The translations under genes were made by a program, and so were the position numbers. Below are positions 1 to 64,000 of a DNA stretch of 64,000 nucleotides, in pieces; the first letter of the stretch is position 1, and the number at the start of each line of letters is the position of its first letter. Source of the stretch: Methanolinea mesophila. GTDB taxonomy: Archaea; Halobacteriota; Methanomicrobia; Methanomicrobiales; Methanospirillaceae. The DNA lies in contig NZ_JAGGKR010000001.1 in assembly GCF_017873855.1 (NCBI RefSeq), positions 2,237,529 through 2,301,528 on the forward strand, written 5' to 3'. The notes below the pieces were generated by a model. It was not told the origin of the DNA. It did no database searches and worked only from the letters and a program-made list of their open reading frames with translations.

Positions 1-78
1 AGGGAGGGGGTGTTCCCTGAGCACCACGGCTGGGTGATGTTCCGGGATCCCTGGGGTTTTTTCAGGAAAGGAAAGTGA
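1..78 (+). CDS. C-terminal end of an unidentified gene (partial)
   Basis: Reading from base 1 there are 25 sense codons followed by TGA at 76-78. The peptide ends HHGWVMFRDPWGFFRKGK, rich in aromatic and basic residues, and the codon use resembles the other genes here. It would be the tail of a gene that begins left of the window. No family can be named from 25 residues, and an accidental open frame of this length is possible. Confidence 0.4.
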   Translation, partial: REGVFPEHHGWVMFRDPWGFFRKGK

Positions 79-195
79 TCCCCCGCGTGGCAGATGGGGC
101 GGCCGGGGAGGGCCGTAATCCTGCCCGCAGCCTACTCCGATGTGCGACCAAAACCGGGGACGCGGAAAGACAGGTAAGGGGGGCAATCCGGAATG

Positions 196-215
196 AAAAA
201 ACGGGGGGGGGGTAT
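196..215 (-). terminator. Oligo-T terminator-like tract after the KamA-like gene
   Basis: On the minus strand, about 18 bases past the stop of the radical SAM gene, a run of ten C (bases 203-212) is followed directly by G and six T (196-201). Oligo-T is the usual archaeal termination signal. The ten-base homopolymer is itself unusual. Confidence 0.35.
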
Positions 216-229
216 TTTCGCTCTGCCGG

Positions 230-1492
230 TCACCCGGTGACGCTGGAGTCGTCCGGGACTCCCGGCCCCCGGGAATTGAAGGGAAAATCCTCCCCTTCTC
301 CGCCCGCAAGACCGCAATCGTCGATCATCTCGGTATAATCGTCGAACCAGTACGCGTCCGGGTTGCTCCGGTAGACCATGAACCGACCCCGGTCGGCAGG
401 GTCGGCCGCCTGGTGGTACTTGAAATACACTGCTCCCTCGGTCTTTCCCACCACCTCGATCTTGCCCGAGGCGTGCGACATGACGAAACGGGCTCTCTTC
501 GCAAGGCCGGAGCAGGCCGTGCGTGCCCGTTCGAATATCTCGTATGCTTCCTCGACCGGGAGTTCGAAGTGCCGGTTCCCGAGCGTCGGGCGGCACTGGA
601 ACACATAGTAGGGGGGGATCCCGATGAAAGAGAGTTTCCTGAAGAGATCTGCAAGGACCTCCGGATCGCTGTTGATTCCCCGGGTGAGCGGGGTCTGGTT
701 CACGATTATCGCTCCCGCCTCCCGCATCAGTTCCATGCCGCGGATAGCCTCGGGGGTAAGCTCCCGGGGGTGGTCGAAATGCGCCATAAGGTAGATCTTC
801 TTCTCCGGGGTGCTGTAGTTCCGTATCATGGCGGGAAGCGTGGGATCGTTCGTTATCCTGAACGGGTTGAACGCAGGGATCTTGCTCCCGATGCGGATGA
901 TCTTCACGTGATCGATCTCCCTGATGCGGGAGATTATCGCCTCAAGCCGCGGAGTGGAAAGGATGAGCGGGTCACCCCCGGTGAGCAGGACGTTGGTGAT
1001 CTCGGGATGGTGCCCGATATAGGACATCCCCTGCGAGAGGTCACGTGCGATCTCGTCTTCATGCCGCATAAAAAGCCGTTTTCTGAAGCAGAAACGGCAG
1101 ACCCCGCCGCACACGTCGACGGCGAGGACCAGCGCAGTCTGCGGGTACTTGTGCTGGACCCCCGGTGCCACCGTGTAGGTCTTTTCGCCGGATGCATCGA
1201 GGGCTCCCCAGTCCTCGAGTTCCCGCGAATCGGGGATAATGATCTTCCGGATGGGATCTTCCGGGTCGTTCCAGTCGATCAGGGACAGGTAATACTCGTT
1301 GGCCCGGAACGAGAATTTCTTCGTCACATCCGCGAGGGATTCTTTCAGGGGAGGCGGGAGCCCTCCGACCCTGTCGAGCGAGGTGATGTACTGCGGATTC
1401 CCGCTGCCCCGGGCCGGGGTTTTTTTGCAACCTTCTCCGAATAGCTGCTGTTCATCAGGTTTCATTTCCGGTCTCTCCGTATGCGGTTTCAT
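230..1492 (-). CDS. KamA-family radical SAM protein (lysine 2,3-aminomutase-like)
   Basis: A 420-residue protein of the lysine 2,3-aminomutase family, which use a [4Fe-4S] cluster, S-adenosylmethionine and PLP to move an amino group between neighbouring carbons. The radical SAM cysteines are in VDVCGGVCRFCFRKR (C-x3-C-x2-C, near residues 128-135). The likely PLP lysine is in SHASGKIEVVG in the C-terminal part. In classical lysine aminomutase the matching segment reads VDAPGGGGK and holds a substrate-binding Asp; that Asp is missing here, so lysine may not be the substrate. No acetyltransferase partner (ablB) is adjacent, so a role in making N-acetyl-beta-lysine is not supported by context. 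The frame stays open to a TTG at 1600. I prefer the ATG at 1492, which has GGGGATC six bases upstream; an ATG at 1465 is also possible. Confidence 0.85.
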   Translation of the reverse strand: MKPHTERPEMKPDEQQLFGEGCKKTPARGSGNPQYITSLDRVGGLPPPLKESLADVTKKFSFRANEYYLSLIDWNDPEDPIRKIIIPDSRELEDWGALDASGEKTYTVAPGVQHKYPQTALVLAVDVCGGVCRFCFRKRLFMRHEDEIARDLSQGMSYIGHHPEITNVLLTGGDPLILSTPRLEAIISRIREIDHVKIIRIGSKIPAFNPFRITNDPTLPAMIRNYSTPEKKIYLMAHFDHPRELTPEAIRGMELMREAGAIIVNQTPLTRGINSDPEVLADLFRKLSFIGIPPYYVFQCRPTLGNRHFELPVEEAYEIFERARTACSGLAKRARFVMSHASGKIEVVGKTEGAVYFKYHQAADPADRGRFMVYRSNPDAYWFDDYTEMIDDCGLAGGEGEDFPFNSRGPGVPDDSSVTG

Positions 1493-1920
1493 CCCTCGAT
1501 CCCCGGGCCTGTCGGACGGGTGAAGGGACGATTGTGTGTGAAAGCCCCGATGAGAACTCATCGAAGTACTTAGAATGTGCGGTTTCTCTTCTGTATTCAA
1601 TTCATAAAATAGTTGCTATCGGAACAGCATATAGGGCGGTTATAACTAATTTTTTTTTCTGGGGAAGGTAGAGCGCGGCAATGAAAGGACCCCGGAGCTC
1701 AGAGATGCCACCCCGCGTAAGGCAGCCTCGTTCCCGGAGCGGAAGTGCCGCAGCATGAAGTTTGTCACCCGACCTGTGAGGTCCGGGGGAACCAGGGGTG
1801 GAGTTATCGCGAGCCTGCCCGCCCGGTCCGCGGGCCGGAATTCCCGACACGCACCGGGGTTGCGGCCCGGCAGTTCTATACCCTTCCGCCCCCTATGCGG
1901 GAATGAGACGAGGAAACGTG
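1493..1920. other. Divergent intergenic region, KamA-like gene / bcp
   Basis: No convincing gene. The stretch 1600-1670 is AT-rich. On the minus strand CTATATGC around 1626-1633 would suit a TATA box for the radical SAM gene. An 82-codon frame on the minus strand (1602-1850) has a low-complexity product and no ribosome site and is not taken as a gene. Confidence 0.5.
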
Positions 1921-2418
1921 ATGAGTGACGAAAAGAGTGACCCCCTCGCGGGCATGCCCGCTCCAGGGTTCTGCCTCCCCTCGGCAGATGCGAAGGAGGT
2001 CTGCCTGGACTCGTTCCGGGGAAAGTGGGTGGTCGTATACTTTTACCCGAAGGACAATACCATGGGCTGCACCCTGGAAGCGAAGGGATTTACCGACGAG
2101 TTCGATGAATTTGCCCGGCTTGACGCGGTGATCCTTGGGATAAGCCCGGACACTGAGGAGAGCCACCGGAAATTCATCGGGAAGCATGATCTCCGTATCA
2201 CCCTGCTCTCTGACACCGGACACGAGGTACTCGAGGCGTACGGAGTATGGAAGAAGAAAAAGATGATGGGCCGCGAGTTCGATGGCGTCGAGCGGAGCAC
2301 GTTCCTCATCGATCCACGGGGAAACGTGGCGTCGGCCTGGAGGAAGGTCAGGGTTGCGGGACATGTGGCCGAGGTCCGGGAAACCCTGGAAAAGATGGCG
2401 GGACGGCCTGGTACGTGA
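1921..2418 (+). CDS. bcp: Bcp-type peroxiredoxin (thiol peroxidase)
   Basis: A 165-residue AhpC/TSA-fold peroxiredoxin of the BCP/PrxQ class, which reduces hydrogen peroxide and organic peroxides in the cytoplasm. The peroxidatic Cys lies in DNTMGCTLEAKGF, where most relatives read TPGCTxEA. PrxQ proteins that use a second, resolving Cys carry it five residues later (CxxxxC). Here that place is Gly, so this looks like a one-Cys form needing an external thiol. A conserved FDGVERSTFLIDPRG strand follows. The frame opens at 1798, but the family homology begins just after the ATG at 1921 (MSDEKSDPLAG), so that start is used. Confidence 0.9.
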   Translation: MSDEKSDPLAGMPAPGFCLPSADAKEVCLDSFRGKWVVVYFYPKDNTMGCTLEAKGFTDEFDEFARLDAVILGISPDTEESHRKFIGKHDLRITLLSDTGHEVLEAYGVWKKKKMMGREFDGVERSTFLIDPRGNVASAWRKVRVAGHVAEVRETLEKMAGRPGT

Positions 2419-2503
2419 GTAGAGAACAGCGAGGCGGGAACCGGGCTGGTTCCCGGGATAACCGGTTACCTTCCGGCCGCATGGCAAGGGCTATGAGCGG
2501 AAC

Positions 2504-3148
2504 ATGACGATCCAGGCCGCTGAAAACGTCCCGGACCCGGGAGATCGTTCCCCACGCGATGACGGACTTCCGGAAGATCCCGCGGTGTTTACTATAGGCC
2601 ACTCGACACATACGCTCGAAGAGTTCATCGGGATCCTGAAAGAAGCGGGGATCTCACTGGTCATCGACGTGAGGACCGTCCCCCGCTCGAGGCACAACCC
2701 CTGGTTCAACCGGGAGGATCTCGCCCAGGCTCTCAGGGACTCCGGGATAGGGTACGTCCACTGCGCCGGGCTCGGGGGGTTCCGCCACCCGGTCCCGTTG
2801 CAGGAATCGGTCAACAAAGGGTGGAAACATGAAGCGTTCCGTGCATATGCCGATTACATGCAGACCGACGGGTTCTGGGCAAGCCTGCATGAGGCGATGG
2901 ATCTCGCCCGTTCGGGGAAGGTGGCGCTGATGTGCGCCGAGGCGGTCCCCTGGCACTGCCACCGCTCGCTGATAGCGGATGCCCTCACGATATCGGGAGT
3001 GAGGGTCGTGCACATCCTCGATGCGGGAACGAGGATGGCGCACCATTTGACCCCCTTCGCCCGGGTGGCAGGGGGCAGGATTAGCTATCCGAAGGACCCC
3101 GGGCAGGAGACCCTCGGCCGGTTTATCGAAGAGGACAACGCGAAATAA
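2504..3148 (+). CDS. DUF488 family protein
   Basis: A 214-residue protein of the DUF488 family. Diagnostic segments are FTIGHSTHTLEEF near residue 28, VIDVRTVPRSRHNPWFN, and the Cys/His signature LMCAEAVPWHCHRS. The family has no firmly established biochemical role; the conserved CxxxxxxHCHR suggests catalysis or metal binding, which is inference. It follows bcp on the same strand after 85 bases, and the two may share a transcript. The first 25 residues are poorly conserved, so a start further in is possible. Confidence 0.85.
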   Translation: MTIQAAENVPDPGDRSPRDDGLPEDPAVFTIGHSTHTLEEFIGILKEAGISLVIDVRTVPRSRHNPWFNREDLAQALRDSGIGYVHCAGLGGFRHPVPLQESVNKGWKHEAFRAYADYMQTDGFWASLHEAMDLARSGKVALMCAEAVPWHCHRSLIADALTISGVRVVHILDAGTRMAHHLTPFARVAGGRISYPKDPGQETLGRFIEEDNAK

Positions 3149-3215
3149 AAACGCAGGAAGCGTGATTTGTAAGAGTGGGGGAGAAAGCCTGCCGTGACGG
3201 CCTTTCCCGGACCCG

Positions 3216-3902
3216 CTAAAACGGCAGTTTCCGGTCTCCTGCGGGGGTAAGGACCGCGGGGTCCTTGTTCTGTGGAGCGTTTACCGCGCCCGACACCTGG
3301 TAAGCTATCAGAAGGTCTTCCGGGTAGGGGGTGAGAATTTCCCCAAGATCCTCTTCCCCCGGGCTCCCGGGTTCGATCCACCTTTGCTCGAATCCTGGAA
3401 GAAGAATCGCAGGCATGCGGTCATGGTACCGCGCCACGAGGGGGTTCGGCGGGGTAGTCACGATGGTGAAGGTACTGAGCGGTTCCGGCGAATCGCACTG
3501 GCGGACCTCGTAAAGTCCTGCAAATGCCATTAGCTGTCCATCCTTCCGGCGTATATAGAACGGGACCTTTCCCCGGCCTTCATTCCGCCACTCGAGGAAC
3601 CCGGTGGCCGGGACGAGGCACCGCCGGTGGAGGGTGGCGGAACGGAAGAGCGGCTGGGTGAGCAGGGTTTCGGCCCGTGCATTGATGGGACGGCGGGAGG
3701 TCGCAGGGTCCTTTACCCAGGAGGGGACGAGTCCCCACTGCATCATCCGTAATTCCCTTACACCTCTTTCCGCGGAAAAAAAGATCACCGGAGCCGTCTC
3801 CGAGGGGGCGATGTTGTACTGCGGTGCAGGATCCCTGTCAAGGTGCACCAAGAATCTCTCGCCGAGGCCGACGGTGAGGGTGATGGTGAACCTGCCGCAC
3901 AT
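3216..3902 (-). CDS. SRAP-family protein (YedK/HMCES-like abasic-site shield)
   Basis: A 228-residue SOS-response-associated peptidase-fold protein. The family (HMCES in animals, YedK in E. coli) bonds covalently through Cys2 to abasic sites in single-stranded DNA and protects them. Seen here: catalytic Cys directly after the start Met (MCGRFTI), the Asn/Glu active-site segment INARAETLL, and the histidine in ARYHDRMPAIL. The start is fixed because Cys2 must be exposed by Met removal. The ATG overlaps the stop of the upstream HAD gene as ATGA (3902-3904/3900-3902), implying translational coupling. Length is normal for the family. Confidence 0.93.
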   Translation of the reverse strand: MCGRFTITLTVGLGERFLVHLDRDPAPQYNIAPSETAPVIFFSAERGVRELRMMQWGLVPSWVKDPATSRRPINARAETLLTQPLFRSATLHRRCLVPATGFLEWRNEGRGKVPFYIRRKDGQLMAFAGLYEVRQCDSPEPLSTFTIVTTPPNPLVARYHDRMPAILLPGFEQRWIEPGSPGEEDLGEILTPYPEDLLIAYQVSGAVNAPQNKDPAVLTPAGDRKLPF

Positions 3903-4624
3903 CAGATTTCCCCCCGGTCCTCTCCGTCCGCCCCGACCAGGTCGAGGAGATCGTCGAACGTCATGAGGACGTGATGCGCACCGCCGTTTCCCGGAGCGGG
4001 GGAATAGTCCCCGTACCTGGCGTAGGCGGTGATCAGGCCGAGCCGGTGCCCGGGCTCGATGTCCCGGCGGGGGCTGTCCCCCACCAGGAGGGTCTCCGGC
4101 GCCCGTGTTCCGAGCAGGTCCAGCGCGAGGAGAAACGGTGCAGGGTCCGGCTTCTTTTTTCCCGTGTGGTCGCAGGTGACGATGTGGTCGAAATAGGGGG
4201 CGAGCCCCGAGATGCCGAGACGTTCGCAGGCGTCCTCGTGGTGAGCGTCCGTCACCAGGGCGGTGGGATATCCGCGGCTGCGGAGGCGGGAGAGGGTCAG
4301 GGCGACTCCCGGGTACGCGACGATATGGCGCATCTTCTCTCGCCGGTAAATCCGGCAGCATTCCCGGTAGCCCTCTTCGGTGTACAGCCCGGAGTCGAGG
4401 AGGTAGTCCCGGAGGTTCTCGGGGTCTTCGTACTCCCGGACCCTTCTCGTAAAATAGGAATAGATCCGGGCTCCGTCCCTCCTCCGCAGGCTCGCGGAGA
4501 TCGCGTGGCATGCCTTCCTCTTCGCCCCCACGAGGTCGAACAGGGTGTTGTCCACGTCGAATATTAGAGCCTTGATAGGTTTTTGACACATATTTGGAGA
4601 CTGAAATTCTATAGTTTCTCGCAT
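3902..4624 (-). CDS. HAD-family hydrolase (phosphatase-like)
   Basis: A 240-residue haloacid dehalogenase-superfamily hydrolase. Motif I is LIFDVDNTLFD (nucleophile Asp near residue 23), motif II is TALVTDAHH, motif III the Lys in GKKKPDPAPFLL, and motif IV the Asp pair region LLVGDSPRRDIEPG. A helical cap sits between motifs I and II, as in the phosphoglycolate-phosphatase/YjjG group. The substrate cannot be told. It is the first gene of a two-gene unit with the SRAP protein; a nucleotide or sugar-phosphate clean-up role near DNA repair is only a guess. The ATG at 4624 has AGGA four bases upstream; an ATG at 4591 has no ribosome site. Confidence 0.88.
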   Translation of the reverse strand: MRETIEFQSPNMCQKPIKALIFDVDNTLFDLVGAKRKACHAISASLRRRDGARIYSYFTRRVREYEDPENLRDYLLDSGLYTEEGYRECCRIYRREKMRHIVAYPGVALTLSRLRSRGYPTALVTDAHHEDACERLGISGLAPYFDHIVTCDHTGKKKPDPAPFLLALDLLGTRAPETLLVGDSPRRDIEPGHRLGLITAYARYGDYSPAPGNGGAHHVLMTFDDLLDLVGADGEDRGEI

Positions 4625-4773
4625 TTTCCTGAGAGATTATCATTAATTCTGATATGATAAATGGATGGAATGAGGGAATGGGCTACCGTGATTATCCGCA
4701 TGTCTCACCGGCACTTTATCTTCAGAAATGATGTTATTGGCCCCCGCACTACAAGTAGAAGGTTAGAATATCA

Positions 4774-4953
4774 GTGAAAATTTTTAAACGATATATGCAA
4801 TTTATTTCAAGTTTGCGACTCATATGGGCATTTTTTATGGTGTTTTCGGTCATCGTATTTATCGCAAACTGGTTTTGGGTCACCTGGGGTTTTAACCGCG
4901 GCGATCTCTTAATTGAAAAGAGTTTGGAGGCTGGTCCCTACTATCACCTATGA
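4774..4953 (+). CDS. Small single-pass membrane protein (59 aa)
   Basis: From a GTG at 4774 the frame runs 59 codons to TGA at 4951. The product starts MKIFKRYMQFISS and has one strong hydrophobic helix (about residues 14-40: LRLIWAFFMVFS then IANWFWVTW) and an acidic tail ending EAGPYYHL. It lies in an AT-rich patch, and its stop overlaps an ATG at 4950 in frame with the next gene. I do not recognise the family. The weak ribosome site and GTG start keep confidence moderate. Confidence 0.5.
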   Translation: MKIFKRYMQFISSLRLIWAFFMVFSVIVFIANWFWVTWGFNRGDLLIEKSLEAGPYYHL

Positions 4954-5015
4954 TCCCGGCCCCTTTTCCCTGGGGGGTCCATATCTTTTTTGCCTCTCAA
5001 ATCTTTCAGAAAATT

Positions 5016-5432
5016 ATGAAAGGGGGATTGGAAATTCTTGTTTTGGTGGTAGCTGCCGTTATTGTGTGTGGCTGCACGGATCAAGGAACAACGAGAGTGA
5101 ATCAGCCAGACCCGATTGTTGGCGTCTGGATTGAAGATCTCATGGACATAAATTCTCCTTATATCGTAACGTTCACTTTTTTTGCTGATGGAACGTTCAC
5201 CGCTCAAATTCCGGACAGGCCCATACCAGGTCATTGGACCAGGCTCCGGGAGAATCAATATGTAGTAACATACGATTTCGCTGAGGAAACAAGGTCGTTT
5301 ATTTACGATCCAGATTCTGATACCCTGTCTGAGCCGCAATATCCCTCTTTGACAATTTATCGTGCTTTAAAGATGCCAATTTCCACGACTATCGCTCAAA
5401 CCTCGATAGCAACACCAAATCCAACGCGGTAA
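5016..5432 (+). CDS. Predicted secreted lipoprotein
   Basis: A 138-residue protein with an N-terminal hydrophobic signal (MKGGLEILVLVVAAV) ending in a lipobox-like VCGC, with Cys near residue 20 for lipid attachment. The mature part reads like a small beta-barrel: GVWIED, FTFFADGTFTAQI, GHWTRL and YVVTYDF are repeated strand patterns seen in lipocalin-like or META-like lipoproteins. It ends in a Thr/Ser-rich tail. The frame is open from an ATG at 4950 that overlaps the preceding small gene; the start at 5016 gives a normal signal peptide and is preferred. The function is unknown. Base composition is more AT-rich than the flanks. Confidence 0.7.
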   Translation: MKGGLEILVLVVAAVIVCGCTDQGTTRVNQPDPIVGVWIEDLMDINSPYIVTFTFFADGTFTAQIPDRPIPGHWTRLRENQYVVTYDFAEETRSFIYDPDSDTLSEPQYPSLTIYRALKMPISTTIAQTSIATPNPTR

Positions 5433-5556
5433 AACTTGCACCGACAATTGGGGCATACGGCAGTCGGGAGCAGGGTGTCTCCGTATATCCCGAAACGACC
5501 TCGAAAGGTATTTACAACCGGAGATTCCAAAACCCCCCCTGGAGATTGCGAGAACG

Positions 5557-6942
5557 ATGATCCTACGGCAGATAACCTCCCCTGGCCTTGCCCACAACTC
5601 CTACTTCCTGGGCTCGCAGGGAATGGCCATAGTAATAGACCCCAGGAGGGATTGCGAGGTCTTTTTGGAACTTGCGAGGGAGCACGATATGAGGATCACT
5701 CATATCTTCGAGACGCACAGGAACGAGGACTACGTCATCGGCTCGCTCGAGCTTGCCGCCCGGTGCGGTGCGGCGATCTTCCACGGGAAGGCGACAGAGT
5801 TTGCCTACGGGACCGCGGTCAGTGACGGAGACGAGTTCGCGGTCGGGAGCCTCCGGTGCAGGGTGCTCGAGACCCCCGGGCACACCATGGAGCACATCGC
5901 AGTGGCGGTCACCGATACGGAAGTCTCGGCTCTCCCCTTCCTTGTGTTTTCCGGAGACGCCCTTTTCGCCGGGGACGTGGGGAGGACCGATTTCTTCGGG
6001 CAGGAGAACAGGGCCCGGGTATCGGGGATGCTCTACGACAGCATCCACGAAAAGATCCTTCCGCTCGGTGACGGGGTCATCATGTGCCCGGCGCACGGTG
6101 CAGGGTCGGTGTGCGGTGCGGAGATCGCGGACCACCAGTTCTCCACCATCGGGTACGAAAAAGCGACCAATCCACTGCTGAAGATGGACAGGCAGCATTT
6201 TATCGGTTACAAGGTCGCGGAACATCACTATATGCCCCCTTACTTCGGGGAGATGGAGCGCCTCAACCAGTTCGGTCCTCCCGTAAAAGGTCATGTCCCC
6301 GACCTCGTCCCCATGGAGATCGGGCAGGTGAAGAACCTGATGGCGAACGGGGTACAGATCCTCGATATCCGGGCTCCGACCTCGTTCGCCGGGGGGCATA
6401 TCCCGGGGAGCATCTCGATCTGGCGGGAGGGAATCTCCGCGTATGCCGGTTATTTCCTGGACTACCATACTCCCATCGTCCTGGTAGCTGACTTCGACCT
6501 GGGTCTGGGGCAGGTCGCCGAGTTCCTCTTCAGGATGGGATACGACAACCTGGAGGGATACCTTGCCGGAGGGTTCCCCGCGTGGTTCAAGGCCGGTGAG
6601 CGAACCGCCCAGTCAGGAGCATGGACTGTCCAGAAGTTGTCCTCCGTCCTTTCGGAGAACAGGGACCTTTTCCTGCTCGACGTGCGGGATATCAATAACC
6701 GCGAAGATGTCGGATATATCCCGGGTTCGGCGCATATTTACGCGGGGGAGCTCCCGGACCGTGCATGCGAGGTCCCGAAGGACAGGCTCGTCGTCGTCTA
6801 TTGCGATGCGGGGTACAAAGGCTCGCTCGGGGCGAGCATCCTCTCCCGGCTCGGGTACCCCTCGGTGGTCAACCTGCTCGGCGGGATGGGGGCCTGGATA
6901 AAGGCAGGATACCCGGTCGCCGGGAAAAATACGGGAAAATAG
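5557..6942 (+). CDS. MBL-fold hydrolase with two rhodanese domains (persulfide dioxygenase-like)
   Basis: A 461-residue fusion: a metallo-beta-lactamase-fold domain (about 1-245) of the ETHE1/persulfide dioxygenase type, then two rhodanese domains (about 255-345 and 360-455). Metal ligands visible are THIFETHRNEDYV (a known variant of THxHxDH in this group), ETPGHTMEH, FSGDALFAGDVGR and CPAHGAGS. The second rhodanese keeps the active Cys in VVVYCDAGYKGS; the first has lost it (IVLVADFDLG) and is probably structural. The architecture suggests handling of sulfane sulfur or persulfides, for instance moving sulfur or detoxifying it; in a strict anaerobe the oxygen-using reaction is doubtful. Stand-alone gene. 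Confidence 0.88.
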   Translation: MILRQITSPGLAHNSYFLGSQGMAIVIDPRRDCEVFLELAREHDMRITHIFETHRNEDYVIGSLELAARCGAAIFHGKATEFAYGTAVSDGDEFAVGSLRCRVLETPGHTMEHIAVAVTDTEVSALPFLVFSGDALFAGDVGRTDFFGQENRARVSGMLYDSIHEKILPLGDGVIMCPAHGAGSVCGAEIADHQFSTIGYEKATNPLLKMDRQHFIGYKVAEHHYMPPYFGEMERLNQFGPPVKGHVPDLVPMEIGQVKNLMANGVQILDIRAPTSFAGGHIPGSISIWREGISAYAGYFLDYHTPIVLVADFDLGLGQVAEFLFRMGYDNLEGYLAGGFPAWFKAGERTAQSGAWTVQKLSSVLSENRDLFLLDVRDINNREDVGYIPGSAHIYAGELPDRACEVPKDRLVVVYCDAGYKGSLGASILSRLGYPSVVNLLGGMGAWIKAGYPVAGKNTGK

Positions 6943-6976
6943 TTTGAGAAATTGAGCAAGCGCCGGAATTAAAATT

Positions 6977-6990
6977 AAAAATATTTATGT
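6977..6990 (+). promoter_or_regulatory. TATA-type promoter for the flavin-binding gene
   Basis: AAAAATATTTATGT lies 34-47 bases before the ATG at 7024. With transcription starting about 25 bases downstream this leaves a short leader containing AGGTGAGCGA, a good ribosome site. Confidence 0.55.
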
Positions 6991-7023
6991 AGCCCTGGCG
7001 ATTACGCAACATCAGGTGAGCGA

Positions 7024-7499
7024 ATGGAGATCGTGAAGATTCCCCGCATGGACAAGAAAGAATACGATAGCCTGATCGAGGAAGGATACGTGAGCCGGAT
7101 CGCCTTCCAGGGAGAAAAATACCCGTATATCGCTCCCTTCATGTACGTATTCGACGGCAAGTTCATCTATTTCCTTTCCACCAAGTACGGAAAGAAGATT
7201 GAGTATTTCAGGAAAAGTCCCTACGTCGCGGTGGAGATAGAAAAATACACCAAGGACCTTTCGTGTTTACCTTCGTCACTATGCAGGGATATCTCGAGGA
7301 GGTCACCGACTCGATCGAGAAGAAGATCATCAGGAAGGAGTTCGTGGAGATGATCAAGAGCAAACACCTCTCGACGAACATCCTCGCGGCCCTCGGCCAT
7401 TCGCCCTCGGACCCCCCGGAGGCGATCGCAAAGGAGGAGCGGTCCCTTGTCTGGAAACTGACCGGGGTCAAGGACCTGGTAGCCCTGAAATCATTGTAA
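7024..7499 (+). pseudogene. Pyridoxamine-phosphate-oxidase-fold flavoprotein, frameshifted
   Basis: The first frame (7024 to about 7263) encodes an FMN-binding split-barrel start: IPRMDKKEYDSLIEEGYV, YIAPFMYVFDGKFIYFLST, SPYVAVEIEKYTKDLS. The family then continues in another frame from 7263: FTFVTMQGYLEEVTDSIEKK and on to the stop at 7497. One base is missing close to 7264, between the codons for DLS and FTF. Joined, the product would be about 157 residues, normal for this family of small flavin- or F420-binding proteins. The two halves match so cleanly that this is either a recent mutation or a sequencing error. Confidence 0.8.
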
Positions 7500-7598
7500 C
7501 AATTTTTTCGGCATACCGGAGCATACGGTATCATCCATCTCCCGCAGTACCGGCAGGATCAGAACTTCGCATTTTGCCTCGAATACGAACGCGTCTCA

Positions 7599-9722
7599 CT
7601 ACGCTCCCGACTCGCTGAGGAGGGCCAGGAGCGCGTCTTCCCCGGTGACAGGTGTCCTACAGGACTGGTCAACGCAGAGGTAGGCTGCCGCGGCGCCATC
7701 TTTTCCGTGGTACGTGGCACCCCCGTCTATATCCGGTAGTGCGACAGCCGGGTCTACCCTTGCCAGGACGGTCCTGGGATAAAAACCTGTCCTGATCACA
7801 TCGCAGAGCCGGCTCGCGGCGGGGTCGTGTTTTCCGCCGGCGACGAGCACTCTTCCGGAAGGACCCTTCATCAGGTCGATGCCCATGATCATGAACGGAA
7901 AGGCCGAGGGAGAGGAGTGGAGCACCCCGCCCGTCCGGCGAAGGATCTCCCGGCCCCTGGCCTCGTACTTCCGGTCCCCGGTGATCAGGGAGAGGCGGAA
8001 AAGATTGTGGCATGCGACCCCGTTATAGGAGGGGATCGCGCCGCCATGGAGCTCTTTCGGGCGCGTTATCAGGTCTTTTTCCGTTTCCGGCGTCATGAAG
8101 TAGCCGCCAGAAGAGCTGTCCCAGAAGTGTGAGGAGAAATAGTGTTCCATGGCAAGGGCGGTCTCCAGGTGGCCGTAATCACCCGAAGCCTGGTACAGTT
8201 CGATCATCCCAAAGATGGAAAAGGCGTAATCCGGTGCTTTCCCCTCAATTCCTGCATCTCCTTCGCGGAAACGATGGAGCAGCCTCCCTTCGGCGCAAAG
8301 GAGGCGGTCGCGAAGGAACCCCGCCGCATGTTCCGCTGCCCCGACGATTCCTGGATCGCCGAACGCCGCACCGGCACGTGATGCGGCGGCGATCATAAGG
8401 CCGTTCCAGTCGGTGAGGACCTTGTCGTCCCGGAGCGGGGGGACCCTTTCCCGCCGTGTTGCGAGGAGTTTCTTCCTCGCGGATCCCAGCCGTTCTTCGA
8501 GCATGGAACGCGGAATCCCCATCGACCTGGCATGTTCGTCGAGAGGGGCGGAGAGATAGAGGATATTTTCTCCGGTCCGCCCGCCTGCGAATGGATCTAC
8601 GAAGTTCCCTCCGCTTTGCACCCGGTAGATCTTCTTTACGAGCGCCGCCTCCCCGGGTCCGAGGGCCCGGTCGATGTCATCCCGCGTCCAGAGATAGTAC
8701 TTACCTTCTTTCCCTTCACTGTCCGCATCGATCGCCGAATAAAACGCCCCTTCCGGGGAAGTGAGGTCGTTCTTCACAAATTCAAGGCATTCGAGAGCGA
8801 TTTTCCGGTATCGTGGTTCCCGCGTGACGAGGAATGTTTCCGTATATGCCATTATTCCCAGTGCCTGGTCGTAGAGCATCTTTTCGAAATGCGGGACCAG
8901 CCAGCGATAATCCGTGGAATAACGGTGGAACCCGTACCCCAGATGATCATAGATCCCCCCCTGGTGCATCATATCCAGGCTTTTTTCGACCATCGACATG
9001 GCCGCAGAATCGCCAGACCTGTGGTGGACGCGGAGCAGCATCATGAGAGTATGGAACATGGGGAACTTCGGGGCGCCTCCGAAACCGCCGAACGAGTGAT
9101 CGAACGCAAGTCTGAGGTCTGCTGAGGCCTGTGCCATCAGGTTCACGTCCGGCCTTCGCACCGGGGCTCTCCCCGGCCCCTCCCGGAGCGAGCGGGTGAT
9201 CTCGCCTGCCGCGGCGACGGCCCTGTCGCGGTCAGATTTCCACAGATCCGCGATCCTGTCGAGGATTTCCAGGATTCCCGGCCTGCCTCCCGCCGCCCGC
9301 CGGGGGATATACGTTGCGGCGTAGAAGGGCTTTTTATCAGGGGTCATGAAGATGGAGAGCGGCCAGCCCCCGCTCCCGGTCAGCATCTGGCATACGTTCA
9401 TGTAGACCTGGTCGATATCCGGGCGTTCCTCGCGGTCTACCTTCACGGAGATAAAACGACTGTTCAGCGCCAGAGCGACCTCCTCGTCCTCGAACGACTC
9501 CCGTTCCATTACGTGGCACCAGTGGCAGGTGGCGTACCCGATGGAGAGAAATACCGGTTTGTCTTCATCCGATGCGCGGGAGAAGGCCTCGTCGCTCCAG
9601 GGATACCAGTCGACCGGGTTGGTCGCGTGCTGGAGGAGATACGGGCTCTTCTCGCCTGCGAGGCGGTTCCGGTGCCGGGAACCTCCCCCGGGGCCGATCC
9701 CGATGGGGTCATCGCTCCTCAT
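7599..9722 (-). CDS. YyaL/SPATA20-family thioredoxin-fold protein (DUF255)
   Basis: A 707-residue protein. The N-terminal 150 residues are a thioredoxin-like domain with the family hallmark [18 protein letters not shown] and redox motif CHWC (Cys66 and Cys69) followed by [12 protein letters not shown]. The rest is an alpha/alpha-barrel of the N-acylglucosamine 2-epimerase/six-hairpin type, with [17 protein letters not shown] and [10 protein letters not shown]. The family is widespread but its reaction is not known. Full length, no breaks. Monocistronic, convergent with the upstream flavoprotein gene. Confidence 0.92.
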
Positions 9723-9808
9723 AATTCACACCATGCTCCTTTGAGACAAAAGGGCGGTGCGTCTCTTCAATGTTGTCCTGGAGAGTTATCGTCTTCGCAG
9801 GGATCCGG

Positions 9809-10624
9809 TTATCCCGTCGAAGCCGGGTCCGGGGGTTCACCCGGTTTCTCCGATATCATCCGCGGCCATATGCGGAAGATGAACGCCAGCCCGGCAAGGA
9901 AGAAAAGGAAGATCAGCCCTTCGGTGGCGGGAATCCCAATCGTCTGGGACGCGTACACCGCAATGGCATCGACCGCCGCATGCCATGCGATGGCGAGCAG
10001 GAGGTACGCGAACGTCCGGCGCATGACGGAGTACATGACCATCAGGGTGAACGCGATCTGAAGGGTGATGGTCATGAGCCGTTCCGCCAGTCCGAACAGG
10101 ACGTCTACCGGAGTAATCTGGAGGAGGAGGGCGAACTGCGTTTCCGCGGTATTCGTGACCGCCCCCGGAGCGGAGAGGGCTGTTGCCGCATAGAGGTAGG
10201 ACACCAGGGTGAGAGAGAGGAGGAACCCCACGATTATGCTCTCGACGCCTCCCCAGCCGGCCCCGAACATCAGGGCGTTCTCCCTCGTGTTCCGGGTCCC
10301 TTCCCTGGCGAAATAGTACCGGAATACGAGGTAGCGTCCGATCTCCTCGAAAAGCCCCGCCATTATCCCCAGGTACAGGGCCAGCACACCGAGAAGGACG
10401 AGAGGGTCGCTGGTAAAGCCCTGGAGTGCACGCGTCAGGGGTCCCTGGGTGAGCAGGACCAGAGGGGTGTGGACGACCTGGACGATGAGGAAGAACGCCA
10501 GTCCCAGCAGGAAAAGCCGCCATGAAACCTTCAGTCTCCTGGCGATGAAGAATCCCAGCAGGAGCGGGATGGCGATCTCGAGCGAGATAGTGAGGAGGAA
10601 TGCGGCGACGACCAGGGGGTCCAT
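9809..10624 (-). CDS. YhfC-family intramembrane protein (putative metalloprotease)
   Basis: A 271-residue integral membrane protein with about eight hydrophobic segments. The signature GLFEEIGRYLVFRYYF (Glu-Glu plus Arg) and the later AWHAAVDA match the YhfC family, grouped with CPBP-type intramembrane proteases because of paired Glu and His residues inside the membrane. Function is inferred only from the fold. It is divergent from mutS, and its promoter would be the TATAA on the minus strand near 10653-10660. Confidence 0.8.
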   Translation of the reverse strand: MDPLVVAAFLLTISLEIAIPLLLGFFIARRLKVSWRLFLLGLAFFLIVQVVHTPLVLLTQGPLTRALQGFTSDPLVLLGVLALYLGIMAGLFEEIGRYLVFRYYFAREGTRNTRENALMFGAGWGGVESIIVGFLLSLTLVSYLYAATALSAPGAVTNTAETQFALLLQITPVDVLFGLAERLMTITLQIAFTLMVMYSVMRRTFAYLLLAIAWHAAVDAIAVYASQTIGIPATEGLIFLFFLAGLAFIFRIWPRMISEKPGEPPDPASTG

Positions 10625-10963
10625 ACAGAGAGATGGAGGACGAACTTAAAAGGTTATAGCAGTCAGGTATCTGCACCGGTCAGCCGGACACCCGATCCGA
10701 TCCGTTCCCGGCGGTATCCCAGGTTCTTGTGAGGCTCATGGGTCTGATCCTGTCCGGGATCGGGATCCAGTTAATTTCCTCGGTCTCGGGGCCCTCACTA
10801 CAGGGGTCGTCGACATCCCGTCCTGAAAGTATTTGCGAGTCCGGCCGCACGAATGCCGGTCCGGAACGGCATCCGTGGATCTCATTACTTCAGGAGGGGG
10901 GACTTATCCCCCGGGTTACCGGATCGTTACACATTTCCCATGGGAAAATGATGGTATGGTGAA
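10625..10963. other. Divergent intergenic region, yhfC-like / mutS
   Basis: About 340 bases without a credible gene. A 77-codon frame (10729-10962) has no family look. The region holds a minus-strand TATAA near 10655 for the YhfC-like gene and a 14-base perfect palindrome just before mutS. Confidence 0.5.
10934..10947. promoter_or_regulatory. 14-bp perfect palindrome upstream of mutS
   Basis: TTTCCCATGGGAAA ends 16 bases before the mutS start codon. Its position would place it at or near the transcription start, so it could be an operator, or a hairpin in the leader. No family of regulator is implied. Confidence 0.35.
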
Positions 10964-13621
10964 ATGGGAAAGACCGGAGAAGAGTCCGGGCCTTCACCGG
11001 GGGGGCGCCTGACCCCGGCAATGGCCCAGTACCAGTCGATAAAGGCCCAATACCCGGGGACCATACTTCTCTTCCATATCGGTGATTTTTACGAGACGTT
11101 CGGCCGTGACGCGGAGACCATCTCCAGGGAGCTCGACATCACCCTCACCTCCCGTTCCCGCGACGGCGAAGGGAACCGGATCCCGCTTGCAGGGGTTCCC
11201 TGCCACGCGGTTGACGGGTACATCGCCCGGCTCCTTGCGAAGGGCTACCGGGTCGCGGTCTGCGACCAGGTGGAAAATTCCCGTGATGCAAAGGGTCTCG
11301 TGAACCGCGAGGTTGTACGGGTGATCACCCCGGGGACCGCGATAGACGAATCCATGCTCTCGTCTCCGGCGGCGCAGTACGTCATGGGAGTCCTTCCCGG
11401 TGAGAAGAGTAATGTCGGTCTTGCCTTCCTTGATATCACCACAGGGGAATTTTTCTGTATCCCTGCGTCCCTGGACCCTGCAGGGCACGACCTTCTGACC
11501 TTTGTATTCCGCTACCATCCCCGGGAATGCGTGATCCCGGCGAGCGAGGTCCGCCGGCTGGAACCACTTCTCGGGAACCGGGTGGTTCTCACCCCTCTCG
11601 AGGACAGCGCATGCGAACGTCAGGCCGGTGAGGACCTGCTCCGCGAACATTTCGGGGTTTCGGACCTCTCCGATCTGGGTATCGGAGAAGACCGGCTGCT
11701 TCTCGGTGCCGCTGCGATGGTACTCGGGTATGCAAAAGAGACACAGAAAGCGGGTTTGTCGCACATCCGCACCCTCTCGGTGAAGAACCCCGGGGCTCAC
11801 CTGATAATGGACGCAATTACCCTGCGCAACCTGGAGATCCTGGAAGGAGTGCGGAGCGGGGGGGTGGAAGGGACTCTGTTCTCGACGATGGACCAGTCGG
11901 TGACCCCTATGGGAAGACGCATGCTCCGGGACTGGATCGCCCTCCCGCTCGCGGATGTCGATGCCATTAACCGCCGTCTCGATGCTGTTGAGTATCTTGC
12001 CAGGGACTCCCTGCTCCGTGCCGAGCTTCGGGGGCTCCTCAAACAGTGTTCGGACGTAGAGAGGATAGGGGGGAGGATCGCCTACGGCAATGCCGGACCC
12101 AGGGATCTCCGGGCGCTCGCAGGCACCCTGGCGCTGCTCCCTGAGATCAGGGCGACTCTGCGGCAGAGCGGGGAAAAAGAACCATCCGCAGTTTCCGAAG
12201 CGTCCCGCCTCCTCGTCGAATGCGGCGATATCGTTGACCTGATAGGGTCTGCCATCGTGGACGACCCTCCCGCCGTGGCGAGGAACGGGGGGATGATCCG
12301 GTCAGGTTTCGATGCAACGCTCGATTCCTACCGGCAGGCAACCGTATCGGGGAAGGAGTGGATTGCCGCGCTTCAGCAGAAGGAGCGGGAGCGGACGGGG
12401 ATAAAATCCCTGAAGATCGGGTACAACTCGGTCTTCGGCTACTACATCGAGGTCACCAGATCGAATCTCCACCTTGTCCCGGAGGAGTATACCCGCAAAC
12501 AGACCACCTCGGGCGGCGAACGCTACGTCCTGCCCGAACTCACCGAAAAAGAAGCCCAGATCGCCCACGCGGAAGAACGGCTCCTTGCACTCGAGATTGC
12601 GCTCTACCAGCGCCTGATCGAAACGCTCAAGGGCAGAATGGAGGAGTTCTGCTCCGTTGCAAGAGGTTCCGCGCTCCTCGACGTGTACGCAGCCCTCGCC
12701 GAAAGCAGCGCAAAATACGGGTACTGTCGTCCGGAGCTCGACGAGTCCCAGGAGATCCTGATCAGGGAAGGGCGCCACCCGGTGGTGGAGCGGAGTCTCC
12801 GGGGGCATTTCGTCCCGAACGATGCGAGGATCGACTCCCGGGACGAGCAGATCCTGATCATCACCGGAGCAAATATGGCCGGGAAGTCCACCTACATGAG
12901 GAGCATCGCCCTTATCGTGGTGATGGCCCAGACAGGGAGTTTCGTGCCGGCCTCCTATGCCAGAATCGGAATGGTGGACCGGATATTTACCCGCGTGGGG
13001 GCATTCGACGACCTCGCGAGCGGGCAGAGCACCTTCATGGTGGAGATGCTGGAGCTGGCCAATATCCTGAACAACGTCACTCCCCGGAGCCTCGCCGTCC
13101 TGGACGAGATCGGGAGGGGGACGAGCACGCTGGACGGGTACTGCATCGCCAGGGCGGTCCTCGAATTCCTGCACGGAAAAGGGAGCAGGGGGGCAAGAAC
13201 CCTATTCGCGACTCATTTCCACGAGCTCGTGGGGGTTGAGGAGGAGCTCTCACGGGTAAGGAATTACCACTTCGCAGTCAGGGACACCGGGTCAGAGGTA
13301 ATATTCCTCCGAAAGATCATCCCCGGAGCCACGGACAGGAGTTACGGTATCCACGTAGCCGCCCTGGCCGGGGTGCCTGAAAAGGTCACCCAGCGGGCGG
13401 AAGCACTCATGAAGGAACAGGTGTCCGGTGGCGGTGGTGGCGGCCCGGGAGTGAAACGCTATACCCAGATGCTTCTGGTTGACTCCCCGCTCCCCGAACC
13501 CCGGACCGATCCCCTCATCGAGGAGTTAAAGATTATCGACCCCGATTCACTCTCCCCCCGTGAAGCGCTCCAGCGACTCTATGATCTCCGGGAAGCCCTG
13601 AAAAAAAGGGGTGAGCGGTGA
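10964..13621 (+). CDS. mutS: DNA mismatch repair protein MutS
   Basis: 885 residues, full-length MutS1. The mismatch-reading Phe-x-Glu is in FHIGDFYETFGRD near residue 40. The ATPase has Walker A GANMAGKSTYMRS (about 640), the segment SGQSTFMVEM and Walker B LAVLDEIGRGTSTLDG (about 710), followed by the helix-turn-helix dimer tail ending LYDLREALKKRGER. MutS finds mismatches and recruits MutL. It overlaps mutL by one base (TGATG), so the two are coupled. MutS/MutL are patchy in archaea and usually regarded as acquired from bacteria. Confidence 0.97.
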   Translation: MGKTGEESGPSPGGRLTPAMAQYQSIKAQYPGTILLFHIGDFYETFGRDAETISRELDITLTSRSRDGEGNRIPLAGVPCHAVDGYIARLLAKGYRVAVCDQVENSRDAKGLVNREVVRVITPGTAIDESMLSSPAAQYVMGVLPGEKSNVGLAFLDITTGEFFCIPASLDPAGHDLLTFVFRYHPRECVIPASEVRRLEPLLGNRVVLTPLEDSACERQAGEDLLREHFGVSDLSDLGIGEDRLLLGAAAMVLGYAKETQKAGLSHIRTLSVKNPGAHLIMDAITLRNLEILEGVRSGGVEGTLFSTMDQSVTPMGRRMLRDWIALPLADVDAINRRLDAVEYLARDSLLRAELRGLLKQCSDVERIGGRIAYGNAGPRDLRALAGTLALLPEIRATLRQSGEKEPSAVSEASRLLVECGDIVDLIGSAIVDDPPAVARNGGMIRSGFDATLDSYRQATVSGKEWIAALQQKERERTGIKSLKIGYNSVFGYYIEVTRSNLHLVPEEYTRKQTTSGGERYVLPELTEKEAQIAHAEERLLALEIALYQRLIETLKGRMEEFCSVARGSALLDVYAALAESSAKYGYCRPELDESQEILIREGRHPVVERSLRGHFVPNDARIDSRDEQILIITGANMAGKSTYMRSIALIVVMAQTGSFVPASYARIGMVDRIFTRVGAFDDLASGQSTFMVEMLELANILNNVTPRSLAVLDEIGRGTSTLDGYCIARAVLEFLHGKGSRGARTLFATHFHELVGVEEELSRVRNYHFAVRDTGSEVIFLRKIIPGATDRSYGIHVAALAGVPEKVTQRAEALMKEQVSGGGGGGPGVKRYTQMLLVDSPLPEPRTDPLIEELKIIDPDSLSPREALQRLYDLREALKKRGER

Positions 13622-15405
13622 TGGACACGGGCGGGCCGGGAGGCAGGATACATCTCCTTGACCCCGAGACAATCCGGCAGATCGCGGCGGGCGAGGTGGT
13701 GGAACGCCCCTCATCTGTGATAAAAGAGCTTGTAGAGAATTCCCTCGATGCAGGGGCGCAGACGGTTGAGGTGGAGATCCTTACCCGCGAGAAGAGCATA
13801 TGGATGATCAGGGTCACGGACGACGGGTGCGGAATGTCGCCGGAAGATGCGGTACTGGCCTTCACCCGTCACGCAACCAGCAAGATCACGGGGATCGACG
13901 ACCTCGCGAATGCGGGGACCCTCGGGTTCAGGGGTGAGGCGCTCGCAAGCATCGCGGCGGTATCGGCGACCACGCTCACCACACGCCTCCGTGGCGGGGG
14001 CCCGGGCGGGGCGAGGGTCGTATACCGGGGCGGAACATGCGAATCGCGGGGGGAATGCGGGTGTCCGGAAGGTACCACGGTCGAGGTTTCGGAGATCTTC
14101 TTCAATATCCCGGCAAGAGCGAAGTTCCAGAAGTCCCTCCAGGGTGAACTCGCCTCCATCTCGACGGTCCTCGAATCGATCATACTTTCCAATCCGACGA
14201 TCGGGTTCCACTACCTGCTGAACGGAAAGGAGCGCCTCTCAATCGCCCCCGGGGGAGGCCTCGTCGACAGGGTCGGCGCCCTCTTCGGGACGGATGTCGC
14301 ACGCCGCCTCATCCCGGTCCGTGAACAGAGGGAAAAGGTGAGTGTCGGGGGGGTCATCTCCCATCCTTCCATCACCCGGTCAAACCCTTACCAGGTGCTG
14401 ATTTCGGTGAACGGGAGGTCGATCTACTCCCGCCCGCTTATCGCCGCGGTAAAGGAAGGGTACGGTTCTCTTCTCCCCGCGGACCGCTACCCCGTGGCGG
14501 TTCTCGAGCTTACCATTCCCAGGGACGAGATCGATGTGAACGTCCACCCCTCCAAGCGCCAGATACGGATCAGCGGTGAGCGGGAGGTTGCCTCGGGGCT
14601 GTCGGCGATGATACGGAACGCACTCCGGACACAAGACCTTCGCCCGAGGGACGTGGGTCTTTCCGCGGATACCCTGCCCGGCCAGGGCTGGAAGGGACCA
14701 CTGCGATACGAGGAACAGGGGAAAGGCCCGGTGCCGGGGGTCAGGGAGATGTTCCCCGCAGCGCTCCGCACCACCGATCAGCAACTCCGGCAGACCGAGC
14801 TCGCGCCCCCCGGCCCTGACCACATCCCGCTCATCCCGGAGATGGAGTGTCTCGGCCAGCTCGGCGACTCCTATATCCTTGCCGCGACCGCCCGGGGCGA
14901 GCTGGTGATCATCGACCAGCACGCGGCGCACGAGCGGATTTTCTACGACCAGGTCACGGAGGCCACCAGGAAAGAGAGGATATCCCAGGACCTGCTCGTC
15001 CCGGTCGTCCTCGAATTCTCCCCGAGAGAGGCGGATATCCTCCGGACGGCGATACCCCGGATAAAAGAGGAGGGGTTCGGGATCGAGGAGTTCGGGAAGG
15101 ATAGTTTTGCCGTCGGCGCAATCCCGGTCATCCTGGGAAGGTGCGAGGACCCCGGGGTGATCAGGGAGATACTCGCCGAGATCATCCGGGGAGAGGGGTC
15201 CCCAGGTATGGAGAGGGAGCGGATATGCAGGATCATCGCCTGCAGGGGAGCGCTGAAGGCGGGGACCGTATGCACATCCGAACAGTGCACCCGCCTCATC
15301 CGGCAGCTCGCGAGGACCAGGGATCCGTGGACCTGCCCGCACGGAAGGCCGACCATGATCGCCTTTTCCCGCGAGAGACTGGACAAGCTCTTCGGCAGGA
15401 CGTGA
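13621..15405 (+). CDS. mutL: DNA mismatch repair protein MutL (endonuclease type)
   Basis: 594 residues. The N-terminal GHKL ATPase has IAAGEVVERPSSVIKELVEN, DDGCGM and GFRGEAL; a variable linker lies around residues 335-400; the C-terminal domain carries the metal-dependent nicking motifs IDQHAAHERIFYDQ (about 430), ACRGALKAG and CPHGRPT. The presence of CPHGRP indicates the endonuclease kind used by organisms lacking MutH. The last acidic residue of the DQHA(X)2E(X)4E motif is Asp rather than Glu here. The ATG at 13621 overlaps the mutS stop; a GTG at 13618 is also in frame. Confidence 0.97.
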   Translation: MDTGGPGGRIHLLDPETIRQIAAGEVVERPSSVIKELVENSLDAGAQTVEVEILTREKSIWMIRVTDDGCGMSPEDAVLAFTRHATSKITGIDDLANAGTLGFRGEALASIAAVSATTLTTRLRGGGPGGARVVYRGGTCESRGECGCPEGTTVEVSEIFFNIPARAKFQKSLQGELASISTVLESIILSNPTIGFHYLLNGKERLSIAPGGGLVDRVGALFGTDVARRLIPVREQREKVSVGGVISHPSITRSNPYQVLISVNGRSIYSRPLIAAVKEGYGSLLPADRYPVAVLELTIPRDEIDVNVHPSKRQIRISGEREVASGLSAMIRNALRTQDLRPRDVGLSADTLPGQGWKGPLRYEEQGKGPVPGVREMFPAALRTTDQQLRQTELAPPGPDHIPLIPEMECLGQLGDSYILAATARGELVIIDQHAAHERIFYDQVTEATRKERISQDLLVPVVLEFSPREADILRTAIPRIKEEGFGIEEFGKDSFAVGAIPVILGRCEDPGVIREILAEIIRGEGSPGMERERICRIIACRGALKAGTVCTSEQCTRLIRQLARTRDPWTCPHGRPTMIAFSRERLDKLFGRT

Positions 15406-15614
15406 ATGTTACTTTATTTGTTCTCGTCCTTCGCGGTAACGCTTCCCACGGGTTATTCCCTCGACGTGACGTTCACCGGTTGGGAATAGTCCCGGGAGGA
15501 AACGTCCGGGTTGGTGCGCCGGGAAATGATTCCCAAAGACGCCCCTCCTGGCGGCTGTACCGGCCAGGAAATTCAAAACCGGAATCCCTCTCTCGCCATG
15601 GAGGCATTCCTCCG

Positions 15615-16988
15615 TTATTCCCCGCACTCGTGCTTCACCCGTGCCAGGTATCCTTCCATGTCGAATTTCCGTTCCAGGCCCCGGGCGTTCATATACCTGA
15701 CCTTCCCGAACACGGGCCGCTCACCCCACGGACGGTCGTGTTTGCCGAAACACCAGGCGATCCCTGCATAGCCGTTCGGGTCCCTCCCGTCCAGCTGGTA
15801 CCGGTCGTTTAACATAACCGCCCGGGTGAACGCGGTAGCGGGGTCGGGCGACCACTCGAGCAGTTTTTTGCCCCAGTACATCCGCATGTAGCCATGCATC
15901 CTTCCTGTGCAGCGCACCTGCCGCTGGGCGGCATTCCAGTACGGGTCGTGGGTGTCTCCCAGTTCAAGCTCGTCCATGGTGTAGAGGTAATCGCGCGGGT
16001 CCCGTGAATGGACCCCGAGGGTCTCTTTCGCCCACCGGGGGAGCCCGTCGATCGAATCGTAACGGGAGTTGTAATACACGTAGTTTACCGCGAGTTCCCT
16101 GCGGACGATGAGCTGCTCCAGGAATGCATCCCTCCCCTCCCCCTCGGTCGCCATGACCTCGCGGGCGATCCGCCCCGGCGAAACCTGCCCGAAGTGCAGG
16201 TAGGGGGAGAGGCCGGAGCTACGATCCACCGAGGGGTCGTTCCTCTCGCGGGCATAGCGCTCCAGGTTGCCCCGGATGAATCGTTCGAGTACTGAGGCCG
16301 CCGTCGCTGCCCCGCCCCGTATAGCGACCGGGGGGACGGACCGGTCCGGATCGAGAAGTGAGAGGACATATTCCGGTTTCTCAGCCGGTAACGTATCCAC
16401 GTCGGGAAGTTTCCCCTGGTTCTCAAGTTCGAGCGAAGGAGGGAGGTCGAGAAAAACTGGTACACGGGCAGAGATCCGGGGACGGAATGTCGCCGCCGAA
16501 TACTCTTCCTTCCCGGAGGCTACGGTCACGGGGACCAGGACATTGCTCTCGACCTGTTCCAGGGGGCAGGTCACAGAACGCGAAACCCGGTCGCACCATT
16601 CCCTGTTCGTACGCAGATATCCCTGGTCCGCCACCACCAGGGACGCCCTGCGGGCGAGCGCTATCATGCCGGTGGCAGGATCTTCATGGCGCAGGATGAA
16701 GCGGATTCCCCTGGCTTCGAGCTCCCTCGCCGCTTCCGCGAGTCCCTGGATCATGAAGGAATAATGTCTGAGGTTTGCCGAGGGGTAGTCCCTGGTGAGG
16801 CCGAAGTAGGCGATAAGGGGGAGATTCAGCCTGTTGGCACGGGATATGGCATGCTCGAGGGCATGGTTGTCAGAGGTCCGGTGGGAGGCCTGCATCCAGT
16901 AGATCACGTAATCGCCCTGGCGAAGGGTATGCGAGTTCCGCGGGTGTATCCGGCCGGGTGAGACGGGGGAACCGGGATCTTTCGGCAT
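15615..16988 (-). CDS. phr: Class II CPD photolyase (deoxyribodipyrimidine photo-lyase)
   Basis: 457 residues. It uses FAD and blue light to split cyclobutane pyrimidine dimers in DNA. Class II features: YWMQASHRTSDNHALEHAI at the start of the alpha/beta antenna domain, LSPYLHFGQVSPGRIA, and the C-terminal FAD region GYMRMYWGKKLLEWS, LNDRYQLDGRDPNGYAG and WCFGKHDRPWGERPVFG. Length and order of motifs are typical of methanogen class II enzymes. Monocistronic; divergent from the MutY-like gene. Confidence 0.95.
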   Translation of the reverse strand: MPKDPGSPVSPGRIHPRNSHTLRQGDYVIYWMQASHRTSDNHALEHAISRANRLNLPLIAYFGLTRDYPSANLRHYSFMIQGLAEAARELEARGIRFILRHEDPATGMIALARRASLVVADQGYLRTNREWCDRVSRSVTCPLEQVESNVLVPVTVASGKEEYSAATFRPRISARVPVFLDLPPSLELENQGKLPDVDTLPAEKPEYVLSLLDPDRSVPPVAIRGGAATAASVLERFIRGNLERYARERNDPSVDRSSGLSPYLHFGQVSPGRIAREVMATEGEGRDAFLEQLIVRRELAVNYVYYNSRYDSIDGLPRWAKETLGVHSRDPRDYLYTMDELELGDTHDPYWNAAQRQVRCTGRMHGYMRMYWGKKLLEWSPDPATAFTRAVMLNDRYQLDGRDPNGYAGIAWCFGKHDRPWGERPVFGKVRYMNARGLERKFDMEGYLARVKHECGE

Positions 16989-17141
16989 GCGGCATTACCT
17001 GTGCAGATATACTCCCCCTCATGGTTATTATGCTTACACCGGGACCGCAGGCCACACAGTTTTCCTGGAAGTGAAGGATTCGTGACGTGCGTGACCGGAT
17101 CTGAATTTTTATTCCCGGGTAACGCTCAGATTACAGGTACT

Positions 17142-17996
17142 GTGAGATCAGCGGACAGGGAGAAAGACCCGGGATCGCCAGTCGCCCTTTCGCCGGAAAC
17201 CTTTCGTGAACAGATATATCGTTACTATGCACGACACGCGAGGGATTTCTCCTGGAGGAGGGACATCACCCCGTACAGGATCGTGGTGTCCGAGGTCATG
17301 CTGCAGCAGACGCAGGTAGAGCGGGTAAGTACCGCATTTCCCCGGTTTATCAGGAGGTTTCCTGACTTTCCTTCCTTGTCCGGAGCCCCCCTTGGGGAGG
17401 TGCTCGCGGAGTGGCAGGGACTCGGATACAACCGGAGAGCCATTGCACTGAAGAAGACCGCAGAAAAGGTCGGGGCGGAGTTTTCCGGGGAACTGCCCTG
17501 CGACGAGCGGATACTGGAGACCTTTCCCGGGATAGGGAAGGCGACCGCTGCATCGATCATTGTGTTTGCATTCAATATTCCGGTCCCCTTCATCGAGACA
17601 AATATCAGGCGGGTGTTCCTGCATTGTTTCTTCCCGGGGGCGGAAGAGGTTCCGGACCGGGAGATCATTCCCCTTGTCCGGGAGACCATGGACCGGACCG
17701 ATCCACGGACCTGGTTCTGGGCCCTGATGGACTATGGGGCGCATATCGGCCGGACCCGGGGAAATCCGAACCGCCGGAGTTCTCATTACCGGCGGCAGCC
17801 CGCGTTTCACGGGTCCGACCGGCAGATGCGGGGAGCAATCCTGCGGATACTCGTCAAAGAAGGCGGTATGGAGCGTGCTCATCTGTGCACCCTGGCCGGG
17901 GGGGATGCCGGGCGGGTCACAGACCTTTTAAAAGATCTTGAATCCGAGGGTTTCATCGAAATACGGGAACATATGGTGTCTATTTCCCGAAAATAA
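17142..17996 (+). CDS. HhH-GPD base-excision glycosylase, MutY-like without Fe-S cluster
   Basis: A 284-residue DNA glycosylase of the endonuclease III superfamily. The MutY-type Glu motif SEVMLQQTQVERV is present (Glu51), then the helix-hairpin-helix LETFPGIGKATAAS (126-139). At the position of the superfamily catalytic Asp there is Glu152 (FIETNIRRVF). The four Cys of the [4Fe-4S] cluster and the C-terminal NUDIX-like domain of true MutY are absent; instead the tail looks like a winged helix (RGAILRILVKEGG onward). MutY removes adenine opposite 8-oxoguanine; whether this one does is uncertain. The GTG at 17142 is chosen because upstream codons show no conserved features. Confidence 0.82.
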   Translation: MRSADREKDPGSPVALSPETFREQIYRYYARHARDFSWRRDITPYRIVVSEVMLQQTQVERVSTAFPRFIRRFPDFPSLSGAPLGEVLAEWQGLGYNRRAIALKKTAEKVGAEFSGELPCDERILETFPGIGKATAASIIVFAFNIPVPFIETNIRRVFLHCFFPGAEEVPDREIIPLVRETMDRTDPRTWFWALMDYGAHIGRTRGNPNRRSSHYRRQPAFHGSDRQMRGAILRILVKEGGMERAHLCTLAGGDAGRVTDLLKDLESEGFIEIREHMVSISRK

Positions 17997-18008
17997 GGCG
18001 GATACGGA

Positions 18009-19418
18009 TCAGGTTCTCCGGAACACGCCGGCCGGAACCCGGATCTCGAACCTTACACCCCTTCCTTCGCTCCCGCGCTCCCGGATCTCCATCCCGGTGA
18101 TGGAGAGGATCTCTTTCACGAGGTAGAGCCCGTACCCATTGTTATCGCCCATCCCCGGCTTGAAAAGGTCTTCTTTTTTCCATTCCGGTATGCCTTTCCC
18201 GTCATCCGAGTAGCAGAGGAGGAGATCCGCGCCGTCCGGGGCAGAGGACCAGCGCATGGTGGTGAATTCCCCGGCATGGATGTGACTGTTCTCCATGAGG
18301 TTCTGGAACGCGGTACGTACCAACGGATCGGCATAGATCTCGATCCCTTCCACTTCGACCACCAGTTTGTCGCGGCAGTTCCGGGGAAGCGGGATCTCAG
18401 CGAGGCATCCTGCGATACTGATCCACTCGGGTTCTCTTGCCCCGAGGTCCTGGTAGACCCTGGTCAGAGCGATAGATTCCCGGATCTTCTCCACCGATTG
18501 GGATTCGCGGTTGAAATATTCCCCCAGTTCGCCTTCAGGGTTGAGAGCCTTACACAGTTCGATATATCCCTGCAACACGATGATCTGGTTCAGCACATCA
18601 TGCCGAATGGAGCAGTTCAGGAGGCTCAGTCGTTTATTCGCCCGACGCAGGGACTCTTCGGCCATCTTCCTCCGCGTAATGTCCCGTGCTACAGTCTGGT
18701 ATTCAAGGACTCCCCGTGAAGGCCCGTTGACGGCACATGTACAGGCCTCGTGCCAGCCGGATCTTCCGTCGGGGAGGGCCACCCGCTGATCGCATTCGAC
18801 TACGGGTGAGGTGGAGCTTATCGAGGCAAGGTGGCGGGTCAGCGTTTCGCCCTCTTTCAGGTAATAATCCGGGTAAGGATTACCCACCAGGTTTTCCTCA
18901 TCTTCTCCGAGGTATCTGCAGAAGGCCGGATTGCAGAATGTCAGCCGCATATCAGGAGTATACCGCACGATCAGGTCAACCTGGTTCTCGACGACGCTCC
19001 GGCAGGTCTCCAGTCTGGAGATACGTTCCTGCGCATTCTTACGTTCATCAAGGAGAGAGGCGACGGTATCCCGTATAAGACTGAAAAGAACGGTATAATC
19101 CTCGTTTTTCCTGAGGTAGAGCGTGGCTCCCAGGTTGAGGGCATTCATCGCCACCCCTTCAGAACCCCTGCCGGTAAAGATAATGAACGGCAGTGTCGGG
19201 TCTTTCTCCCGTATCGTGTGCAGAAGCGTGATCCCATCCATCTCCGGCATGGCATAGTCGGATATTACAAGGTCGGGGGAGAACTCTCCGAGTATGGTGA
19301 TCGCCTCCTTCCCGTTCCGTGCAATTTTTACCTCGGTATCCGGTTCCCTCTCCAGGACTTCCCCAATCAGGCTGGCGATAGCGGGATCGTCATCAACAAT
19401 CAGCAGTTTTTTTGTCAC
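18009..19418 (-). CDS. Hybrid sensor: receiver domain, PAS domain, histidine kinase
   Basis: 469 residues. An N-terminal response-regulator receiver (about 1-120) has acidic pocket DDD, phospho-acceptor Asp in DLVISDYAMPEMDG, and FTGRGSEG. A PAS domain follows (about 135-255, VENQVDLIVRYTPDM then ITRRKMAEESL). The kinase has an H-box SIRHDVLNQI and ATP-binding boxes NLMENSHIHAG, YSDDGKGIPEWKKE and GYGLYLVKEI. No membrane segment is seen, so it is cytosolic. Kinases of this layout are common and often orphan in Methanomicrobiales. No partner regulator lies nearby, and the signal is unknown. Confidence 0.92.
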   Translation of the reverse strand: MTKKLLIVDDDPAIASLIGEVLEREPDTEVKIARNGKEAITILGEFSPDLVISDYAMPEMDGITLLHTIREKDPTLPFIIFTGRGSEGVAMNALNLGATLYLRKNEDYTVLFSLIRDTVASLLDERKNAQERISRLETCRSVVENQVDLIVRYTPDMRLTFCNPAFCRYLGEDEENLVGNPYPDYYLKEGETLTRHLASISSTSPVVECDQRVALPDGRSGWHEACTCAVNGPSRGVLEYQTVARDITRRKMAEESLRRANKRLSLLNCSIRHDVLNQIIVLQGYIELCKALNPEGELGEYFNRESQSVEKIRESIALTRVYQDLGAREPEWISIAGCLAEIPLPRNCRDKLVVEVEGIEIYADPLVRTAFQNLMENSHIHAGEFTTMRWSSAPDGADLLLCYSDDGKGIPEWKKEDLFKPGMGDNNGYGLYLVKEILSITGMEIRERGSEGRGVRFEIRVPAGVFRRT

Positions 19419-19657
19419 AGGCCCCCCCCGGATGCCTGAAATCTATCTGTTTTTTTATTGCTCCAATATCGATAAATGTTTTGAAAAAAAATTCGAAGCC
19501 GGGATACCTCCCGGCGTTAAAAAACGGACGGTGCATGAGAAGCGTCTGATAGGGAGGGCACTCGTTGCCACCCCCGTGAGAAAAAGAGACCGGGATTTTT
19601 GAGATATCCCTGCATATGTGCACGGTACCTTCCATTCCCGGGAATTCCAGGTCTCCT

Positions 19658-19846
19658 TCAGCCCCGGAGATAGTATCCGATCAGGATCAGGAGGAGCCCC
19701 GTGTAGAATATCACCGGGAAGAACCACGGTTCCGGGTTGATAGTATTGATGATGGTCTGGACCCGCTGGAGGTCCTGTATCAGGAGGAGTGCGAACCCGG
19801 CCACAAAAGTGACGAGGCTTAACTGTTTTTTGGTATTTTTGTCCAT
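19658..19846 (-). CDS. Small membrane protein, two helices (62 aa)
   Basis: Product begins MDKNTKKQLSLVTFVAGFAL and has two hydrophobic helices (about 10-25 and 42-60) separated by a loop with NPEPWFF, ending YYLRG. A strong TATA box and a ribosome site (AGGAGAAAAACGGAGCG) precede the ATG, which is why it is accepted despite its size. It resembles small uncharacterised membrane proteins of methanogens; no function can be assigned. Confidence 0.7.
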   Translation of the reverse strand: MDKNTKKQLSLVTFVAGFALLLIQDLQRVQTIINTINPEPWFFPVIFYTGLLLILIGYYLRG

Positions 19847-19887
19847 TGTACGCTCCGTTTTTCTCCTGATCAGAGTTGGTGGGTCCC

Positions 19888-19900
19888 CTCTATATAAGCT
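19888..19900 (-). promoter_or_regulatory. TATA box for the 62-aa membrane protein gene
   Basis: Minus strand AGCTTATATAGAGG, centred about 48 bases before the ATG at 19846; a near-ideal archaeal TATA element. Confidence 0.6.
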
Positions 19901-19924
19901 TCTCGCTAAATAAGGGCTTGATTC

Positions 19925-19937
19925 GGGAATTATTCCC
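19925..19937 (-). terminator. Hairpin over the cbiE stop codon
   Basis: GGGAA-TAA-TTCCC is a perfect inverted repeat whose loop is the TAA stop of cbiE. It could be a weak terminator or 3'-end stabiliser for the cbi operon. No long T-run follows. Confidence 0.35.
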
Positions 19938-20535
19938 CTTCCGCAGGGTTTGTCCTGCCAGGTTCGAGCACCAGGGAGTAAAGCCCCGGCAGGGTCCCGG
20001 TAAGCTCCCCGGGAGCAAGCTCCCTTACCACTTCACCGGGGTAGCCCATATCCTGGCAGAGGTATACCTTCACCGGACGTGAGAGTCCGCCGAGCACGGC
20101 ACGGATATCCCCGAGGTCCAGCCCCGGGTCCGCGAGGAGAAACACGATCTTCCCCCGGGACAGTTCCTCACCCGCGTCCTTCAGCGGTTGTCCACGGTCC
20201 CTGCCGTGGGCATCGACCACCGCGACCCGGACGAGGGGGAGATGGAGCCTCGCGGCCGCCACCTGGAGCGACGAGATACCGGGGATCACCTCGCCTCCGA
20301 GGCGGCCGAGGCCCGCCAGCATCGGGTCCCCCGTCGAGAGGACGACTGCCTCATCGGGAAGAGTGTGGAGGGACCTGTAGTCCGGTATCGGGTGTACCGC
20401 CGTACCGGGAACTATCTGATCCCGGGCGAGATCGATGGCCCGGGACGATCCGTAGATGAGTTTCGCGTTCCCAATGGCGGCTATCGCCTCTTCGGTGAGC
20501 ATCCCCGGACCGCATCCCACTCCGACGATCTTCAT
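19930..20535 (-). CDS. cbiE: Cobalt-precorrin-7 C5-methyltransferase CbiE
   Basis: 201 residues. An SAM-dependent corrin methyltransferase (tetrapyrrole methylase fold): N-terminal glycine loop VGVGCGPGMLTEEA, then VVLSTGDPMLAGLG and VIPGISSLQVAAARL. CbiE methylates C5 of the corrin ring; in some bacteria it is fused to CbiT as CobL, but here CbiT is a separate gene eight places earlier in the same direction. Last gene of the run; its ATG overlaps the cbiD stop by four bases. Confidence 0.93.
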   Translation of the reverse strand: MKIVGVGCGPGMLTEEAIAAIGNAKLIYGSSRAIDLARDQIVPGTAVHPIPDYRSLHTLPDEAVVLSTGDPMLAGLGRLGGEVIPGISSLQVAAARLHLPLVRVAVVDAHGRDRGQPLKDAGEELSRGKIVFLLADPGLDLGDIRAVLGGLSRPVKVYLCQDMGYPGEVVRELAPGELTGTLPGLYSLVLEPGRTNPAEGE

Positions 20536-21542
20536 CCCGAGTCCCCCAGGATATTCCCGTCGCGGTCGACCAGCACTACCCGGAGTCCCGGATGCAGGCT
20601 CCTCGCCTGTTCAAACGCCGCGTCCATACGGGACAGAAATACCGGGTCACCTGCGAGCTCCTCCACAGTCCGGTAGTTCGTACCTTCCAGCAGCCGGGGG
20701 GTGAGGTACCGGAGTACGAGCGCGGGAAGCCCGCATAGAATGGCCGGCCCCTTCAGGACTTCCAGGGCCTGGCCGATCCTGCTCCCCACCAGGATCACCT
20801 CCCTTTCGGGGAAGAGCATCCTTGCATACCGGAGCCCGAGGCGTCCTGTGGTCAGGACAGGTCCGTGCGCCGCGGCAACGCGCTCCATCACGCTGGTCTC
20901 CAGGTGGTCGTCCCACGGCTCCACGAGGCCGGTGGTGCCAAGGATCGAGATGCCCCCCCCGACTCCCATCTTCGGGTTGAGGGTGAGTGACGCGACCCCC
21001 TCTCCGCCGGGAACGGAGAGGCGGACCTCGACTCCTGGGAACCCCGACATATCCAGGCCTTCCTGGATGGAGGAGAGAATACATGCGAGTGCCGGCGGGC
21101 TGATCGCCGGTTCTCCCTCGCTGAACCTGCGGGTGGTCCGGGTATACCTGCCGATTCCCTCTCCCGGGATGAGGACAATATCGTTCCCGAGCGGCCTCGC
21201 TTCAGCACGGAACTCAAGGCCTGCGGTGACATCCCCCGGGTAGCTCCCCGGGTATTTCTTCGCGATGCCCGATCCCGCTCTTCCCTCTGCCGGAACACAG
21301 ACCCGGAACCCGGCAGGGATAAGGATCTCGACCACGTCCACCTCGCCCGCGAGGGAACACACCGAGGCCTTGCACGCCGCGGCCGCGGTGGTCCCGGTGG
21401 TATAGCCGCGCCGGAGCACCGTCCCCGAGGAGGTCAGGACCGCGAGGCCGGCACCCACGTCCGCAAGGAGTGCCGGGTCATTGCACGCATCGATCCAGGC
21501 ATCGGGATAGTGGAAACCGGTGACCGGGTCGGAGAGGCCCAT
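20532..21542 (-). CDS. cbiD: Cobalt-precorrin-5B C1-methyltransferase CbiD
   Basis: 336 residues. CbiD adds the C1 methyl after acetaldehyde is lost in the anaerobic corrin pathway. Family features: RRGYTTGTTAAAACKAS, which normally sits near the N-terminus but here is preceded by about 45 residues containing FHYPDAWIDA, a typical methanogen extension; then NPKMGVGGGISILGTTG and EPWDDHLETSVMERV. ATGA overlap with cbiE downstream and seven bases after cbiC. Confidence 0.95.
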   Translation of the reverse strand: MGLSDPVTGFHYPDAWIDACNDPALLADVGAGLAVLTSSGTVLRRGYTTGTTAAAACKASVCSLAGEVDVVEILIPAGFRVCVPAEGRAGSGIAKKYPGSYPGDVTAGLEFRAEARPLGNDIVLIPGEGIGRYTRTTRRFSEGEPAISPPALACILSSIQEGLDMSGFPGVEVRLSVPGGEGVASLTLNPKMGVGGGISILGTTGLVEPWDDHLETSVMERVAAAHGPVLTTGRLGLRYARMLFPEREVILVGSRIGQALEVLKGPAILCGLPALVLRYLTPRLLEGTNYRTVEELAGDPVFLSRMDAAFEQARSLHPGLRVVLVDRDGNILGDSG

Positions 21543-21549
21543 AGCGGTT

Positions 21550-22212
21550 TCACCGGCTCCGTTCCGTGTGGATCACTATCAGCTCGTTCATCGCCGCGAC
21601 CGCAACCGGGGTGCCGCCCCGGGTCCCCCTGTTCGAGATGGAGGGTACGGAGAGGCTCCTCAGCTCGTCCTTCGACTCCGCGGCGTTCACGAATCCCACC
21701 GGGGTCCCGATCACCAGCCGCGGCCTCCTCCCTTCACGGATCATCCCGCAGAGGGATAGGAGGGCCGAAGGTGCGTTCCCGATGACCACGACCGCACCGT
21801 CGATCCTCGGCCCTAGCTCGAGCAGGCCCGCAGAGGTCCTGGTGATCCCTTTCTCCGCCGCTATCCCCTGCCCGTAGTCGAGGGCACAGAGCACCTCACT
21901 CCGGTGCCCTTTCTTCAGGATCCCGGTCTGGACCATCCTTATGTCGGTTATCAACGGTGCTCCGGCCTCGAGTGCCGCGAGCCCGGCGCCGACCGGGTTG
22001 TGGAGAAAGACCATAAGTTCGGCCATGGAAAAGTCACCCACGGCGATGGAACACCGCTGCCGGATCCGGTCTTCGGGGGATTCGTTCCCGACCGCACTCC
22101 TGGCGAGCTTCCTGCTCTTCTCTGATATTTCCAGCGCTTCCCTGGTGGTCGCCCCGGGGTCAGTATACGTATTTTTTATGGTATCCCCGGGGTGTAATGA
22201 TTCCTCTGGCAT
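21550..22212 (-). CDS. cbiC: Cobalt-precorrin-8 methylmutase CbiC
   Basis: 220 residues. It moves the methyl from C11 to C12 to give cobyrinic acid. Recognisable by RCSIAVGDFSMAELMVF, GAPLITDIRMVQTGI and PVGFVNAAESKDELRSL. The only in-frame ATG before the conserved core is at 22212, which makes the gene overlap cbiH by 53 bases, longer than the other overlaps in this operon; a non-ATG start a little downstream is possible. Confidence 0.93.
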   Translation of the reverse strand: MPEESLHPGDTIKNTYTDPGATTREALEISEKSRKLARSAVGNESPEDRIRQRCSIAVGDFSMAELMVFLHNPVGAGLAALEAGAPLITDIRMVQTGILKKGHRSEVLCALDYGQGIAAEKGITRTSAGLLELGPRIDGAVVVIGNAPSALLSLCGMIREGRRPRLVIGTPVGFVNAAESKDELRSLSVPSISNRGTRGGTPVAVAAMNELIVIHTERSR

Positions 22213-22942
22213 CTCCGTTCACCTTCCAAATCCTGCTCTCCTCGCCGCCGATGATCACGGAAGAGTGCATGTCGACCTCGTCATTGCAATCCATGATCTC
22301 CCGGAGCGTGGTGATGATCACCGTCTCTTCTTCGCGGTATGCGTTCTTCACGATTCCGACCGGGGTATCCGGCCGGCGGAACCGGCCCGCGATCTCCATC
22401 GCCCGGGAGAAATTATGCGGTCTTCCCCGGCTCTTCGGGTTGTAGAGCACGATGGGGACTCCCATGGAGAGCGCCGCAGACAGCCTCTCCTCGATGACCT
22501 CGAGCGGCACCAGGAGGTCGGAGAGTGAGAGGACCACGAAGTCTCCCGAGAGGGGCGAACCGAGGAGCGACGCTGCAGCGGTTGCGGCGGTGATTCCCGG
22601 GACCACCTCCACGTCGACGACACGCCCGGTCCGCTCCACCAGTTCGAGCACGATGCTCGCCATGCCATATACCCCGGGATCTCCCCCGGATACCATCGCG
22701 ACCCGGTGATCCTGCGCGAGTTCGACCGCTGTTCTGGCCCGTTCGACCTCCCTGCCCATGGAGCTGGAGATCACCTGCTTGCCTCCGAGGAGCTCCGCGA
22801 GGGGGGTCAGGTAGGCCGCGTTCCCGATGATATACTCGGCCTCCCCGAGCGCGTTCCTGGCCCTCGCGGTCAGCTGGTCGAGGTTGCCCGGACCCGTTCC
22901 GATGATGAACAATTTCCCTTTTCCTTTATCGTGCGATGGCAA
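22160..22942 (-). CDS. cbiH: Cobalt-precorrin-3B C17-methyltransferase CbiH
   Basis: 260 residues. A tetrapyrrole methylase that methylates C17 and contracts the ring. Features: LFIIGTGPGNLDQLTARA, MVSGGDPGVYGMA, and GITAATAAASLLGSPLSGDF, all characteristic of CbiH/CobJ. No extra C-terminal ferredoxin or HmuY-like domain, consistent with the anaerobic form. Overlaps the cbiG end by 17 bases. Confidence 0.94.
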   Translation of the reverse strand: MPSHDKGKGKLFIIGTGPGNLDQLTARARNALGEAEYIIGNAAYLTPLAELLGGKQVISSSMGREVERARTAVELAQDHRVAMVSGGDPGVYGMASIVLELVERTGRVVDVEVVPGITAATAAASLLGSPLSGDFVVLSLSDLLVPLEVIEERLSAALSMGVPIVLYNPKSRGRPHNFSRAMEIAGRFRRPDTPVGIVKNAYREEETVIITTLREIMDCNDEVDMHSSVIIGGEESRIWKVNGDARGIITPRGYHKKYVY

Positions 22943-23795
22943 CAGTAACCCTCCCGTATACTCGCTTCTCCTGCACCAGGACTTTTGCCCTCGAGACCGC
23001 CAGGGCCGCTGGTTCGGCGACGCCCGACAGACCTATCCGTGTAGCTCCCGAGGGGCTGATCCCCGGGTTCTTCCGGATCGCCTCGTCATCGACATAGACC
23101 AGCACCCCGGAGAGATCCCTCACCGCATCGCGGAGGGCGGAATCTCCCGCCTTCTGGGATGTGGTGGCATAGGCAAGCACCTGGTGTCCGTCCAGTCCGG
23201 CGGCCTTAAGGCTCTCGCGTACGGCCAGGACGATGTCGTGCCCCGAAACCTCCTTTCTGCAGCCGATCCCGACGACATACTCGCCTTTCCGGGAGAGAAA
23301 GGAGACCCCCGGCCCGGCGATCACGACCCCCGGGCCCCCGATTGCATAGACCGGGACATCGCCCTCAAGAAACCCGGCGTTCACAGCCCTCGTAGATCCG
23401 GTGTTCAGGACCGTGCACCCGTGGTCCGCAGCGATCCCCTCGGCCGAGGGTCTCCCGAATACCTCTGTTGCGGTGGTGATCACGGGCGTGAGACCGATTC
23501 CGGCGAGTTCTTTCGCGAGCTCGTTTGCACCGTGGTGTCCTCCCACCAGCGGTATGGCCACCCGGCAGTCCGGCGATACGACCACCACCGCGGGATCGGT
23601 CCACTTGTCCCGCAGCAGGGGAGCGACGGACCGAACCGCGATGCCCACGGCCATCACCGCAACGATCCGGTCGGCCCGGGAGAACGCCAGGGAGAACGCT
23701 GACGGGTCGTAGATCTGAACTTCCGTCGACAGAAATTCTGCGATTCGCTCTGCACACGGAGTGAACTTCGGCAGGGTCACGACCAGATCGGTCAT
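22926..23795 (-). CDS. cbiG: Cobalt-precorrin-5A hydrolase CbiG
   Basis: 289 residues. It opens the delta-lactone and releases acetaldehyde from cobalt-precorrin-5A. Family features: VAVMAVGIAVRSVAPLL, IPLVGGHHGANELA, and a C-terminal CbiG domain with VVGIGCRKEVSG and LAYATTSQKAGDSAL. CbiG is exclusive to the anaerobic corrin pathway, so it marks this as cobalt-early. ATGA overlap with cbiF. Confidence 0.94.
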   Translation of the reverse strand: MTDLVVTLPKFTPCAERIAEFLSTEVQIYDPSAFSLAFSRADRIVAVMAVGIAVRSVAPLLRDKWTDPAVVVVSPDCRVAIPLVGGHHGANELAKELAGIGLTPVITTATEVFGRPSAEGIAADHGCTVLNTGSTRAVNAGFLEGDVPVYAIGGPGVVIAGPGVSFLSRKGEYVVGIGCRKEVSGHDIVLAVRESLKAAGLDGHQVLAYATTSQKAGDSALRDAVRDLSGVLVYVDDEAIRKNPGISPSGATRIGLSGVAEPAALAVSRAKVLVQEKRVYGRVTVAIAR

Positions 23796-24508
23796 GAGTA
23801 GAGCACGGACCTCCGGTGCCCGTGGCGGGAAGGATCGAGAACTCCCCCGACGATCAGCAGCGCAGTCCTGGTAATTCCCGCAGCCCTCGCTTTCCCGGCG
23901 ATATCAGCCACGGTTCCCCTGACCACTTTCTGGTCGGGCCAGGTGGCGTGATAGACGACTGCCGCCGGGGTGTCGGGCGGGCATTCCACCTTCGCCACGA
24001 TCTCTTCGAGCTTCTCCGTACCGAGGAAGAACACCAGCGTTGCCTGGTGGCGGGAGAGAGAACGGATCTCGTCCTGTTCCAGCGTAGCGCCCGCGGGACG
24101 CGTGACGATGACCGTGTCGGCTACGCCCCCCAGGGTGAGCTGGGCCTGGAGCGCTGCCGCCGCCCCGAACATCGAGGAGACGCCGGGGACGACCTCCACC
24201 CGGAGCCCTTCGCGGGAGAGCCCCTCGATCTGCTCCACAATCGCACCGAAGATGGCCGGGTCGCCGGAATGAAGCCGCACCACGCGTTTTCCTTCCTTCG
24301 CGTAACGGGACATGGCCTCTACCATCTCCGGGAGTTTCATGCCGAAACTGTCCAGTTTTATCCCGGCAGGGCTTTCGGCCACGAGCTCGGGGTTCACCAG
24401 GGAGCCGGTGTAGATCAGTACTTCCGCGGCGAGCAGGAGATTCTTCCCCTTCACCGTGATCAGCCCGGGATCGCCCGGCCCGGCTCCCACGAAGTATACC
24501 GGCTCCAT
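23792..24508 (-). CDS. cbiF: Cobalt-precorrin-4 C11-methyltransferase CbiF
   Basis: 238 residues. Tetrapyrrole methylase with VYFVGAGPGDPGLITVKG, the CbiF-specific IYTGSLVNPELV, and RLHSGDPAIFGAIVEQIE. It adds the methyl at C11. Starts one base before the cbiL stop, so it is tightly coupled. Confidence 0.95.
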   Translation of the reverse strand: MEPVYFVGAGPGDPGLITVKGKNLLLAAEVLIYTGSLVNPELVAESPAGIKLDSFGMKLPEMVEAMSRYAKEGKRVVRLHSGDPAIFGAIVEQIEGLSREGLRVEVVPGVSSMFGAAAALQAQLTLGGVADTVIVTRPAGATLEQDEIRSLSRHQATLVFFLGTEKLEEIVAKVECPPDTPAAVVYHATWPDQKVVRGTVADIAGKARAAGITRTALLIVGGVLDPSRHGHRRSVLYS

Positions 24509-25114
24509 TCAACGCCTCGCGAAAAGAATGCTCATATAATCGCTCTCCTCGGGGAGATCCCCGTTTCGGAAGACTTTCATCCGGTCCATGAACATCCTCT
24601 CGACGAGGATGAATGTAGTGTAGCCCTCGTCCCGGAGCCTGGCCGCCGTTTCCCGGGGACTGCGCACCTTGAGCATGATCCGGGTCGCGGGTTCGCCCCC
24701 GTCGGTGACTGTGAAACCCTCGGTAAGCGAGATCCCGGCGACGGAAGCGAACGCGGTGATGGCGCTGATACCCGGTTCGGTCCTGCACTCGATACCCGGG
24801 TGGCGGACGAGCAGCACTTCGCAGAGCCGGGAGAAGGTGGAGAAGAAATTCGGGTCTCCCAGGATCCCGAGCACTGCAGTCCCGGAAGACGCCACCGGGG
24901 CGATCTTCTCCGCGTTCCGTTCCATGCACTCCCGGACGGACACGAGGTCGTCGGTCATGGGGAACTCAAGCACTTCCGCATCCCTGTAGGGGGCGACCAG
25001 CCGCCGGGCGATCCTCCCGGGGACGAATACCTTGTCTGCTTCCTGTAACAACCGGACCGCCCGGAGCGTCAGAAGCTCAGGGTCCCCGGGACCCAGCCCG
25101 AGCCCGATCAGCAT
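24509..25114 (-). CDS. cbiL: Cobalt-factor II C20-methyltransferase CbiL
   Basis: 201 residues. Tetrapyrrole methylase with GLGLGPGDPELLTLRAVRLL and KVFVPGRIARRLV, a CbiL/CobI-type pattern, then AVLGILGDPNFFSTFSRL and GISAITAFASVAG. It methylates C20 of factor II or precorrin-2. The ATG lies inside the end of cbiT (7-base overlap). Slightly shorter than most CbiL (about 220-240 residues). Confidence 0.92.
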   Translation of the reverse strand: MLIGLGLGPGDPELLTLRAVRLLQEADKVFVPGRIARRLVAPYRDAEVLEFPMTDDLVSVRECMERNAEKIAPVASSGTAVLGILGDPNFFSTFSRLCEVLLVRHPGIECRTEPGISAITAFASVAGISLTEGFTVTDGGEPATRIMLKVRSPRETAARLRDEGYTTFILVERMFMDRMKVFRNGDLPEESDYMSILFARR

Positions 25115-25650
25115 ACGGGTTCCCCCCCCACGATAATGTAGACAGGGTCGATGGGTCTGAACATGAGCCCGTTTCCGATCGAGGCGGTCCGGGATACCTG
25201 AACAGAGAGTGCCTCGGAAAAGATGCCCAGCCGCTGCATGGTCTTTATCGCGAGGTGCATGGTCTCGATCATCACTGCGTTCACCACAACAGAACGGACG
25301 CCTCCCCGGGCGAGGATCTCAAGGGTCTGCTCCAGGTCCCTCGATCCTCCGACAAAGGCCGTGTCGATGGGAAAAAGGCCCGGGAGCACTCTGGCAGCAT
25401 CCCCGGTGAAGAATTCGATATTTTTTACGCCCTGCTTCCCGGCATCATGGCTGGCGTAACGGATGGCCTCCTTCCTTCGATCGATGGCGAAGACCTTCAG
25501 CACAGAAGGTGCCGCACAGAGCGACACTTTCCCGGTCCCGCATCCGACGTCCGCAAATATATCGCCCTCGCGGAGTCCCAGTTTCTGCAGGGATATGGCC
25601 ATTATCTCGTCTTTCGTAGGCCCTCCGGAGGGTGGTGCCGGTTCCTGCAT
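25108..25650 (-). CDS. cbiT: Cobalt-precorrin-6B C15-methyltransferase (decarboxylating) CbiT
   Basis: 180 residues. A Rossmann-type SAM methyltransferase: motif I IFADVGCGTGKVSLCAA, then KVFAIDRRKEAI, IEFFTGDAARVLPGLF and DTAFVGGSRDLEQTLEIL. It methylates C15 and decarboxylates the C12 side chain. First gene of the cbi run, with its own TATA region upstream, so cbiT-L-F-G-H-C-D-E is probably one operon. Confidence 0.94.
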   Translation of the reverse strand: MQEPAPPSGGPTKDEIMAISLQKLGLREGDIFADVGCGTGKVSLCAAPSVLKVFAIDRRKEAIRYASHDAGKQGVKNIEFFTGDAARVLPGLFPIDTAFVGGSRDLEQTLEILARGGVRSVVVNAVMIETMHLAIKTMQRLGIFSEALSVQVSRTASIGNGLMFRPIDPVYIIVGGEPVC

Positions 25651-25671
25651 CTTCTAAAGTACAGTTGTGTT

Positions 25672-25687
25672 AATGTATTAATCCTTG
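25672..25687 (-). promoter_or_regulatory. Promoter region of the cbi operon
   Basis: The minus strand reads GATTAATACATTAAC within an AT-rich patch about 25-37 bases before the cbiT ATG, giving a very short or absent leader. There is no room for, nor sign of, a cobalamin riboswitch. Confidence 0.45.
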
Positions 25688-25745
25688 TTTTCCCGGGTTT
25701 CGGGCTCCCCTGAATCAGGGGGAGAATTCCGGCCTGTTTCCGCTA

Positions 25746-26504
25746 TTAAAGGGGAATAAGCCAGGGATCTCCTTCCCGGTAGAGCCTCACCACGTCGCCG
25801 ATTACGATGACTGCCGGGGGTTTCACGCCCGCATCACCGGCGATCGCTCCTATCTCCCTGAGCGGTCCGGTGGTGACCCGCTGGTCCTTTCGGAGTCCCC
25901 TCTCGATGATAGCCACCGGGGTTTCCGGGTCTTTTCCGTTGGCGACGAGTGCCCCCGCGATCATGGGCAGATTCTTCACTCCCATGAGAATGACGATCGT
26001 TCCCCTCCCCCTCGCGAGCAGTTCCCAGTCCAGGGCCGATTCGGGCTTGGTAGGGTCCTCGTGACCGGTGAGGATGGTGACCTGCGACGCATATTTCCGG
26101 TGAGTGAGGGGGATCCCCACCGCACCAGGCACCGCCACCGCACTGGTCACCCCGGGGACGAGTTCGACTTGGATATCGTTCATCCGGAGGACCTCCATCT
26201 CCTCTCCTCCCCTGCCGAAGACAAAGGGGTCTCCTCCCTTGAGCCGGACCACCTGCTTCCCTTCCCGGGCATACCGGACCATCAGGTCCTCGATCTCTTC
26301 CTGCTCCAGCGTGTGCCGGTTCCCGTACTTCCCGCAGTCGATCTTCTCGGCATGCGCCGGGAGAGCCGAAAGGATCTCCTCTCCCGGGAGCTGGTCGAAG
26401 AGGATCACCTCTGCCCCGGCGATGACCTCCATCGCCCGGACCGTGAGCAGCCCCATTCCACCCGGGCCGGATCCGACCAGGTAGACCTTACCCTTTCTTT
26501 CCAT
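25746..26504 (-). CDS. cobA: Uroporphyrinogen-III C-methyltransferase (SUMT)
   Basis: 252 residues. It methylates uroporphyrinogen III at C2 and C7 to give precorrin-2, the branch point for siroheme, F430, heme (alternative route) and cobalamin. Features: YLVGSGPGGMGLLTVRAME (usually GPGDPELLT; the variation is in the loop), LFDQLPGEEILS, VVRLKGGDPFVFGRGGEE and PGVTSAVAVPGAVGIPLTHR. Stand-alone SUMT with no fused uroporphyrinogen synthase. Last gene of the hem run, two bases after hemC. Confidence 0.95.
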   Translation of the reverse strand: MERKGKVYLVGSGPGGMGLLTVRAMEVIAGAEVILFDQLPGEEILSALPAHAEKIDCGKYGNRHTLEQEEIEDLMVRYAREGKQVVRLKGGDPFVFGRGGEEMEVLRMNDIQVELVPGVTSAVAVPGAVGIPLTHRKYASQVTILTGHEDPTKPESALDWELLARGRGTIVILMGVKNLPMIAGALVANGKDPETPVAIIERGLRKDQRVTTGPLREIGAIAGDAGVKPPAVIVIGDVVRLYREGDPWLIPL

Positions 26505-26505
26505 C

Positions 26506-27396
26506 TTACTCGTCCTCCTTTAATCCGAGCTCCCGGTAGGCCTCGCGGATCAGGTCTCCCGCCTCGTCCCGGAGCAGCCTCCCCACCCGGCGTGCGTCTT
26601 TTAGGTCCGATATCCTCTCCTCCATCCGGACCCCGCGGGACCCGTCGAGGGAGAGCACCTCCGCGATAAGAAGACCGTCACGGCAGTAGATGCCCTGGGG
26701 CGTGTAACACCCGCCCCCCACTTCCTCCATGACGGCACGCTCGACGTTCACGTCCCTCCTAGAGGGGGGGTGATCGAGGATTTCCAGCGGGCCGGTGACG
26801 GAAGGGTCGTCCCTCGCCACTACCGCGATGGTGCCCTGGTTGGGGCTGGGGACGAAGCGATCCGGGGGGAGCCGGTTGCCGGGGACCGAGATCCCCATCC
26901 GCTGCAGCCCTGCCTCCGCGAGCACGATAGCGTCGTACTGCCCCTCCTCAAGTTTCCGGAGCCTGGTGTCCACGTTACCCCGCAACTGGGCCGGTTCCCA
27001 GGAACGGTTCATGCGCAGCAGCTGGGCGCGTCTCCGCGTGCTGCTGGTCCCGATGACCCTGATCCTGTCCTCCGGGACGAGATGCACCATGAAGTCCGCC
27101 GGGGAGTCCCGTTCGAGTATCGCACAGGTGGTGACCCCTTCCGGTCTGCGGGCAGGGATGTCTTTCATGCTGTGAACCGCGCAGTCGATCTCCCCCCGGA
27201 GGATGGCGTCATCCAGGGCGCGTACAAATACCCCCTGCCCCCCGATCTCGTGAAGGGGGACCCCGGTGATGGTGTCACCCGGCGTGGTGATCACCACGGT
27301 CTCCGCGGCGATACCCTCCCGATCCAGGAGCGCACAGACTCTCGCGGCCTGCGCCAGGGCGAGCCTGCTCCCCCTGGTCCCGATCAGGAGAGGCAT
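26506..27396 (-). CDS. hemC: Hydroxymethylbilane synthase (porphobilinogen deaminase)
   Basis: 296 residues. It joins four porphobilinogens into preuroporphyrinogen on a dipyrromethane cofactor. Features: [16 protein letters not shown] at the N-terminus, [26 protein letters not shown], and the cofactor-binding Cys in [12 protein letters not shown]. The frame extends further upstream, but the family begins at the ATG at 27396, overlapping hemL by 13 bases. Confidence 0.96.
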
Positions 27397-28625
27397 GCCC
27401 CGTAGGCCTCCCCGATCAGTGCAGTCTCCGCGTCGCCGTGCGCGATGGAAAGGAAGTTGGTCTCGAACTGCGAAGGAGGAAGGAATATTCCCCGTTCCCG
27501 CATAGCGCTCCAGAACCTGAGGAAGGTCCCGGTATCGCATTCCTTCGCCTGGAGATAATTTTCAGGCGGGGAGTCCCGGAAGAAGTGCTTGAACATCGAG
27601 CCGATCCGGACGAACGAGCCCTTCTTTCCCTCGGCAGCCTCCCCAATCCTTCTCGCCCGGTCCTCGAGCACCCCGTACACCCCGCGGTTCCGGTGGATCC
27701 AGTCCAGCGTGCCGTACCCGGCCGCAAGCGAGAGGGGGTTACCCGAGAAGGTACCTGCCTGGTACACCGGGCCTTCGGGGGCGATGAGCGACATGATCTC
27801 CTTTCTCCCGCCGAACGCCCCGATAGGAAGCCCCCCTCCGAGGATCTTCCCGAGCGTGGTAAGGTCGGGTTCGACCCCGAACATGGCCTGGGCACCGCCG
27901 ATACCCAGCCGGTACCCGGTGATGACCTCATCGAATATGAGCAGCACGTCGTGGGTCCTGGTGATCTCCCTGACATCGGCGAGGTATCCCGGCCGGGGGA
28001 GAATGGGGCCGATGTTACCCATCACCGGCTCCATGATAAGCGCAGCGATATCGCGGTTCTTCGAGAGCAGCTCCTCGAGGGCCTCGGAATCGTTGTAGGC
28101 GACCTGGCGGGTGCGGGCGGCGACCTCGGGGATGACACCCGCGGAGTCCGGGACCCCGAGCGTGGTGGCCCCCGACCCCGCCTTTATCAGGACCCCGTCG
28201 TGGGCGCCGTGGAACCCTCCCTCCAGCTTGACGAGGTCCTTCTTCCCGGAAAATCCCCTGGCCAGCCGGATCGCAGCCATGGTGGCCTCCGAGCCCGAGG
28301 AGACGAAACGGACCATGTCCATACCGGGGTGGTCCCTGGTAACCAGTCCGGCGAACTCGGGTTCGAGGGGTGTGGGAGTCCCGTAGAGCCATCCCCGGGA
28401 GAGCTGTTCCTCTATCGTCTTTTTTATCTCCGGGTGGGCGTGACCGAGGAGCAGGGGGCCGTAGGCCATGCAGCAGTCGATCAGCTCCTCGTCGTCAACG
28501 GTGGTCAGCCTGCACCCCTCCGCCCGGGCGGTATAGAAAGGATAGGGCTTGATCGCCCTGACGGGGCTGCTCACCCCGCCGGGCAGGAGCGTCCGGGCCC
28601 GGTCGAAGTACTCACTGCTCTTCAT
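27384..28625 (-). CDS. hemL: Glutamate-1-semialdehyde 2,1-aminomutase
   Basis: 413 residues, PLP enzyme making 5-aminolevulinate from glutamate-1-semialdehyde. Features: [36 protein letters not shown], the PLP-pocket motif [13 protein letters not shown], and the Schiff-base lysine in [16 protein letters not shown]. The ATG at 28625 ([10 protein letters not shown]) is chosen because homology starts there; it overlaps the end of hemB by 14 bases. Confidence 0.96.
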
Positions 28626-29577
28626 CCAGCCACCCCGCGATATCCTCCGCAAAATACGTGATCAGCAGGTCCGCCCCGGCACGTTTCATGCAGAGCATGC
28701 TCTCCATGACCACCTCACGCTCCTTTATCCAACCGCGTTCGGCCGCCGCTTTGATCTGGGAGTACTCGCCGCTTACCTGGTACGCCGCGACCGGGAGCCC
28801 GAACTCCCTGATCTTTGCGACAAGGTCGAGGTAGAGCCCCGCGGGTTTGACCATCAGGATGTCGGCGCCTTCATCCGCATCGAGCCGGGACTCCATCAGG
28901 GCTTCCCTGCCGTTCGAGGGAGGGAGCTGGTACGTGCTCCGGTCGCCGAAAAGGAATCCCGAGTCCGCAGCCTCCCGGAACGGCCCATAGAGTGCACTGG
29001 AAAACTTGGTGGAATAGGACATGATCAGTACCTCGGAGTACCCGTTTTCGTCCAGGGCATGCCGAATCGCACTTACTACCCCGTCCATCATGCACGAAGG
29101 GGCCACGATGTCCGCGCCTGCCTCTGCATGGCTCACGGCAATCCTGGCCATAAGGTCAAGCGAGGCATCGTTCTGCACATCCGGACCCCCCCGCCCCGGA
29201 GCGACTATCCCGCAGTGGCCGTGAGAAGTGTATTCGCAGGCACAGACGTCGGTGATGATCACCATGCCGGGCATCGCCGCCGCGATCGCACGGACCGCCT
29301 CCTGGACGATCCCCCGGGGATGGTAGGCCTGGCTCGCCATCTCGTCCTTCTGGTCGGGGATCCCGAAGAGGAGCACCGCCCTTACACCTTCCTCGGAGAG
29401 TTTCCTGACCACCGCCGGGATATCCAGGAGCGGGTAACGGAACTGTCCCGGCATCGAACCGATGGGGACCGGCGCGGACGCGGTCTGGTCTACGAACAGG
29501 GGCATGACCAGGTCTTCTTTCCGAACCGAATGCTCGGCGAGGAGAGGTCGGATCTTGCTCTCCCGCAGCCTTCTCAT
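28612..29577 (-). CDS. hemB: Porphobilinogen synthase (zinc type)
   Basis: 321 residues. It condenses two 5-aminolevulinates. The zinc cysteines are in [12 protein letters not shown], so this is the Zn-dependent class. The two active-site lysines are in [15 protein letters not shown] and [12 protein letters not shown]. The ATG at 29577 ([12 protein letters not shown]) overlaps the hemA stop as ATGA; an ATG six codons upstream is less likely. Confidence 0.96.
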
Positions 29578-30851
29578 TCTTCGTTGGGGAAACACAGTTT
29601 ATCACCTCGTGTAATTGCCGAGACCAGCGATTCCGCGGATTTCAGGTCGCCTTCCTCGGCGCACATCCTTACCGATACGGTCACGTCGGCAAGGATCTTG
29701 TTCACCAGTACCCTGGTGAGGTCTTCCACCACCTCTTTCGTCCGGGGGTCGCCCGCGCCCAGACGGGCAAGTGCCCGGTCCCGCTCCCGGATCCTGATGG
29801 ACTCGGCCCAGGTGTGGAGGATCGCGAGTGTATCGTCGGCGGCCTTCCCGTTTAAGAGCCGGATGAACTGGCCGAGTTCCTGCTCGATGTAGTCCCTGGC
29901 CTTCTCGGCCTCGGACCTGCGGGTTGACATCGTCATCTCGTTGATCCTCCGCAGGCTGTCGATGGTGAACAGCCGGACCCCGTCGATCCGTTCCGCCCCC
30001 TCCTCGACGTCCCGCGGCTGGGCGATATCGATCACGATGAGAGGCCGGGGATGGCCGTCGAGAGGCCAGCACCGTGCCTTCATCACCTGCGCAAGTTCAT
30101 CGGTCCTGATGACCGGGTGGGGAGCGGACGTGCAGGAGATGACCACGTCCGAGAGTGCCAGGTACCGGGGCAGGTCATTCATCCGCACCGCTTTCCCGTC
30201 GATCTTATGGGCCAGGATCTCCGCCCGTTCATAGGTCCGGTTCGCCACGTAGATCGCGGTGAGGTCTTTTGCCGCCAGTGCCTGGGCCACCAGCATCCCG
30301 ATCTCGCCCGACCCGATTACCAGGATGTGTTTACCCCTGAGCGTGCCGAGTTCCTCCTCTGCGAGCGTGACCGCGGCTGATCCTATCGATACCGCCCCCC
30401 GGTTTATCTGCGTCCGCCGTCGGACCTCGACACCCACGTGGATAGCCTTGTTTACGCAGAGCTCGAGGATCGGGCTTGCGGTACCGCATTCCTGTGCGAT
30501 CGTAAGCGATTTCTTGAGCTGCCCGAGGATCTGGTCCTCCCCGACGATCATGGAGTCCACCCCGCAGGCCAGTTCCAGCAGGTGCCGGAGGGCATCCGTG
30601 CCGGTATCCAGGGAGAATGCTTCGCGTCCTTCTTCCTGGAGCAGCGACGCGAGGTGTGCCGCCTCACCATGGACCAGCACCTCCACCCGGTTGCAGGTCT
30701 GGAGCAGGGTCACTCCCCGGAAACGGTCCCGGGCTTTTGCCAGGAAGGCCTCCTCGTCAGGGAAGCGGAACCTCTCCAGCTCGTCGACCGCTGCGGTATG
30801 GTGGGTGATGCCCGCGATTGCCACAGGCGCGAGGAGCGGGTCGTGAGTCAA
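29574..30851 (-). CDS. hemA: Glutamyl-tRNA reductase
   Basis: 425 residues. First committed step of C5 tetrapyrrole synthesis: NADPH reduction of glutamyl-tRNA to glutamate-1-semialdehyde. The catalytic Cys is in LLQTCNRVEVLVHG; also GITHHTAAVDELERF, the NADPH loop VIGSGEIGMLVAQAL, and a C-terminal dimerisation helix region. ATGA overlaps with both neighbours. Confidence 0.96.
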   Translation of the reverse strand: MTHDPLLAPVAIAGITHHTAAVDELERFRFPDEEAFLAKARDRFRGVTLLQTCNRVEVLVHGEAAHLASLLQEEGREAFSLDTGTDALRHLLELACGVDSMIVGEDQILGQLKKSLTIAQECGTASPILELCVNKAIHVGVEVRRRTQINRGAVSIGSAAVTLAEEELGTLRGKHILVIGSGEIGMLVAQALAAKDLTAIYVANRTYERAEILAHKIDGKAVRMNDLPRYLALSDVVISCTSAPHPVIRTDELAQVMKARCWPLDGHPRPLIVIDIAQPRDVEEGAERIDGVRLFTIDSLRRINEMTMSTRRSEAEKARDYIEQELGQFIRLLNGKAADDTLAILHTWAESIRIRERDRALARLGAGDPRTKEVVEDLTRVLVNKILADVTVSVRMCAEEGDLKSAESLVSAITRGDKLCFPNEE

Positions 30852-31468
30852 AGGTATCGCTCCTTTACAAGGTTCCAGGCGGCCCCCTCTCCATGTGGTA
30901 AAAGGTTCCAGACCTCACGATCCTCGAGGACACGGTACAGCAGTTCCCTCCGCTTCTCCTGCGACGGTTCGGTCCGCCGGATCTCGTTCCGCAACCGCCC
31001 CTGGAGCGCGATCATCCTGTCGAGGCAGGGGAGTTCCCGCTGGATGTGCTCGCGGAGGTACCGGGAGATCGCGGGGCTCACCCCCCCGGTTCCGATTGCC
31101 AGGGCGTAGTTCTTTCCCTTCACTACGGAGGGGATGAGAAGGTCGCCCGACTCACCGTCCGCGTTGTTGAACAGGATCCCCGCCCCTTTCGCCAGCCGGC
31201 CGATCCGGTCGTTTAATTCCCGCTCCTGCGTTGCAGCCACGGCGATCGCAGCCCCCTCGAGCAGGCGGGCGAGATCCCGGTCGCCGAGGGCCGAGAGATC
31301 GACCTCCCTGCACTCGGCGTCGATTTCTGAAAACGATGGGTCGAACGATCGGGAGAATACCGTCACTCCGGTCTCCCCCGCAAAAAATCCGGCTTTTCGT
31401 GCCCCCACGGCGCCTCCGCCGAAGATCACCACCTTCTTCCCATGCAGATCCACGAAGAGAGGGGTCAT
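30848..31468 (-). CDS. Precorrin-2 dehydrogenase / siroheme synthase-like (Met8/CysG-N)
   Basis: 206 residues. NAD-dependent oxidation of precorrin-2 to sirohydrochlorin. The N-terminal Rossmann loop is VVIFGGGAVGARKAGFF; then VAATQERELNDRI, ILFNNADGESGDLLIPS and GVSPAISRYLREHI, all typical of the Met8/CysG dehydrogenase domain. No SUMT domain is fused; that activity is the separate cobA. First gene of the hem operon. Methanogens use sirohydrochlorin for F430 and siroheme as well as cobalamin. Confidence 0.92.
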   Translation of the reverse strand: MTPLFVDLHGKKVVIFGGGAVGARKAGFFAGETGVTVFSRSFDPSFSEIDAECREVDLSALGDRDLARLLEGAAIAVAATQERELNDRIGRLAKGAGILFNNADGESGDLLIPSVVKGKNYALAIGTGGVSPAISRYLREHIQRELPCLDRMIALQGRLRNEIRRTEPSQEKRRELLYRVLEDREVWNLLPHGEGAAWNLVKERYL

Positions 31469-31492
31469 GATTATAGTACCATGTGGCTCCTG

Positions 31493-31505
31493 TTTTTAAT
31501 TAAAC
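31493..31505 (-). promoter_or_regulatory. Promoter of the hem/SUMT operon
   Basis: The minus strand has CAGTTTAATTAAAAACAGG about 25-37 bases before the ATG at 31468, a good archaeal TATA element with a very short leader. Confidence 0.5.
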
Positions 31506-31600
31506 TGTTGGAATTGTTCCTAAAAATCCCTTAATCGTGGGAAAATCAGAAATGCGGCCAAAGGTATTATCTGTCTGATGATGGTAAGGAAACGTTGGTC

Positions 31601-33034
31601 ATGTATGAACTGGCGACCCCGGTAAACATCCGCACGGTGATCCGGTATGCGGGCCAACTGCTGGTCGTGATCGGGGGGATACTCCTGGTACCGGCGATAT
31701 TTGCGGTATTCCTGGGAATGTTGCACGATGCCCTGATCTTTACCCTCACCGCGATCGCCACCGGAGCTGCCGGGTATCTCCTGTTCAGATTCATCCCGGT
31801 CAGGGACCTGGAATGGAAGGAGGCCATGGTAGTGGCCGCGCTCGCGTTTCCCCTTGCCGGGGTGGTAAGTGCCGTTCCCCTTGCGCTCATCGCAGGGATC
31901 CCTTACCTCGATGCGCTCTTCGAGGCGGTCTCCGGAATCACCACCACGGGGCTCTCGGTCGCCCAGGCGGACCCCGGCCAGGTCTTTCTCTTCACCCGTT
32001 CGTGGCTGCAGTGGGTAGGCGGGATAGGGATTGTACTCCTGGTACTCTCGGTGCTGGTCTCACCCGGCCTGACCGCACGCCGCCTCTTCTCTCCGGCCAT
32101 CGGGGACCAGAACCTCATCTCCGGGGCGAAAACCACAGTTATGATCCTTTTCCGGATATATGCCGGAATTACTCTTGCAATATTCGCCCTGCTGCTTATT
32201 GCCGGGATGACACCGTTCGACGCGATATGTCAGTCTTTCACCACGGTGTCCACAGGGGGATTCTCCACCAGGCCCGATTCGATAGCAGGTTTTTCCGGTG
32301 CGTTCATCCCGGCGATCATCACCATCGGGTGTATCATGGGGGCGACAAACTTCAGCCTCTACTACAGGGTCACCCGGGAACGGGGTGCATTTTTTAAGAG
32401 CATCCAGGTCCGCTGGTTCTTTGGAATCGCTCTCATAGGGATCGTTCTGCTGCTGATAGCGATGCTGCCCGCCGCGGATCCCGCAACTGCCGGGTCGGTC
32501 GCCGTCTTCCAGGCGTTTTCGGCACTCACTACATCGGGGTTCTCCACCACGTCGATCGCGTTGCTCCCGGATGCGGCGAAGGCGGTCCTCGCGGTTCTCA
32601 TGTGGATCGGGGGAGGGGTGGGGTCCACGGCGGGAGGGATAAAGGTCCTCAGGATTGCGGTCCTGGTGAGTATGGTCTACCTTGTGTTCCTCCGCTACTT
32701 CCTGCCCCGTGAGGCGGTCACCCCTTTCCGGGTCGGAGGTATCCAGGTTTCCGAGGAGGATATCTTCAGGATCGTCGCCTATTTCTTCCTTTATATCGTG
32801 GTCCTGGTGGCTTCTGCGCTGATCTTCCTGTTCTCCGGGTTTCCTGCGCTCGATTCGCTGTTCGAGGTGTCGAGTGCGCTCGGGACCGTCGGCCTTTCCA
32901 CCGGGATAACCGGAGCGGGGCTTGCTACGGTGCTCAAGGTGACGCTGATCGCGGACATGCTGCTCGGGAGGATCGAGATACTGCCGCTTCTTATAGTGGT
33001 TATGCCGCGGACGTGGTGGAAAAGAGGAGCTTAA
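31601..33034 (+). CDS. trkH: Trk-type potassium uptake protein, membrane subunit (TrkH-like)
   Basis: About 477 residues, with ten or so membrane helices and the four pore-loop segments of the TrkH/KtrB family: ITTTGLSVAQADPG, TVSTGGFSTRP, LTTSGFSTTSIALLP and GTVGLSTGITG. The glycine in each loop forms the potassium filter. A TTG lies two codons earlier, but the ATG at 31601 follows a ribosome site (GGTAAGGAAA). Its nucleotide-binding partner (TrkA-like) follows after 195 bases. Confidence 0.93.
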   Translation: MYELATPVNIRTVIRYAGQLLVVIGGILLVPAIFAVFLGMLHDALIFTLTAIATGAAGYLLFRFIPVRDLEWKEAMVVAALAFPLAGVVSAVPLALIAGIPYLDALFEAVSGITTTGLSVAQADPGQVFLFTRSWLQWVGGIGIVLLVLSVLVSPGLTARRLFSPAIGDQNLISGAKTTVMILFRIYAGITLAIFALLLIAGMTPFDAICQSFTTVSTGGFSTRPDSIAGFSGAFIPAIITIGCIMGATNFSLYYRVTRERGAFFKSIQVRWFFGIALIGIVLLLIAMLPAADPATAGSVAVFQAFSALTTSGFSTTSIALLPDAAKAVLAVLMWIGGGVGSTAGGIKVLRIAVLVSMVYLVFLRYFLPREAVTPFRVGGIQVSEEDIFRIVAYFFLYIVVLVASALIFLFSGFPALDSLFEVSSALGTVGLSTGITGAGLATVLKVTLIADMLLGRIEILPLLIVVMPRTWWKRGA

Positions 33035-33229
33035 ACCAGGCCATGGGGGGAATTGCCCCTGCGGGGGTGAATACACTGCCTTATGCCGGGAGACGGTGTG
33101 GAAAGCCGGGGCGCCGATTGGCGAAACCCGGGCCGGGCGAAAACTACAAAGTGCATGGGGACAGGAGAAGGGTGCGTACAGGGGAACGAACATGACGGAA
33201 AGAATGATCGTATCGCAGGGGGAGGTCAC

Positions 33230-33898
33230 ATGAGGGTCATCATCGTCGGCGGCGGGTCGCTCGGGCTCGATCTCTCCAGGATCCTGATCGAAGAAAGGCA
33301 CCAGGTGGTCCTGATCGAGAAGGAGGAGGCCCGGGCGATCGAGCTCGCAGAGTGCCTGGACTGCTCGGTGATTCATGCCGAAGGGACCCGTCCGGACATA
33401 CTGGAGAAGGCAGAGATCGGAAGTGCCGATGCCGTCGTGGCGGTCACCACCCACGACCAGGACAACATCATCATCGGACTGATCGCGAGGACCTTTGGGA
33501 TACCGCAGATCATCATCCGGACCGACGACCAGGACTACCTGACGGTGGCGAACAAGCTCGGGTTCCACCGGGTGGTCAACCCGGCTCACACCACTTCGGT
33601 CATCATTGCGGACGCCCTCCGGGGGATCGACACCGTGGAGCTCTCCACCCTGGTCCGGGGCGAGGTGCGGTTCGTCGGAGTCATGGTGGGTGAGCCCCAT
33701 GACGGAAAACATCTCGCGGACCTCCCCCTCCCGGGGAATACCGATTATGTGGGGATCTACCGGGGGGAAGACTTCATCTTCGCCCGGGAAAATCCCGTGC
33801 TCGCGGAAGGCGACGAAGTGCTCGTGGTAACGAAGGAGGAGAACCCGAGAGAACTGGACCGGCTTATCCGGGAAGGGATACCCCCGATGCCCCTGTAA
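33230..33898 (+). CDS. trkA: Trk-type potassium uptake regulator (TrkA-like, RCK)
   Basis: 222 residues. The RCK-N Rossmann domain VIIVGGGSLGLDLSRILIEE binds NAD(H) or ATP and gates TrkH; GTRPDILEKAEIGSADAVV and DQDNIIIGLIARTFG are typical. The C-terminal RCK-C domain spans about 135-215. Only one RCK-N/RCK-C pair is present, half the size of E. coli TrkA, as usual in archaea. The ATG at 33230 has a strong GGGGGAGG site; the frame upstream is not coding. Confidence 0.93.
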   Translation: MRVIIVGGGSLGLDLSRILIEERHQVVLIEKEEARAIELAECLDCSVIHAEGTRPDILEKAEIGSADAVVAVTTHDQDNIIIGLIARTFGIPQIIIRTDDQDYLTVANKLGFHRVVNPAHTTSVIIADALRGIDTVELSTLVRGEVRFVGVMVGEPHDGKHLADLPLPGNTDYVGIYRGEDFIFARENPVLAEGDEVLVVTKEENPRELDRLIREGIPPMPL

Positions 33899-33991
33899 CC
33901 GTTCCCGTTTCCCTCGAAGAATAATCCCGGTTGCCATGGGAGCGGTTTCCTGTTCCCCAGGAAAATCCTCCTGGAAACCTTCTTTTCGATA

Positions 33992-34001
33992 TCCTTATAA
34001 T
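33992..34001 (+). promoter_or_regulatory. TATA box of the tRNA-Gly gene
   Basis: CCTTATAAT sits 32-41 bases before the first base of the mature tRNA, the normal distance for an archaeal tRNA with a short leader. Confidence 0.55.
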
Positions 34002-34032
34002 CCAGCACCACGTATCATTTAGAGCACATTAC

Positions 34033-34104
34033 GCGCCGATAGTGTAGTGGTTATCACTAGGCGTTGCCAACGCCTAAACCCGGGTTCGAGTCCCGGTCGG
34101 CGCA
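34033..34104 (+). tRNA. tRNA-Gly (anticodon GCC)
   Basis: 72 bases with a seven-pair acceptor stem (GCGCCGA / TCGGCGC), D-arm, anticodon GCC at 34066-34068 in the loop TTGCCAA closed by AGGCG/CGCCT, T-arm CCGGGTTCGAGTCCCGG and discriminator A. No intron. The CCA end is not encoded. Confidence 0.96.
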
Positions 34105-34233
34105 TCGCATCTCTGTTTTGCCACATCTTCATTCGCAAATATTCACTGCATTCTTCACCCGACACCATCCACAACAAATACGACCCCGTAATTTCAAAGC
34201 AGTACAAGATATGCAGCACCGGAGCGCGATGAA

Positions 34234-35307
34234 GTGAAAATGACACCGAGAGGCTGGTTCGCTCTCTCCATCCTGGTCAGCCTGACAGTCATCGTCATCG
34301 TGTTCGTGACGACCTTCAACGAGCAGACCCTCCGGTATATCCTCACCTTCAACGTCGTCTTCCTCTTCCTTGCCATCTCCTTCCGCCTTCTCGCCCTGGT
34401 CTTCTGGGGCCTGCGGATCCAGCTGATGTCCCGCTCGCTCGGGTACCGGGTGCCGCTCCCGCACTGCGTGAACATGGTCCTCGCAGGGCTGCTCGTGGGG
34501 ACCATCACCCCCGGCTCGGCCGGCGGGGAGCCGCTTCGGGCCCACGAGCTCTACCGGTCCGGCGTCAAGCTCGGCGATGCTGCGGCGGTGGTGATCGTCG
34601 AACGCATCCTGGACGGGGTCGTGCTTACTCTCATGGGCGTCATCCTCATGGCGGTCATCACCGAATACGTCCTGGCGACCTTCGGCCCGGCCCTGCTGTT
34701 CCTCGTCGTCATCGCATGGATCGTGATGGCCATGTTCCTCGCCATTCCTCTTCTCACCATCAGGTACCCGGAATGGACCAAGAGGCAGCTCCGGAGACTG
34801 GTGAACTGGCTGGTGCCGAAACTGTCGTTCTGGCGCTCGGCGAAGAGGTTCGGGGAGATGGCCGACAAGGAGATCGACAACCTCTTTATCAGTGGCAGGC
34901 GGTTCATCGGGACCGCACGGATGGGCCTGTTCCAGGGCGGGGTCATGACTGCGCTCTTCTGGGTCACGGAGTTCGCGGTGGCCTCGTTCGTTCTCATGGG
35001 CCTCGGGTTCGGTCCGTTTCTGGTGCAATCGTTCTTCTTCCAGATCGTGATCGCAATCATCGGGATGCTGCCCCTCACCCCCGGATCTTCGGGGGTCACC
35101 GAGATCTCCACGTCCTCGCTCTATGCGTTGATCATCCCCACTGCCTCGATCGGGGTTTTCGTCCTCTTATGGCGTTTCGTCACCTTCTATCTCAATATCC
35201 TGCTCGGCTTTGCCGCCAGCCTGGCGATATTCCGCCGGGAGATCGAGAGCAGGGAGAGGGAGAAAGGGGCAGAGGTAACCGGCGACGAAACCGGAGGAGA
35301 GGAGTAA
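34234..35307 (+). CDS. Flippase-like membrane protein (UPF0104 / LPG synthase TM family)
   Basis: 357 residues with about eight membrane helices. Belongs to the lysylphosphatidylglycerol-synthase-TM/AglD-like family: GLRIQLMSRSLGYRVPL, the conserved GTITPGSAGGEPLRAHEL near residue 95, and PLTPGSSGVTEISTSSLY near 285. Family members act at the membrane on lipids or lipid-linked sugars. The exact substrate is unknown. The GTG at 34234 has GGAG nine bases upstream; an ATG two codons later is also possible. A glycosyltransferase lies next door on the other strand. Confidence 0.88.
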   Translation: MKMTPRGWFALSILVSLTVIVIVFVTTFNEQTLRYILTFNVVFLFLAISFRLLALVFWGLRIQLMSRSLGYRVPLPHCVNMVLAGLLVGTITPGSAGGEPLRAHELYRSGVKLGDAAAVVIVERILDGVVLTLMGVILMAVITEYVLATFGPALLFLVVIAWIVMAMFLAIPLLTIRYPEWTKRQLRRLVNWLVPKLSFWRSAKRFGEMADKEIDNLFISGRRFIGTARMGLFQGGVMTALFWVTEFAVASFVLMGLGFGPFLVQSFFFQIVIAIIGMLPLTPGSSGVTEISTSSLYALIIPTASIGVFVLLWRFVTFYLNILLGFAASLAIFRREIESREREKGAEVTGDETGGEE

Positions 35308-35472
35308 CACCCGAAAATCCTGCAGATATGGCGTAAATGGGAAATTAATGCCGGAGGATACGGAAGAAACCTGGTGCAAACAGGCGTGCAGTAAGACGGG
35401 ATCAACCGGCGGATATGAAGAATGCGAGAAATAAAGCGAAATCTTCAGGCTCCCATGAAAAAAGCCTGATTA

Positions 35473-36303
35473 TTACCGGTTCTTGCCTTCCGTATTAAGA
35501 TTGCCTGAAACACCTGCCAGGGATGAGAGGGCAAGCCGGAGTTTCCACAGTTTTTTGTTCTTCTGCGTCTGGCCCGGTGGGAACGGTTGTCCTGGCGCTC
35601 CCGGTGTATGGTATGCCCGCTTGGTGTAGGAAAACCTTCTTGAGATTCCTCCCTGGAGGACGATGACGTACCATTCGATTATCGTTTTCCAGAACCCGAA
35701 CTGTTCGTACCTCCGGAAGTCGAACCCGACCTTCATCCCTGGGTCGAACCTGACCCTGCCCCGCCTTCGCATCCGGACAGAGACCTCGAGGTCGTCCCCT
35801 GCATCCATGATCCTGTACATTCCCGCACGCCTGAATGCATCCGACCGGAAGGCGGTATTGCACCCCAGGGTGTAGTAGAAAAGCCGTGTTTTCGACCCGA
35901 CCTTCATGAGAGTATTGAAAAGCAGGACATAGCGCCGGTTTTTCCTGGTGTCCTGGATGGGAGTCACCGGTCCGAATGCACAGACCACACCGGGATCGCT
36001 GAATGTAGCGAGGATATGCTCAATCCAGTCGGGGGCGACCAGGCTGTCCGCGTCAGTGGTGGCGAGGATGTCGTACTTCGCCCGGAGGAACCCGTCGTTC
36101 CGTGCCCCCGGCACCCGTTCGGACTCCTGGATGAACACGATATCGGCGTACTCGGCCGCGATCTCCCTAGTATTGTCCTCCGAGTTCCCGTCGACGACGA
36201 TCAGCTCGTACATATCCCGCGGGACGGTCTGGCGGGAGAGTGCCTGCATGCACCGCCGTATGGTCTCGCCTTCGTTGTATGCGGGGACTATAACGGATAT
36301 CAT
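35473..36303 (-). CDS. Family 2 glycosyltransferase
   Basis: 276 residues. GT-A fold: ISVIVPAYNEGETIRRCMQAL, the nucleotide-binding VVDGNSEDNT, the DxD-like TTDADSLVAPDWI, and MDAGDDLEVSVRMRRRG (acceptor-side acidic motif). It would transfer a sugar from a nucleotide or dolichol donor to a cell-envelope acceptor. The C-terminal 35 residues (GAPGQPFPPGQTQKNKK...) are proline-rich without a membrane helix, and may be a frameshifted tail. The ATG at 36303 has GGAGG eight bases upstream, so the longer frame to 36363 is rejected. Confidence 0.88.
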   Translation of the reverse strand: MISVIVPAYNEGETIRRCMQALSRQTVPRDMYELIVVDGNSEDNTREIAAEYADIVFIQESERVPGARNDGFLRAKYDILATTDADSLVAPDWIEHILATFSDPGVVCAFGPVTPIQDTRKNRRYVLLFNTLMKVGSKTRLFYYTLGCNTAFRSDAFRRAGMYRIMDAGDDLEVSVRMRRRGRVRFDPGMKVGFDFRRYEQFGFWKTIIEWYVIVLQGGISRRFSYTKRAYHTPGAPGQPFPPGQTQKNKKLWKLRLALSSLAGVSGNLNTEGKNR

Positions 36304-36357
36304 AATGATCGCCTCCCCGGGGGAACCGGGAAATAAATTCCTTTTAGAGCTAAGGAA

Positions 36358-36371
36358 ACTCAATATTTAAG
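36358..36371 (-). promoter_or_regulatory. TATA box for the glycosyltransferase gene
   Basis: The minus strand reads CTCTTAAATATTGAG, about 60 bases before the ATG at 36303. Confidence 0.45.
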
Positions 36372-36510
36372 AGATTTTCTAAAAAGATTTTTCAGGAGTT
36401 CCCGGGAGGGCACTTCCGTTTGCCCTGTCACGCGCGGGGATGAAGTCACGCTCCCCCTTTCTGTCCCTTCCTGAATATTTTTGAACCCCGGTCTTTTAAT
36501 TCTATAGAAG

Positions 36511-37476
36511 ATGCAGAAGGATCTCCCCCGTCCGTACCAGAGGCATTACCTCGCGGTTATCCTGTTATTCTCGCTGGTCTCGACGACCGGGCTTATGTTC
36601 TGGGACAGCGGCACGATGGAGATCTCCACGCTTACCGTGAACGGGACCCCCGGCAGGATCGTATTCCTCGCCGATCCCCACATAAGGCCGAACAACCTGG
36701 ACCAGGCGAGGGGTGTGGTGGAACGGATCAACGCGCTGCATCCTTCGCTTGTGCTCATCGGAGGGGATTTCGTGTACAGGAGCGGGGACGACCTTTCCCT
36801 CCAGGAGGTCTGGTCGGAGATCGATGCGCCGGTTTACGCGGTGCTCGGGAACCACGACTACAACGCAGGGATAAAGGGAAGTGGTGTGGAGGGAAAAGTC
36901 GCCTGCGCAATGGAGGAGGTGCTCCGTCTGCACGACTATAACACGAGTGAGTTCTATTCCGATACCTGTGACGATGCCTATGCCGATGCACTTGAGGCCG
37001 TGCTCGAGAAGAACGGGGTTACGGTGCTCCGGAACGAGTGGGTGACGGTCCCGGCAGGCGGAGGAAACGTCACCCTTGTAGGGGTCGACGATATCTGGGC
37101 CGGAAATGCGGCAGTGCCCGGTGACGTGCCGGGTGATTTTACGATCTACATGGTTCACGAGCCGGTGGAGACGCGGTACCCGGATGCGGACCTCATCCTC
37201 TCCGGTCATACACACGGCGGGCAGTTCGATATCCTCCCCTTGCAGCTGCTGAACTCGGTGGGGCTCATCAGGACAGGCGGGCTCTACTGGAATGGGGATA
37301 TCCCGGTATTCATCACCAGGGGGCTCGGGACCTCCAATTTCGAGCATGAGTACCGTCTGGGAGCGACACCGGAGATCGTGGTGATCGACCCGGGCACCGG
37401 CGTGTCCGGTCCTGCCGGGATCCCCGCTACGGCCCGCGATTTCCTGACCGGGCTCGTATCCATCCGGGCCCTGTGA
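36511..37476 (+). CDS. Membrane-anchored metallophosphoesterase
   Basis: 321 residues. One N-terminal membrane helix (about 13-32), then a calcineurin-type phosphoesterase domain with the full set of metal motifs: FLADPHI, LIGGDFVYRSGDD, VLGNHDYNAG, VHEPVE and SGHTHGGQFDILPL. This is the YkuE/LpxH-like group, active outside or at the membrane. The substrate is unknown; the family includes phospholipid and UDP-sugar hydrolases. A TATA-like GAATATTTTTG precedes the ATG by about 30 bases. Confidence 0.92.
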   Translation: MQKDLPRPYQRHYLAVILLFSLVSTTGLMFWDSGTMEISTLTVNGTPGRIVFLADPHIRPNNLDQARGVVERINALHPSLVLIGGDFVYRSGDDLSLQEVWSEIDAPVYAVLGNHDYNAGIKGSGVEGKVACAMEEVLRLHDYNTSEFYSDTCDDAYADALEAVLEKNGVTVLRNEWVTVPAGGGNVTLVGVDDIWAGNAAVPGDVPGDFTIYMVHEPVETRYPDADLILSGHTHGGQFDILPLQLLNSVGLIRTGGLYWNGDIPVFITRGLGTSNFEHEYRLGATPEIVVIDPGTGVSGPAGIPATARDFLTGLVSIRAL

Positions 37477-37675
37477 AGGGACCGGCACCGTGGCGGGCCG
37501 GTTGTATAACGTTAATTGTTCGCGAATTTCAGGGAAAATCCCTGGAAAACGAATGCTGGAAATCGTGGGCCGGGAGTGCCACCCATGAACACCGGCCTAC
37601 TATAAACCGGAGATTATCCTCTGGAGGAAGAATCTCCAGTAGATTAGACGGATTTTCCCGTAAAAACCAGCATAA

Positions 37676-37690
37676 CACTTAAATAATCCA
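37676..37690 (+). promoter_or_regulatory. TATA box for the HdeD-like gene
   Basis: ACACTTAAATAATCC lies 23-37 bases before the ATG at 37713, implying a nearly leaderless transcript. Confidence 0.5.
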
Positions 37691-37712
37691 TCGGACGAAT
37701 CTTATCGTAATT

Positions 37713-38282
37713 ATGACTGAAACTTCAATGGCGCCCGCCGGAATGATGGAGGCGGCGCATTTCTTCCCCTGGTGGGCAGTCCTCATCCAGGGCCTGGTGG
37801 CATTTATCATCGGGATCCTTTTCCTGTATTACCCGTACTCGACCCTGTTCGTCCTGGTGGTCTTCCTGGGGGCGTACTGGTTCGTCAATGGAATCTTCTC
37901 CCTAATAAGCCTGGGAATGGACAAAACCCACATGGGCTGGAAGATCGTTATCGGGCTCATGGGTATCATAGCCGGGATCCTTATCCTGGCCTACCCGTAC
38001 TACAGCACCATCATCGTGCCGACGATCTTCGTGATAATGATAGGAGTCTGGGGGATCATCATGGGGTTCCTGGGACTCGGAGCAGCGTTCAAGGGTGCAG
38101 GATGGGGCGTCGGGCTGCTCGGGATCCTGGGGATTATCTTCGGGTTCGTCATCCTGATCAACCCGCTGATCACCGCATTATTCCTCCCCTACATCCTCGG
38201 AGTGTTCGGGATCGTCGGTGGTCTCTCGGCGATCGTCTATTCTTTCAAGTTGAAGGGAGAACAGGCCGCCCCGGCGGCATGA
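37713..38282 (+). CDS. HdeD-family membrane protein (DUF308)
   Basis: 189 residues forming six hydrophobic helices in three pairs: LIQGLVAFIIGILFLYYP, VIGLMGIIAGILILAYP and LLGILGIIFGFVILINP are the repeated second-helix pattern of DUF308/HdeD proteins. HdeD contributes to acid resistance in E. coli; the archaeal role is not known. Stand-alone gene. Confidence 0.88.
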   Translation: MTETSMAPAGMMEAAHFFPWWAVLIQGLVAFIIGILFLYYPYSTLFVLVVFLGAYWFVNGIFSLISLGMDKTHMGWKIVIGLMGIIAGILILAYPYYSTIIVPTIFVIMIGVWGIIMGFLGLGAAFKGAGWGVGLLGILGIIFGFVILINPLITALFLPYILGVFGIVGGLSAIVYSFKLKGEQAAPAA

Positions 38283-38386
38283 GCCCCCCCGATTTTCTCT
38301 TTCATCCTCGTTGTTCTTCCCGGAAAAACTTCAATATCAGGCAGATTCTATTACCCGTACCATATACCTGCAGGTGAGGTTCCCCA

Positions 38387-38974
38387 ATGCGTGTTATCCC
38401 GTCGATTCATCGGATGGAGGAAGGAAAGGAGATAATTGAACTCAGGTTCAAGGCCCTGGAGCAGTTGTTCGATCAAACCGACCCGTCTGTACTCTCACAG
38501 CGTGAACTGACTACCGAAACCGAGGAATGTATAATAAGCAATATGGATGTGGTTCACATGAGAAAACCTGTCCGGCTGGACCTTATTTTCCCTCCAGGAT
38601 CCTCAACGCCTCCCGCCCCGGAGATAATTGCTGCGGTAAGGCACCATTTCGGGTATCTCCTCGAGGAGCACAAGAGGGAAGCGGTTATTTTCATCCGGCA
38701 CAGGAGGGTAAGCGTGGTATTTGCCGGGGTCAATGTGATCTTCGGCATCATCTATGCCTCAATCCTCTATTTAAATCCGGAACTAGCCTACAACCTGGCC
38801 TGGCTCCTGCTCGGCGGCCTGATCATCATTCTCAACTGGACAACCATCTGGGATACCTATGAATTTTTCGTGTATGACGGGCGGTTAATGCACCGGAGAA
38901 AGAAAGTCATGCAGAAGGTCCTCGGTTCGGAAATTCGGGTGGTTATGGATGACGAGCCGGGTTCCGGCTCCTGA
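38387..38974 (+). CDS. Uncharacterised protein with two membrane helices
   Basis: 195 residues. A soluble N-terminal part of about 105 residues (with VVHMRKPVRLDLIF in a beta-rich stretch and a basic HHFGYLLEEHKREAV helix) is followed by two membrane helices (about 108-128 and 133-153) and a basic tail (RLMHRRKKVMQK). I do not recognise the family. A ribosome site GGTGAGG precedes the ATG. No operon partner. Confidence 0.7.
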   Translation: MRVIPSIHRMEEGKEIIELRFKALEQLFDQTDPSVLSQRELTTETEECIISNMDVVHMRKPVRLDLIFPPGSSTPPAPEIIAAVRHHFGYLLEEHKREAVIFIRHRRVSVVFAGVNVIFGIIYASILYLNPELAYNLAWLLLGGLIIILNWTTIWDTYEFFVYDGRLMHRRKKVMQKVLGSEIRVVMDDEPGSGS

Positions 38975-39099
38975 ACCTTTTTCTTTCTCCCGGTTCACCG
39001 CCGGCATCGGATACCAGCGGGAACTGCCCCGGACCACCCGGAAAAAGTTAATCTCAACCTTCCCTGCCTCCTGATCGCGTATTCCGGAATATCCGGGGA

Positions 39100-39741
39100 T
39101 CACTCCGTTTTGTTTTTCCTCGGGCGCATCATCGCGATGGTTGCGACAATGGAGACGATGATTATTGCAACTACGATAATTACCAGGAACGGGAGAATAG
39201 CCTGGAAAAAGGGAAGTTTTCCCAGGAAAAAACCGATCAGGACAAGCGGAACGGTCCACAGGAGGGCCCCGAGAAGGTTATAGACCGCAAACTTGTGCTG
39301 GTCCATCCTCCAGATCCCTGCAATGAAAGGCGCGAACTTGCGGACCATGGGGATGTAGTGGGAGATGATGATCGTCTCCGACCCGTAGCGCTCGAAGAAG
39401 ACGGTCGTCTTCTCGACATGCTCCTTATCAAAGAGGCCCGGATACCTCTCCTGCAGAAATTTCAGCCCGAAATAATTTCCCGACCAGTAACTCACCACGT
39501 ACCCGGAATATGCCGCCAGGACACCGACCATTATCAGCAGGAAGGGGTTCAGGCTGCCGTCCGACGCCGCTATGCCCCCGACAAACAGGATAGGATTGCC
39601 GGTAAGAGGGAGGAAGACCACCCCGCATTCGATAAAAATGACGACAAAGATCAGGAGGTAGATCCAGATCCCGTACTCGTGGATGTATGCCGGGAACGTG
39701 CTGTCGAAGTTGAGGATCAGGTTGAGTGGATCTGCCGGCAT
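39100..39741 (-). CDS. DedA-family membrane protein
   Basis: 213 residues. DedA/VTT-fold protein with re-entrant segments: CGVVFLPLTGNPILFVGG, AAYSGYVVSYWSGNYFG, then SHYIPMVRKFAPFIAGI (the conserved R..xxPFxAG) and YNLLGALLWTVPLVLIGFF. Members scramble or recycle lipid carriers such as undecaprenyl or dolichyl phosphate. Its gene follows the coiled-coil cluster in the same direction but is separated from it by a terminator. Confidence 0.92.
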   Translation of the reverse strand: MPADPLNLILNFDSTFPAYIHEYGIWIYLLIFVVIFIECGVVFLPLTGNPILFVGGIAASDGSLNPFLLIMVGVLAAYSGYVVSYWSGNYFGLKFLQERYPGLFDKEHVEKTTVFFERYGSETIIISHYIPMVRKFAPFIAGIWRMDQHKFAVYNLLGALLWTVPLVLIGFFLGKLPFFQAILPFLVIIVVAIIIVSIVATIAMMRPRKNKTE

Positions 39742-39840
39742 AGTGTAGCTTCGTGTTGTTTTCTCTATTGCAGGGGTCTGGAGGCCCGGTCAGGTCGAAA
39801 ATTATCGTGTTCTTTGCATGGAAAGGGAATATTCGGCACT

Positions 39841-39869
39841 AAAAAAATAATAATAACCCGATCAGGGTT
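39841..39869 (-). terminator. Hairpin plus T-run terminating the coiled-coil cluster
   Basis: On the minus strand AACCC-TGATC-GGGTT forms a five-pair stem whose loop contains the TGA stop of the zinc-ribbon gene, followed by ATTATTATTTTTTT. It resembles an intrinsic terminator, and the T-tract alone would serve in archaea. Confidence 0.6.
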
Positions 39870-40191
39870 TATGCCGGTCCCTGATGGTGTGCAGCCGGAG
39901 CATCCCGTTGCACGAGTTGCAGAGGTAATACTCCTCCGTCCAGCACGAAGGGCAGGCCCACCTCCCGCATACCACGCACTGCCGGAGTTCGGAGAACGCA
40001 AACTGGGAGTTACAGAGGTCGCAAAGGAACCGGGAGAAACTCGTGGGGTCCTTGTCCGGGGGGTCCCCCGGTTTCCTTACCCTCGGGATGTCCCGCTTCA
40101 GCCGGGAGACGAGATCGTCTGGGTCCCTGCTACCGGTTGGTCTGCTCTTCCAGAGCTTCAATCCGCTCCTCCAGGTTCGAAAGGGTGGCAT
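39862..40191 (-). CDS. Zinc-ribbon protein of the coiled-coil cluster
   Basis: Up to 109 residues, with four CxxC pairs near the C-terminus: CDLCNSQ, CVVCGRWACPSC and CNSCNG, enough for two zinc sites in a ribbon or FYVE/B-box-like fold. The N-terminal part is basic and has no recognised domain. The frame opens at an ATG at 40191, overlapping the upstream gene by 62 bases. A TTG at 40161 with GGAGG six bases before it would reduce this to 32 and may be the true start. Last gene of the cluster; the function is unknown. It might recruit nucleic acid or protein partners. Confidence 0.72.
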   Translation of the reverse strand: MPPFRTWRSGLKLWKSRPTGSRDPDDLVSRLKRDIPRVRKPGDPPDKDPTSFSRFLCDLCNSQFAFSELRQCVVCGRWACPSCWTEEYYLCNSCNGMLRLHTIRDRHKP

Positions 40192-40468
40192 GCATGTTCT
40201 TCTCGAACTCCTTTAACGCATTCACCCTCTGCTCGTCGCTGGCCACGATCTTTGTCTTGTCTTCCCTCCACTTCAGGACCTTCTGGCGGTTCATCAGGGC
40301 CCATTCATCGACCATCGATTCAAACCTGCGGTCAAGGTATTCATCAACACGGCTCTCCATGGGCCGGGTAATCTCGACCCGTCCTGAAGATCCCCTGAAG
40401 TAGTAGTAGATGATGAACGCGATGATGATCAGGAGAATGATGATCAGCAATGCCTCGGCGGGTGTCAT
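40130..40468 (-). CDS. Membrane-anchored coiled-coil protein with LDR...DEW motif
   Basis: 112 residues. One N-terminal membrane helix (about 5-24, ALLIIILLIIIAFIIYYYF), then the shared motif YLDRRFESMVDEWAL (44-58), and a C-terminal heptad-repeat helix (ALKEFEKNMHATLSNLEERI, about 84-108). The topology suggests a bitopic protein with a cytoplasmic coiled coil. The start overlaps the upstream gene stop as ATGA. No known family recognised. The motif is also found in the two genes before it. Confidence 0.78.
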   Translation of the reverse strand: MTPAEALLIIILLIIIAFIIYYYFRGSSGRVEITRPMESRVDEYLDRRFESMVDEWALMNRQKVLKWREDKTKIVASDEQRVNALKEFEKNMHATLSNLEERIEALEEQTNR

Positions 40469-40692
40469 TTCCTCTTCCTCTCCTTAACGGACTCTAACCT
40501 TTTCTCAAGCTCGCCCAGTTTGGCAAAAGCCCCCGCCTCGAAACTCGAGATCTTGCGGGTCTCCTCCTCGAGGGCCATGAGACGGGCGGGAAAGTCTCCG
40601 AGATCCCCTCTCGTTGCCAGATCCCACTCGTCGATGAGCATCTTCATCCGACGGTCGAGATACCCTCCCATGTAGGAATCAAATCCCTTCAT
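40465..40692 (-). CDS. Small coiled-coil protein with LDR...DEW motif (75 aa)
   Basis: 75 residues, soluble, highly charged. The shared motif YLDRRMKMLIDEWDL lies at 11-25, and the rest is a helical heptad pattern (RLMALEEETRKIS, KLGELEKRLESVKE). Compared with its neighbour at 40130-40468 the layout is the same without the membrane helix, so the two are probably paralogues. ATGA overlaps at both ends argue for fixed stoichiometry through coupled translation. Confidence 0.75.
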   Translation of the reverse strand: MKGFDSYMGGYLDRRMKMLIDEWDLATRGDLGDFPARLMALEEETRKISSFEAGAFAKLGELEKRLESVKERKRK

Positions 40693-41006
40693 GATCCCTC
40701 CAGCTTCTTCAACTCCTTATCGAGGGCATCGGCACGCTTTTCTATAACAGGCCGTTCCTTTTCAAGACTGCTGATTTGTGTGGTCACCCGTGCCAGTCTG
40801 CGCTCCATGGTGTCGAGGTGCACGGCGGTGACCAGCCCCCACTCCTCGATAACCGCCGGCAGGTTCTGATCGAAATACCTGTCGAGGTTCTTGTCCATTG
40901 AGGGCAGTTTTTCGTCGAAATACCGGGGGATCGCCGCAAGCGATTCCCGAAACCCGTGTTTCTCCTTTACCGGTTCACCACTTCCGGTTACGTACTCGTC
41001 GCTCAT
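40689..41006 (-). CDS. Coiled-coil protein with LDR...EEW motif and internal repeat
   Basis: 105 residues. Contains NLDRYFDQNLPAVIEEWGL (about 40-58) followed by a coiled coil (LDTMERRLARVTTQISSLEK then KRADALDKELKKL). Just before the motif is a near copy, PRYFDEKLPSM against DRYFDQNLPAV, so a short helix has been duplicated. No membrane helix. Third member of the paralogous set. ATGA overlap with both neighbours. Confidence 0.75.
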   Translation of the reverse strand: MSDEYVTGSGEPVKEKHGFRESLAAIPRYFDEKLPSMDKNLDRYFDQNLPAVIEEWGLVTAVHLDTMERRLARVTTQISSLEKERPVIEKRADALDKELKKLEGS

Positions 41007-41386
41007 CCTATTCGCTCCTCTTCTCTCTTGATCTTCTCTACCATCCGGTCCAGCTTGGCCACCTGGACCTTGTTCTCCAGCCGCTCGATCCTCTTCTCGA
41101 CTTCGGTGTGCCGGGCGAAAATATCAGTCTCAAGGAGGGCGTTCTCGTCATCGATCACCTTGATGTCCTGAAGTTTCTCGGGACTCACCCGGAAGAACGG
41201 GCGCCCCTTCTGTTCCATGTCCGTCCTCATGAGGTTTATCTTCTCCTTCTCCAGGCCAATCTTCGCTTCGGTCGTCCTGGTATACATCACCCGTATCTCG
41301 CGGATGATGAAGTAGACGATGATCAGGCCGATAAAGAAGAGTATGAAGGGCCAGCTGTTCTCCACCAGCACCAGTATATCGGTCAT
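41003..41386 (-). CDS. Membrane-anchored coiled-coil protein
   Basis: 127 residues. Membrane helix near the N-terminus (about 12-29, WPFILFFIGLIIVYFII), a basic and charged helix (TTEAKIGLEKEKINLMRTDM), and a C-terminal heptad helix (HTEVEKRIERLENKVQVAKL). It lacks the LDR...EW motif but has the same membrane/coiled-coil plan, so is likely to pair with the following products. It begins 16 bases after the double-psi-barrel gene stop. Confidence 0.75.
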   Translation of the reverse strand: MTDILVLVENSWPFILFFIGLIIVYFIIREIRVMYTRTTEAKIGLEKEKINLMRTDMEQKGRPFFRVSPEKLQDIKVIDDENALLETDIFARHTEVEKRIERLENKVQVAKLDRMVEKIKREEERIG

Positions 41387-41402
41387 TCTGACTCTTCTCC
41401 GG

Positions 41403-41876
41403 TTACTCTTGCTTCTCGCCTTTCTCGGGTTTTACTTTCTTTGCTACGGACTCCGCTCCTTTCTCGATGGACTCCTTTGCCGATGAAGCTCCGCTCTTGA
41501 TACTCTCCGATGCCTTGTGCGCACCTCCTTTTATCGTTTCAGGTGCTTTCGATACCCCGGTCTTCACGCCTTCGGCCGTATCCGAAGCGCCCTTCTTAAC
41601 CCTGTCCCCCAGGGGGGGACGCTTCTTGACGTTGACCATCGTACCGGGAGCGGTGCCGAGCTTCGCAATGTCCTCTGTACTGAGACGGATAGCACCTTCC
41701 TCCACAAGAGAATCGGCAAAAACAGTGACAATGACTGGTTTTTCAGTCTTTCCGGTGGTGAGCTCCACCTCGTCCCCTTCCTTGAGGTCGAGTTTCCCAA
41801 GAAGGGATTCATGAAGCCTGGCCCTCCCTTTACTGGGAAAAGCCCTCTGCTGTATCTTAAGCTCGATCGATTCCAT
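41403..41876 (-). CDS. Double-psi-barrel (Cdc48-N/AbrB-like) protein with helical repeat tail
   Basis: 157 residues. The N-terminal 85 residues look like the double-psi beta-barrel found at the N-terminus of archaeal Cdc48/VAT: ELKIQQRAFPSKGRARLHES, LLGKLDLKEGDEVEL, then VTVFADSLVEEGAIRLS. No ATPase follows. Residues 95-155 are repeats rich in Lys, Ala, Ser, Glu (GVKTGVSKAPETIKGGAHKA and similar), an amphipathic LEA- or apolipoprotein-like helix. It may bind membranes or other proteins; in VAT the barrel binds substrate. First gene of the cluster, right behind a strong TATA box. Confidence 0.75.
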   Translation of the reverse strand: MESIELKIQQRAFPSKGRARLHESLLGKLDLKEGDEVELTTGKTEKPVIVTVFADSLVEEGAIRLSTEDIAKLGTAPGTMVNVKKRPPLGDRVKKGASDTAEGVKTGVSKAPETIKGGAHKASESIKSGASSAKESIEKGAESVAKKVKPEKGEKQE

Positions 41877-41895
41877 GGGAAATCATGTACGACCA

Positions 41896-41916
41896 AGTTT
41901 ATAAAGATTTATACCG
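41896..41916 (-). promoter_or_regulatory. Promoter of the double-psi-barrel/coiled-coil operon
   Basis: Two overlapping TATA-like elements on the minus strand, GGTATAAATC and CTTTATAAACT, 22-40 bases before the ATG at 41876. It is among the strongest archaeal promoters in the window. Confidence 0.6.
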
Positions 41917-41971
41917 GTTCTGCGGGTAAATATCCCCGCTCGTGCAGGATGACGAAAGACCGATCAATAAA

Positions 41972-41985
41972 ACATATTTTTTATG
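41972..41985 (+). promoter_or_regulatory. TATA box supporting the GTG start at 42017
   Basis: ACATATTTTTTATG lies 32-45 bases before the GTG at 42017. Its position inside the longer open frame shows that the upstream GTG at 41942 cannot be the start if this promoter is used. Confidence 0.5.
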
Positions 41986-42016
41986 TCTATGCACCAAATT
42001 AAATCAGGGATTTTAC

Positions 42017-42631
42017 GTGAACCTGCGCAGGATAGAAAACCTGGTTCTCGGCCTCTTCGTGCTGATTTTTCTATATTACGCACTCCAGGCGCTGGTAATC
42101 GGTGATACTTTCCGGTTTTTCGTGGTCCTGATCCCGGCGCTGGCGTTTTCGCTCCTCCCCTTGGCCGTTGAGTACATTGGAAAGATCACCTTCCCGGCCG
42201 GGGTGAAGCCGCTCATCGCCCTGGCCCTCCTCCTCCATGTCGCTGGCGGAATCGACCGTTTTTACTGGAAATTTGCACCTTTTTACGACAAAGTCGCCCA
42301 CGTGGTATCGGCGCTCGCCCTCCTGCTGGTAATCTTCACGTTTTTCGTTGCCCTCGATTACTATGGGGTACGCCTGAAGCTTAGGACAGTAATTCTGGCA
42401 ACGATCACGATAACCGTGGTATTCTTCGTTGCCTGGGAAGTCACTGAGTTCTACATCGACGTGCTGGCCAAGACCTCGTATAACAACGGGATGGGAGACA
42501 CCATCGGGGACCTGATCTCCGACGTGATCGGGTCGGCACTGGCCCTCCTGGTGATCCGTTATTACCTGTCAAGGGTCCCTCCTGGCAAGGGGATAGGGGA
42601 GCTGTTCCGGAAACGCGGTCACATACCGTAG
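42017..42631 (+). CDS. Polytopic membrane protein, distantly YjdF-like (DUF2238)
   Basis: 204 residues with about six membrane helices. A core with YDKVAHVVSALALL, VFFVAWEVTEFYID and NNGMGDTIGDLISDVIGSAL resembles the YjdF/DUF2238 pattern of an in-membrane His, Glu and Asp set. The reaction is unknown. A GTG start at 42017 with AGGGA upstream is preferred on the promoter position. Divergent from the coiled-coil operon. Confidence 0.75.
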   Translation: MNLRRIENLVLGLFVLIFLYYALQALVIGDTFRFFVVLIPALAFSLLPLAVEYIGKITFPAGVKPLIALALLLHVAGGIDRFYWKFAPFYDKVAHVVSALALLLVIFTFFVALDYYGVRLKLRTVILATITITVVFFVAWEVTEFYIDVLAKTSYNNGMGDTIGDLISDVIGSALALLVIRYYLSRVPPGKGIGELFRKRGHIP

Positions 42632-42648
42632 GACCGTGTCCGATCCGA

Positions 42649-43119
42649 TTACCCTTTTTCGAATACGAGCAGCTTCTCGACGTCGTAGTAAGAGAGGATC
42701 AGGTAATTGTCCGACACATGATACCGGGTGGTGTTGGATAAACGGGAGAGGAATTCTGCCTCCTGGCCCATAATACCGGAAGGTTCCGCACAGGACCGCT
42801 CGGTTGAAGTGAGCGTTCCGATGGTGATCAGTTCGCCCTCGACGGTGTAAGCCGCGGTATACTGGTTGCACCCGCTGTTCCCCTGGAGGGTGCCATCCGG
42901 GCTGAACTGCAGGGTGACCTCTCCGATCGCCGGAATGTCTCTGTCGTCATCTCCCCGGTAGGTCACCAGGTGCCACTGCGGTGCCGTAAGATCCCCGGGA
43001 GGCGTGGTCGAACCCGAGATCAGGCAGCCGGAAAGCGGTATCAGCACAAAAGCGAGGGAGAACAACAGGGCGATCCGGAGGTTGAAGTGGGAACGGGATG
43101 CAGGGCGTCCAGGGGTCAT
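42649..43119 (-). CDS. META-domain lipoprotein (HslJ-like)
   Basis: 156 residues. Signal segment and lipobox LIPLSGCLISG near residue 32, then a META domain: PQWHLVTYRG, VTLQFSPDGTLQGNSGCNQY (the GCNxY hallmark), and ITIGTLTSTERSC with the paired Cys. META proteins are outer-surface or periplasmic and linked to stress and motility in bacteria; no archaeal role is established. The two conserved Cys may form a disulfide. Confidence 0.87.
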   Translation of the reverse strand: MTPGRPASRSHFNLRIALLFSLAFVLIPLSGCLISGSTTPPGDLTAPQWHLVTYRGDDDRDIPAIGEVTLQFSPDGTLQGNSGCNQYTAAYTVEGELITIGTLTSTERSCAEPSGIMGQEAEFLSRLSNTTRYHVSDNYLILSYYDVEKLLVFEKG

Positions 43120-43155
43120 AAGGGTATCAGGTGAAGCATTACACCAAGAAAAAAA

Positions 43156-44508
43156 TTAATTTTCCGGCTTTCGCCTTACCAGGAGCACCAGGAGGGCCAC
43201 CGCCGCCACTCCTATGAAAGCGGCGCTCCCCGTCGTCGGAGTCGGAGTGGGAGTCGTTACCTGTACCATGGTTGCCGAGACCTGGGTGGTCTGTCCCGCG
43301 GTCACCTGGATCTGGGAGGAGTAGTCCTGGTATCCGTTCAGCTTCAGGAGAAGTGAATGAGTCCCCGGGGTAATGGAGTCTATCGTGGAGGGGGTGATCC
43401 CCTTGAACACATTGTCAAGGTAGATATCCGCATCCGTAGGGGAGGACGAGATGGCGATGCTGCCGGTATCCGGCTTCTGGGGATTGGGGGTGAGGGTTAC
43501 GGAAAGGACGAGGTTCTGGCCGGCATACACCGTCCCGCTGGTGGTGTAGTCCTGGTACCCCGTTTTCGAGAGGAGGAGGGTATGGTACCCCGGAGTGACC
43601 TGAGTGGAGACGAGTGGCCTGTTGGGGATAGTCTGGCCTACGTACTTCCCGTCGGCATAGACATATGCACCCGAGGGGTCTGAGGTAAGCGATACCGTAC
43701 CGTAGATCGGCGACGGATCCTTGGCCAGGGTTGCCGAGATGTGTGTCACCGATCCTGCCTGGACCGTCGCCGTGGTGATGTAATCCTGGTAGCCTGCAAG
43801 GGAGAGGATCACCGTATGGCTTCCGGCGGCGAGGCTCCCGACCGAGGTGGGGGTGATCCCCTGGTAAATGCCGTCAACGTAGGCTGCGGCACCGCTCGGG
43901 CTCGAACTGATCGAAAGCGTCCCGGTGCTGACGACCGGTGAGAGTTGTGCATTCACGACGGAGGTCTGGGCCTTGTACACGGTCACGCTGCTGAAATACG
44001 TCTGATATCCTGACAGGTACACTGAAATCTCGTGAGATCCGACGGGAACATTGGTGAAGTATGCCGGGGTGGTCTGGGACTGACCCCGGTCGAGATATGC
44101 TATCGCACCCGAGGGATAGGACTGCACGTTGATCTGCCCGGTCGAGGCACTTGGCGTCAGGGTCGCGGAGATGGTGATAGTCTGGCCGTCCTGGGGGTTC
44201 CCGTTATAGGTCTGGGTATAGGTGTCGTACCCCGGGAGGCTGATCGTGATCGTGTGCTTCGGGTTCCCGGTGATTGAAACCGGGATGGTCACCGGAGTCT
44301 CTCCCGCGTATGGCCCGTCGAAATACACGTCTGCACCCGAGGGGAAGGACGAGATCAGGAAATAGCCGGTCCCTTGCCCCGGCGCGATCGGCTGCGTTAT
44401 CTCCGGCGTTGCCGGGAGGGTCACGGGTTGGTATGCTGAAACGATCGGCATGCATGCGAGCATCAGGCCGATCGATAAAATCAGGGTGAGAAGAATTTTT
44501 GGAGTCAT
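43156..44508 (-). CDS. Surface protein with five PEGA repeats and C-terminal anchor
   Basis: 450 residues. Signal peptide (MTPKILLTLILSIGLMLACM, cut near VSA), then five beta-sandwich PEGA domains of about 70 residues each, marked by SFPSGADVYFDG, SYPSGAIAYLDR, SSPSGAAAYVDG, SDPSGAYVYADG and SSPTDADIYLDN, each followed by GxH...GYxxY. A TPTPTPTT linker and a membrane helix (AAFIGVAAVALLVLLV) with a basic end anchor it in the membrane. The architecture suggests an S-layer-associated or binding role. The ATG at 44508 follows an AGAGGTG site. Confidence 0.92.
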   Translation of the reverse strand: MTPKILLTLILSIGLMLACMPIVSAYQPVTLPATPEITQPIAPGQGTGYFLISSFPSGADVYFDGPYAGETPVTIPVSITGNPKHTITISLPGYDTYTQTYNGNPQDGQTITISATLTPSASTGQINVQSYPSGAIAYLDRGQSQTTPAYFTNVPVGSHEISVYLSGYQTYFSSVTVYKAQTSVVNAQLSPVVSTGTLSISSSPSGAAAYVDGIYQGITPTSVGSLAAGSHTVILSLAGYQDYITTATVQAGSVTHISATLAKDPSPIYGTVSLTSDPSGAYVYADGKYVGQTIPNRPLVSTQVTPGYHTLLLSKTGYQDYTTSGTVYAGQNLVLSVTLTPNPQKPDTGSIAISSSPTDADIYLDNVFKGITPSTIDSITPGTHSLLLKLNGYQDYSSQIQVTAGQTTQVSATMVQVTTPTPTPTTGSAAFIGVAAVALLVLLVRRKPEN

Positions 44509-44543
44509 ATTCACCTCTTGCTCTGGAAAAGTAGGTGGCGATT

Positions 44544-44556
44544 GCTTTATATAAGG
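44544..44556 (-). promoter_or_regulatory. TATA box for the PEGA protein gene
   Basis: The minus strand reads CCTTATATAAAGC, 36-48 bases before the ATG; a textbook archaeal TATA element. Confidence 0.6.
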
Positions 44557-44784
44557 ATATCGGCACAAACACGGACAATCCCCCGGGAGCACACCTGTAA
44601 AAACGGAATCCGTGCCTGCGTTGAAAGATACCGGTCATTTCAGGCCCTCGCAGGGATCCGGGATGTTTACCGGGGTCGAAACGCGGGGGTCCCGGCAGGA
44701 GCAGGTATACCTGGATCGTAACGAGGGAGATCCGCCAGAACGGGATGCGTTATGCAAAAAGGATGTATGATAAAGGGCCAAACC

Positions 44785-46332
44785 CTAACGCCTTTTTATT
44801 TTCATCTTCACGAGGTCTCTTACTGTCGGCCCTTCGATTACCTGCCCTTCGGGATTATAGCGTGAGCCGTGACACGGGCAGTCCCATGACCCCTCCGCAT
44901 TGTTCCACCTGACTCTGCAGCCCATATGCATACAGGTCGGATCGAGAGTATGCTCGTTTCCTGCGGCATCTTTGTAAATGGCGACCTTCTTCTCCCCGAT
45001 TTTGATGACAGAGCCTTCGCCGTTCGGGACGGACGCAAGTTCCTTATAATACGGGCCTGACGGGGTTTCTATCTCGCCACCCGCAGCCTTCAGGAATTCT
45101 TCCAGCCCTCCTTCGGGCAGTTCCCCCGCTTCGAATCTCGACGGCGAGAACACCTCCGCCCAGGGACTCGAACGTCCACTGACCAGGTCGGTAAGGATCA
45201 TGGCCGCAGCGGTCCCGGCCGTCATCCCCCATTTGTTGAATCCCGTCGCGACAAAGATCCTCTCGTGCCCCTCTGCGATCTGGCCGATATACGGAACTCT
45301 GTCCGGGGTGAAATAGTCCTGCGCAGACCAGTGGTAGTCTATCCATCGCACGTCATACACAGTCCGTGCGTATGCTTCGAGCCCCCGGTAGTTGGCGCGC
45401 GTATCGGTGACAGATCCCGTCGGATGCTCTTCACCGGTCACGATGACCAGTTCCTTCCCGGAATCCCGGTGTGAGCGCCAGGAATGAACGGTCCCGGCGG
45501 CATTGATGAACATGCCTTCCGGGAAGGGGTCGTCTATCCGGGCACCGATTGCGTATGATCTCGAGGGCGAAAGCCTGGAGAAGTACGTTCCAGGGCGGTC
45601 GAACACCGGATAATGCGTCGCCAGGACCACCGCATCCGATTCAAGATCCCCGCCCGCGGTGGTGACCTTCACGTAGTCCTTGATCTCTGTGAGATCGAGC
45701 GCCCTGGTATTCTCGAAAATATGGCTCCCGTTGCCTGGGATCCTTGCGGCGAGACCAAGGAGATATTTTCTCGGGTGAAACTGTGCCTGGTTATCCACCC
45801 GGACGGCACCGTGCGATTCCACGGGGAGGGGTATCTCTTCCACGAATCGTGCGGGAAGGCCGAGTACCTTTGCAGTATCGGCCTCCCTCTCGACCCCGGG
45901 TCTTGAAGATTCCGATTCTGCATAGGTATAAGCCGGTTTCCGCACGAAGCCGCAATCGATCGAGAGCTCCCTGACGAGATCACCCACTTTCTCGATCGCG
46001 TTCTGGTTCGCGTCGGCGTACTGCCGGGCTTTACTGCTCCCGAAGGAATCGACCAGGTGGCCGTAGATGAGCCGGTGCAGCGAGGTCAGTTTCGCCGTGG
46101 TGTAACCAGTCGTCCCGCTGACAATCCGCCCGGCCTCAACGAGGGCTACCGTGAAACCTGAATGTTTCAGGAGGTATGCCGCGGTTACACCGGCGATCCC
46201 ACCCCCGAGAACGGTGACATCCACCCTTCCGTCACCTGCGAGCGGGGGAAATGCGGTCTTTTCCGAAGTCGCGATCCAGTAGGACTCCGCCATTCCGGGG
46301 AGTTCGGTGCAGTGTTCCGTATCGTCCGACAT
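44785..46332 (-). CDS. FAD-dependent oxidoreductase with C-terminal Rieske domain
   Basis: 515 residues. The FAD-binding DAO fold starts TVLGGGIAGVTAAYLLKHSG and ends with GFNKWGMTAGTAAAMI. A Rieske [2Fe-2S] domain occupies the last 90 residues: CMHMGCRVRW and CPCHGSRYNPEG give two Cys and two His. This is the glycine-oxidase-like/Rieske fusion family, found in many bacteria and archaea; the substrate is not established. The ATG at 46332 has GGAGGA directly before it, so the longer frame to 46380 is rejected. A TATA-like TTAAATATT lies at 46385-46395. Confidence 0.93.
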   Translation of the reverse strand: MSDDTEHCTELPGMAESYWIATSEKTAFPPLAGDGRVDVTVLGGGIAGVTAAYLLKHSGFTVALVEAGRIVSGTTGYTTAKLTSLHRLIYGHLVDSFGSSKARQYADANQNAIEKVGDLVRELSIDCGFVRKPAYTYAESESSRPGVEREADTAKVLGLPARFVEEIPLPVESHGAVRVDNQAQFHPRKYLLGLAARIPGNGSHIFENTRALDLTEIKDYVKVTTAGGDLESDAVVLATHYPVFDRPGTYFSRLSPSRSYAIGARIDDPFPEGMFINAAGTVHSWRSHRDSGKELVIVTGEEHPTGSVTDTRANYRGLEAYARTVYDVRWIDYHWSAQDYFTPDRVPYIGQIAEGHERIFVATGFNKWGMTAGTAAAMILTDLVSGRSSPWAEVFSPSRFEAGELPEGGLEEFLKAAGGEIETPSGPYYKELASVPNGEGSVIKIGEKKVAIYKDAAGNEHTLDPTCMHMGCRVRWNNAEGSWDCPCHGSRYNPEGQVIEGPTVRDLVKMKIKRR

Positions 46333-46419
46333 ATTCCTCCGGTCATCAGGTTTTTTTTGCGTTAAATCATGAAGACCCACGAAAAATATTTAATGTTATT
46401 CCCTTCTCGTCGAAGAATT

Positions 46420-47241
46420 TCAGGTGTTTTTGGGCGAATAAGTGGACTTGTACCACCCCTTTATCCGGTCTCTCTCTATACGTCTCCGAAATACCCTTTC
46501 TGCCAGCAACCCGATAAAGTTGTAGAGCGGGTTCACCCGGACGTCCACGTAATATCTCCTGCCCGGGTCGAACCATCCATGCTCCTTCCAGTACTCATGA
46601 TCCAGGGGAGCCTCTTCCGCGAGGATGTTGAACGAACAGCGCTGGGCATGGAATACTATGACGTCCATAAACGACGGAGATCTCCGCGTTTTACGCCGGA
46701 GCGCTTCGAGGAATTTTTTTCCGGCCAGGTCAAGTTCGTCCTCCTGTTCCGGGGTGAACCACCGCGTGCCCCCGACCCTGGGCGTGATGAGCCCTGCGCC
46801 CGTCACCACCTCGAACCCCCAAATCCTGGCGACCATATCCAGGTATTTGATCACGTCCTTCTGACCGAGCGCCCCTGTAGTCGAGAGGAGCAGGGCCTTT
46901 TTCTCAAAGAACCTCGGACGGTGAAAGACATAGGAGAACCGGTCGATAAATGTCTTCATAAGTCCGGTGACATTCATCCCGAATACAGGCGACGCGAAGA
47001 TTACTCCGTCGGCATCCTCGAGCCTCTGCAGTATCAGGGATGCATCGTCCTCGATAGGGCAAAAACCCTCACCCTTCATGAAACAAACAAAACAACCCCT
47101 GCAGGGGGACAGGTTGGCCTCCGAGAGCATCAGGTAATCGAACTCCACGGCGGACCTTCGCCTCATGGACTCCTCGATCTTCTTTGCTGCGGCATAGGTG
47201 TTTCCCTTGTGCGGGCTGCCCATTATTACAAGGACCTTCAT
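46420..47241 (-). CDS. Flavodoxin-type NAD(P)H reductase with Cys cluster (iron-sulfur flavoprotein-like)
   Basis: 273 residues. Flavodoxin-fold FMN site VIMGSPHKGNTYAAAKKIEE and IFASPVFGMNVTGLMKTFID, with a compact Cys motif LSPCRGCFVCFMKGEGFCPI (C-x2-C-x2-C-x7-C) near residue 51. This matches the iron-sulfur flavoprotein (Isf) family of methanogens, which carries [4Fe-4S] and FMN and passes electrons to reduce oxygen, peroxide or other acceptors. The C-terminal part differs from small Isf proteins and is longer. Confidence 0.87.
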   Translation of the reverse strand: MKVLVIMGSPHKGNTYAAAKKIEESMRRRSAVEFDYLMLSEANLSPCRGCFVCFMKGEGFCPIEDDASLILQRLEDADGVIFASPVFGMNVTGLMKTFIDRFSYVFHRPRFFEKKALLLSTTGALGQKDVIKYLDMVARIWGFEVVTGAGLITPRVGGTRWFTPEQEDELDLAGKKFLEALRRKTRRSPSFMDVIVFHAQRCSFNILAEEAPLDHEYWKEHGWFDPGRRYYVDVRVNPLYNFIGLLAERVFRRRIERDRIKGWYKSTYSPKNT

Positions 47242-47396
47242 TAAAATCGAGAAACTCTACGACAATCATAGTTCTAAACAATTGCGGTGGGAGCTGGTAG
47301 TTCACCGGGTCAACGATAGGAACCGTCGTATTACACTCGCGTGACACGAACATCCCCGTGGAACATCCGGTGAGGAAAGGCCGGGCCCGATAAGGG

Positions 47397-47408
47397 GGGT
47401 TTATATTG
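47397..47408 (+). promoter_or_regulatory. TATA box for the glycerophosphodiesterase gene
   Basis: GGGTTTATATTG, about 41-52 bases before the ATG at 47449. Confidence 0.5.
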
Positions 47409-47448
47409 TCCCGTTCACTCCTGTTGTATCAGCAATGGGTGATCGGTG

Positions 47449-48132
47449 ATGTTTATCGTGGGCCATCGCGGAGCCAGGGCACTGGAGCCCGAGAATACCC
47501 TCCGGGCGATCCGTCGTGGGATGGGATGTGCCGATTACGTGGAGATCGACGCCCGGATGACCAATGACGGGAGAGTCGTGGTGATACACGATCCTACCCT
47601 GGACAGGACTACCGACGGGACGGGCGAGGTGAAGGAATACCCCTTCGATACCTTGCGGGAGTTCGATGCGGGCCTCGGAGAACGCATTCCTGCACTGGAG
47701 GAGGTCTCCCGGGAAGTGAAGGATACCTGCGGGCTCTTCGTAGAAATAAAAGAAGAGGGGAGCGAAGAGGATATCTGCAGGATAATCAGGGACTCGGGGC
47801 CCTCCGACGTGTATTTCGTCTCGTTTCACCAGGAAAGCCTGTCCAGGGTAAAGGAACTGCTTCCCGGTGCGCGGACAGGGCTAATCTTCTCGAAAGATAC
47901 CGGGGACTCTTTTCGACGCGCCATCACGATCAAGACCCATGCAATTCTCCCCAAATTTACTCTCCTCTCGGAAGATCTGGTTACGAAAGCGCACAAGGAG
48001 CATCTCCAGGTAATTCCCTGGACTTTGAACGGAGAACCCGAGTTCGCCAGGGCACAACGGCTCGGGGTTGACGGGTTCGCCACCGACGATCCCTGCAAAG
48101 CACGGGAGTTTTTCAAGGGGAGGGTGACATGA
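47449..48132 (+). CDS. Glycerophosphodiester phosphodiesterase
   Basis: 227 residues. TIM-barrel GDPD: FIVGHRGARALEPENTL with the active His and Glu, YVEIDARMTNDGRVVVIHDP with metal-binding Glu-Asp and the second His, then LFVEIKEEGSEED and WTLNGEPEFARAQRLGVDG. It hydrolyses glycerophosphodiesters such as deacylated lipid head groups; archaeal ether lipids make the natural substrate uncertain. The ATG at 47449 overlaps an in-frame GTG one codon earlier. Confidence 0.94.
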   Translation: MFIVGHRGARALEPENTLRAIRRGMGCADYVEIDARMTNDGRVVVIHDPTLDRTTDGTGEVKEYPFDTLREFDAGLGERIPALEEVSREVKDTCGLFVEIKEEGSEEDICRIIRDSGPSDVYFVSFHQESLSRVKELLPGARTGLIFSKDTGDSFRRAITIKTHAILPKFTLLSEDLVTKAHKEHLQVIPWTLNGEPEFARAQRLGVDGFATDDPCKAREFFKGRVT

Positions 48133-48202
48133 ACTTTCCTGAACCGGTAACTTACCGGGCGCGGGAAGACCCCGGAGCCGTCAGGAAGGTGCCTGCGGCA
48201 CC

Positions 48203-48655
48203 ATGAACGTGCTGATGGGAATCGGGAACACGCTCCTTGGAGATGACGGGGTCGGGAGTTATATCGCCTCAAGGTTCAGGGACGATGACTGGACCGTGTT
48301 CGATTGCGGGACCGTGCCCGAGAATTTCACCTCTCCTGTGCGGAAGGTGCACCCCGGGATCCTGATCCTCGTGGACGCGGCGGAGATGGGGCTCACCCCC
48401 GGAGAGTTCAGGGTGGTCCCGCCCGACCGCATCGCCGACGTGAGCATCGGAACGCATGCGCTCCCCCTCAGCCACCTTATCGATTACCTTTCACCGGATG
48501 CGGGCCGGATCGTTTTTGTAGGGATCCAGCCTGAATCCATGATCATGGGAGACGGGCTCTCCCCTGCCGTGAAGGAAGGGGCGGACCGGTTCATGGACCT
48601 GCTCAGGGAGGGATCGTTTCGGGAAATTTTGGAATATGACGAGGATCAGGGGTAA
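48203..48655 (+). CDS. hycI: Hydrogenase maturation protease (HycI type)
   Basis: 150 residues. [NiFe]-hydrogenase C-terminal processing protease: MGIGNTLLGDDGVGSYIA with the nickel-sensing Asp, ILVDAAEMGLTPGEF with the second acidic ligand, and a third His or Glu region in THALPLSHLIDYL. It clips the large subunit after nickel insertion. The mbh large subunit 4 kb away carries a matching tail, so this is its probable processing enzyme (inference). Shorter than the usual 155-165 residues by a few only. Confidence 0.92.
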   Translation: MNVLMGIGNTLLGDDGVGSYIASRFRDDDWTVFDCGTVPENFTSPVRKVHPGILILVDAAEMGLTPGEFRVVPPDRIADVSIGTHALPLSHLIDYLSPDAGRIVFVGIQPESMIMGDGLSPAVKEGADRFMDLLREGSFREILEYDEDQG

Positions 48656-48926
48656 GGGACGCAGGGGAAGGGATTCCCTGGCGGTATTCTGCTTTCGTTT
48701 GACAGGAGAAAACCCGGTGCCGGACGGCCCTGGCCCGGAGGGAACATCCGGGTTCGGGGTACGGCCGCGAAGAGGACTGCCGGATCCGGTGTTCTGTTGA
48801 ATATGCCCGCATCCCGCGGAAATCCCCGTTATGCGCGATTTGCTGCAATCATGGCCGGGTACTCCGGATCATGACCGCCGGAAGATCACCCGGAACACTG
48901 GGAAAAAAATAAATTATCCCGATGGG

Positions 48927-49571
48927 TCAGCCGAAAAGGTTCCTGAAAAATGAGAGTATCTGATCGAAGATGCTGCTCCCCGGTGTGCTGCCACCCCGGT
49001 CTTCTGCCGCTTCCCCGGGGTCCGCCACTAATGTGACCTCTCCCGAAGGATGTTCACCCTCTTCGGCCGGAACCGTGCCGGATATGGAGTCGGCGCCGCT
49101 CCCACCGCCCGGCCCCGGGACAACGGTCCTCGATTCAACCAGTCTGTTGTTTCCCGGGATGACCGTCAGCGCCACGACCTCGACCCGACCAGTTTCCGAA
49201 ACCTGCGGTGCGGTTCCCGTAAGGTTTATCCGGACGGGGATCTTCCCCGAAGCTGGATAGATGAGATCCTTTCCTTCGAGGACAAGGTGGGTGGTGGTCC
49301 CTGTCTTCCATACCTTTTCCCCTCCCTCGTCAAATACCGTGACGCTCCATTTCGGGTCCGCAAGGCCGGTAGCGAGATCCAGTGTTTCCTGGGGGGAGGT
49401 TTCGCCCGACATCGCGATGAAGGTGAGTGTGAATGAAGATTCAACCCGGGTATCCCCGCCCACCAGATCCCCCGGGGGAGAGACAGGAATCGAATCTAAG
49501 CCTATCCCCGCGGATACGGAACCCGCGAGTGCTAGGAGTGCCAGGATCAGGATACTACAGCAGATCCTCAT
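48927..49571 (-). CDS. Secreted protein of unknown function
   Basis: 214 residues with a signal peptide (MRICCSILILALLALAGSVSA). The mature part contains an immunoglobulin-like beta pattern (SSFTLTFIAMSG, KWSVTVFDEGGEKVW, IPVRINLTGTAP, VEVVALTVIPG), a Gly/Pro/Glu-rich linker and a short hydrophobic C-terminus (SSIFDQILSFFRNLFG) that may be amphipathic. I do not recognise the family. GAGG seven bases before the ATG at 49571 favours that start over the one at 49592. Confidence 0.72.
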   Translation of the reverse strand: MRICCSILILALLALAGSVSAGIGLDSIPVSPPGDLVGGDTRVESSFTLTFIAMSGETSPQETLDLATGLADPKWSVTVFDEGGEKVWKTGTTTHLVLEGKDLIYPASGKIPVRINLTGTAPQVSETGRVEVVALTVIPGNNRLVESRTVVPGPGGGSGADSISGTVPAEEGEHPSGEVTLVADPGEAAEDRGGSTPGSSIFDQILSFFRNLFG

Positions 49572-49825
49572 GATGTTCCTCGAGCACAGCATACATCCCT
49601 GGAGGCAAAAATCTGTCGCAGGAGATCCCTGGCCGATTGCGGGAATAAAGTTCCTTGCCGATTCGCGTGATCGGGATTTCCGGGAAAAGAATTTGTTAAA
49701 TACCCTTCCCCTCGAGCAATTACCGGCGGGTATCTGTCATTCCGGAAATATCGCAATGATGGTGCTACGGGAGTGGAGGAGCGGAATACACTGTGGACGA
49801 CAGGAGAATCGCTGTGCTATCAACG

Positions 49826-49838
49826 CAAAAAAAGGGAT
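49826..49838 (-). terminator. Oligo-T terminator after mbhN
   Basis: On the minus strand, starting six bases past the TAA of the last mbh gene, CCCTTTTTTTGCG provides a seven-T tract, consistent with archaeal termination at the operon end. Confidence 0.5.
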
Positions 49839-50243
49839 TTATTCGACGATCAGGTTCTCAGAGTACCGGTTTTCGTCGGCAAGCAGATACTCCCCGGTCA
49901 TCTTCAGCCCGCCCTTCGGACAGATGTCGGTGCATTGCGAACAGAAGATGCACTGGTCGACCCAGATGCGGATCCTTTTCGTCTCTTTAATCAACTCGAT
50001 GGCATTGGACGGGCAAATTTTAACGCACAAGCTGCAGCCGATGCACCCGTCCCGGTCATAGGAGATCTTGCCGCGGAACTTCGGGGGGATGGCAATCGGA
50101 GGATTGAGCGTCGCCTCTCCCCGGCCCACTTTCTCCAGGTATTTCGTGACCGAGGGCGGGAGGTACTTGGCCGGGAACTTGTTGGTGGCCGGCGTCCGGA
50201 AGAGCTGCCGGAGCAGTTCCGGGATCATGGGGAGCGAACTCAT
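49839..50243 (-). CDS. mbhN: Mbh hydrogenase subunit N, two-[4Fe-4S] ferredoxin (NuoI-like)
   Basis: 134 residues. Two ferredoxin motifs, CIGCSLCVKICPSNA and CIFCSQCTDICPKGG, carry electrons to the small subunit. N-terminal amphipathic helix PELLRQLFRTPATNKFP docks it to the membrane arm. The ATG at 50243 overlaps the upstream stop as ATGA; the longer open frame upstream is a shadow of mbhM. Confidence 0.94.
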   Translation of the reverse strand: MSSLPMIPELLRQLFRTPATNKFPAKYLPPSVTKYLEKVGRGEATLNPPIAIPPKFRGKISYDRDGCIGCSLCVKICPSNAIELIKETKRIRIWVDQCIFCSQCTDICPKGGLKMTGEYLLADENRYSENLIVE

Positions 50244-51259
50244 GCCCCCACCCCCGCAAGCGGGATCACCGTGTCCGCCATGAGCAGGAGCAGGCCAACG
50301 AGACCGATCACGCTCAGGTATGTCCAGTATACCGGGATTACCTGGCTGATCCTGAACCGTGCCATCGCGACCCTGACGAGGGTCACCGAGAAGAACAGTA
50401 CCAGGATGACTTTTGCCAGGAAGAACAGGAGGTCGACCGGTAATGCCACTGTTGCGGGCATTGCAACGAATGTCGAGATATTCCACGGGAAGAAGATCGC
50501 CACCACGAGCGCTCCCATAACCAGGGACTTGACCCCCTGGGAGAGGTAGAACATGGCCAGGTTCCGGCCGGAATACTCCACCAGCAACCCGCCGGCGAGC
50601 TCGGTCTCCGCCTCCTGGGTGTCGAACGGTATCCGGGAGAGCTCCGCAGGGGTGATCGCCGCACTGATGAAGAGCAGGAGCAGGATCCCGAGTATACCGA
50701 GCGGCCCCACTACCGACCAAATGGGATTGGAGGCGATGGTCGTCAGGGTGAACGGTTCGGCAAGCCCTGCAGCCCCGAGCCGCCAGGCCACCGCTACCAC
50801 CACGATGGCGAGGGGGAACTCGTAGGCGATCATGGTGACCATCTCTCTCTGTGCACCCACGGTCGCGTAGGGCGAACCGGATGCGAACCCCCCCGCTACC
50901 AGCGCGAGGGCCGGGACGGTGAGCAGGTACATGACCAGGATCAGGTCCCCGTACGAACCGAGCGGGGGCATGACGCTCCCCGCCGGGAGGTAGAGGAGGA
51001 TGACCAGGCTTGACGCGAGCGCCATGATCGGGGCGAGGTTGAACATCCAGGGGATGGCATTCGCCGGGATCACGCTCTCCTTGATCAGGAGTTTGCGCAC
51101 GTCCCGGAACGGCTGGCGAAGCGGAGGACCGATCCTCGCCTGCATGTGGGCGGCGAGCTTCCGGTCGATCCCCAGGAGGAAGAGCCCGACGAGGATGCCG
51201 TAGACGCTGATTACTACGGTCCACCCGATTATCATCGCCGCCGTGAGTGCGGTGCTCAT
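50240..51259 (-). CDS. mbhM: Mbh hydrogenase subunit M, membrane anchor (NuoH-like)
   Basis: 339 residues with about eight membrane helices. NuoH/HycD family: GLFLLGIDRKLAAHMQARIG near the start (RKxxAxxQxRxGP pattern), PPLRQPFRDVRKLLIKE, and PFDTQEAETELAGGLLVEYSG with the acidic cluster that in complex I couples quinone or redox chemistry to proton movement. It connects the hydrogenase module to the Mrp-type antiporter module. ATGA overlaps at both ends. Confidence 0.95.
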   Translation of the reverse strand: MSTALTAAMIIGWTVVISVYGILVGLFLLGIDRKLAAHMQARIGPPLRQPFRDVRKLLIKESVIPANAIPWMFNLAPIMALASSLVILLYLPAGSVMPPLGSYGDLILVMYLLTVPALALVAGGFASGSPYATVGAQREMVTMIAYEFPLAIVVVAVAWRLGAAGLAEPFTLTTIASNPIWSVVGPLGILGILLLLFISAAITPAELSRIPFDTQEAETELAGGLLVEYSGRNLAMFYLSQGVKSLVMGALVVAIFFPWNISTFVAMPATVALPVDLLFFLAKVILVLFFSVTLVRVAMARFRISQVIPVYWTYLSVIGLVGLLLLMADTVIPLAGVGA

Positions 51260-52488
51260 GATGAAAGCCTCCTGGTCTTCTCCACCGATAGACGGTGCAG
51301 CTCCTCCTTGGTCATGATCTGTCTGGAATTATCCTTCACCACTGCCACCCTGTCGGTGCAGGAGAGGCAGGGGTCGATGGACGCCACGATGATGGGGATA
51401 TCGGCGATCTGTTCGCCTCGAAGCATCGGTATCCAGGACATCAGGTTGCTGTAGGAGGAGGCTTTCACCTTCCATCCCTCCGGCGACTCCTTCCCGTTCA
51501 TCCGGACGTAGTGGAAGCATTCGCCGCGGGGGGCTTCGACCCGGCCTATCGCTTCTCCCCTGGCCTTCTTGCATATTGCGAGGAGCTTCGCGAGCTTCTC
51601 TTCCCCGGTGATCGGCCCGGAGGGCATCTGGTCCAGGCACTGCCGCACGATCCCGCAGGACTGGCCGACCTCGATCAACCGGACGACGATCCGGTCGTAT
51701 ACGTCTCCCCTCGTCTCGCCCATATGCTGGTCGGGGAGCACCGCGGTGATGTCGAGGTCCCCGTATGCGCAGTAGGGATAGTCCTGCCGGAGGTCCGCAT
51801 TGACCCCGGAAGCCCTGGCGGTTGGACCGACGGTACAGAGCTCGAGCGCCTGCTGGCGGGAGAGCACCCCCCTGTCCCTGCACCTGAGCGTGATGCTCCG
51901 GTCGTGTAAGAACAGGTCGAGCAGTTTCCCGAGCAGCCCCTCGTACGTGGAGAGGCAGTCTTCGATTATCTTGTGTTGATCGGGAACGATGTCCCTCCTG
52001 ACGCCGCCCACCTGGACGATGCCGTAATTCACACGGTTTCCGGTGAGGTTCTCAATCACGTCCATCGACTGTTCCCGGACCCTCCAGGTGAGGTGGAGCA
52101 GGGAATCGAACCCGAGTTCGTGGGCGGCGACTCCCGCCCAGAGCAGGTGCGACTGTATCCTCTCGAACTCGGCGAGGATGGTCCGAATGTAGTCTGCCCT
52201 TGGCGGGACCTCGATCTCTGCGATCTGCTCGACGGCACGGGCAAATGCGAGGGTATGGTGCACCCCGCATATTCCGCATATCCGATCGGTGAGGTGCACG
52301 ATCTGGACGGGGTTCCTTCGCATCCCCATCCATTCGATCCCCCGGTGGGTCTGTCCCGGGGCGAAATCCACATCCTTTATCGATTCGCCTTCCATCTTGA
52401 AGGTGAACATCACCGGTTCCTTCAGTGCGGGGTGTGTCGGGCCGATAGGGACCACATAGGGCGCTTTCTTCCCTTCGTTTCCGCTCAT
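51256..52488 (-). CDS. mbhL: Mbh hydrogenase large catalytic subunit (NiFe, NuoD-like)
   Basis: 410 residues. The group 4 [NiFe]-hydrogenase large subunit. Both nickel-site motifs are intact: DRICGICGVHHTLAFA (CxxC) near residue 68 and DPCLSCTDR at the C-terminus. This distinguishes it from the related complex I subunit and from Mbs-type sulfane reductases, which lose one of these pairs. After the final Arg a 30-residue tail (VAVVKDNSRQIMTKEELHR and on) resembles the peptide cut from E. coli HycE. So it is an active proton-reducing or hydrogen-oxidising enzyme, probably ferredoxin-linked. Confidence 0.95.
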   Translation of the reverse strand: MSGNEGKKAPYVVPIGPTHPALKEPVMFTFKMEGESIKDVDFAPGQTHRGIEWMGMRRNPVQIVHLTDRICGICGVHHTLAFARAVEQIAEIEVPPRADYIRTILAEFERIQSHLLWAGVAAHELGFDSLLHLTWRVREQSMDVIENLTGNRVNYGIVQVGGVRRDIVPDQHKIIEDCLSTYEGLLGKLLDLFLHDRSITLRCRDRGVLSRQQALELCTVGPTARASGVNADLRQDYPYCAYGDLDITAVLPDQHMGETRGDVYDRIVVRLIEVGQSCGIVRQCLDQMPSGPITGEEKLAKLLAICKKARGEAIGRVEAPRGECFHYVRMNGKESPEGWKVKASSYSNLMSWIPMLRGEQIADIPIIVASIDPCLSCTDRVAVVKDNSRQIMTKEELHRLSVEKTRRLSS

Positions 52489-53144
52489 TCCTTCACCTCC
52501 TTCTGTTCTGTGGGTTGTTCGGGAGACGAGGCCGGGGCCGGTTCCGCCTTCGGTTCAATCTCGCAGAGTTCTTTCTCCCCGGCAGGCGGTGCGGGCCGGT
52601 CCGTCGGCCGCTGCGACATGTAGAGGTCTTTTACCATGGAGTCGGGGACACCCGTCTCGTCCTTCCTCCAGGGATACACGCCTTCGGGGAAGTCCTCGGG
52701 CAGGAAGAGCCGGCGGTTGTCGGGGATGCCGACAACCCTGATCCCCAGGAACTCCTGCTTTTCCCGTTCGGTGAAGACTGCACCCGGGATCAGGTCCGAG
52801 ATGGTGGGAATGGAAAGATCGGTCTTCGGAACGTGGACCGCGAGACTTACGGTGTACTCCCCGTGTTTCTTTCCGTAGTATATGGAGAAGTGGTAGATCA
52901 TCCGGATCTCCTCCCCGAGATCGGTCCCCGAGATTACCGCGAGATGCGGGTAATCCAGTTCCATTAATGCGAGTATCGCGGGTTTCAGGAGCTCCCGGTC
53001 CAGGTCGATCCAGATGTTGAAGTTGGGGTTCCTCTTTGCCCCTTCGCGCCGTTCGGTCACCCGGGTCTCTTTCACTCCGGCGCCGAACCGCTCCCGGAAG
53101 TACTCCGGGACCTGTTCTGCGGTGAGGACGGTGTCCGGGCTCAT
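52485..53144 (-). CDS. mbhK: Mbh hydrogenase subunit K (NuoC-like)
   Basis: 219 residues. 30-kDa/NuoC family: IWIDLDRELLKPAILALMEL, DYPHLAVISGTDLGEEIRMI, HVPKTDLSIPTISDLIPGA and EREKQEFLGIRVVG followed by LPEDFPEGVYPWRKDE. It holds the large subunit in place. The last 30 residues are Glu/Pro/Ala-rich (EPKAEPAPASSPEQPTEQ) and look disordered, an addition absent from most relatives. Confidence 0.92.
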   Translation of the reverse strand: MSPDTVLTAEQVPEYFRERFGAGVKETRVTERREGAKRNPNFNIWIDLDRELLKPAILALMELDYPHLAVISGTDLGEEIRMIYHFSIYYGKKHGEYTVSLAVHVPKTDLSIPTISDLIPGAVFTEREKQEFLGIRVVGIPDNRRLFLPEDFPEGVYPWRKDETGVPDSMVKDLYMSQRPTDRPAPPAGEKELCEIEPKAEPAPASSPEQPTEQKEVKE

Positions 53145-53575
53145 TGCCCCACCCCCTCGATCCGCTCAAGTTTTGCCAGGGCCTTTACTACCCCATGGAT
53201 TATCGCTTCCGGCCGGGGGGGGCACCCGGGAACGTACACGTCCACAGGGACCACGTCGTCTACAGGACCTTCCAGGTTATAGGAGTCGTAAAATACCCCT
53301 CCCGATATGCCGCAGGTGCCGACGCACATCACCACCTTCGGATCGGGGATCTGTGCATAGACCCGCAGGAGCCGGTCCTTCATCTTCTTCACCACCGGGC
53401 CGGTAATGATCAGCAGGTCTGCGTGTTTCGGTGATCCCACCAGCTTGATCCCGAACCTCTCGGGGTCGTAACGAGGGGTGATCGCCGCCACAATTTCTAT
53501 CTCGCACCCGTTGCAGGACCCGGAGTTGAAGTGGAAGGCCCAGAGGGATTCGTTGAATGCACGGGTCGGTTTCAT
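53141..53575 (-). CDS. mbhJ: Mbh hydrogenase small subunit J (NuoB-like)
   Basis: 144 residues. Binds the cluster nearest the active site: Cys in NSGSCNGCEIEIVA, CVGTCGISGG and VPGCPPRPEAIIHG (the four-Cys NuoB pattern C-x2-C ... C ... C). The start at 53575 (MKPTRAFNES) is set by the ATGA overlap with mbhI and by normal length; the longer frame upstream is not conserved. Confidence 0.94.
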   Translation of the reverse strand: MKPTRAFNESLWAFHFNSGSCNGCEIEIVAAITPRYDPERFGIKLVGSPKHADLLIITGPVVKKMKDRLLRVYAQIPDPKVVMCVGTCGISGGVFYDSYNLEGPVDDVVPVDVYVPGCPPRPEAIIHGVVKALAKLERIEGVGQ

Positions 53576-53919
53576 GAGAACACCACCACGATCACCATAA
53601 TCAGCGCCGTGATCCCCAGGTACCATAGCACATAGTCGTTCATGTCTCCTGAATGGAGCGGGACGATCCGCTCGTAATATCCTTTCAGCGCATCGGTATA
53701 CCCCCAGTAGAGGTTTCCCGCCCTTACGTGCAGGTCACCTTTCGGAGGTTCCTTGTTCCCGGAGATGAACGGGGCGGTCTGTTCGGTTCCCTTCTTATAG
53801 GAACGCTCGCCCCTGGCCCAGATGAGGTAGGCAATAACCGCAGCCACCACGAATGCCAATAACCAGGCCAGCGGGTTCCAGGCCCCCGATCCGGAAAGCA
53901 GCGAGGAGAATATTTCCAT
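53572..53919 (-). CDS. mbhI: Mbh subunit I, small membrane protein
   Basis: 115 residues with a membrane helix near the N-terminus (WLLAFVVAAVIAYLIWA) and another at the C-terminus (YVLWYLGITALIMVIVVVF), joined by a loop with GNLYWGYTDALKGYYERIV. The same size, topology and gene position as Pyrococcus mbhI, which links the antiporter-like and hydrogenase modules. The assignment rests on position and topology more than on residue identity. Confidence 0.82.
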   Translation of the reverse strand: MEIFSSLLSGSGAWNPLAWLLAFVVAAVIAYLIWARGERSYKKGTEQTAPFISGNKEPPKGDLHVRAGNLYWGYTDALKGYYERIVPLHSGDMNDYVLWYLGITALIMVIVVVFS

Positions 53920-53920
53920 C

Positions 53921-55504
53921 TCACGCACCTCCCAGGACCGCCGAGATATACGCGCCCTGGTTCGTGAGGGCATGCGCCGCCGGGGCGATAAGGGTATTCA
54001 CCACCGCCTCGGGGAAGATCCCGAAGAGGATCACGATCACGGCGAGGATTCCCATGCCGATCAGCATGGAAAGCGGGGCTTCTTTCACATCGGCATGCTC
54101 CGGCAGTTTCGGCCCCATGAAAATGGAATGGAAGACCTTGACGAAAGATGCGAGGGTGAGGATGCTTACCACCATGGCGATAACGGCGAGGATCGGGTTG
54201 AATACGTACACCGATTCGTATATCATCCATTTCGAGGCAAAACCATTAAACGGTGGGATCCCGGCAATGGCGAGTGCGCCGATGATGAAGAAGACCATGG
54301 TCCACTTCATGCTGTGACCGAGCCCGCCCATCTTGTTCAGGTTATAGGTCCCGATACGGAAGAAGACCGCACCGGCGGTCAGGAAGAGCAGGCCCTTGTA
54401 CATGGCGTGGTTGATGATGTGGAAGATCCCTCCCTCCATGGCGACATAGCCGAAAGAGTCCATCAGGGGCTGGTTCCCGAGCACCGCGAGGCCAACCCCC
54501 ACCCCGAGCAGCATGTACCCGGTCTGGGAGATCGCATGGTATGCCATCAGCCGTTTCACGTTCTTCTGCGGGATCGCCATGGTCACGCCGACGACCATGG
54601 AGAGCACCCCGAGCACGATTATGATCCATCCCACCGTCGCAGTGTTGAGGGTGACGTTGTAAAGGGTGAAGAGCACCCGGAAGATCCCGTACAGGCTCGC
54701 CTGGCTCGCTACTACAAGCATCGCGGTGATGGACGAGGGAGCCATGGAATACGCGTCCGGTGTCCAGAAGTGCATGGGAACCGACCCGCATTTCATTGCC
54801 AGTGCGGCCATGATCAGCACCAGGGCAACCTGGTCGAGCACCGTAAACTGCATGCGGGAGGCGATCATCGCGATGTTGAGTGCGTTATATTCACCGTAGT
54901 AGATCCCTATTGCAAACAGGATAGCGAGTGCGCCGATCGTTGAGAGGACGAAATACTTGAGGGCGGCTTCCACCGCGAGCCCTTTGTCCACCCGGTAGGC
55001 GATCAGGCCCGCCGATGCGATAGAGAGGATCTCCAGGAACACGAAGAAATTGAAGAGGTCCCCCGTGGAGACCATCCCCATGATACCGGTGATCATCAGC
55101 AGGTAAAGGGTATAGAAACTCGAAAGTCCGGAATGACGTTGCTCGCTGCTTATGGAATAGAGGATTATGGCAAGCCCGGTGATTGCCGCGATGATCTGCA
55201 TCAGGGCGCTCATGGGATCGACCGTGAAGATGATCCTCACCGGTATGCCTCCCGAGTCCATCGGGAGCGCAAGGTTCGCCGCCTGGGCTCCGAAGACGTA
55301 GATCCTGGTCCCGAACGCGTAGACGTCCCATGCAAGGATCAGGGCGATTGCGGAGGTGAGCGCCATGCCCGCCGCAACCCAGATATTCCTTACCGTATTG
55401 GAAATTTTTCCGATAAATGGACAGAAAAATGCAAATACCAGGGGTATTGCGATGAGGAGTGCGGGGGACTGGGCAATAATGACGTTTATGACATCCTGGC
55501 TCAT
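53921..55504 (-). CDS. mbhH: Mbh subunit H, proton-pumping antiporter-like (MrpD/NuoN-like)
   Basis: 527 residues, about 14 membrane helices. The proton-conducting family: FNFFVFLEILSIASAGLIAY with the key membrane Glu, MAALAMKCGSVPMHFWTPDA with the pumping Lys, then AYHAISQTGYMLLGVGVGL and HIINHAMYKGLLFLTAGAVF with central His and Lys. It would move sodium or protons coupled to hydrogen production. Confidence 0.95.
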   Translation of the reverse strand: MSQDVINVIIAQSPALLIAIPLVFAFFCPFIGKISNTVRNIWVAAGMALTSAIALILAWDVYAFGTRIYVFGAQAANLALPMDSGGIPVRIIFTVDPMSALMQIIAAITGLAIILYSISSEQRHSGLSSFYTLYLLMITGIMGMVSTGDLFNFFVFLEILSIASAGLIAYRVDKGLAVEAALKYFVLSTIGALAILFAIGIYYGEYNALNIAMIASRMQFTVLDQVALVLIMAALAMKCGSVPMHFWTPDAYSMAPSSITAMLVVASQASLYGIFRVLFTLYNVTLNTATVGWIIIVLGVLSMVVGVTMAIPQKNVKRLMAYHAISQTGYMLLGVGVGLAVLGNQPLMDSFGYVAMEGGIFHIINHAMYKGLLFLTAGAVFFRIGTYNLNKMGGLGHSMKWTMVFFIIGALAIAGIPPFNGFASKWMIYESVYVFNPILAVIAMVVSILTLASFVKVFHSIFMGPKLPEHADVKEAPLSMLIGMGILAVIVILFGIFPEAVVNTLIAPAAHALTNQGAYISAVLGGA

Positions 55505-55848
55505 TCCTTCAGCCTCCTGATCTTGTTCGTCTCAATCGACCCGTATTTCTTCCAAAGCACCATTGCGAAGGTGAGCATCACCGCGGTGGTGGCGACCCCG
55601 ATTACGATCGAGGTGAGGGTGAGCGCCTGGACCGTGGAGAACACCATCTCCTCACCTGCGGGTGCGTTGGTGTATATCGGGGCGATGCCCCCTTCACGGT
55701 AGCCGAGGGCGATGAGGAACAGGTTGACCGCAGATTCGAGGATAACGATCCCCAGGAAGATCTTTATGAGATTTCTTTTGAACAGGACCGTAGCGAGGCC
55801 TATCAGGGCCAGGACCACTACGGCGATGTAGGGAATATTGAAAAACAT
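55501..55848 (-). CDS. mbhG: Mbh subunit G (MrpC/NuoK-like)
   Basis: 115 residues, three membrane helices. MrpC/NuoK pattern: LIGLATVLFKRNLIKIFLGI, VILESAVNLFLIALGY with membrane Glu, and ALTLTSIVIGVATTAVMLTF. ATGA overlap with mbhH. Confidence 0.94.
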   Translation of the reverse strand: MFFNIPYIAVVVLALIGLATVLFKRNLIKIFLGIVILESAVNLFLIALGYREGGIAPIYTNAPAGEEMVFSTVQALTLTSIVIGVATTAVMLTFAMVLWKKYGSIETNKIRRLKE

Positions 55849-56310
55849 TCAGACCCTCTCCCTGGCGATGCCGGAAAGCATGTAGAATACAATCAATGCC
55901 AGCCCTCCCCACACCTCGATCCCGACGGCGATGTTCATGATAGGGATGACCCCTGCGGTGTCGAGTTCTCCCGGGTTGGGCCCGAACGGTACCGGCATCC
56001 CGAAGAGGGAGCCGCTATTGGCGAGGTAATTGTAGAAGAACGTCACCCCCAGCCCCATGGCGAGCAGGGCGGTCCCGATGAAGAGGAGCAGCCCGGCAGA
56101 TTCCTGGAGGGTGAAGGTCACTTTCTTCAGCATTGCGAGGACGTCTTCGTAGGAGAACGCCACGAGTATCAGGGCGACGCCTGTGGCGACCACTGCACCG
56201 CCCTGGAACCCCCCGCCGGGGGTGAGGTGTCCGTGCAGGATCACGTAGAGCCCGAAGATAATGACGAAAGTATACAGGAGGTTCGCCGAGATACGGACGA
56301 TTTTACTCAT
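55849..56310 (-). CDS. mbhF: Mbh subunit F (MrpB-like)
   Basis: 153 residues with four membrane helices. MnhB/MrpB domain: HGHLTPGGGFQGGAVVATGV and LDTAGVIPIMNIAVGIEVWG are the family signatures. The ATG at 56310 (MSKIVRISANL) is used; it overlaps mbhE by eight bases, and mbhG follows without a gap. Confidence 0.93.
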   Translation of the reverse strand: MSKIVRISANLLYTFVIIFGLYVILHGHLTPGGGFQGGAVVATGVALILVAFSYEDVLAMLKKVTFTLQESAGLLLFIGTALLAMGLGVTFFYNYLANSGSLFGMPVPFGPNPGELDTAGVIPIMNIAVGIEVWGGLALIVFYMLSGIARERV

Positions 56311-56587
56311 CCTCAAGCTCTTCACCTCCATGCAGTTTCCGGAAGAGCAGCCCCACGCTCACGACCGCGGTAAAGAGCACCACCGATTCGCCAAGGGTAT
56401 CGAACCCACGATAATCGAATACCACGCTGGTCACGATGTTGTTGGCGGCGGCCTGGAGCTGCCCGTAATTCAGGAAGTACAGGTCCATGTCGGAGTATGC
56501 GGGAACCCCGAAGGTCATGAACAGAGGAACGGTGAGCATGGCCAGCCCCAGGACCGTCAGGACCAGCCACGACACGAACCGCTTCAT
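56303..56587 (-). CDS. mbhE: Mbh subunit E (MrpA C-terminal/MrpB N-terminal type)
   Basis: 94 residues with two membrane helices (WLVLTVLGLAMLTVPLFM and VVLFTAVVSVGLLF) and the conserved IVTSVVFDYRGFDTLGESVV, typical of the short segment before MrpB in Mrp and Mbh operons. ATGA overlap with mbhD. Confidence 0.92.
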   Translation of the reverse strand: MKRFVSWLVLTVLGLAMLTVPLFMTFGVPAYSDMDLYFLNYGQLQAAANNIVTSVVFDYRGFDTLGESVVLFTAVVSVGLLFRKLHGGEELEDE

Positions 56588-56847
56588 TTCTCCTCCTCCC
56601 TCTCACCCTCGTAACGGGTGGTCCCCCGGATGGCGACGATGAAGATCGCCGTGGTCAGCCCGGCTCCGATGCCTGCCTGGGATATGGCCACGTCGGGGGC
56701 CTGGAGAAGGTAAAACTCGACGGATATCAGGAAGCTGAAGAACCCCGCCGCGATGGCCGCGGCGAGGAGATCCTTGAAGTAATAGACCAGCAGGGCGGAG
56801 ACGATCAGCCCTGCGATCACCAGGAAATGCAGAATCTCGGGGATCAT
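56584..56847 (-). CDS. mbhD: Mbh subunit D (MrpA C-terminal domain)
   Basis: 87 residues, three membrane helices. FLISVEFYLLQAPDVAISQA and GIGAGLTTAIFIVAI match DUF4040/MrpA C-terminal segments, including the PDVAxTE-like turn (here PDVAISQ). The start is fixed by ATGA overlap with the MrpG gene. Confidence 0.92.
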   Translation of the reverse strand: MIPEILHFLVIAGLIVSALLVYYFKDLLAAAIAAGFFSFLISVEFYLLQAPDVAISQAGIGAGLTTAIFIVAIRGTTRYEGEREEEK

Positions 56848-57200
56848 GGTTCCACCTCCGACAATCTGTCCACCACGGCCGGGCTCGGGAGTATTCCGCT
56901 CCTGTGCGCCGCCCGGGCGATAGCGTGTGAACTCACCGCATTCGTGAATGCGAGTGCGATCACCGCGATCAGCACGTGGATGGAGAGGGTGATGTATTGC
57001 ACCTCCGCCACTGTCACGTACATCCATATGCCGTAGACGATGACCGAGACGCCGGTGAAGATCGAGCCGAATGTCGTGGCCTTTGTCGCCGCGTGCATCC
57101 TCGTATAGAGGTCGGGGAAGCGGAGAAGCCCGAGTACCCCGAGGGCATTGAATATCGTGCCGATTGCGAGCAGCACGATCACAATCCAGTCTGCTATCAT
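56844..57200 (-). CDS. mbhC: Mbh subunit C (MrpG-like)
   Basis: 118 residues, three membrane helices. MnhG signature: FNALGVLGLLRFPDLYTRMH followed by AATKATTFGSIFTGVSVIV. Begins one base before the mrpF stop. Confidence 0.94.
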   Translation of the reverse strand: MIADWIVIVLLAIGTIFNALGVLGLLRFPDLYTRMHAATKATTFGSIFTGVSVIVYGIWMYVTVAEVQYITLSIHVLIAVIALAFTNAVSSHAIARAAHRSGILPSPAVVDRLSEVEP

Positions 57201-57201
57201 G

Positions 57202-57459
57202 CTAGAGCTCCCCTCCCAGGTACTTGGCGATGAACAGCGTGCTCACGAACGAGAGCAACGCATAGACGATCGCCACGTCGACGAAGATTATCTGACGGAA
57301 CGAGACCCCGAGGAGGATAAGGACCGCAACCGTGAGGGTATTGACCGTATCCACCGCAATGGCCCTGTCCGCAGGCGTAGGTCCGAGGTAGAGTCGTACC
57401 AGGCAGAGCAGGATGAGCGCGACCAGGATCAGTGCTGCCGCGTAAAAATACTCTATCAT
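57202..57459 (-). CDS. mbhB: Mbh subunit B (MrpF-like)
   Basis: 85 residues, three membrane helices. MrpF pattern LYLGPTPADRAIAVDTVNTL with the conserved Asp-Arg, and VDVAIVYALLSFVSTLFIAK. ATGA overlap with the MrpE gene. Confidence 0.94.
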   Translation of the reverse strand: MIEYFYAAALILVALILLCLVRLYLGPTPADRAIAVDTVNTLTVAVLILLGVSFRQIIFVDVAIVYALLSFVSTLFIAKYLGGEL

Positions 57460-57983
57460 TCCGCGATCCTCCGGATCCAGGCCGGAAGGTTGGCCAGGGA
57501 AAAGAGTTCTTCTGCGGGAATCTCGGACTTCTGCTCCTCACCGGGATGGATATTGATATTATGCACGTAGAGATCGCGGGTCTCTTCGTCTATGTCCACG
57601 GTGATCGTCCCGGGGGTGAGCGTGATGGAGTTGGCCAGGAGAAACATCCCCAGGTCGGTGTTCATCCCTGACTTCACCTTTATGATACCGGGCCGGATCC
57701 GCCCGGTGATCACGCGGTACGCAACATCGAGATTGGCTTTCGCCATCTCCACCAGGAAGGGCCCCGCAACATAGACGGGAAGAAGCAGCCATCGTGCGGG
57801 ATTTGCCATCCGGAAGTCCCTCGAGCGGCAGAGGAAATTCCTGGTGACACCCCCGGTGACCACGGCGAGCGCAACCCCCGCCACCAGTTCGGAGGGGGAC
57901 CATAGCCACACATCTCCGCTTCCTGCGGTGAGGAGGAGGTAGATGAAGAGCGCGAGGACCGTAGTCAACAGAAATGCGATCAC
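57456..57983 (-). CDS. mbhA: Mbh subunit A (MrpE-like)
   Basis: About 175 residues. MrpE/MnhE domain: SELVAGVALAVVTGGVTRNF, LLPVYVAGPFLVEMAKANLD, VITGRIRPGIIKVKSGM and LLANSITLTPGTITVDIDEE, the last being the family hallmark. The GTG at 57983 has a GGGGGGAT site; an ATG six codons upstream (58001) with a weaker site is also possible. First gene of the mbhA-N operon. Confidence 0.9.
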   Translation of the reverse strand: MIAFLLTTVLALFIYLLLTAGSGDVWLWSPSELVAGVALAVVTGGVTRNFLCRSRDFRMANPARWLLLPVYVAGPFLVEMAKANLDVAYRVITGRIRPGIIKVKSGMNTDLGMFLLANSITLTPGTITVDIDEETRDLYVHNINIHPGEEQKSEIPAEELFSLANLPAWIRRIAE

Positions 57984-58137
57984 GGTATCCCCCCGGCACA
58001 TGGCGTCCCATATCGGGTCTGTTCTTGTGGGTTCATGATCATCACAGAATGCTAGAATGGTTGGCACTTTACTCCTGAGTATGAGCGAGTGAATTCTCCC
58101 TCTCATGGCAGGGTCGTGTCACAAGGAATATCTGTAC

Positions 58138-58152
58138 CCTATATCTTAAACC
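58138..58152 (-). promoter_or_regulatory. Candidate promoter of the mbh operon
   Basis: The minus strand reads GGTTTAAGATATAGGG about 155 bases before the mbhA start. It is the best TATA-like match in the 250 bases between the regulator gene and mbhA, implying a leader of more than 100 bases. Confidence 0.4.
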
Positions 58153-58248
58153 ATCCCTTTTGCATCGGGGAAAATCACGCGTTAATCATAGGCAATTTAA
58201 AAACAGAGGCTAATTTTTGAGGATATTGCGTGTTTCCTGTTCACCCGT

Positions 58249-59841
58249 TCAGGAGCCGGAACAGGCTCCCTGCAGGTGTTCGGGGAACTCCAGGCGGAGC
58301 GGGGACCCTGGGATACATACATCCGCTCCAAGTTCGCAGCGAAGGAACTTCCCTTCTTTTCTCGTCACGATCAGGCCTTCCCGTACGAGAGTTGCGAGGT
58401 GCCTGCTGACGGTAGGACCCGCAATTCCCAGGTACTCAGCGATATCCTGCCGGGTTGCACCGTGGTGGGTGGCGACGTAACGAAGGATCTCGCCCGAAGT
58501 CCCCTTCTCCAGGTGGTGTATGACCATCTGGTCCCTCCTCGAGAAGAGCCCGTGGTTCTGGAAGTATCGTGTGTTGCCGTCTGCCGACAGCACGGTGATC
58601 TTATGGGATGAGGCCAGTTGCCTGAGATGATACCTTGTTGTCTCGCGGTTCATCCCGCACGCCCCGGTGACCCCGTTCAGGTCGGTTCCCGGGTGCTGGC
58701 ATATATGGTCGTAGATCCTTTTCCGCGAGGGGTTCGCGAGGACGTTCTTCCCGAAGATCCTCCGGTATCCCAGGGGGATAAGCGGCGGGAACACCAGGGG
58801 GAACGCAGCCGGAACCGCGGGGGTATCCCCCGTCGTTTCGATCGTCGCATGCTGCCAGGAACGCGGCCGGGGAGTCCTCCTCTGATCTTCCTGTGCCTGC
58901 GGGGCAGGCGACATGACCGTCCCCGCGGGGTTAGGTCCGTAGGGAATATGCCCGAAGGGGACTTCACCGTAGGGGACGTGGCCCGGCGGGACAGCAGGCC
59001 CGCCGTTCATGCCGCCCGGTCCTCTTCCCTTCGTTTCCGATGGGCCGCGAGGAATATCCCTCGCATATGCCTCTCCATCGGTTATCGTCCCCTCCAGGGA
59101 GTAGGACCACCCCGGGGTAAAACCGGACTCCGGGGAGCGGCCGGCTGAGGCCCTGCTCTCCGCTCCTGAAAGTCCGGCTCCACCCGTTCCCGCGTCGCCG
59201 GCCCTTGCCTGCCCCCGGGCTCCGGATCCTTCCGTGGCGGCCCCCTTCTCGCCCGCAGGATCCATCCCCTGCGGGCCTTCCGGCGAACGTGCCGATCCTT
59301 GCGCGCCCTGCTGCGGAACCCTTGCCACCTGGCCGGTCCCGGCCGGATTGTCTCCATACCCGCCGGATATCCCCGTAAACCCGGGGTTCCTCCCGGAGCC
59401 GGTGGCGGATCCGTCAATGGTGGGCAATCCCTCGCTGCTGCCCCCCTGTCCTGTGCCTGCGGGTGCGGGTGCCGCCTCTGCGGTCGATCCTGAATATTCC
59501 GTCTGCCCGGACCAGGCAGAAGCGACAGATGAGGGAGCGGAGACCTCCCCTTCATCCGCCCCTCCGGCCGGACCCTGGGGAACTGCATCGGAGTTCCGGG
59601 AGAAGGCCCCTTCATCCCGGCTCCCTCCCTGGCCCACGGAAACGGCATCCCCGGAAACTGGCGAGCCATACGATCCCTGTGAATCGGCTCCTTCAATGGA
59701 TTGACTTCCGGCCCCCGCAACATCCTCCCCGGGGCCTGAATTTCCTCCACCGGCGGATCCGCCTCCCGCAAGGACCGGGGCTACGAGGAACAACACCAGA
59801 ATTGCGGCGAGGACCGGCCAATGAACACGGGGGGAGGTCAT
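58249..59841 (-). CDS. Secreted/membrane Gly-rich protein with tandem winged-helix domains (putative regulator)
   Basis: 530 residues. A signal-type helix (WPVLAAILVLFLVAPVLA, about 7-25) is followed by some 300 residues of low-complexity Gly/Ser/Ala/Pro-rich sequence, a hydrophobic Pro-rich stretch (AFPLVFPPLIPLG) that may span the membrane, and two winged-helix domains. The first has NPSRKRIYDHICQHPG and MNRETTRYHLRQLASSHKI; the second has TRQDIAEYLGIAGPTVSRHL and VREGLIVTRKEGKFL. If the second hydrophobic stretch is a helix, the DNA-binding part faces the cytoplasm and the Gly-rich part is outside. Lies directly upstream of mbh in the same direction. The TATA-like GGGTCAATAATAATTTATTA at 59866-59885 supports the start at 59841. 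Confidence 0.8.
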   Translation of the reverse strand: MTSPRVHWPVLAAILVLFLVAPVLAGGGSAGGGNSGPGEDVAGAGSQSIEGADSQGSYGSPVSGDAVSVGQGGSRDEGAFSRNSDAVPQGPAGGADEGEVSAPSSVASAWSGQTEYSGSTAEAAPAPAGTGQGGSSEGLPTIDGSATGSGRNPGFTGISGGYGDNPAGTGQVARVPQQGAQGSARSPEGPQGMDPAGEKGAATEGSGARGQARAGDAGTGGAGLSGAESRASAGRSPESGFTPGWSYSLEGTITDGEAYARDIPRGPSETKGRGPGGMNGGPAVPPGHVPYGEVPFGHIPYGPNPAGTVMSPAPQAQEDQRRTPRPRSWQHATIETTGDTPAVPAAFPLVFPPLIPLGYRRIFGKNVLANPSRKRIYDHICQHPGTDLNGVTGACGMNRETTRYHLRQLASSHKITVLSADGNTRYFQNHGLFSRRDQMVIHHLEKGTSGEILRYVATHHGATRQDIAEYLGIAGPTVSRHLATLVREGLIVTRKEGKFLRCELGADVCIPGSPLRLEFPEHLQGACSGS

Positions 59842-59989
59842 GGTCGGATCAATCTTTGGAGGGGTGTAATAAATTATTATTGACCCTGACAGCTCCATGT
59901 TCGAAAAGAACGGTCATAAGGTCGCGGTTATCGGGCCCGTGCTATCACCCTTTCCTATTTATGGGATACACAACAATATTTCGGGGTAA

Positions 59990-61399
59990 ATGCGCCCTTC
60001 TTATCTCGGAAAGATCCTCCTCCGCTGGTGCGATACCTGCCATGTCCCCGTGCTCTCGGAGCGGTGCGGGTGCGGGGCGCCGACCCGGGAGGTGAAAGTC
60101 ACCCCTCCAGGGGACGCACGCCCGGCATTCCCGTCTGATATCGCCCGCATCAACCGGATATTCGAGGATCATTTCGGGAGCACCCTCATCCCCCCCGGGC
60201 ACCTCGTACTCCTGAACAAAGTCCCCGACCCCGACCGGATGGAAGAGATAGTCCTCGGCGGCGCGGTGGTGGGTTCGATCCGCTACATCCCGGAGGAGAA
60301 GCGATGGGAACCCATCCCCAGGCCGGAAGCATCGGTGTTCATGACCCCGGAAAAACGGTTCGTGGTGGTGGATGACGGTGCGGTGGAGTCGATCCGGGAG
60401 GAAGGAGCGAGCGTCCTGGCCCCGGGACTTGCAGAAATAGACGATTCGGTTCGGAAGGGCGATGAGGTGTTCATTCTCGACCGGAATGGAGGATGTGCCG
60501 GGGTGGGAAGGGCCAAGACCGATGCAGAGGCCGCCAGGCGTATGGAGCGGGGTTCGATCGTCCGCACCAGGAAGAACGTACGTTCCCCCGCAGTCCCGGG
60601 CTGTGCCACCTGGGAGGACGCGGTCGAGGCGAACAGGGAGGTGATCGATGAAGCGGAATGGCTCGCAGTAAAGTTCGTGAGCGACATCGCAGGCCGGTAC
60701 GATCTGCCAGCGACGATCTCCTACTCGGGCGGAAAAGACAGCCTGGCGACGCTGCTGGTGGTGAGAAAGGCGATCGGCAACGTTCCGCTCATATTTGTCG
60801 ACACCGGGCTCGAGTTCCCGGAGACCTACGAGAACGTCGAGGCCGCACGGAAGGAGTACGGGCTCGAGGTGATCAGGGCCTCGGGCGAAGCGGCATTCTG
60901 GGAGACCTTCGAACGGCAGGGACCCCCTGCGGTGGACTACCGCTGGTGCTGCGGGGTGTGCAAACTCGAACCGGTCAGGGGCCTGATACGGGGCGAATGG
61001 GGAGAATGCCTCTCTTTTATCGGTCAGAGAAAGTACGAATCGGCGAAGCGCATGAAGAGCGAGCGCGTGTGGAGGAACTCCAGGGTGAAGAACCAGATCT
61101 CGGCCGCACCGATACAGCACTGGACCGCGCTCCACGTGTGGCTCTATATCTTTCGGGAGAAGGCCCCTTACAATCCGCTTTATACTCTGGGTCTGGACCG
61201 TATCGGCTGTTTTATGTGCCCATCGAGCGATCTTGCCGTGATGGAGGAGATCGCGGAACGTTATCCGGACTTGTGGGAGACCTGGACGGAACGGCTCGAA
61301 AAGTGGCGGGTTTCACAGAATCTTCCCGAGGAATGGGTGAATGAAGGCAGGTGGAGGATGAGGGGGCGGGTGACGGATGAAGAAGATTATTATTATTGA
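59990..61399 (+). CDS. PUA/zinc-ribbon PAPS-reductase-like protein
   Basis: 469 residues. An N-terminal zinc ribbon has CDTCHVPVLSERCGCG (about 14-30). A PUA-like domain lies at about 110-195 (SVRKGDEVFILDRNGG, VGRAKTDAEAARRMERG). The PAPS-reductase/N-type ATP pyrophosphatase domain has the P-loop ATISYSGGKDSLATLL (about 235), YRWCCGVCKLEPV and a Cys pair near DRIGCFMCPSSDL that may bind iron-sulfur. The layout matches archaeal proteins of the MJ0066/MJ0973 type. It may handle sulfur transfer or RNA modification; this is not proven. Its end overlaps hisH by 23 bases. Confidence 0.88.
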   Translation: MRPSYLGKILLRWCDTCHVPVLSERCGCGAPTREVKVTPPGDARPAFPSDIARINRIFEDHFGSTLIPPGHLVLLNKVPDPDRMEEIVLGGAVVGSIRYIPEEKRWEPIPRPEASVFMTPEKRFVVVDDGAVESIREEGASVLAPGLAEIDDSVRKGDEVFILDRNGGCAGVGRAKTDAEAARRMERGSIVRTRKNVRSPAVPGCATWEDAVEANREVIDEAEWLAVKFVSDIAGRYDLPATISYSGGKDSLATLLVVRKAIGNVPLIFVDTGLEFPETYENVEAARKEYGLEVIRASGEAAFWETFERQGPPAVDYRWCCGVCKLEPVRGLIRGEWGECLSFIGQRKYESAKRMKSERVWRNSRVKNQISAAPIQHWTALHVWLYIFREKAPYNPLYTLGLDRIGCFMCPSSDLAVMEEIAERYPDLWETWTERLEKWRVSQNLPEEWVNEGRWRMRGRVTDEEDYYY

Positions 61400-61985
61400 C
61401 TACGGCCTCGGGAACCTTCGGAGCGTCTACCGCGGCCTCGAGAAATCGGGTGCCGCTCCCCTGATATCCTCCGATCCCGGGGAGATCGGCGCCGCGGAGG
61501 GGATAGTCCTTCCAGGGGTGGGAGCCTTCCGGGACGGCATGGAACAGCTCGGCGAAATGAAGGAGACCCTGCTTGAGACCGCAGGAAAGGTCCCGGTTCT
61601 CGGCATCTGCCTCGGGATGCAGATGCTCCTCGACTGGAGCGAAGAGCACGGTATGCACCGTGGGCTCTCGCTCATCCCCGGTACGGTCAGGCGTTTTCCC
61701 CGGAAAAAGGGGTACAAAATCCCCCACATGGGATGGAACTCGCTCCGGTGCGCACGCGACGGCGACCCCCTGCTCGAGGGACTTACCGGAGGGGAGTACG
61801 TATACTTCGTCCATTCTTTTTATGCCGACCCTGACCCGGGCTATTCGGTGGCTACCACGGACTATATCTGCAACTTCTCGTCCGTGATCGGAAAGGGCCG
61901 GGTGTACGGTGTCCAGTTCCACCCGGAGAAGAGCGGGTCGGTGGGGATACGGATCCTGAAAAATTTCATTGATATGGTAGAGTAA
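61377..61985 (+). CDS. hisH: Imidazole glycerol phosphate synthase, glutaminase subunit HisH
   Basis: 202 residues. It supplies ammonia to HisF for histidine and AICAR synthesis. Class I glutaminase triad: Cys in VLGICLGMQMLLDWSEE, His and Glu in VYGVQFHPEKSGSVG. Also IIDYGLGNLRSV, VLPGVGAFRDGM and YKIPHMGWNSL. hisF is not in the window. The ATG lies within the end of the PAPS-reductase-like gene, so the two are translationally coupled. Confidence 0.96.
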   Translation: MKKIIIIDYGLGNLRSVYRGLEKSGAAPLISSDPGEIGAAEGIVLPGVGAFRDGMEQLGEMKETLLETAGKVPVLGICLGMQMLLDWSEEHGMHRGLSLIPGTVRRFPRKKGYKIPHMGWNSLRCARDGDPLLEGLTGGEYVYFVHSFYADPDPGYSVATTDYICNFSSVIGKGRVYGVQFHPEKSGSVGIRILKNFIDMVE

Positions 61986-62214
61986 AGTCGCAGGGATTTG
62001 TACCGGGGGACCGGGATGGCGGCGACCACTGCGAACATCTCCGATATATCGTCAGTTATCCGGGAGCGAGGAAGTCGTTGACCGCCGGTCCGGATGAGGA
62101 TAACCGGCAGATTCAGGGATCGACCTTCAGAAATCAATGATATAACTCATATCCTCTATATCCGGTGAGAACAGCTCCACAAACATATTCCCTCCCCGGG
62201 TCCCAGATTGAGCT

Positions 62215-63006
62215 ATGAAAAAAGTAGGTCTGGCAGTAATCCTTCTTATCCTCCTTGTTGCGGGAGCACAGGCGTACCTGGTCACCATCGATGCCCCCGT
62301 AACGGTTCAGGCCGGCGCCCCGCTCGTGGTGACGGGCACTACCACGTTCCCGGTCGGCACCCTCATCGATATCGTAATCTACCCCACGGAGTTTGCGGTT
62401 CCCTCCGAGATCGCCAGGAAGACCGTCGTCGTGGACGAGACGAAATCGTTCATGGTCACGTTCCCCACCACCGACCTCCAGGCCGGCCAGTACAAGGTCG
62501 AGGCCCAGCTCGCCCCTGACCTCACCAGCAGCCTGGGAAGCGGGTCGGTCCTTTGGAAACTTGTGCAGGTCGTGGACCGGTCGAAGGAGATCGTGCTGAC
62601 TGTCCCGAAAGACCAGGACCTTCACAATGCCCTGATGATCGAGGGGCACCTGGTCGATTCGGGCGTTACGACGCTCACGCTCGATGTCACCGGACCGAAG
62701 GACTTTGCCATCCCTCCGGTGAACATCAGGACCACCACTCAGATGGGCCAGAAGGACGGGTATTTCTCGACAAAGATCAACGTGTCCGACCCGGGAAATT
62801 ACTATGTCTCCTTCTACGACCCCAAAGGCTTCATGGCGACGATCAAGTTCTCGGTCTTTGAACCGCAAATGACCACTCCGTCAACCGAAGCGACGACGGT
62901 TGCACCGGAAACGAGCGCCGGTACCACCAGCATCCCTCTCGGCGGGCTGGTCGCCCTGGCAGCGATCGGTGCGGCGTGTGCGGTGTTCCTGGTAAAGAGA
63001 CGATAA
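62215..63006 (+). CDS. Secreted surface protein with C-terminal membrane anchor
   Basis: 263 residues. A signal peptide (MKKVGLAVILLILLVAGAQA), two immunoglobulin-like or MG2-like beta-sandwich halves (YLVTIDAPVTVQAGAPLVVT; IVLTVPKDQDLHNALMIEG) each with strands ending in FVEV-like pairs, a Thr/Ser/Pro linker (TTPSTEATTVAPETSAGTT) and a hydrophobic anchor (IPLGGLVALAAIGAACAVFL) with basic end VKRR. This is the usual plan for methanogen S-layer-associated surface proteins. The exact function is unknown. Confidence 0.8.
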   Translation: MKKVGLAVILLILLVAGAQAYLVTIDAPVTVQAGAPLVVTGTTTFPVGTLIDIVIYPTEFAVPSEIARKTVVVDETKSFMVTFPTTDLQAGQYKVEAQLAPDLTSSLGSGSVLWKLVQVVDRSKEIVLTVPKDQDLHNALMIEGHLVDSGVTTLTLDVTGPKDFAIPPVNIRTTTQMGQKDGYFSTKINVSDPGNYYVSFYDPKGFMATIKFSVFEPQMTTPSTEATTVAPETSAGTTSIPLGGLVALAAIGAACAVFLVKRR

Positions 63007-63373
63007 ATAGAGAAACACTCCACTTTTTGTCCGGTCCATTTGGATTTGTTTCGTCCGGTCCGGTGATGCGGGGCTTACGCCGGACCTCTTCGGGAAGACC
63101 CTCTGCCGGGATTGATAAAAACAAATTTTCCGCCTGAATGAAATCCTTTTTCCGTCTTTCTCCGGAATATTATATAAAATAATTTTCCGGGTCGGGAATT
63201 GCCAGATGGATCAGACTTTCCGTCTATGAATGTCCCGGGCTCTGCACCGCTGCCACGGCGCCATAACAGGATATGCCCGATTTGTCGTATTTCCCCCCCG
63301 GTCCGGTCCCGTGCAGGCTAAATAAACAACGTAGTACTCCGGAAAAGTAAAAAAATGGGTTTGAAGAGGGCGG
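63007..63373. other. Gene-free stretch with a strong TATA box
   Basis: 367 bases between convergent genes. It contains a very good TATA element (63171-63180) but no convincing coding frame. Short direct echoes of GTCCGGTCC occur near 63030-63060 and 63296-63310. A 31-codon frame at 63226-63321 (with a CPIC pair) is too small to accept. Confidence 0.5.
63165..63180. promoter_or_regulatory. Orphan TATA element
   Basis: GAATATTATATAAAAT is a near-ideal archaeal TATA box on the plus strand (and acceptable on the minus strand) with no gene start within 800 bases downstream on the plus strand. It could drive a small RNA or an antisense transcript. Confidence 0.45.
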
Positions 63374-64000
63374 TTATTTATTCTTCCGCCATAGGTACGC
63401 TTCGTAGACCGCCAGCATCAGGATAACCAGGCATCCTCCGAGGAAGAAGGCGAGGACCGGGTCGAACGACGGGGCCGGCGGTGCGAACGCTCTTTGGGCG
63501 ACCTCGGAGGTGGGGGCGGGGGCGGACATGATCCCGACGGACTTTTGCTCCTGCACGAAGCTCCCGTCATTCACCCCGCCACCCCCGCCGGTGGGTCCCG
63601 AGACCGCGGGGCCGAGCAGGGGGAGGTAGAAAAACCCCGCGAGGGATATCAGCGCCACGATCGCGAACAGGGACGCATATTTGAGGAGGAGCGACCGGAT
63701 ATTCTGCATTTTCGGTGCGACGATGAGGAGCTGGTCCCGCAGTGCATAGACCTTGATCTCCCTCCCCTTGATGCTGTACTTGGTCTCCACTACCTCCACA
63801 AGTCCTGCATCGAGCAGGTTTTCCAGGTGGTATTTCACCGTGCTCATGGGGAGGTCGAGGGACCCGGTAATATCGGTGGCGGTCTGGTGCCCGTCCCCGA
63901 GCAGGTGAAGGATATCGTTCGCGGTGCTGCTCGAGATGGCCTTCGCGATCTTCTGGGCCCGGGAGTCGCCGGGCGACAGGATGATGACTTCTTCACTCAT
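63374..64000 (-). CDS. Membrane-anchored winged-helix regulator (ArsR-like)
   Basis: 208 residues; its start codon is the last three bases of the window, so upstream signals are unseen. The N-terminal winged helix (about 12-92) has STANDILHLLGDGHQTATDI and LPMSTVKYHLENLLDAGLVE, as in ArsR/DUF2250-type regulators. A first membrane helix (about 108-128) is followed by a Gly/Ser/Pro-rich outer loop (SGPTGGGGGVNDGSF) and a second helix near the end (VLAFFLGGCLVILMLAVYEA). It is therefore a tethered transcription regulator with the DNA-binding part inside. Target unknown. Confidence 0.85.
   Translation of the reverse strand: MSEEVIILSPGDSRAQKIAKAISSSTANDILHLLGDGHQTATDITGSLDLPMSTVKYHLENLLDAGLVEVVETKYSIKGREIKVYALRDQLLIVAPKMQNIRSLLLKYASLFAIVALISLAGFFYLPLLGPAVSGPTGGGGGVNDGSFVQEQKSVGIMSAPAPTSEVAQRAFAPPAPSFDPVLAFFLGGCLVILMLAVYEAYLWRKNK

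Follow-up and report, generated by a model that had tools for sequence, protein, structure and literature searches.

The protein families closest to the products described here are the Prok-RING_2 zinc fingers (Pfam PF14445), the FYVE and FYVE-like fingers, the N-domains of Cdc48, p97 and VAT (PF02359), and the phasins (PF05597), apolipophorins and perilipin/Senescence proteins. In structural classification, RING/U-box-like fingers and FYVE/PHD fingers are told apart by their second zinc site (PMC4999995). The available part of the account of the FtsZl1 membrane-remodelling operons (PMC2875224) names no component of the six-gene cluster considered here. The family libraries and the literature searched contain no characterised system of the cluster's composition. 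It is considered new as a unit, with the reservation that the neighbourhood may already be noted in the 2011 paper of Burroughs, Iyer and Aravind, which is reportedly the source of the PF14445 family. The sequence-only reading had called the cluster undescribed. This stands for genes 2-5, which fall into no named family, and for the operon, of which no known counterpart was found, but not for gene 6, a member of PF14445.

Layout and inheritance of the cluster

The window, the stretch of 64,000 nucleotides of Methanolinea mesophila DNA that was analysed, contains the cluster and its signals on the minus strand:

41898-41915, minus strand: TATA-like promoter element GGTATAAATCTTTATAAA, some 22-39 bases before the ATG of gene 1
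41403-41876, minus strand: gene 1, 157 aa; double-psi beta barrel of the Cdc48-N (Nn) type and a helical tail
41003-41386, minus strand: gene 2, 127 aa; membrane helix at the N-terminus, then a charged, probably helical cytosolic region
40689-41006, minus strand: gene 3, 105 aa; first soluble paralogue, helix and coiled-coil domain
40465-40692, minus strand: gene 4, 75 aa; second soluble paralogue
40130-40468, minus strand: gene 5, 112 aa; third paralogue, which has a membrane helix at its N-terminus
39862-40161, minus strand: gene 6, 99 aa from TTG 40161; PF14445 binuclear treble clef with an N-terminal helix
39841-39856, minus strand: putative T-rich terminator directly after gene 6, recognised from the sequence

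All six open reading frames that the sequence-only reading had placed on the minus strand at 39862-41876 were found there, together with the three ATGA overlaps at 41003-41006 (genes 2/3), 40689-40692 (genes 3/4) and 40465-40468 (genes 4/5) and a gap of exactly 16 bases between genes 1 and 2 (41387-41402). Gene overlaps of 4 bases are typical of coupled translation; those at genes 3/4 and 4/5 recur in about 40 of 59 loci. The longest frame of gene 6 begins at ATG 40191. Its true start is probably TTG 40161, so that its first 32 bases overlap the end of gene 5. Of 64 gene 5/gene 6 pairs, 28 have a start at precisely this overlap, and in the rest in-frame starts lie close by. The TATA promoter proposed in front of the cluster keeps its position across the family: the AT content upstream of gene 1 is maximal, 93%, at -30 to -26 (56 loci), and the best TATA-like match lies within -42 to -24 in 41 of the 56, versus 19.3 +/- 3.7 after shuffling. 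The terminator noted behind the cluster corresponds to the T-run listed above, and many relatives likewise have T-runs after gene 6. Upstream of the cluster (43156-44592, minus strand) lies a gene for a putative surface protein of 478 aa, which contains several PEGA-like repeats and has a membrane helix at its C-terminus.

Iterative profile searches were applied to 40 loci around gene 6 matches and to the window. In 40 of these 41 loci they found the same six genes with order and strand unchanged; the exception is cut by its contig end. A scan of the contigs of 85k named genomes gave 66 loci, or 67 with the window, and the order 1-2-3-4-5-6 on one strand is conserved in 59 of them (58 of the 66 named loci and the window), far more than chance would give. 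Six of the eight incomplete loci are truncated by contig ends, and the other two, L137 and L122, are apparently frameshifted or split. In L137, from Methanogenium cariaci JCM 10550, the apparent frameshift comes from duplicated Gs, which are probably errors of sequencing in this assembly. The carriers belong to Methanoregula, Methanolinea, Methanospirillum and Methanogenium (cultivated examples being Methanospirillum stamsii and Methanogenium marinum) or are uncultured relatives, and the cluster is confined to a subset of the Methanomicrobiales.

Of the 199 class genomes, 75 have a full match to gene 6 (a count that excludes four weak or partial matches), 74 to gene 2 and 75 to gene 5, the differences being due to contigs that end within or beside the cluster (G171, G184, G194). 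Barring contig ends and one relic, genes 2, 5 and 6 are jointly present or absent in all 199. The relic is a weak gene 6 match in genome G157 (L153:3-359, minus strand), in which the cysteines are lost, the frame is broken and no genes 1-5 stand alongside; such a decayed copy in a cluster-free genome indicates that the whole unit was lost there. Strict co-inheritance and fixed order are the expectation for the complex of fixed composition that the sequence-only reading had proposed. Compared with the nearest relative, the products are 64-72% identical in amino acids versus 38-55% identity at third codon positions, which points to purifying selection on every gene. The flanking genes are common to close relatives only, and the loci examined offered no neighbour conserved beyond close relatives as a functional clue; the unit therefore appears autonomous. 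A search of viral contigs found no relative of the cluster, and a viral or mobile origin was rejected on this ground.

In one Methanospirillum-like MAG, further pairs of genes 4 and 5 are located at contig ends (L150:6359-6908 and L151:3-543) with no gene 6 after them, so subsets of the unit may act alone. About 200 bases downstream of the pair in L150 there is an open reading frame resembling an HtpX/M48 membrane peptidase.

Domains of the six products

The gene 1 product consists of a barrel (residues 1-88; pLDDT about 90 over residues 1-80 of the AF2 model) followed by a K/A/S/G-rich amphipathic helical tail. Foldseek matched the model to AtCDC48-N and to VCP/Cdc48 N-domains with E values of 2e-7 to 1e-6, and to isolated VCP double-psi barrels with TMt 0.81-0.87 and E 2-5e-7. 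PF02359 is found in 47 of 50 gene 1 orthologues, below the cut-off in the window member and over it in one (G048). The fold of the Cdc48-N-like barrel noticed earlier was thus confirmed (Foldseek E 2e-7), but only the first (Nn) half of the domain is present: the barrel stops at about residue 88, Nc and AAA+ are absent, and there is no CDC48_2 or AAA match. The amphipathic nature of the tail was borne out. Its hydrophobic moment has a z of 5.2 against shuffles, the median z is 4.1 among 57 orthologues, and 55 of the 57 exceed 1.65. The tail matches Apolipoprotein in 12, ApoLp-III in 7, Senescence in 5 and Perilipin in 1 of 50 orthologues; these amphipathic-helix matches are partly driven by composition, and lipid binding by the tail is predicted as probable. 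In 7 of 50 orthologues gene 1 ends with a TrkA_C (RCK_C) domain; the three long members that were checked all exceed its Pfam cut-off. The domain is found in Methanospirillum and some lake lineages (L110, L114, L118, L125) and is absent in the window organism.

Gene 2, a single conserved family throughout the order, has a membrane helix predicted at about residues 10-29. Its alignment covers the membrane segment only, and it is otherwise unrelated to the products of genes 3-5. The latter three share the YLDRR...EEW domain noted in the sequence-only reading, and the likeness is real homology, with an hhalign probability of 98% and E values of 1e-14 to 1e-16 (gene 3 versus gene 4, 98.8%; gene 5 versus gene 4, 98.3%). 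The domain comprises an LDxYFDxxxxxxIxEWGLVT helix and then a coiled coil in gene 3, and the motif reads YLDRRMKxxIxEWxLATRxD in gene 4. Gene 5 has an N-terminal membrane helix, MTPAEALLIIILLIIIAFIIYYYFRG, with positive residues after it, and 13 columns are invariant among its 24 orthologues. Genes 3, 4 and 5 are paralogues, gene 5 being the membrane-anchored one. Two products with a membrane helix and a coiled coil had earlier been set apart from three products with the motif. The helices stand, in genes 2 and 5, but the separation does not, as gene 5 also has the motif. The heptad repeats and coiled coils received modest support, best in genes 3 and 4 and weak in genes 2 and 5; in gene 4, alignment columns 28-56 show a periodicity of 3.35 residues (0 of 500 shuffles). 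The positive residues after its helix imply that the gene 5 domain should face the cytosol, and by the positive-inside rule the bulk of both gene 2 and gene 5 would be cytosolic.

When genes 2-5 were compared with the family libraries, no named family was found above the cut-off. Weak matches to Phasin (PF05597) occur in 14 of 29 gene 3 orthologues, the best at 1.9e-5; gene 3 of the window scores 13.9 bits, below the cut-off of 28.8. Outside the order, two weak matches only (E about 1e-3) were found for genes 3-5.

Gene 6 had been taken for a zinc ribbon, an assignment that is ruled out by the PF14445 score, the AF2 model and the Foldseek matches: the four CxxC pairs form, as modelled, a binuclear treble clef of PF14445 (E 6e-29, 100.4 bits against a cut-off of 22.4), which is matched by all 44 gene 6 orthologues. 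The ligands C47, C50, C62, C65, C70, C73, C81 and C84 are spaced CxxC-x11-CxxC-x4-CxxC-x7-CxxC, and the eight cysteines are invariant or more than 90% conserved among the 44. The top Foldseek matches of the model (mean pLDDT 84.7) are FYVE and PHD fingers, with a best E of 0.13 and CARP2 at probability 0.96 and rmsd 1.3, all of them at E above 0.1. The C3HC4/C3H2C3 cross-brace ligand pattern of RINGs is absent, eight cysteines being found instead. The R(R/K)HHCR phosphoinositide motif of FYVE fingers is also absent, with (L)(R/K)QCxxCGRW in its place; FYVE_2 is matched by 16 of 44 orthologues and is below the cut-off in the window member. As modelled, gene 6 resembles the binuclear treble clefs of the FYVE/PHD type more than RINGs. 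Matches of gene 6 to TFIIE (E 1e-3) were judged to be generic zinc-finger similarity.

The proposed membrane-surface complex and its alternatives

An all-or-none, order-invariant unit of six genes in dozens of methanogen species is very likely one machine. We propose, with a probability of roughly 0.55, that in this subset of the Methanomicrobiales the six products form one obligate, self-contained hetero-oligomeric complex, a membrane-surface scaffold on the cytosolic face of the membrane. One such complex is the simplest account of a gene set that is invariant, autonomous and inherited as a whole, and whose products include two with membrane anchors, three helical paralogues, two compact domains for interaction and a tail that probably binds lipid. 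Genes 2 and 5 would anchor the complex, each by its single N-terminal membrane helix, and genes 3, 4 and 5 would build a stalk of fixed stoichiometry by means of the [LI]DxxFD/YLDRR...EW helix and coiled-coil domain that they have in common. Gene 1 would supply its Cdc48-N-type barrel as a docking module, kept at the lipid surface by the amphipathic tail. The FYVE/PHD/RING-like finger of gene 6 would serve as a protein or lipid interaction module and not as an enzyme. The whole unit would probably be a scaffold at the membrane surface where a client or partner is gathered. The co-inheritance also fits a pathway without a stable complex.

A barrel of the Cdc48 type also suggests an adaptor for Cdc48/proteasome, as the sequence-only reading had proposed. 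Gene 1 would then imitate the N-domain of the archaeal Cdc48 (VAT), pair with it or bind Cdc48 cofactors, and the membrane-tethered stalk would deliver membrane-protein substrates. The structural matches of the gene 1 model to Cdc48/p97 N-domains and the two Cdc48 genes of the genome are in keeping with this, as is the precedent of Ufd1, where a barrel resembling the N-domain forms part of a Cdc48 adaptor. Gene 1, however, resembles the N-domain itself and only its Nn half, so that the Nn/Nc cofactor groove of p97 would be incomplete. Cdc48 does not adjoin the cluster, and no unfoldase or protease is found among the conserved neighbours. Moreover, genomes have two full-length Cdc48 genes (three in G013) whether they carry the cluster or not, which leaves the fold of gene 1 as the sole link to Cdc48. 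We regard a role as adaptor as unlikely. A function in ubiquitin-like conjugation, with gene 6 as a RING E3 on a membrane scaffold, is very improbable. It is suggested by the Pfam name of gene 6 and by the presence of ThiF/E1-like and JAB proteins, but the E1-like and JAB genes occur in 22 of 22 genomes irrespective of the cluster, and no Ubl, E1, E2 or JAB gene lies in its conserved neighbourhood. The UQ_con E2 (PF00179) was detected in 0 of 22 genomes, although the control genomes were equally silent. Taken with the eight-cysteine ligand pattern and the FYVE/PHD fingers as best structural matches, this distribution argues against a RING E3, and a ubiquitin operon is disfavoured.

The helical segments admit a different explanation, namely that the products coat the surface of membranes or of lipid or hydrophobic inclusions, or form a stress scaffold there, as do perilipins, phasins, apolipophorins and LEA/Senescence proteins. 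It would account for the strong amphipathicity of the gene 1 tail, for its matches to Apolipoprotein, ApoLp-III, Senescence and Perilipin, and for the Phasin matches of gene 3 orthologues. These matches nevertheless cover short helical segments and are below the cut-off where a cut-off is shown, and a coat leaves the zinc finger and the barrel unexplained. Class III PHA synthase was found in 0 of 22 genomes; a PHA-granule operon was rejected on this ground, and the result also counts against a coat, which we consider unlikely. Still less credible is a ligand-gated regulatory complex (responding, for example, to osmotic conditions, K+ or c-di-AMP), in which gene 1 would sense through TrkA_C and signal to the membrane complex. 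The TrkA_C domain at the end of some gene 1 orthologues is the point in its favour, but the window organism and most relatives do not have it though the remainder is conserved, and no channel or transporter is present among the conserved neighbours.

The preferred reading of a membrane-surface complex can be taken a step further, and here we are tentative. The cluster may encode a lineage-specific machine at the membrane surface, in which a heteromeric coiled-coil stalk is combined with the Cdc48-N barrel, its apolipoprotein-like tail for binding lipid, and the FYVE/PHD-like finger; it would be a functional analogue of endomembrane scaffolds or of membrane-protein quality-control adaptors. These archaea are not known to have internal membranes. 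If the proposal is true, parts of eukaryotic type are used in such a machine in archaea in which no UQ_con E2 was detected.

Comparison with known systems

Four of the six proteins belong to no named family, and the unit unites domain types of eukaryotic membrane traffic and protein quality control: the Cdc48-N barrel, the FYVE/PHD-like finger and amphipathic tails of the lipid-droplet type. Its function therefore bears on the use of such parts before or outside eukaryotes, and because the unit is small, about 2 kb, reconstitution is directly feasible.

Compared with phasins, apolipophorins and perilipin/Senescence proteins, the helical domain of gene 3 and the tail of gene 1 match weakly and by helix only; no class III PHA synthase was found in the 22 genomes and the gene company is different. 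Gene 6 lies well above the cut-off of PF14445, whose name implies a RING, but its model and ligand spacing look FYVE/PHD-like. Stand-alone zinc fingers of the same family, with the pattern CAIC...CSLCGRLVCNSCF...CKQC, occur in Methanosarcina-like genomes (L146 and L147; minus strand, reverse-strand frames at 6169 and 6157). Unlike gene 6, they are about 70 aa long and have no companion genes 1-5 nearby; they are possible ancestors or independent relatives of gene 6. With the FYVE and FYVE-like fingers of EEA1, HRS, CARP2 and rabphilin, its top Foldseek matches, gene 6 shares the spacing CxxC...CxxCGxxxCxxC, but it differs from them in lacking the phosphoinositide motif, and no structural match reaches E <0.1. 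Gene 1 has the same Nn barrel fold as the N-domains of Cdc48, p97 and VAT (TMt up to 0.87 to VCP barrels). In place of their Nc half and ATPase, it has an amphipathic tail, and sometimes TrkA_C, fused to the barrel.
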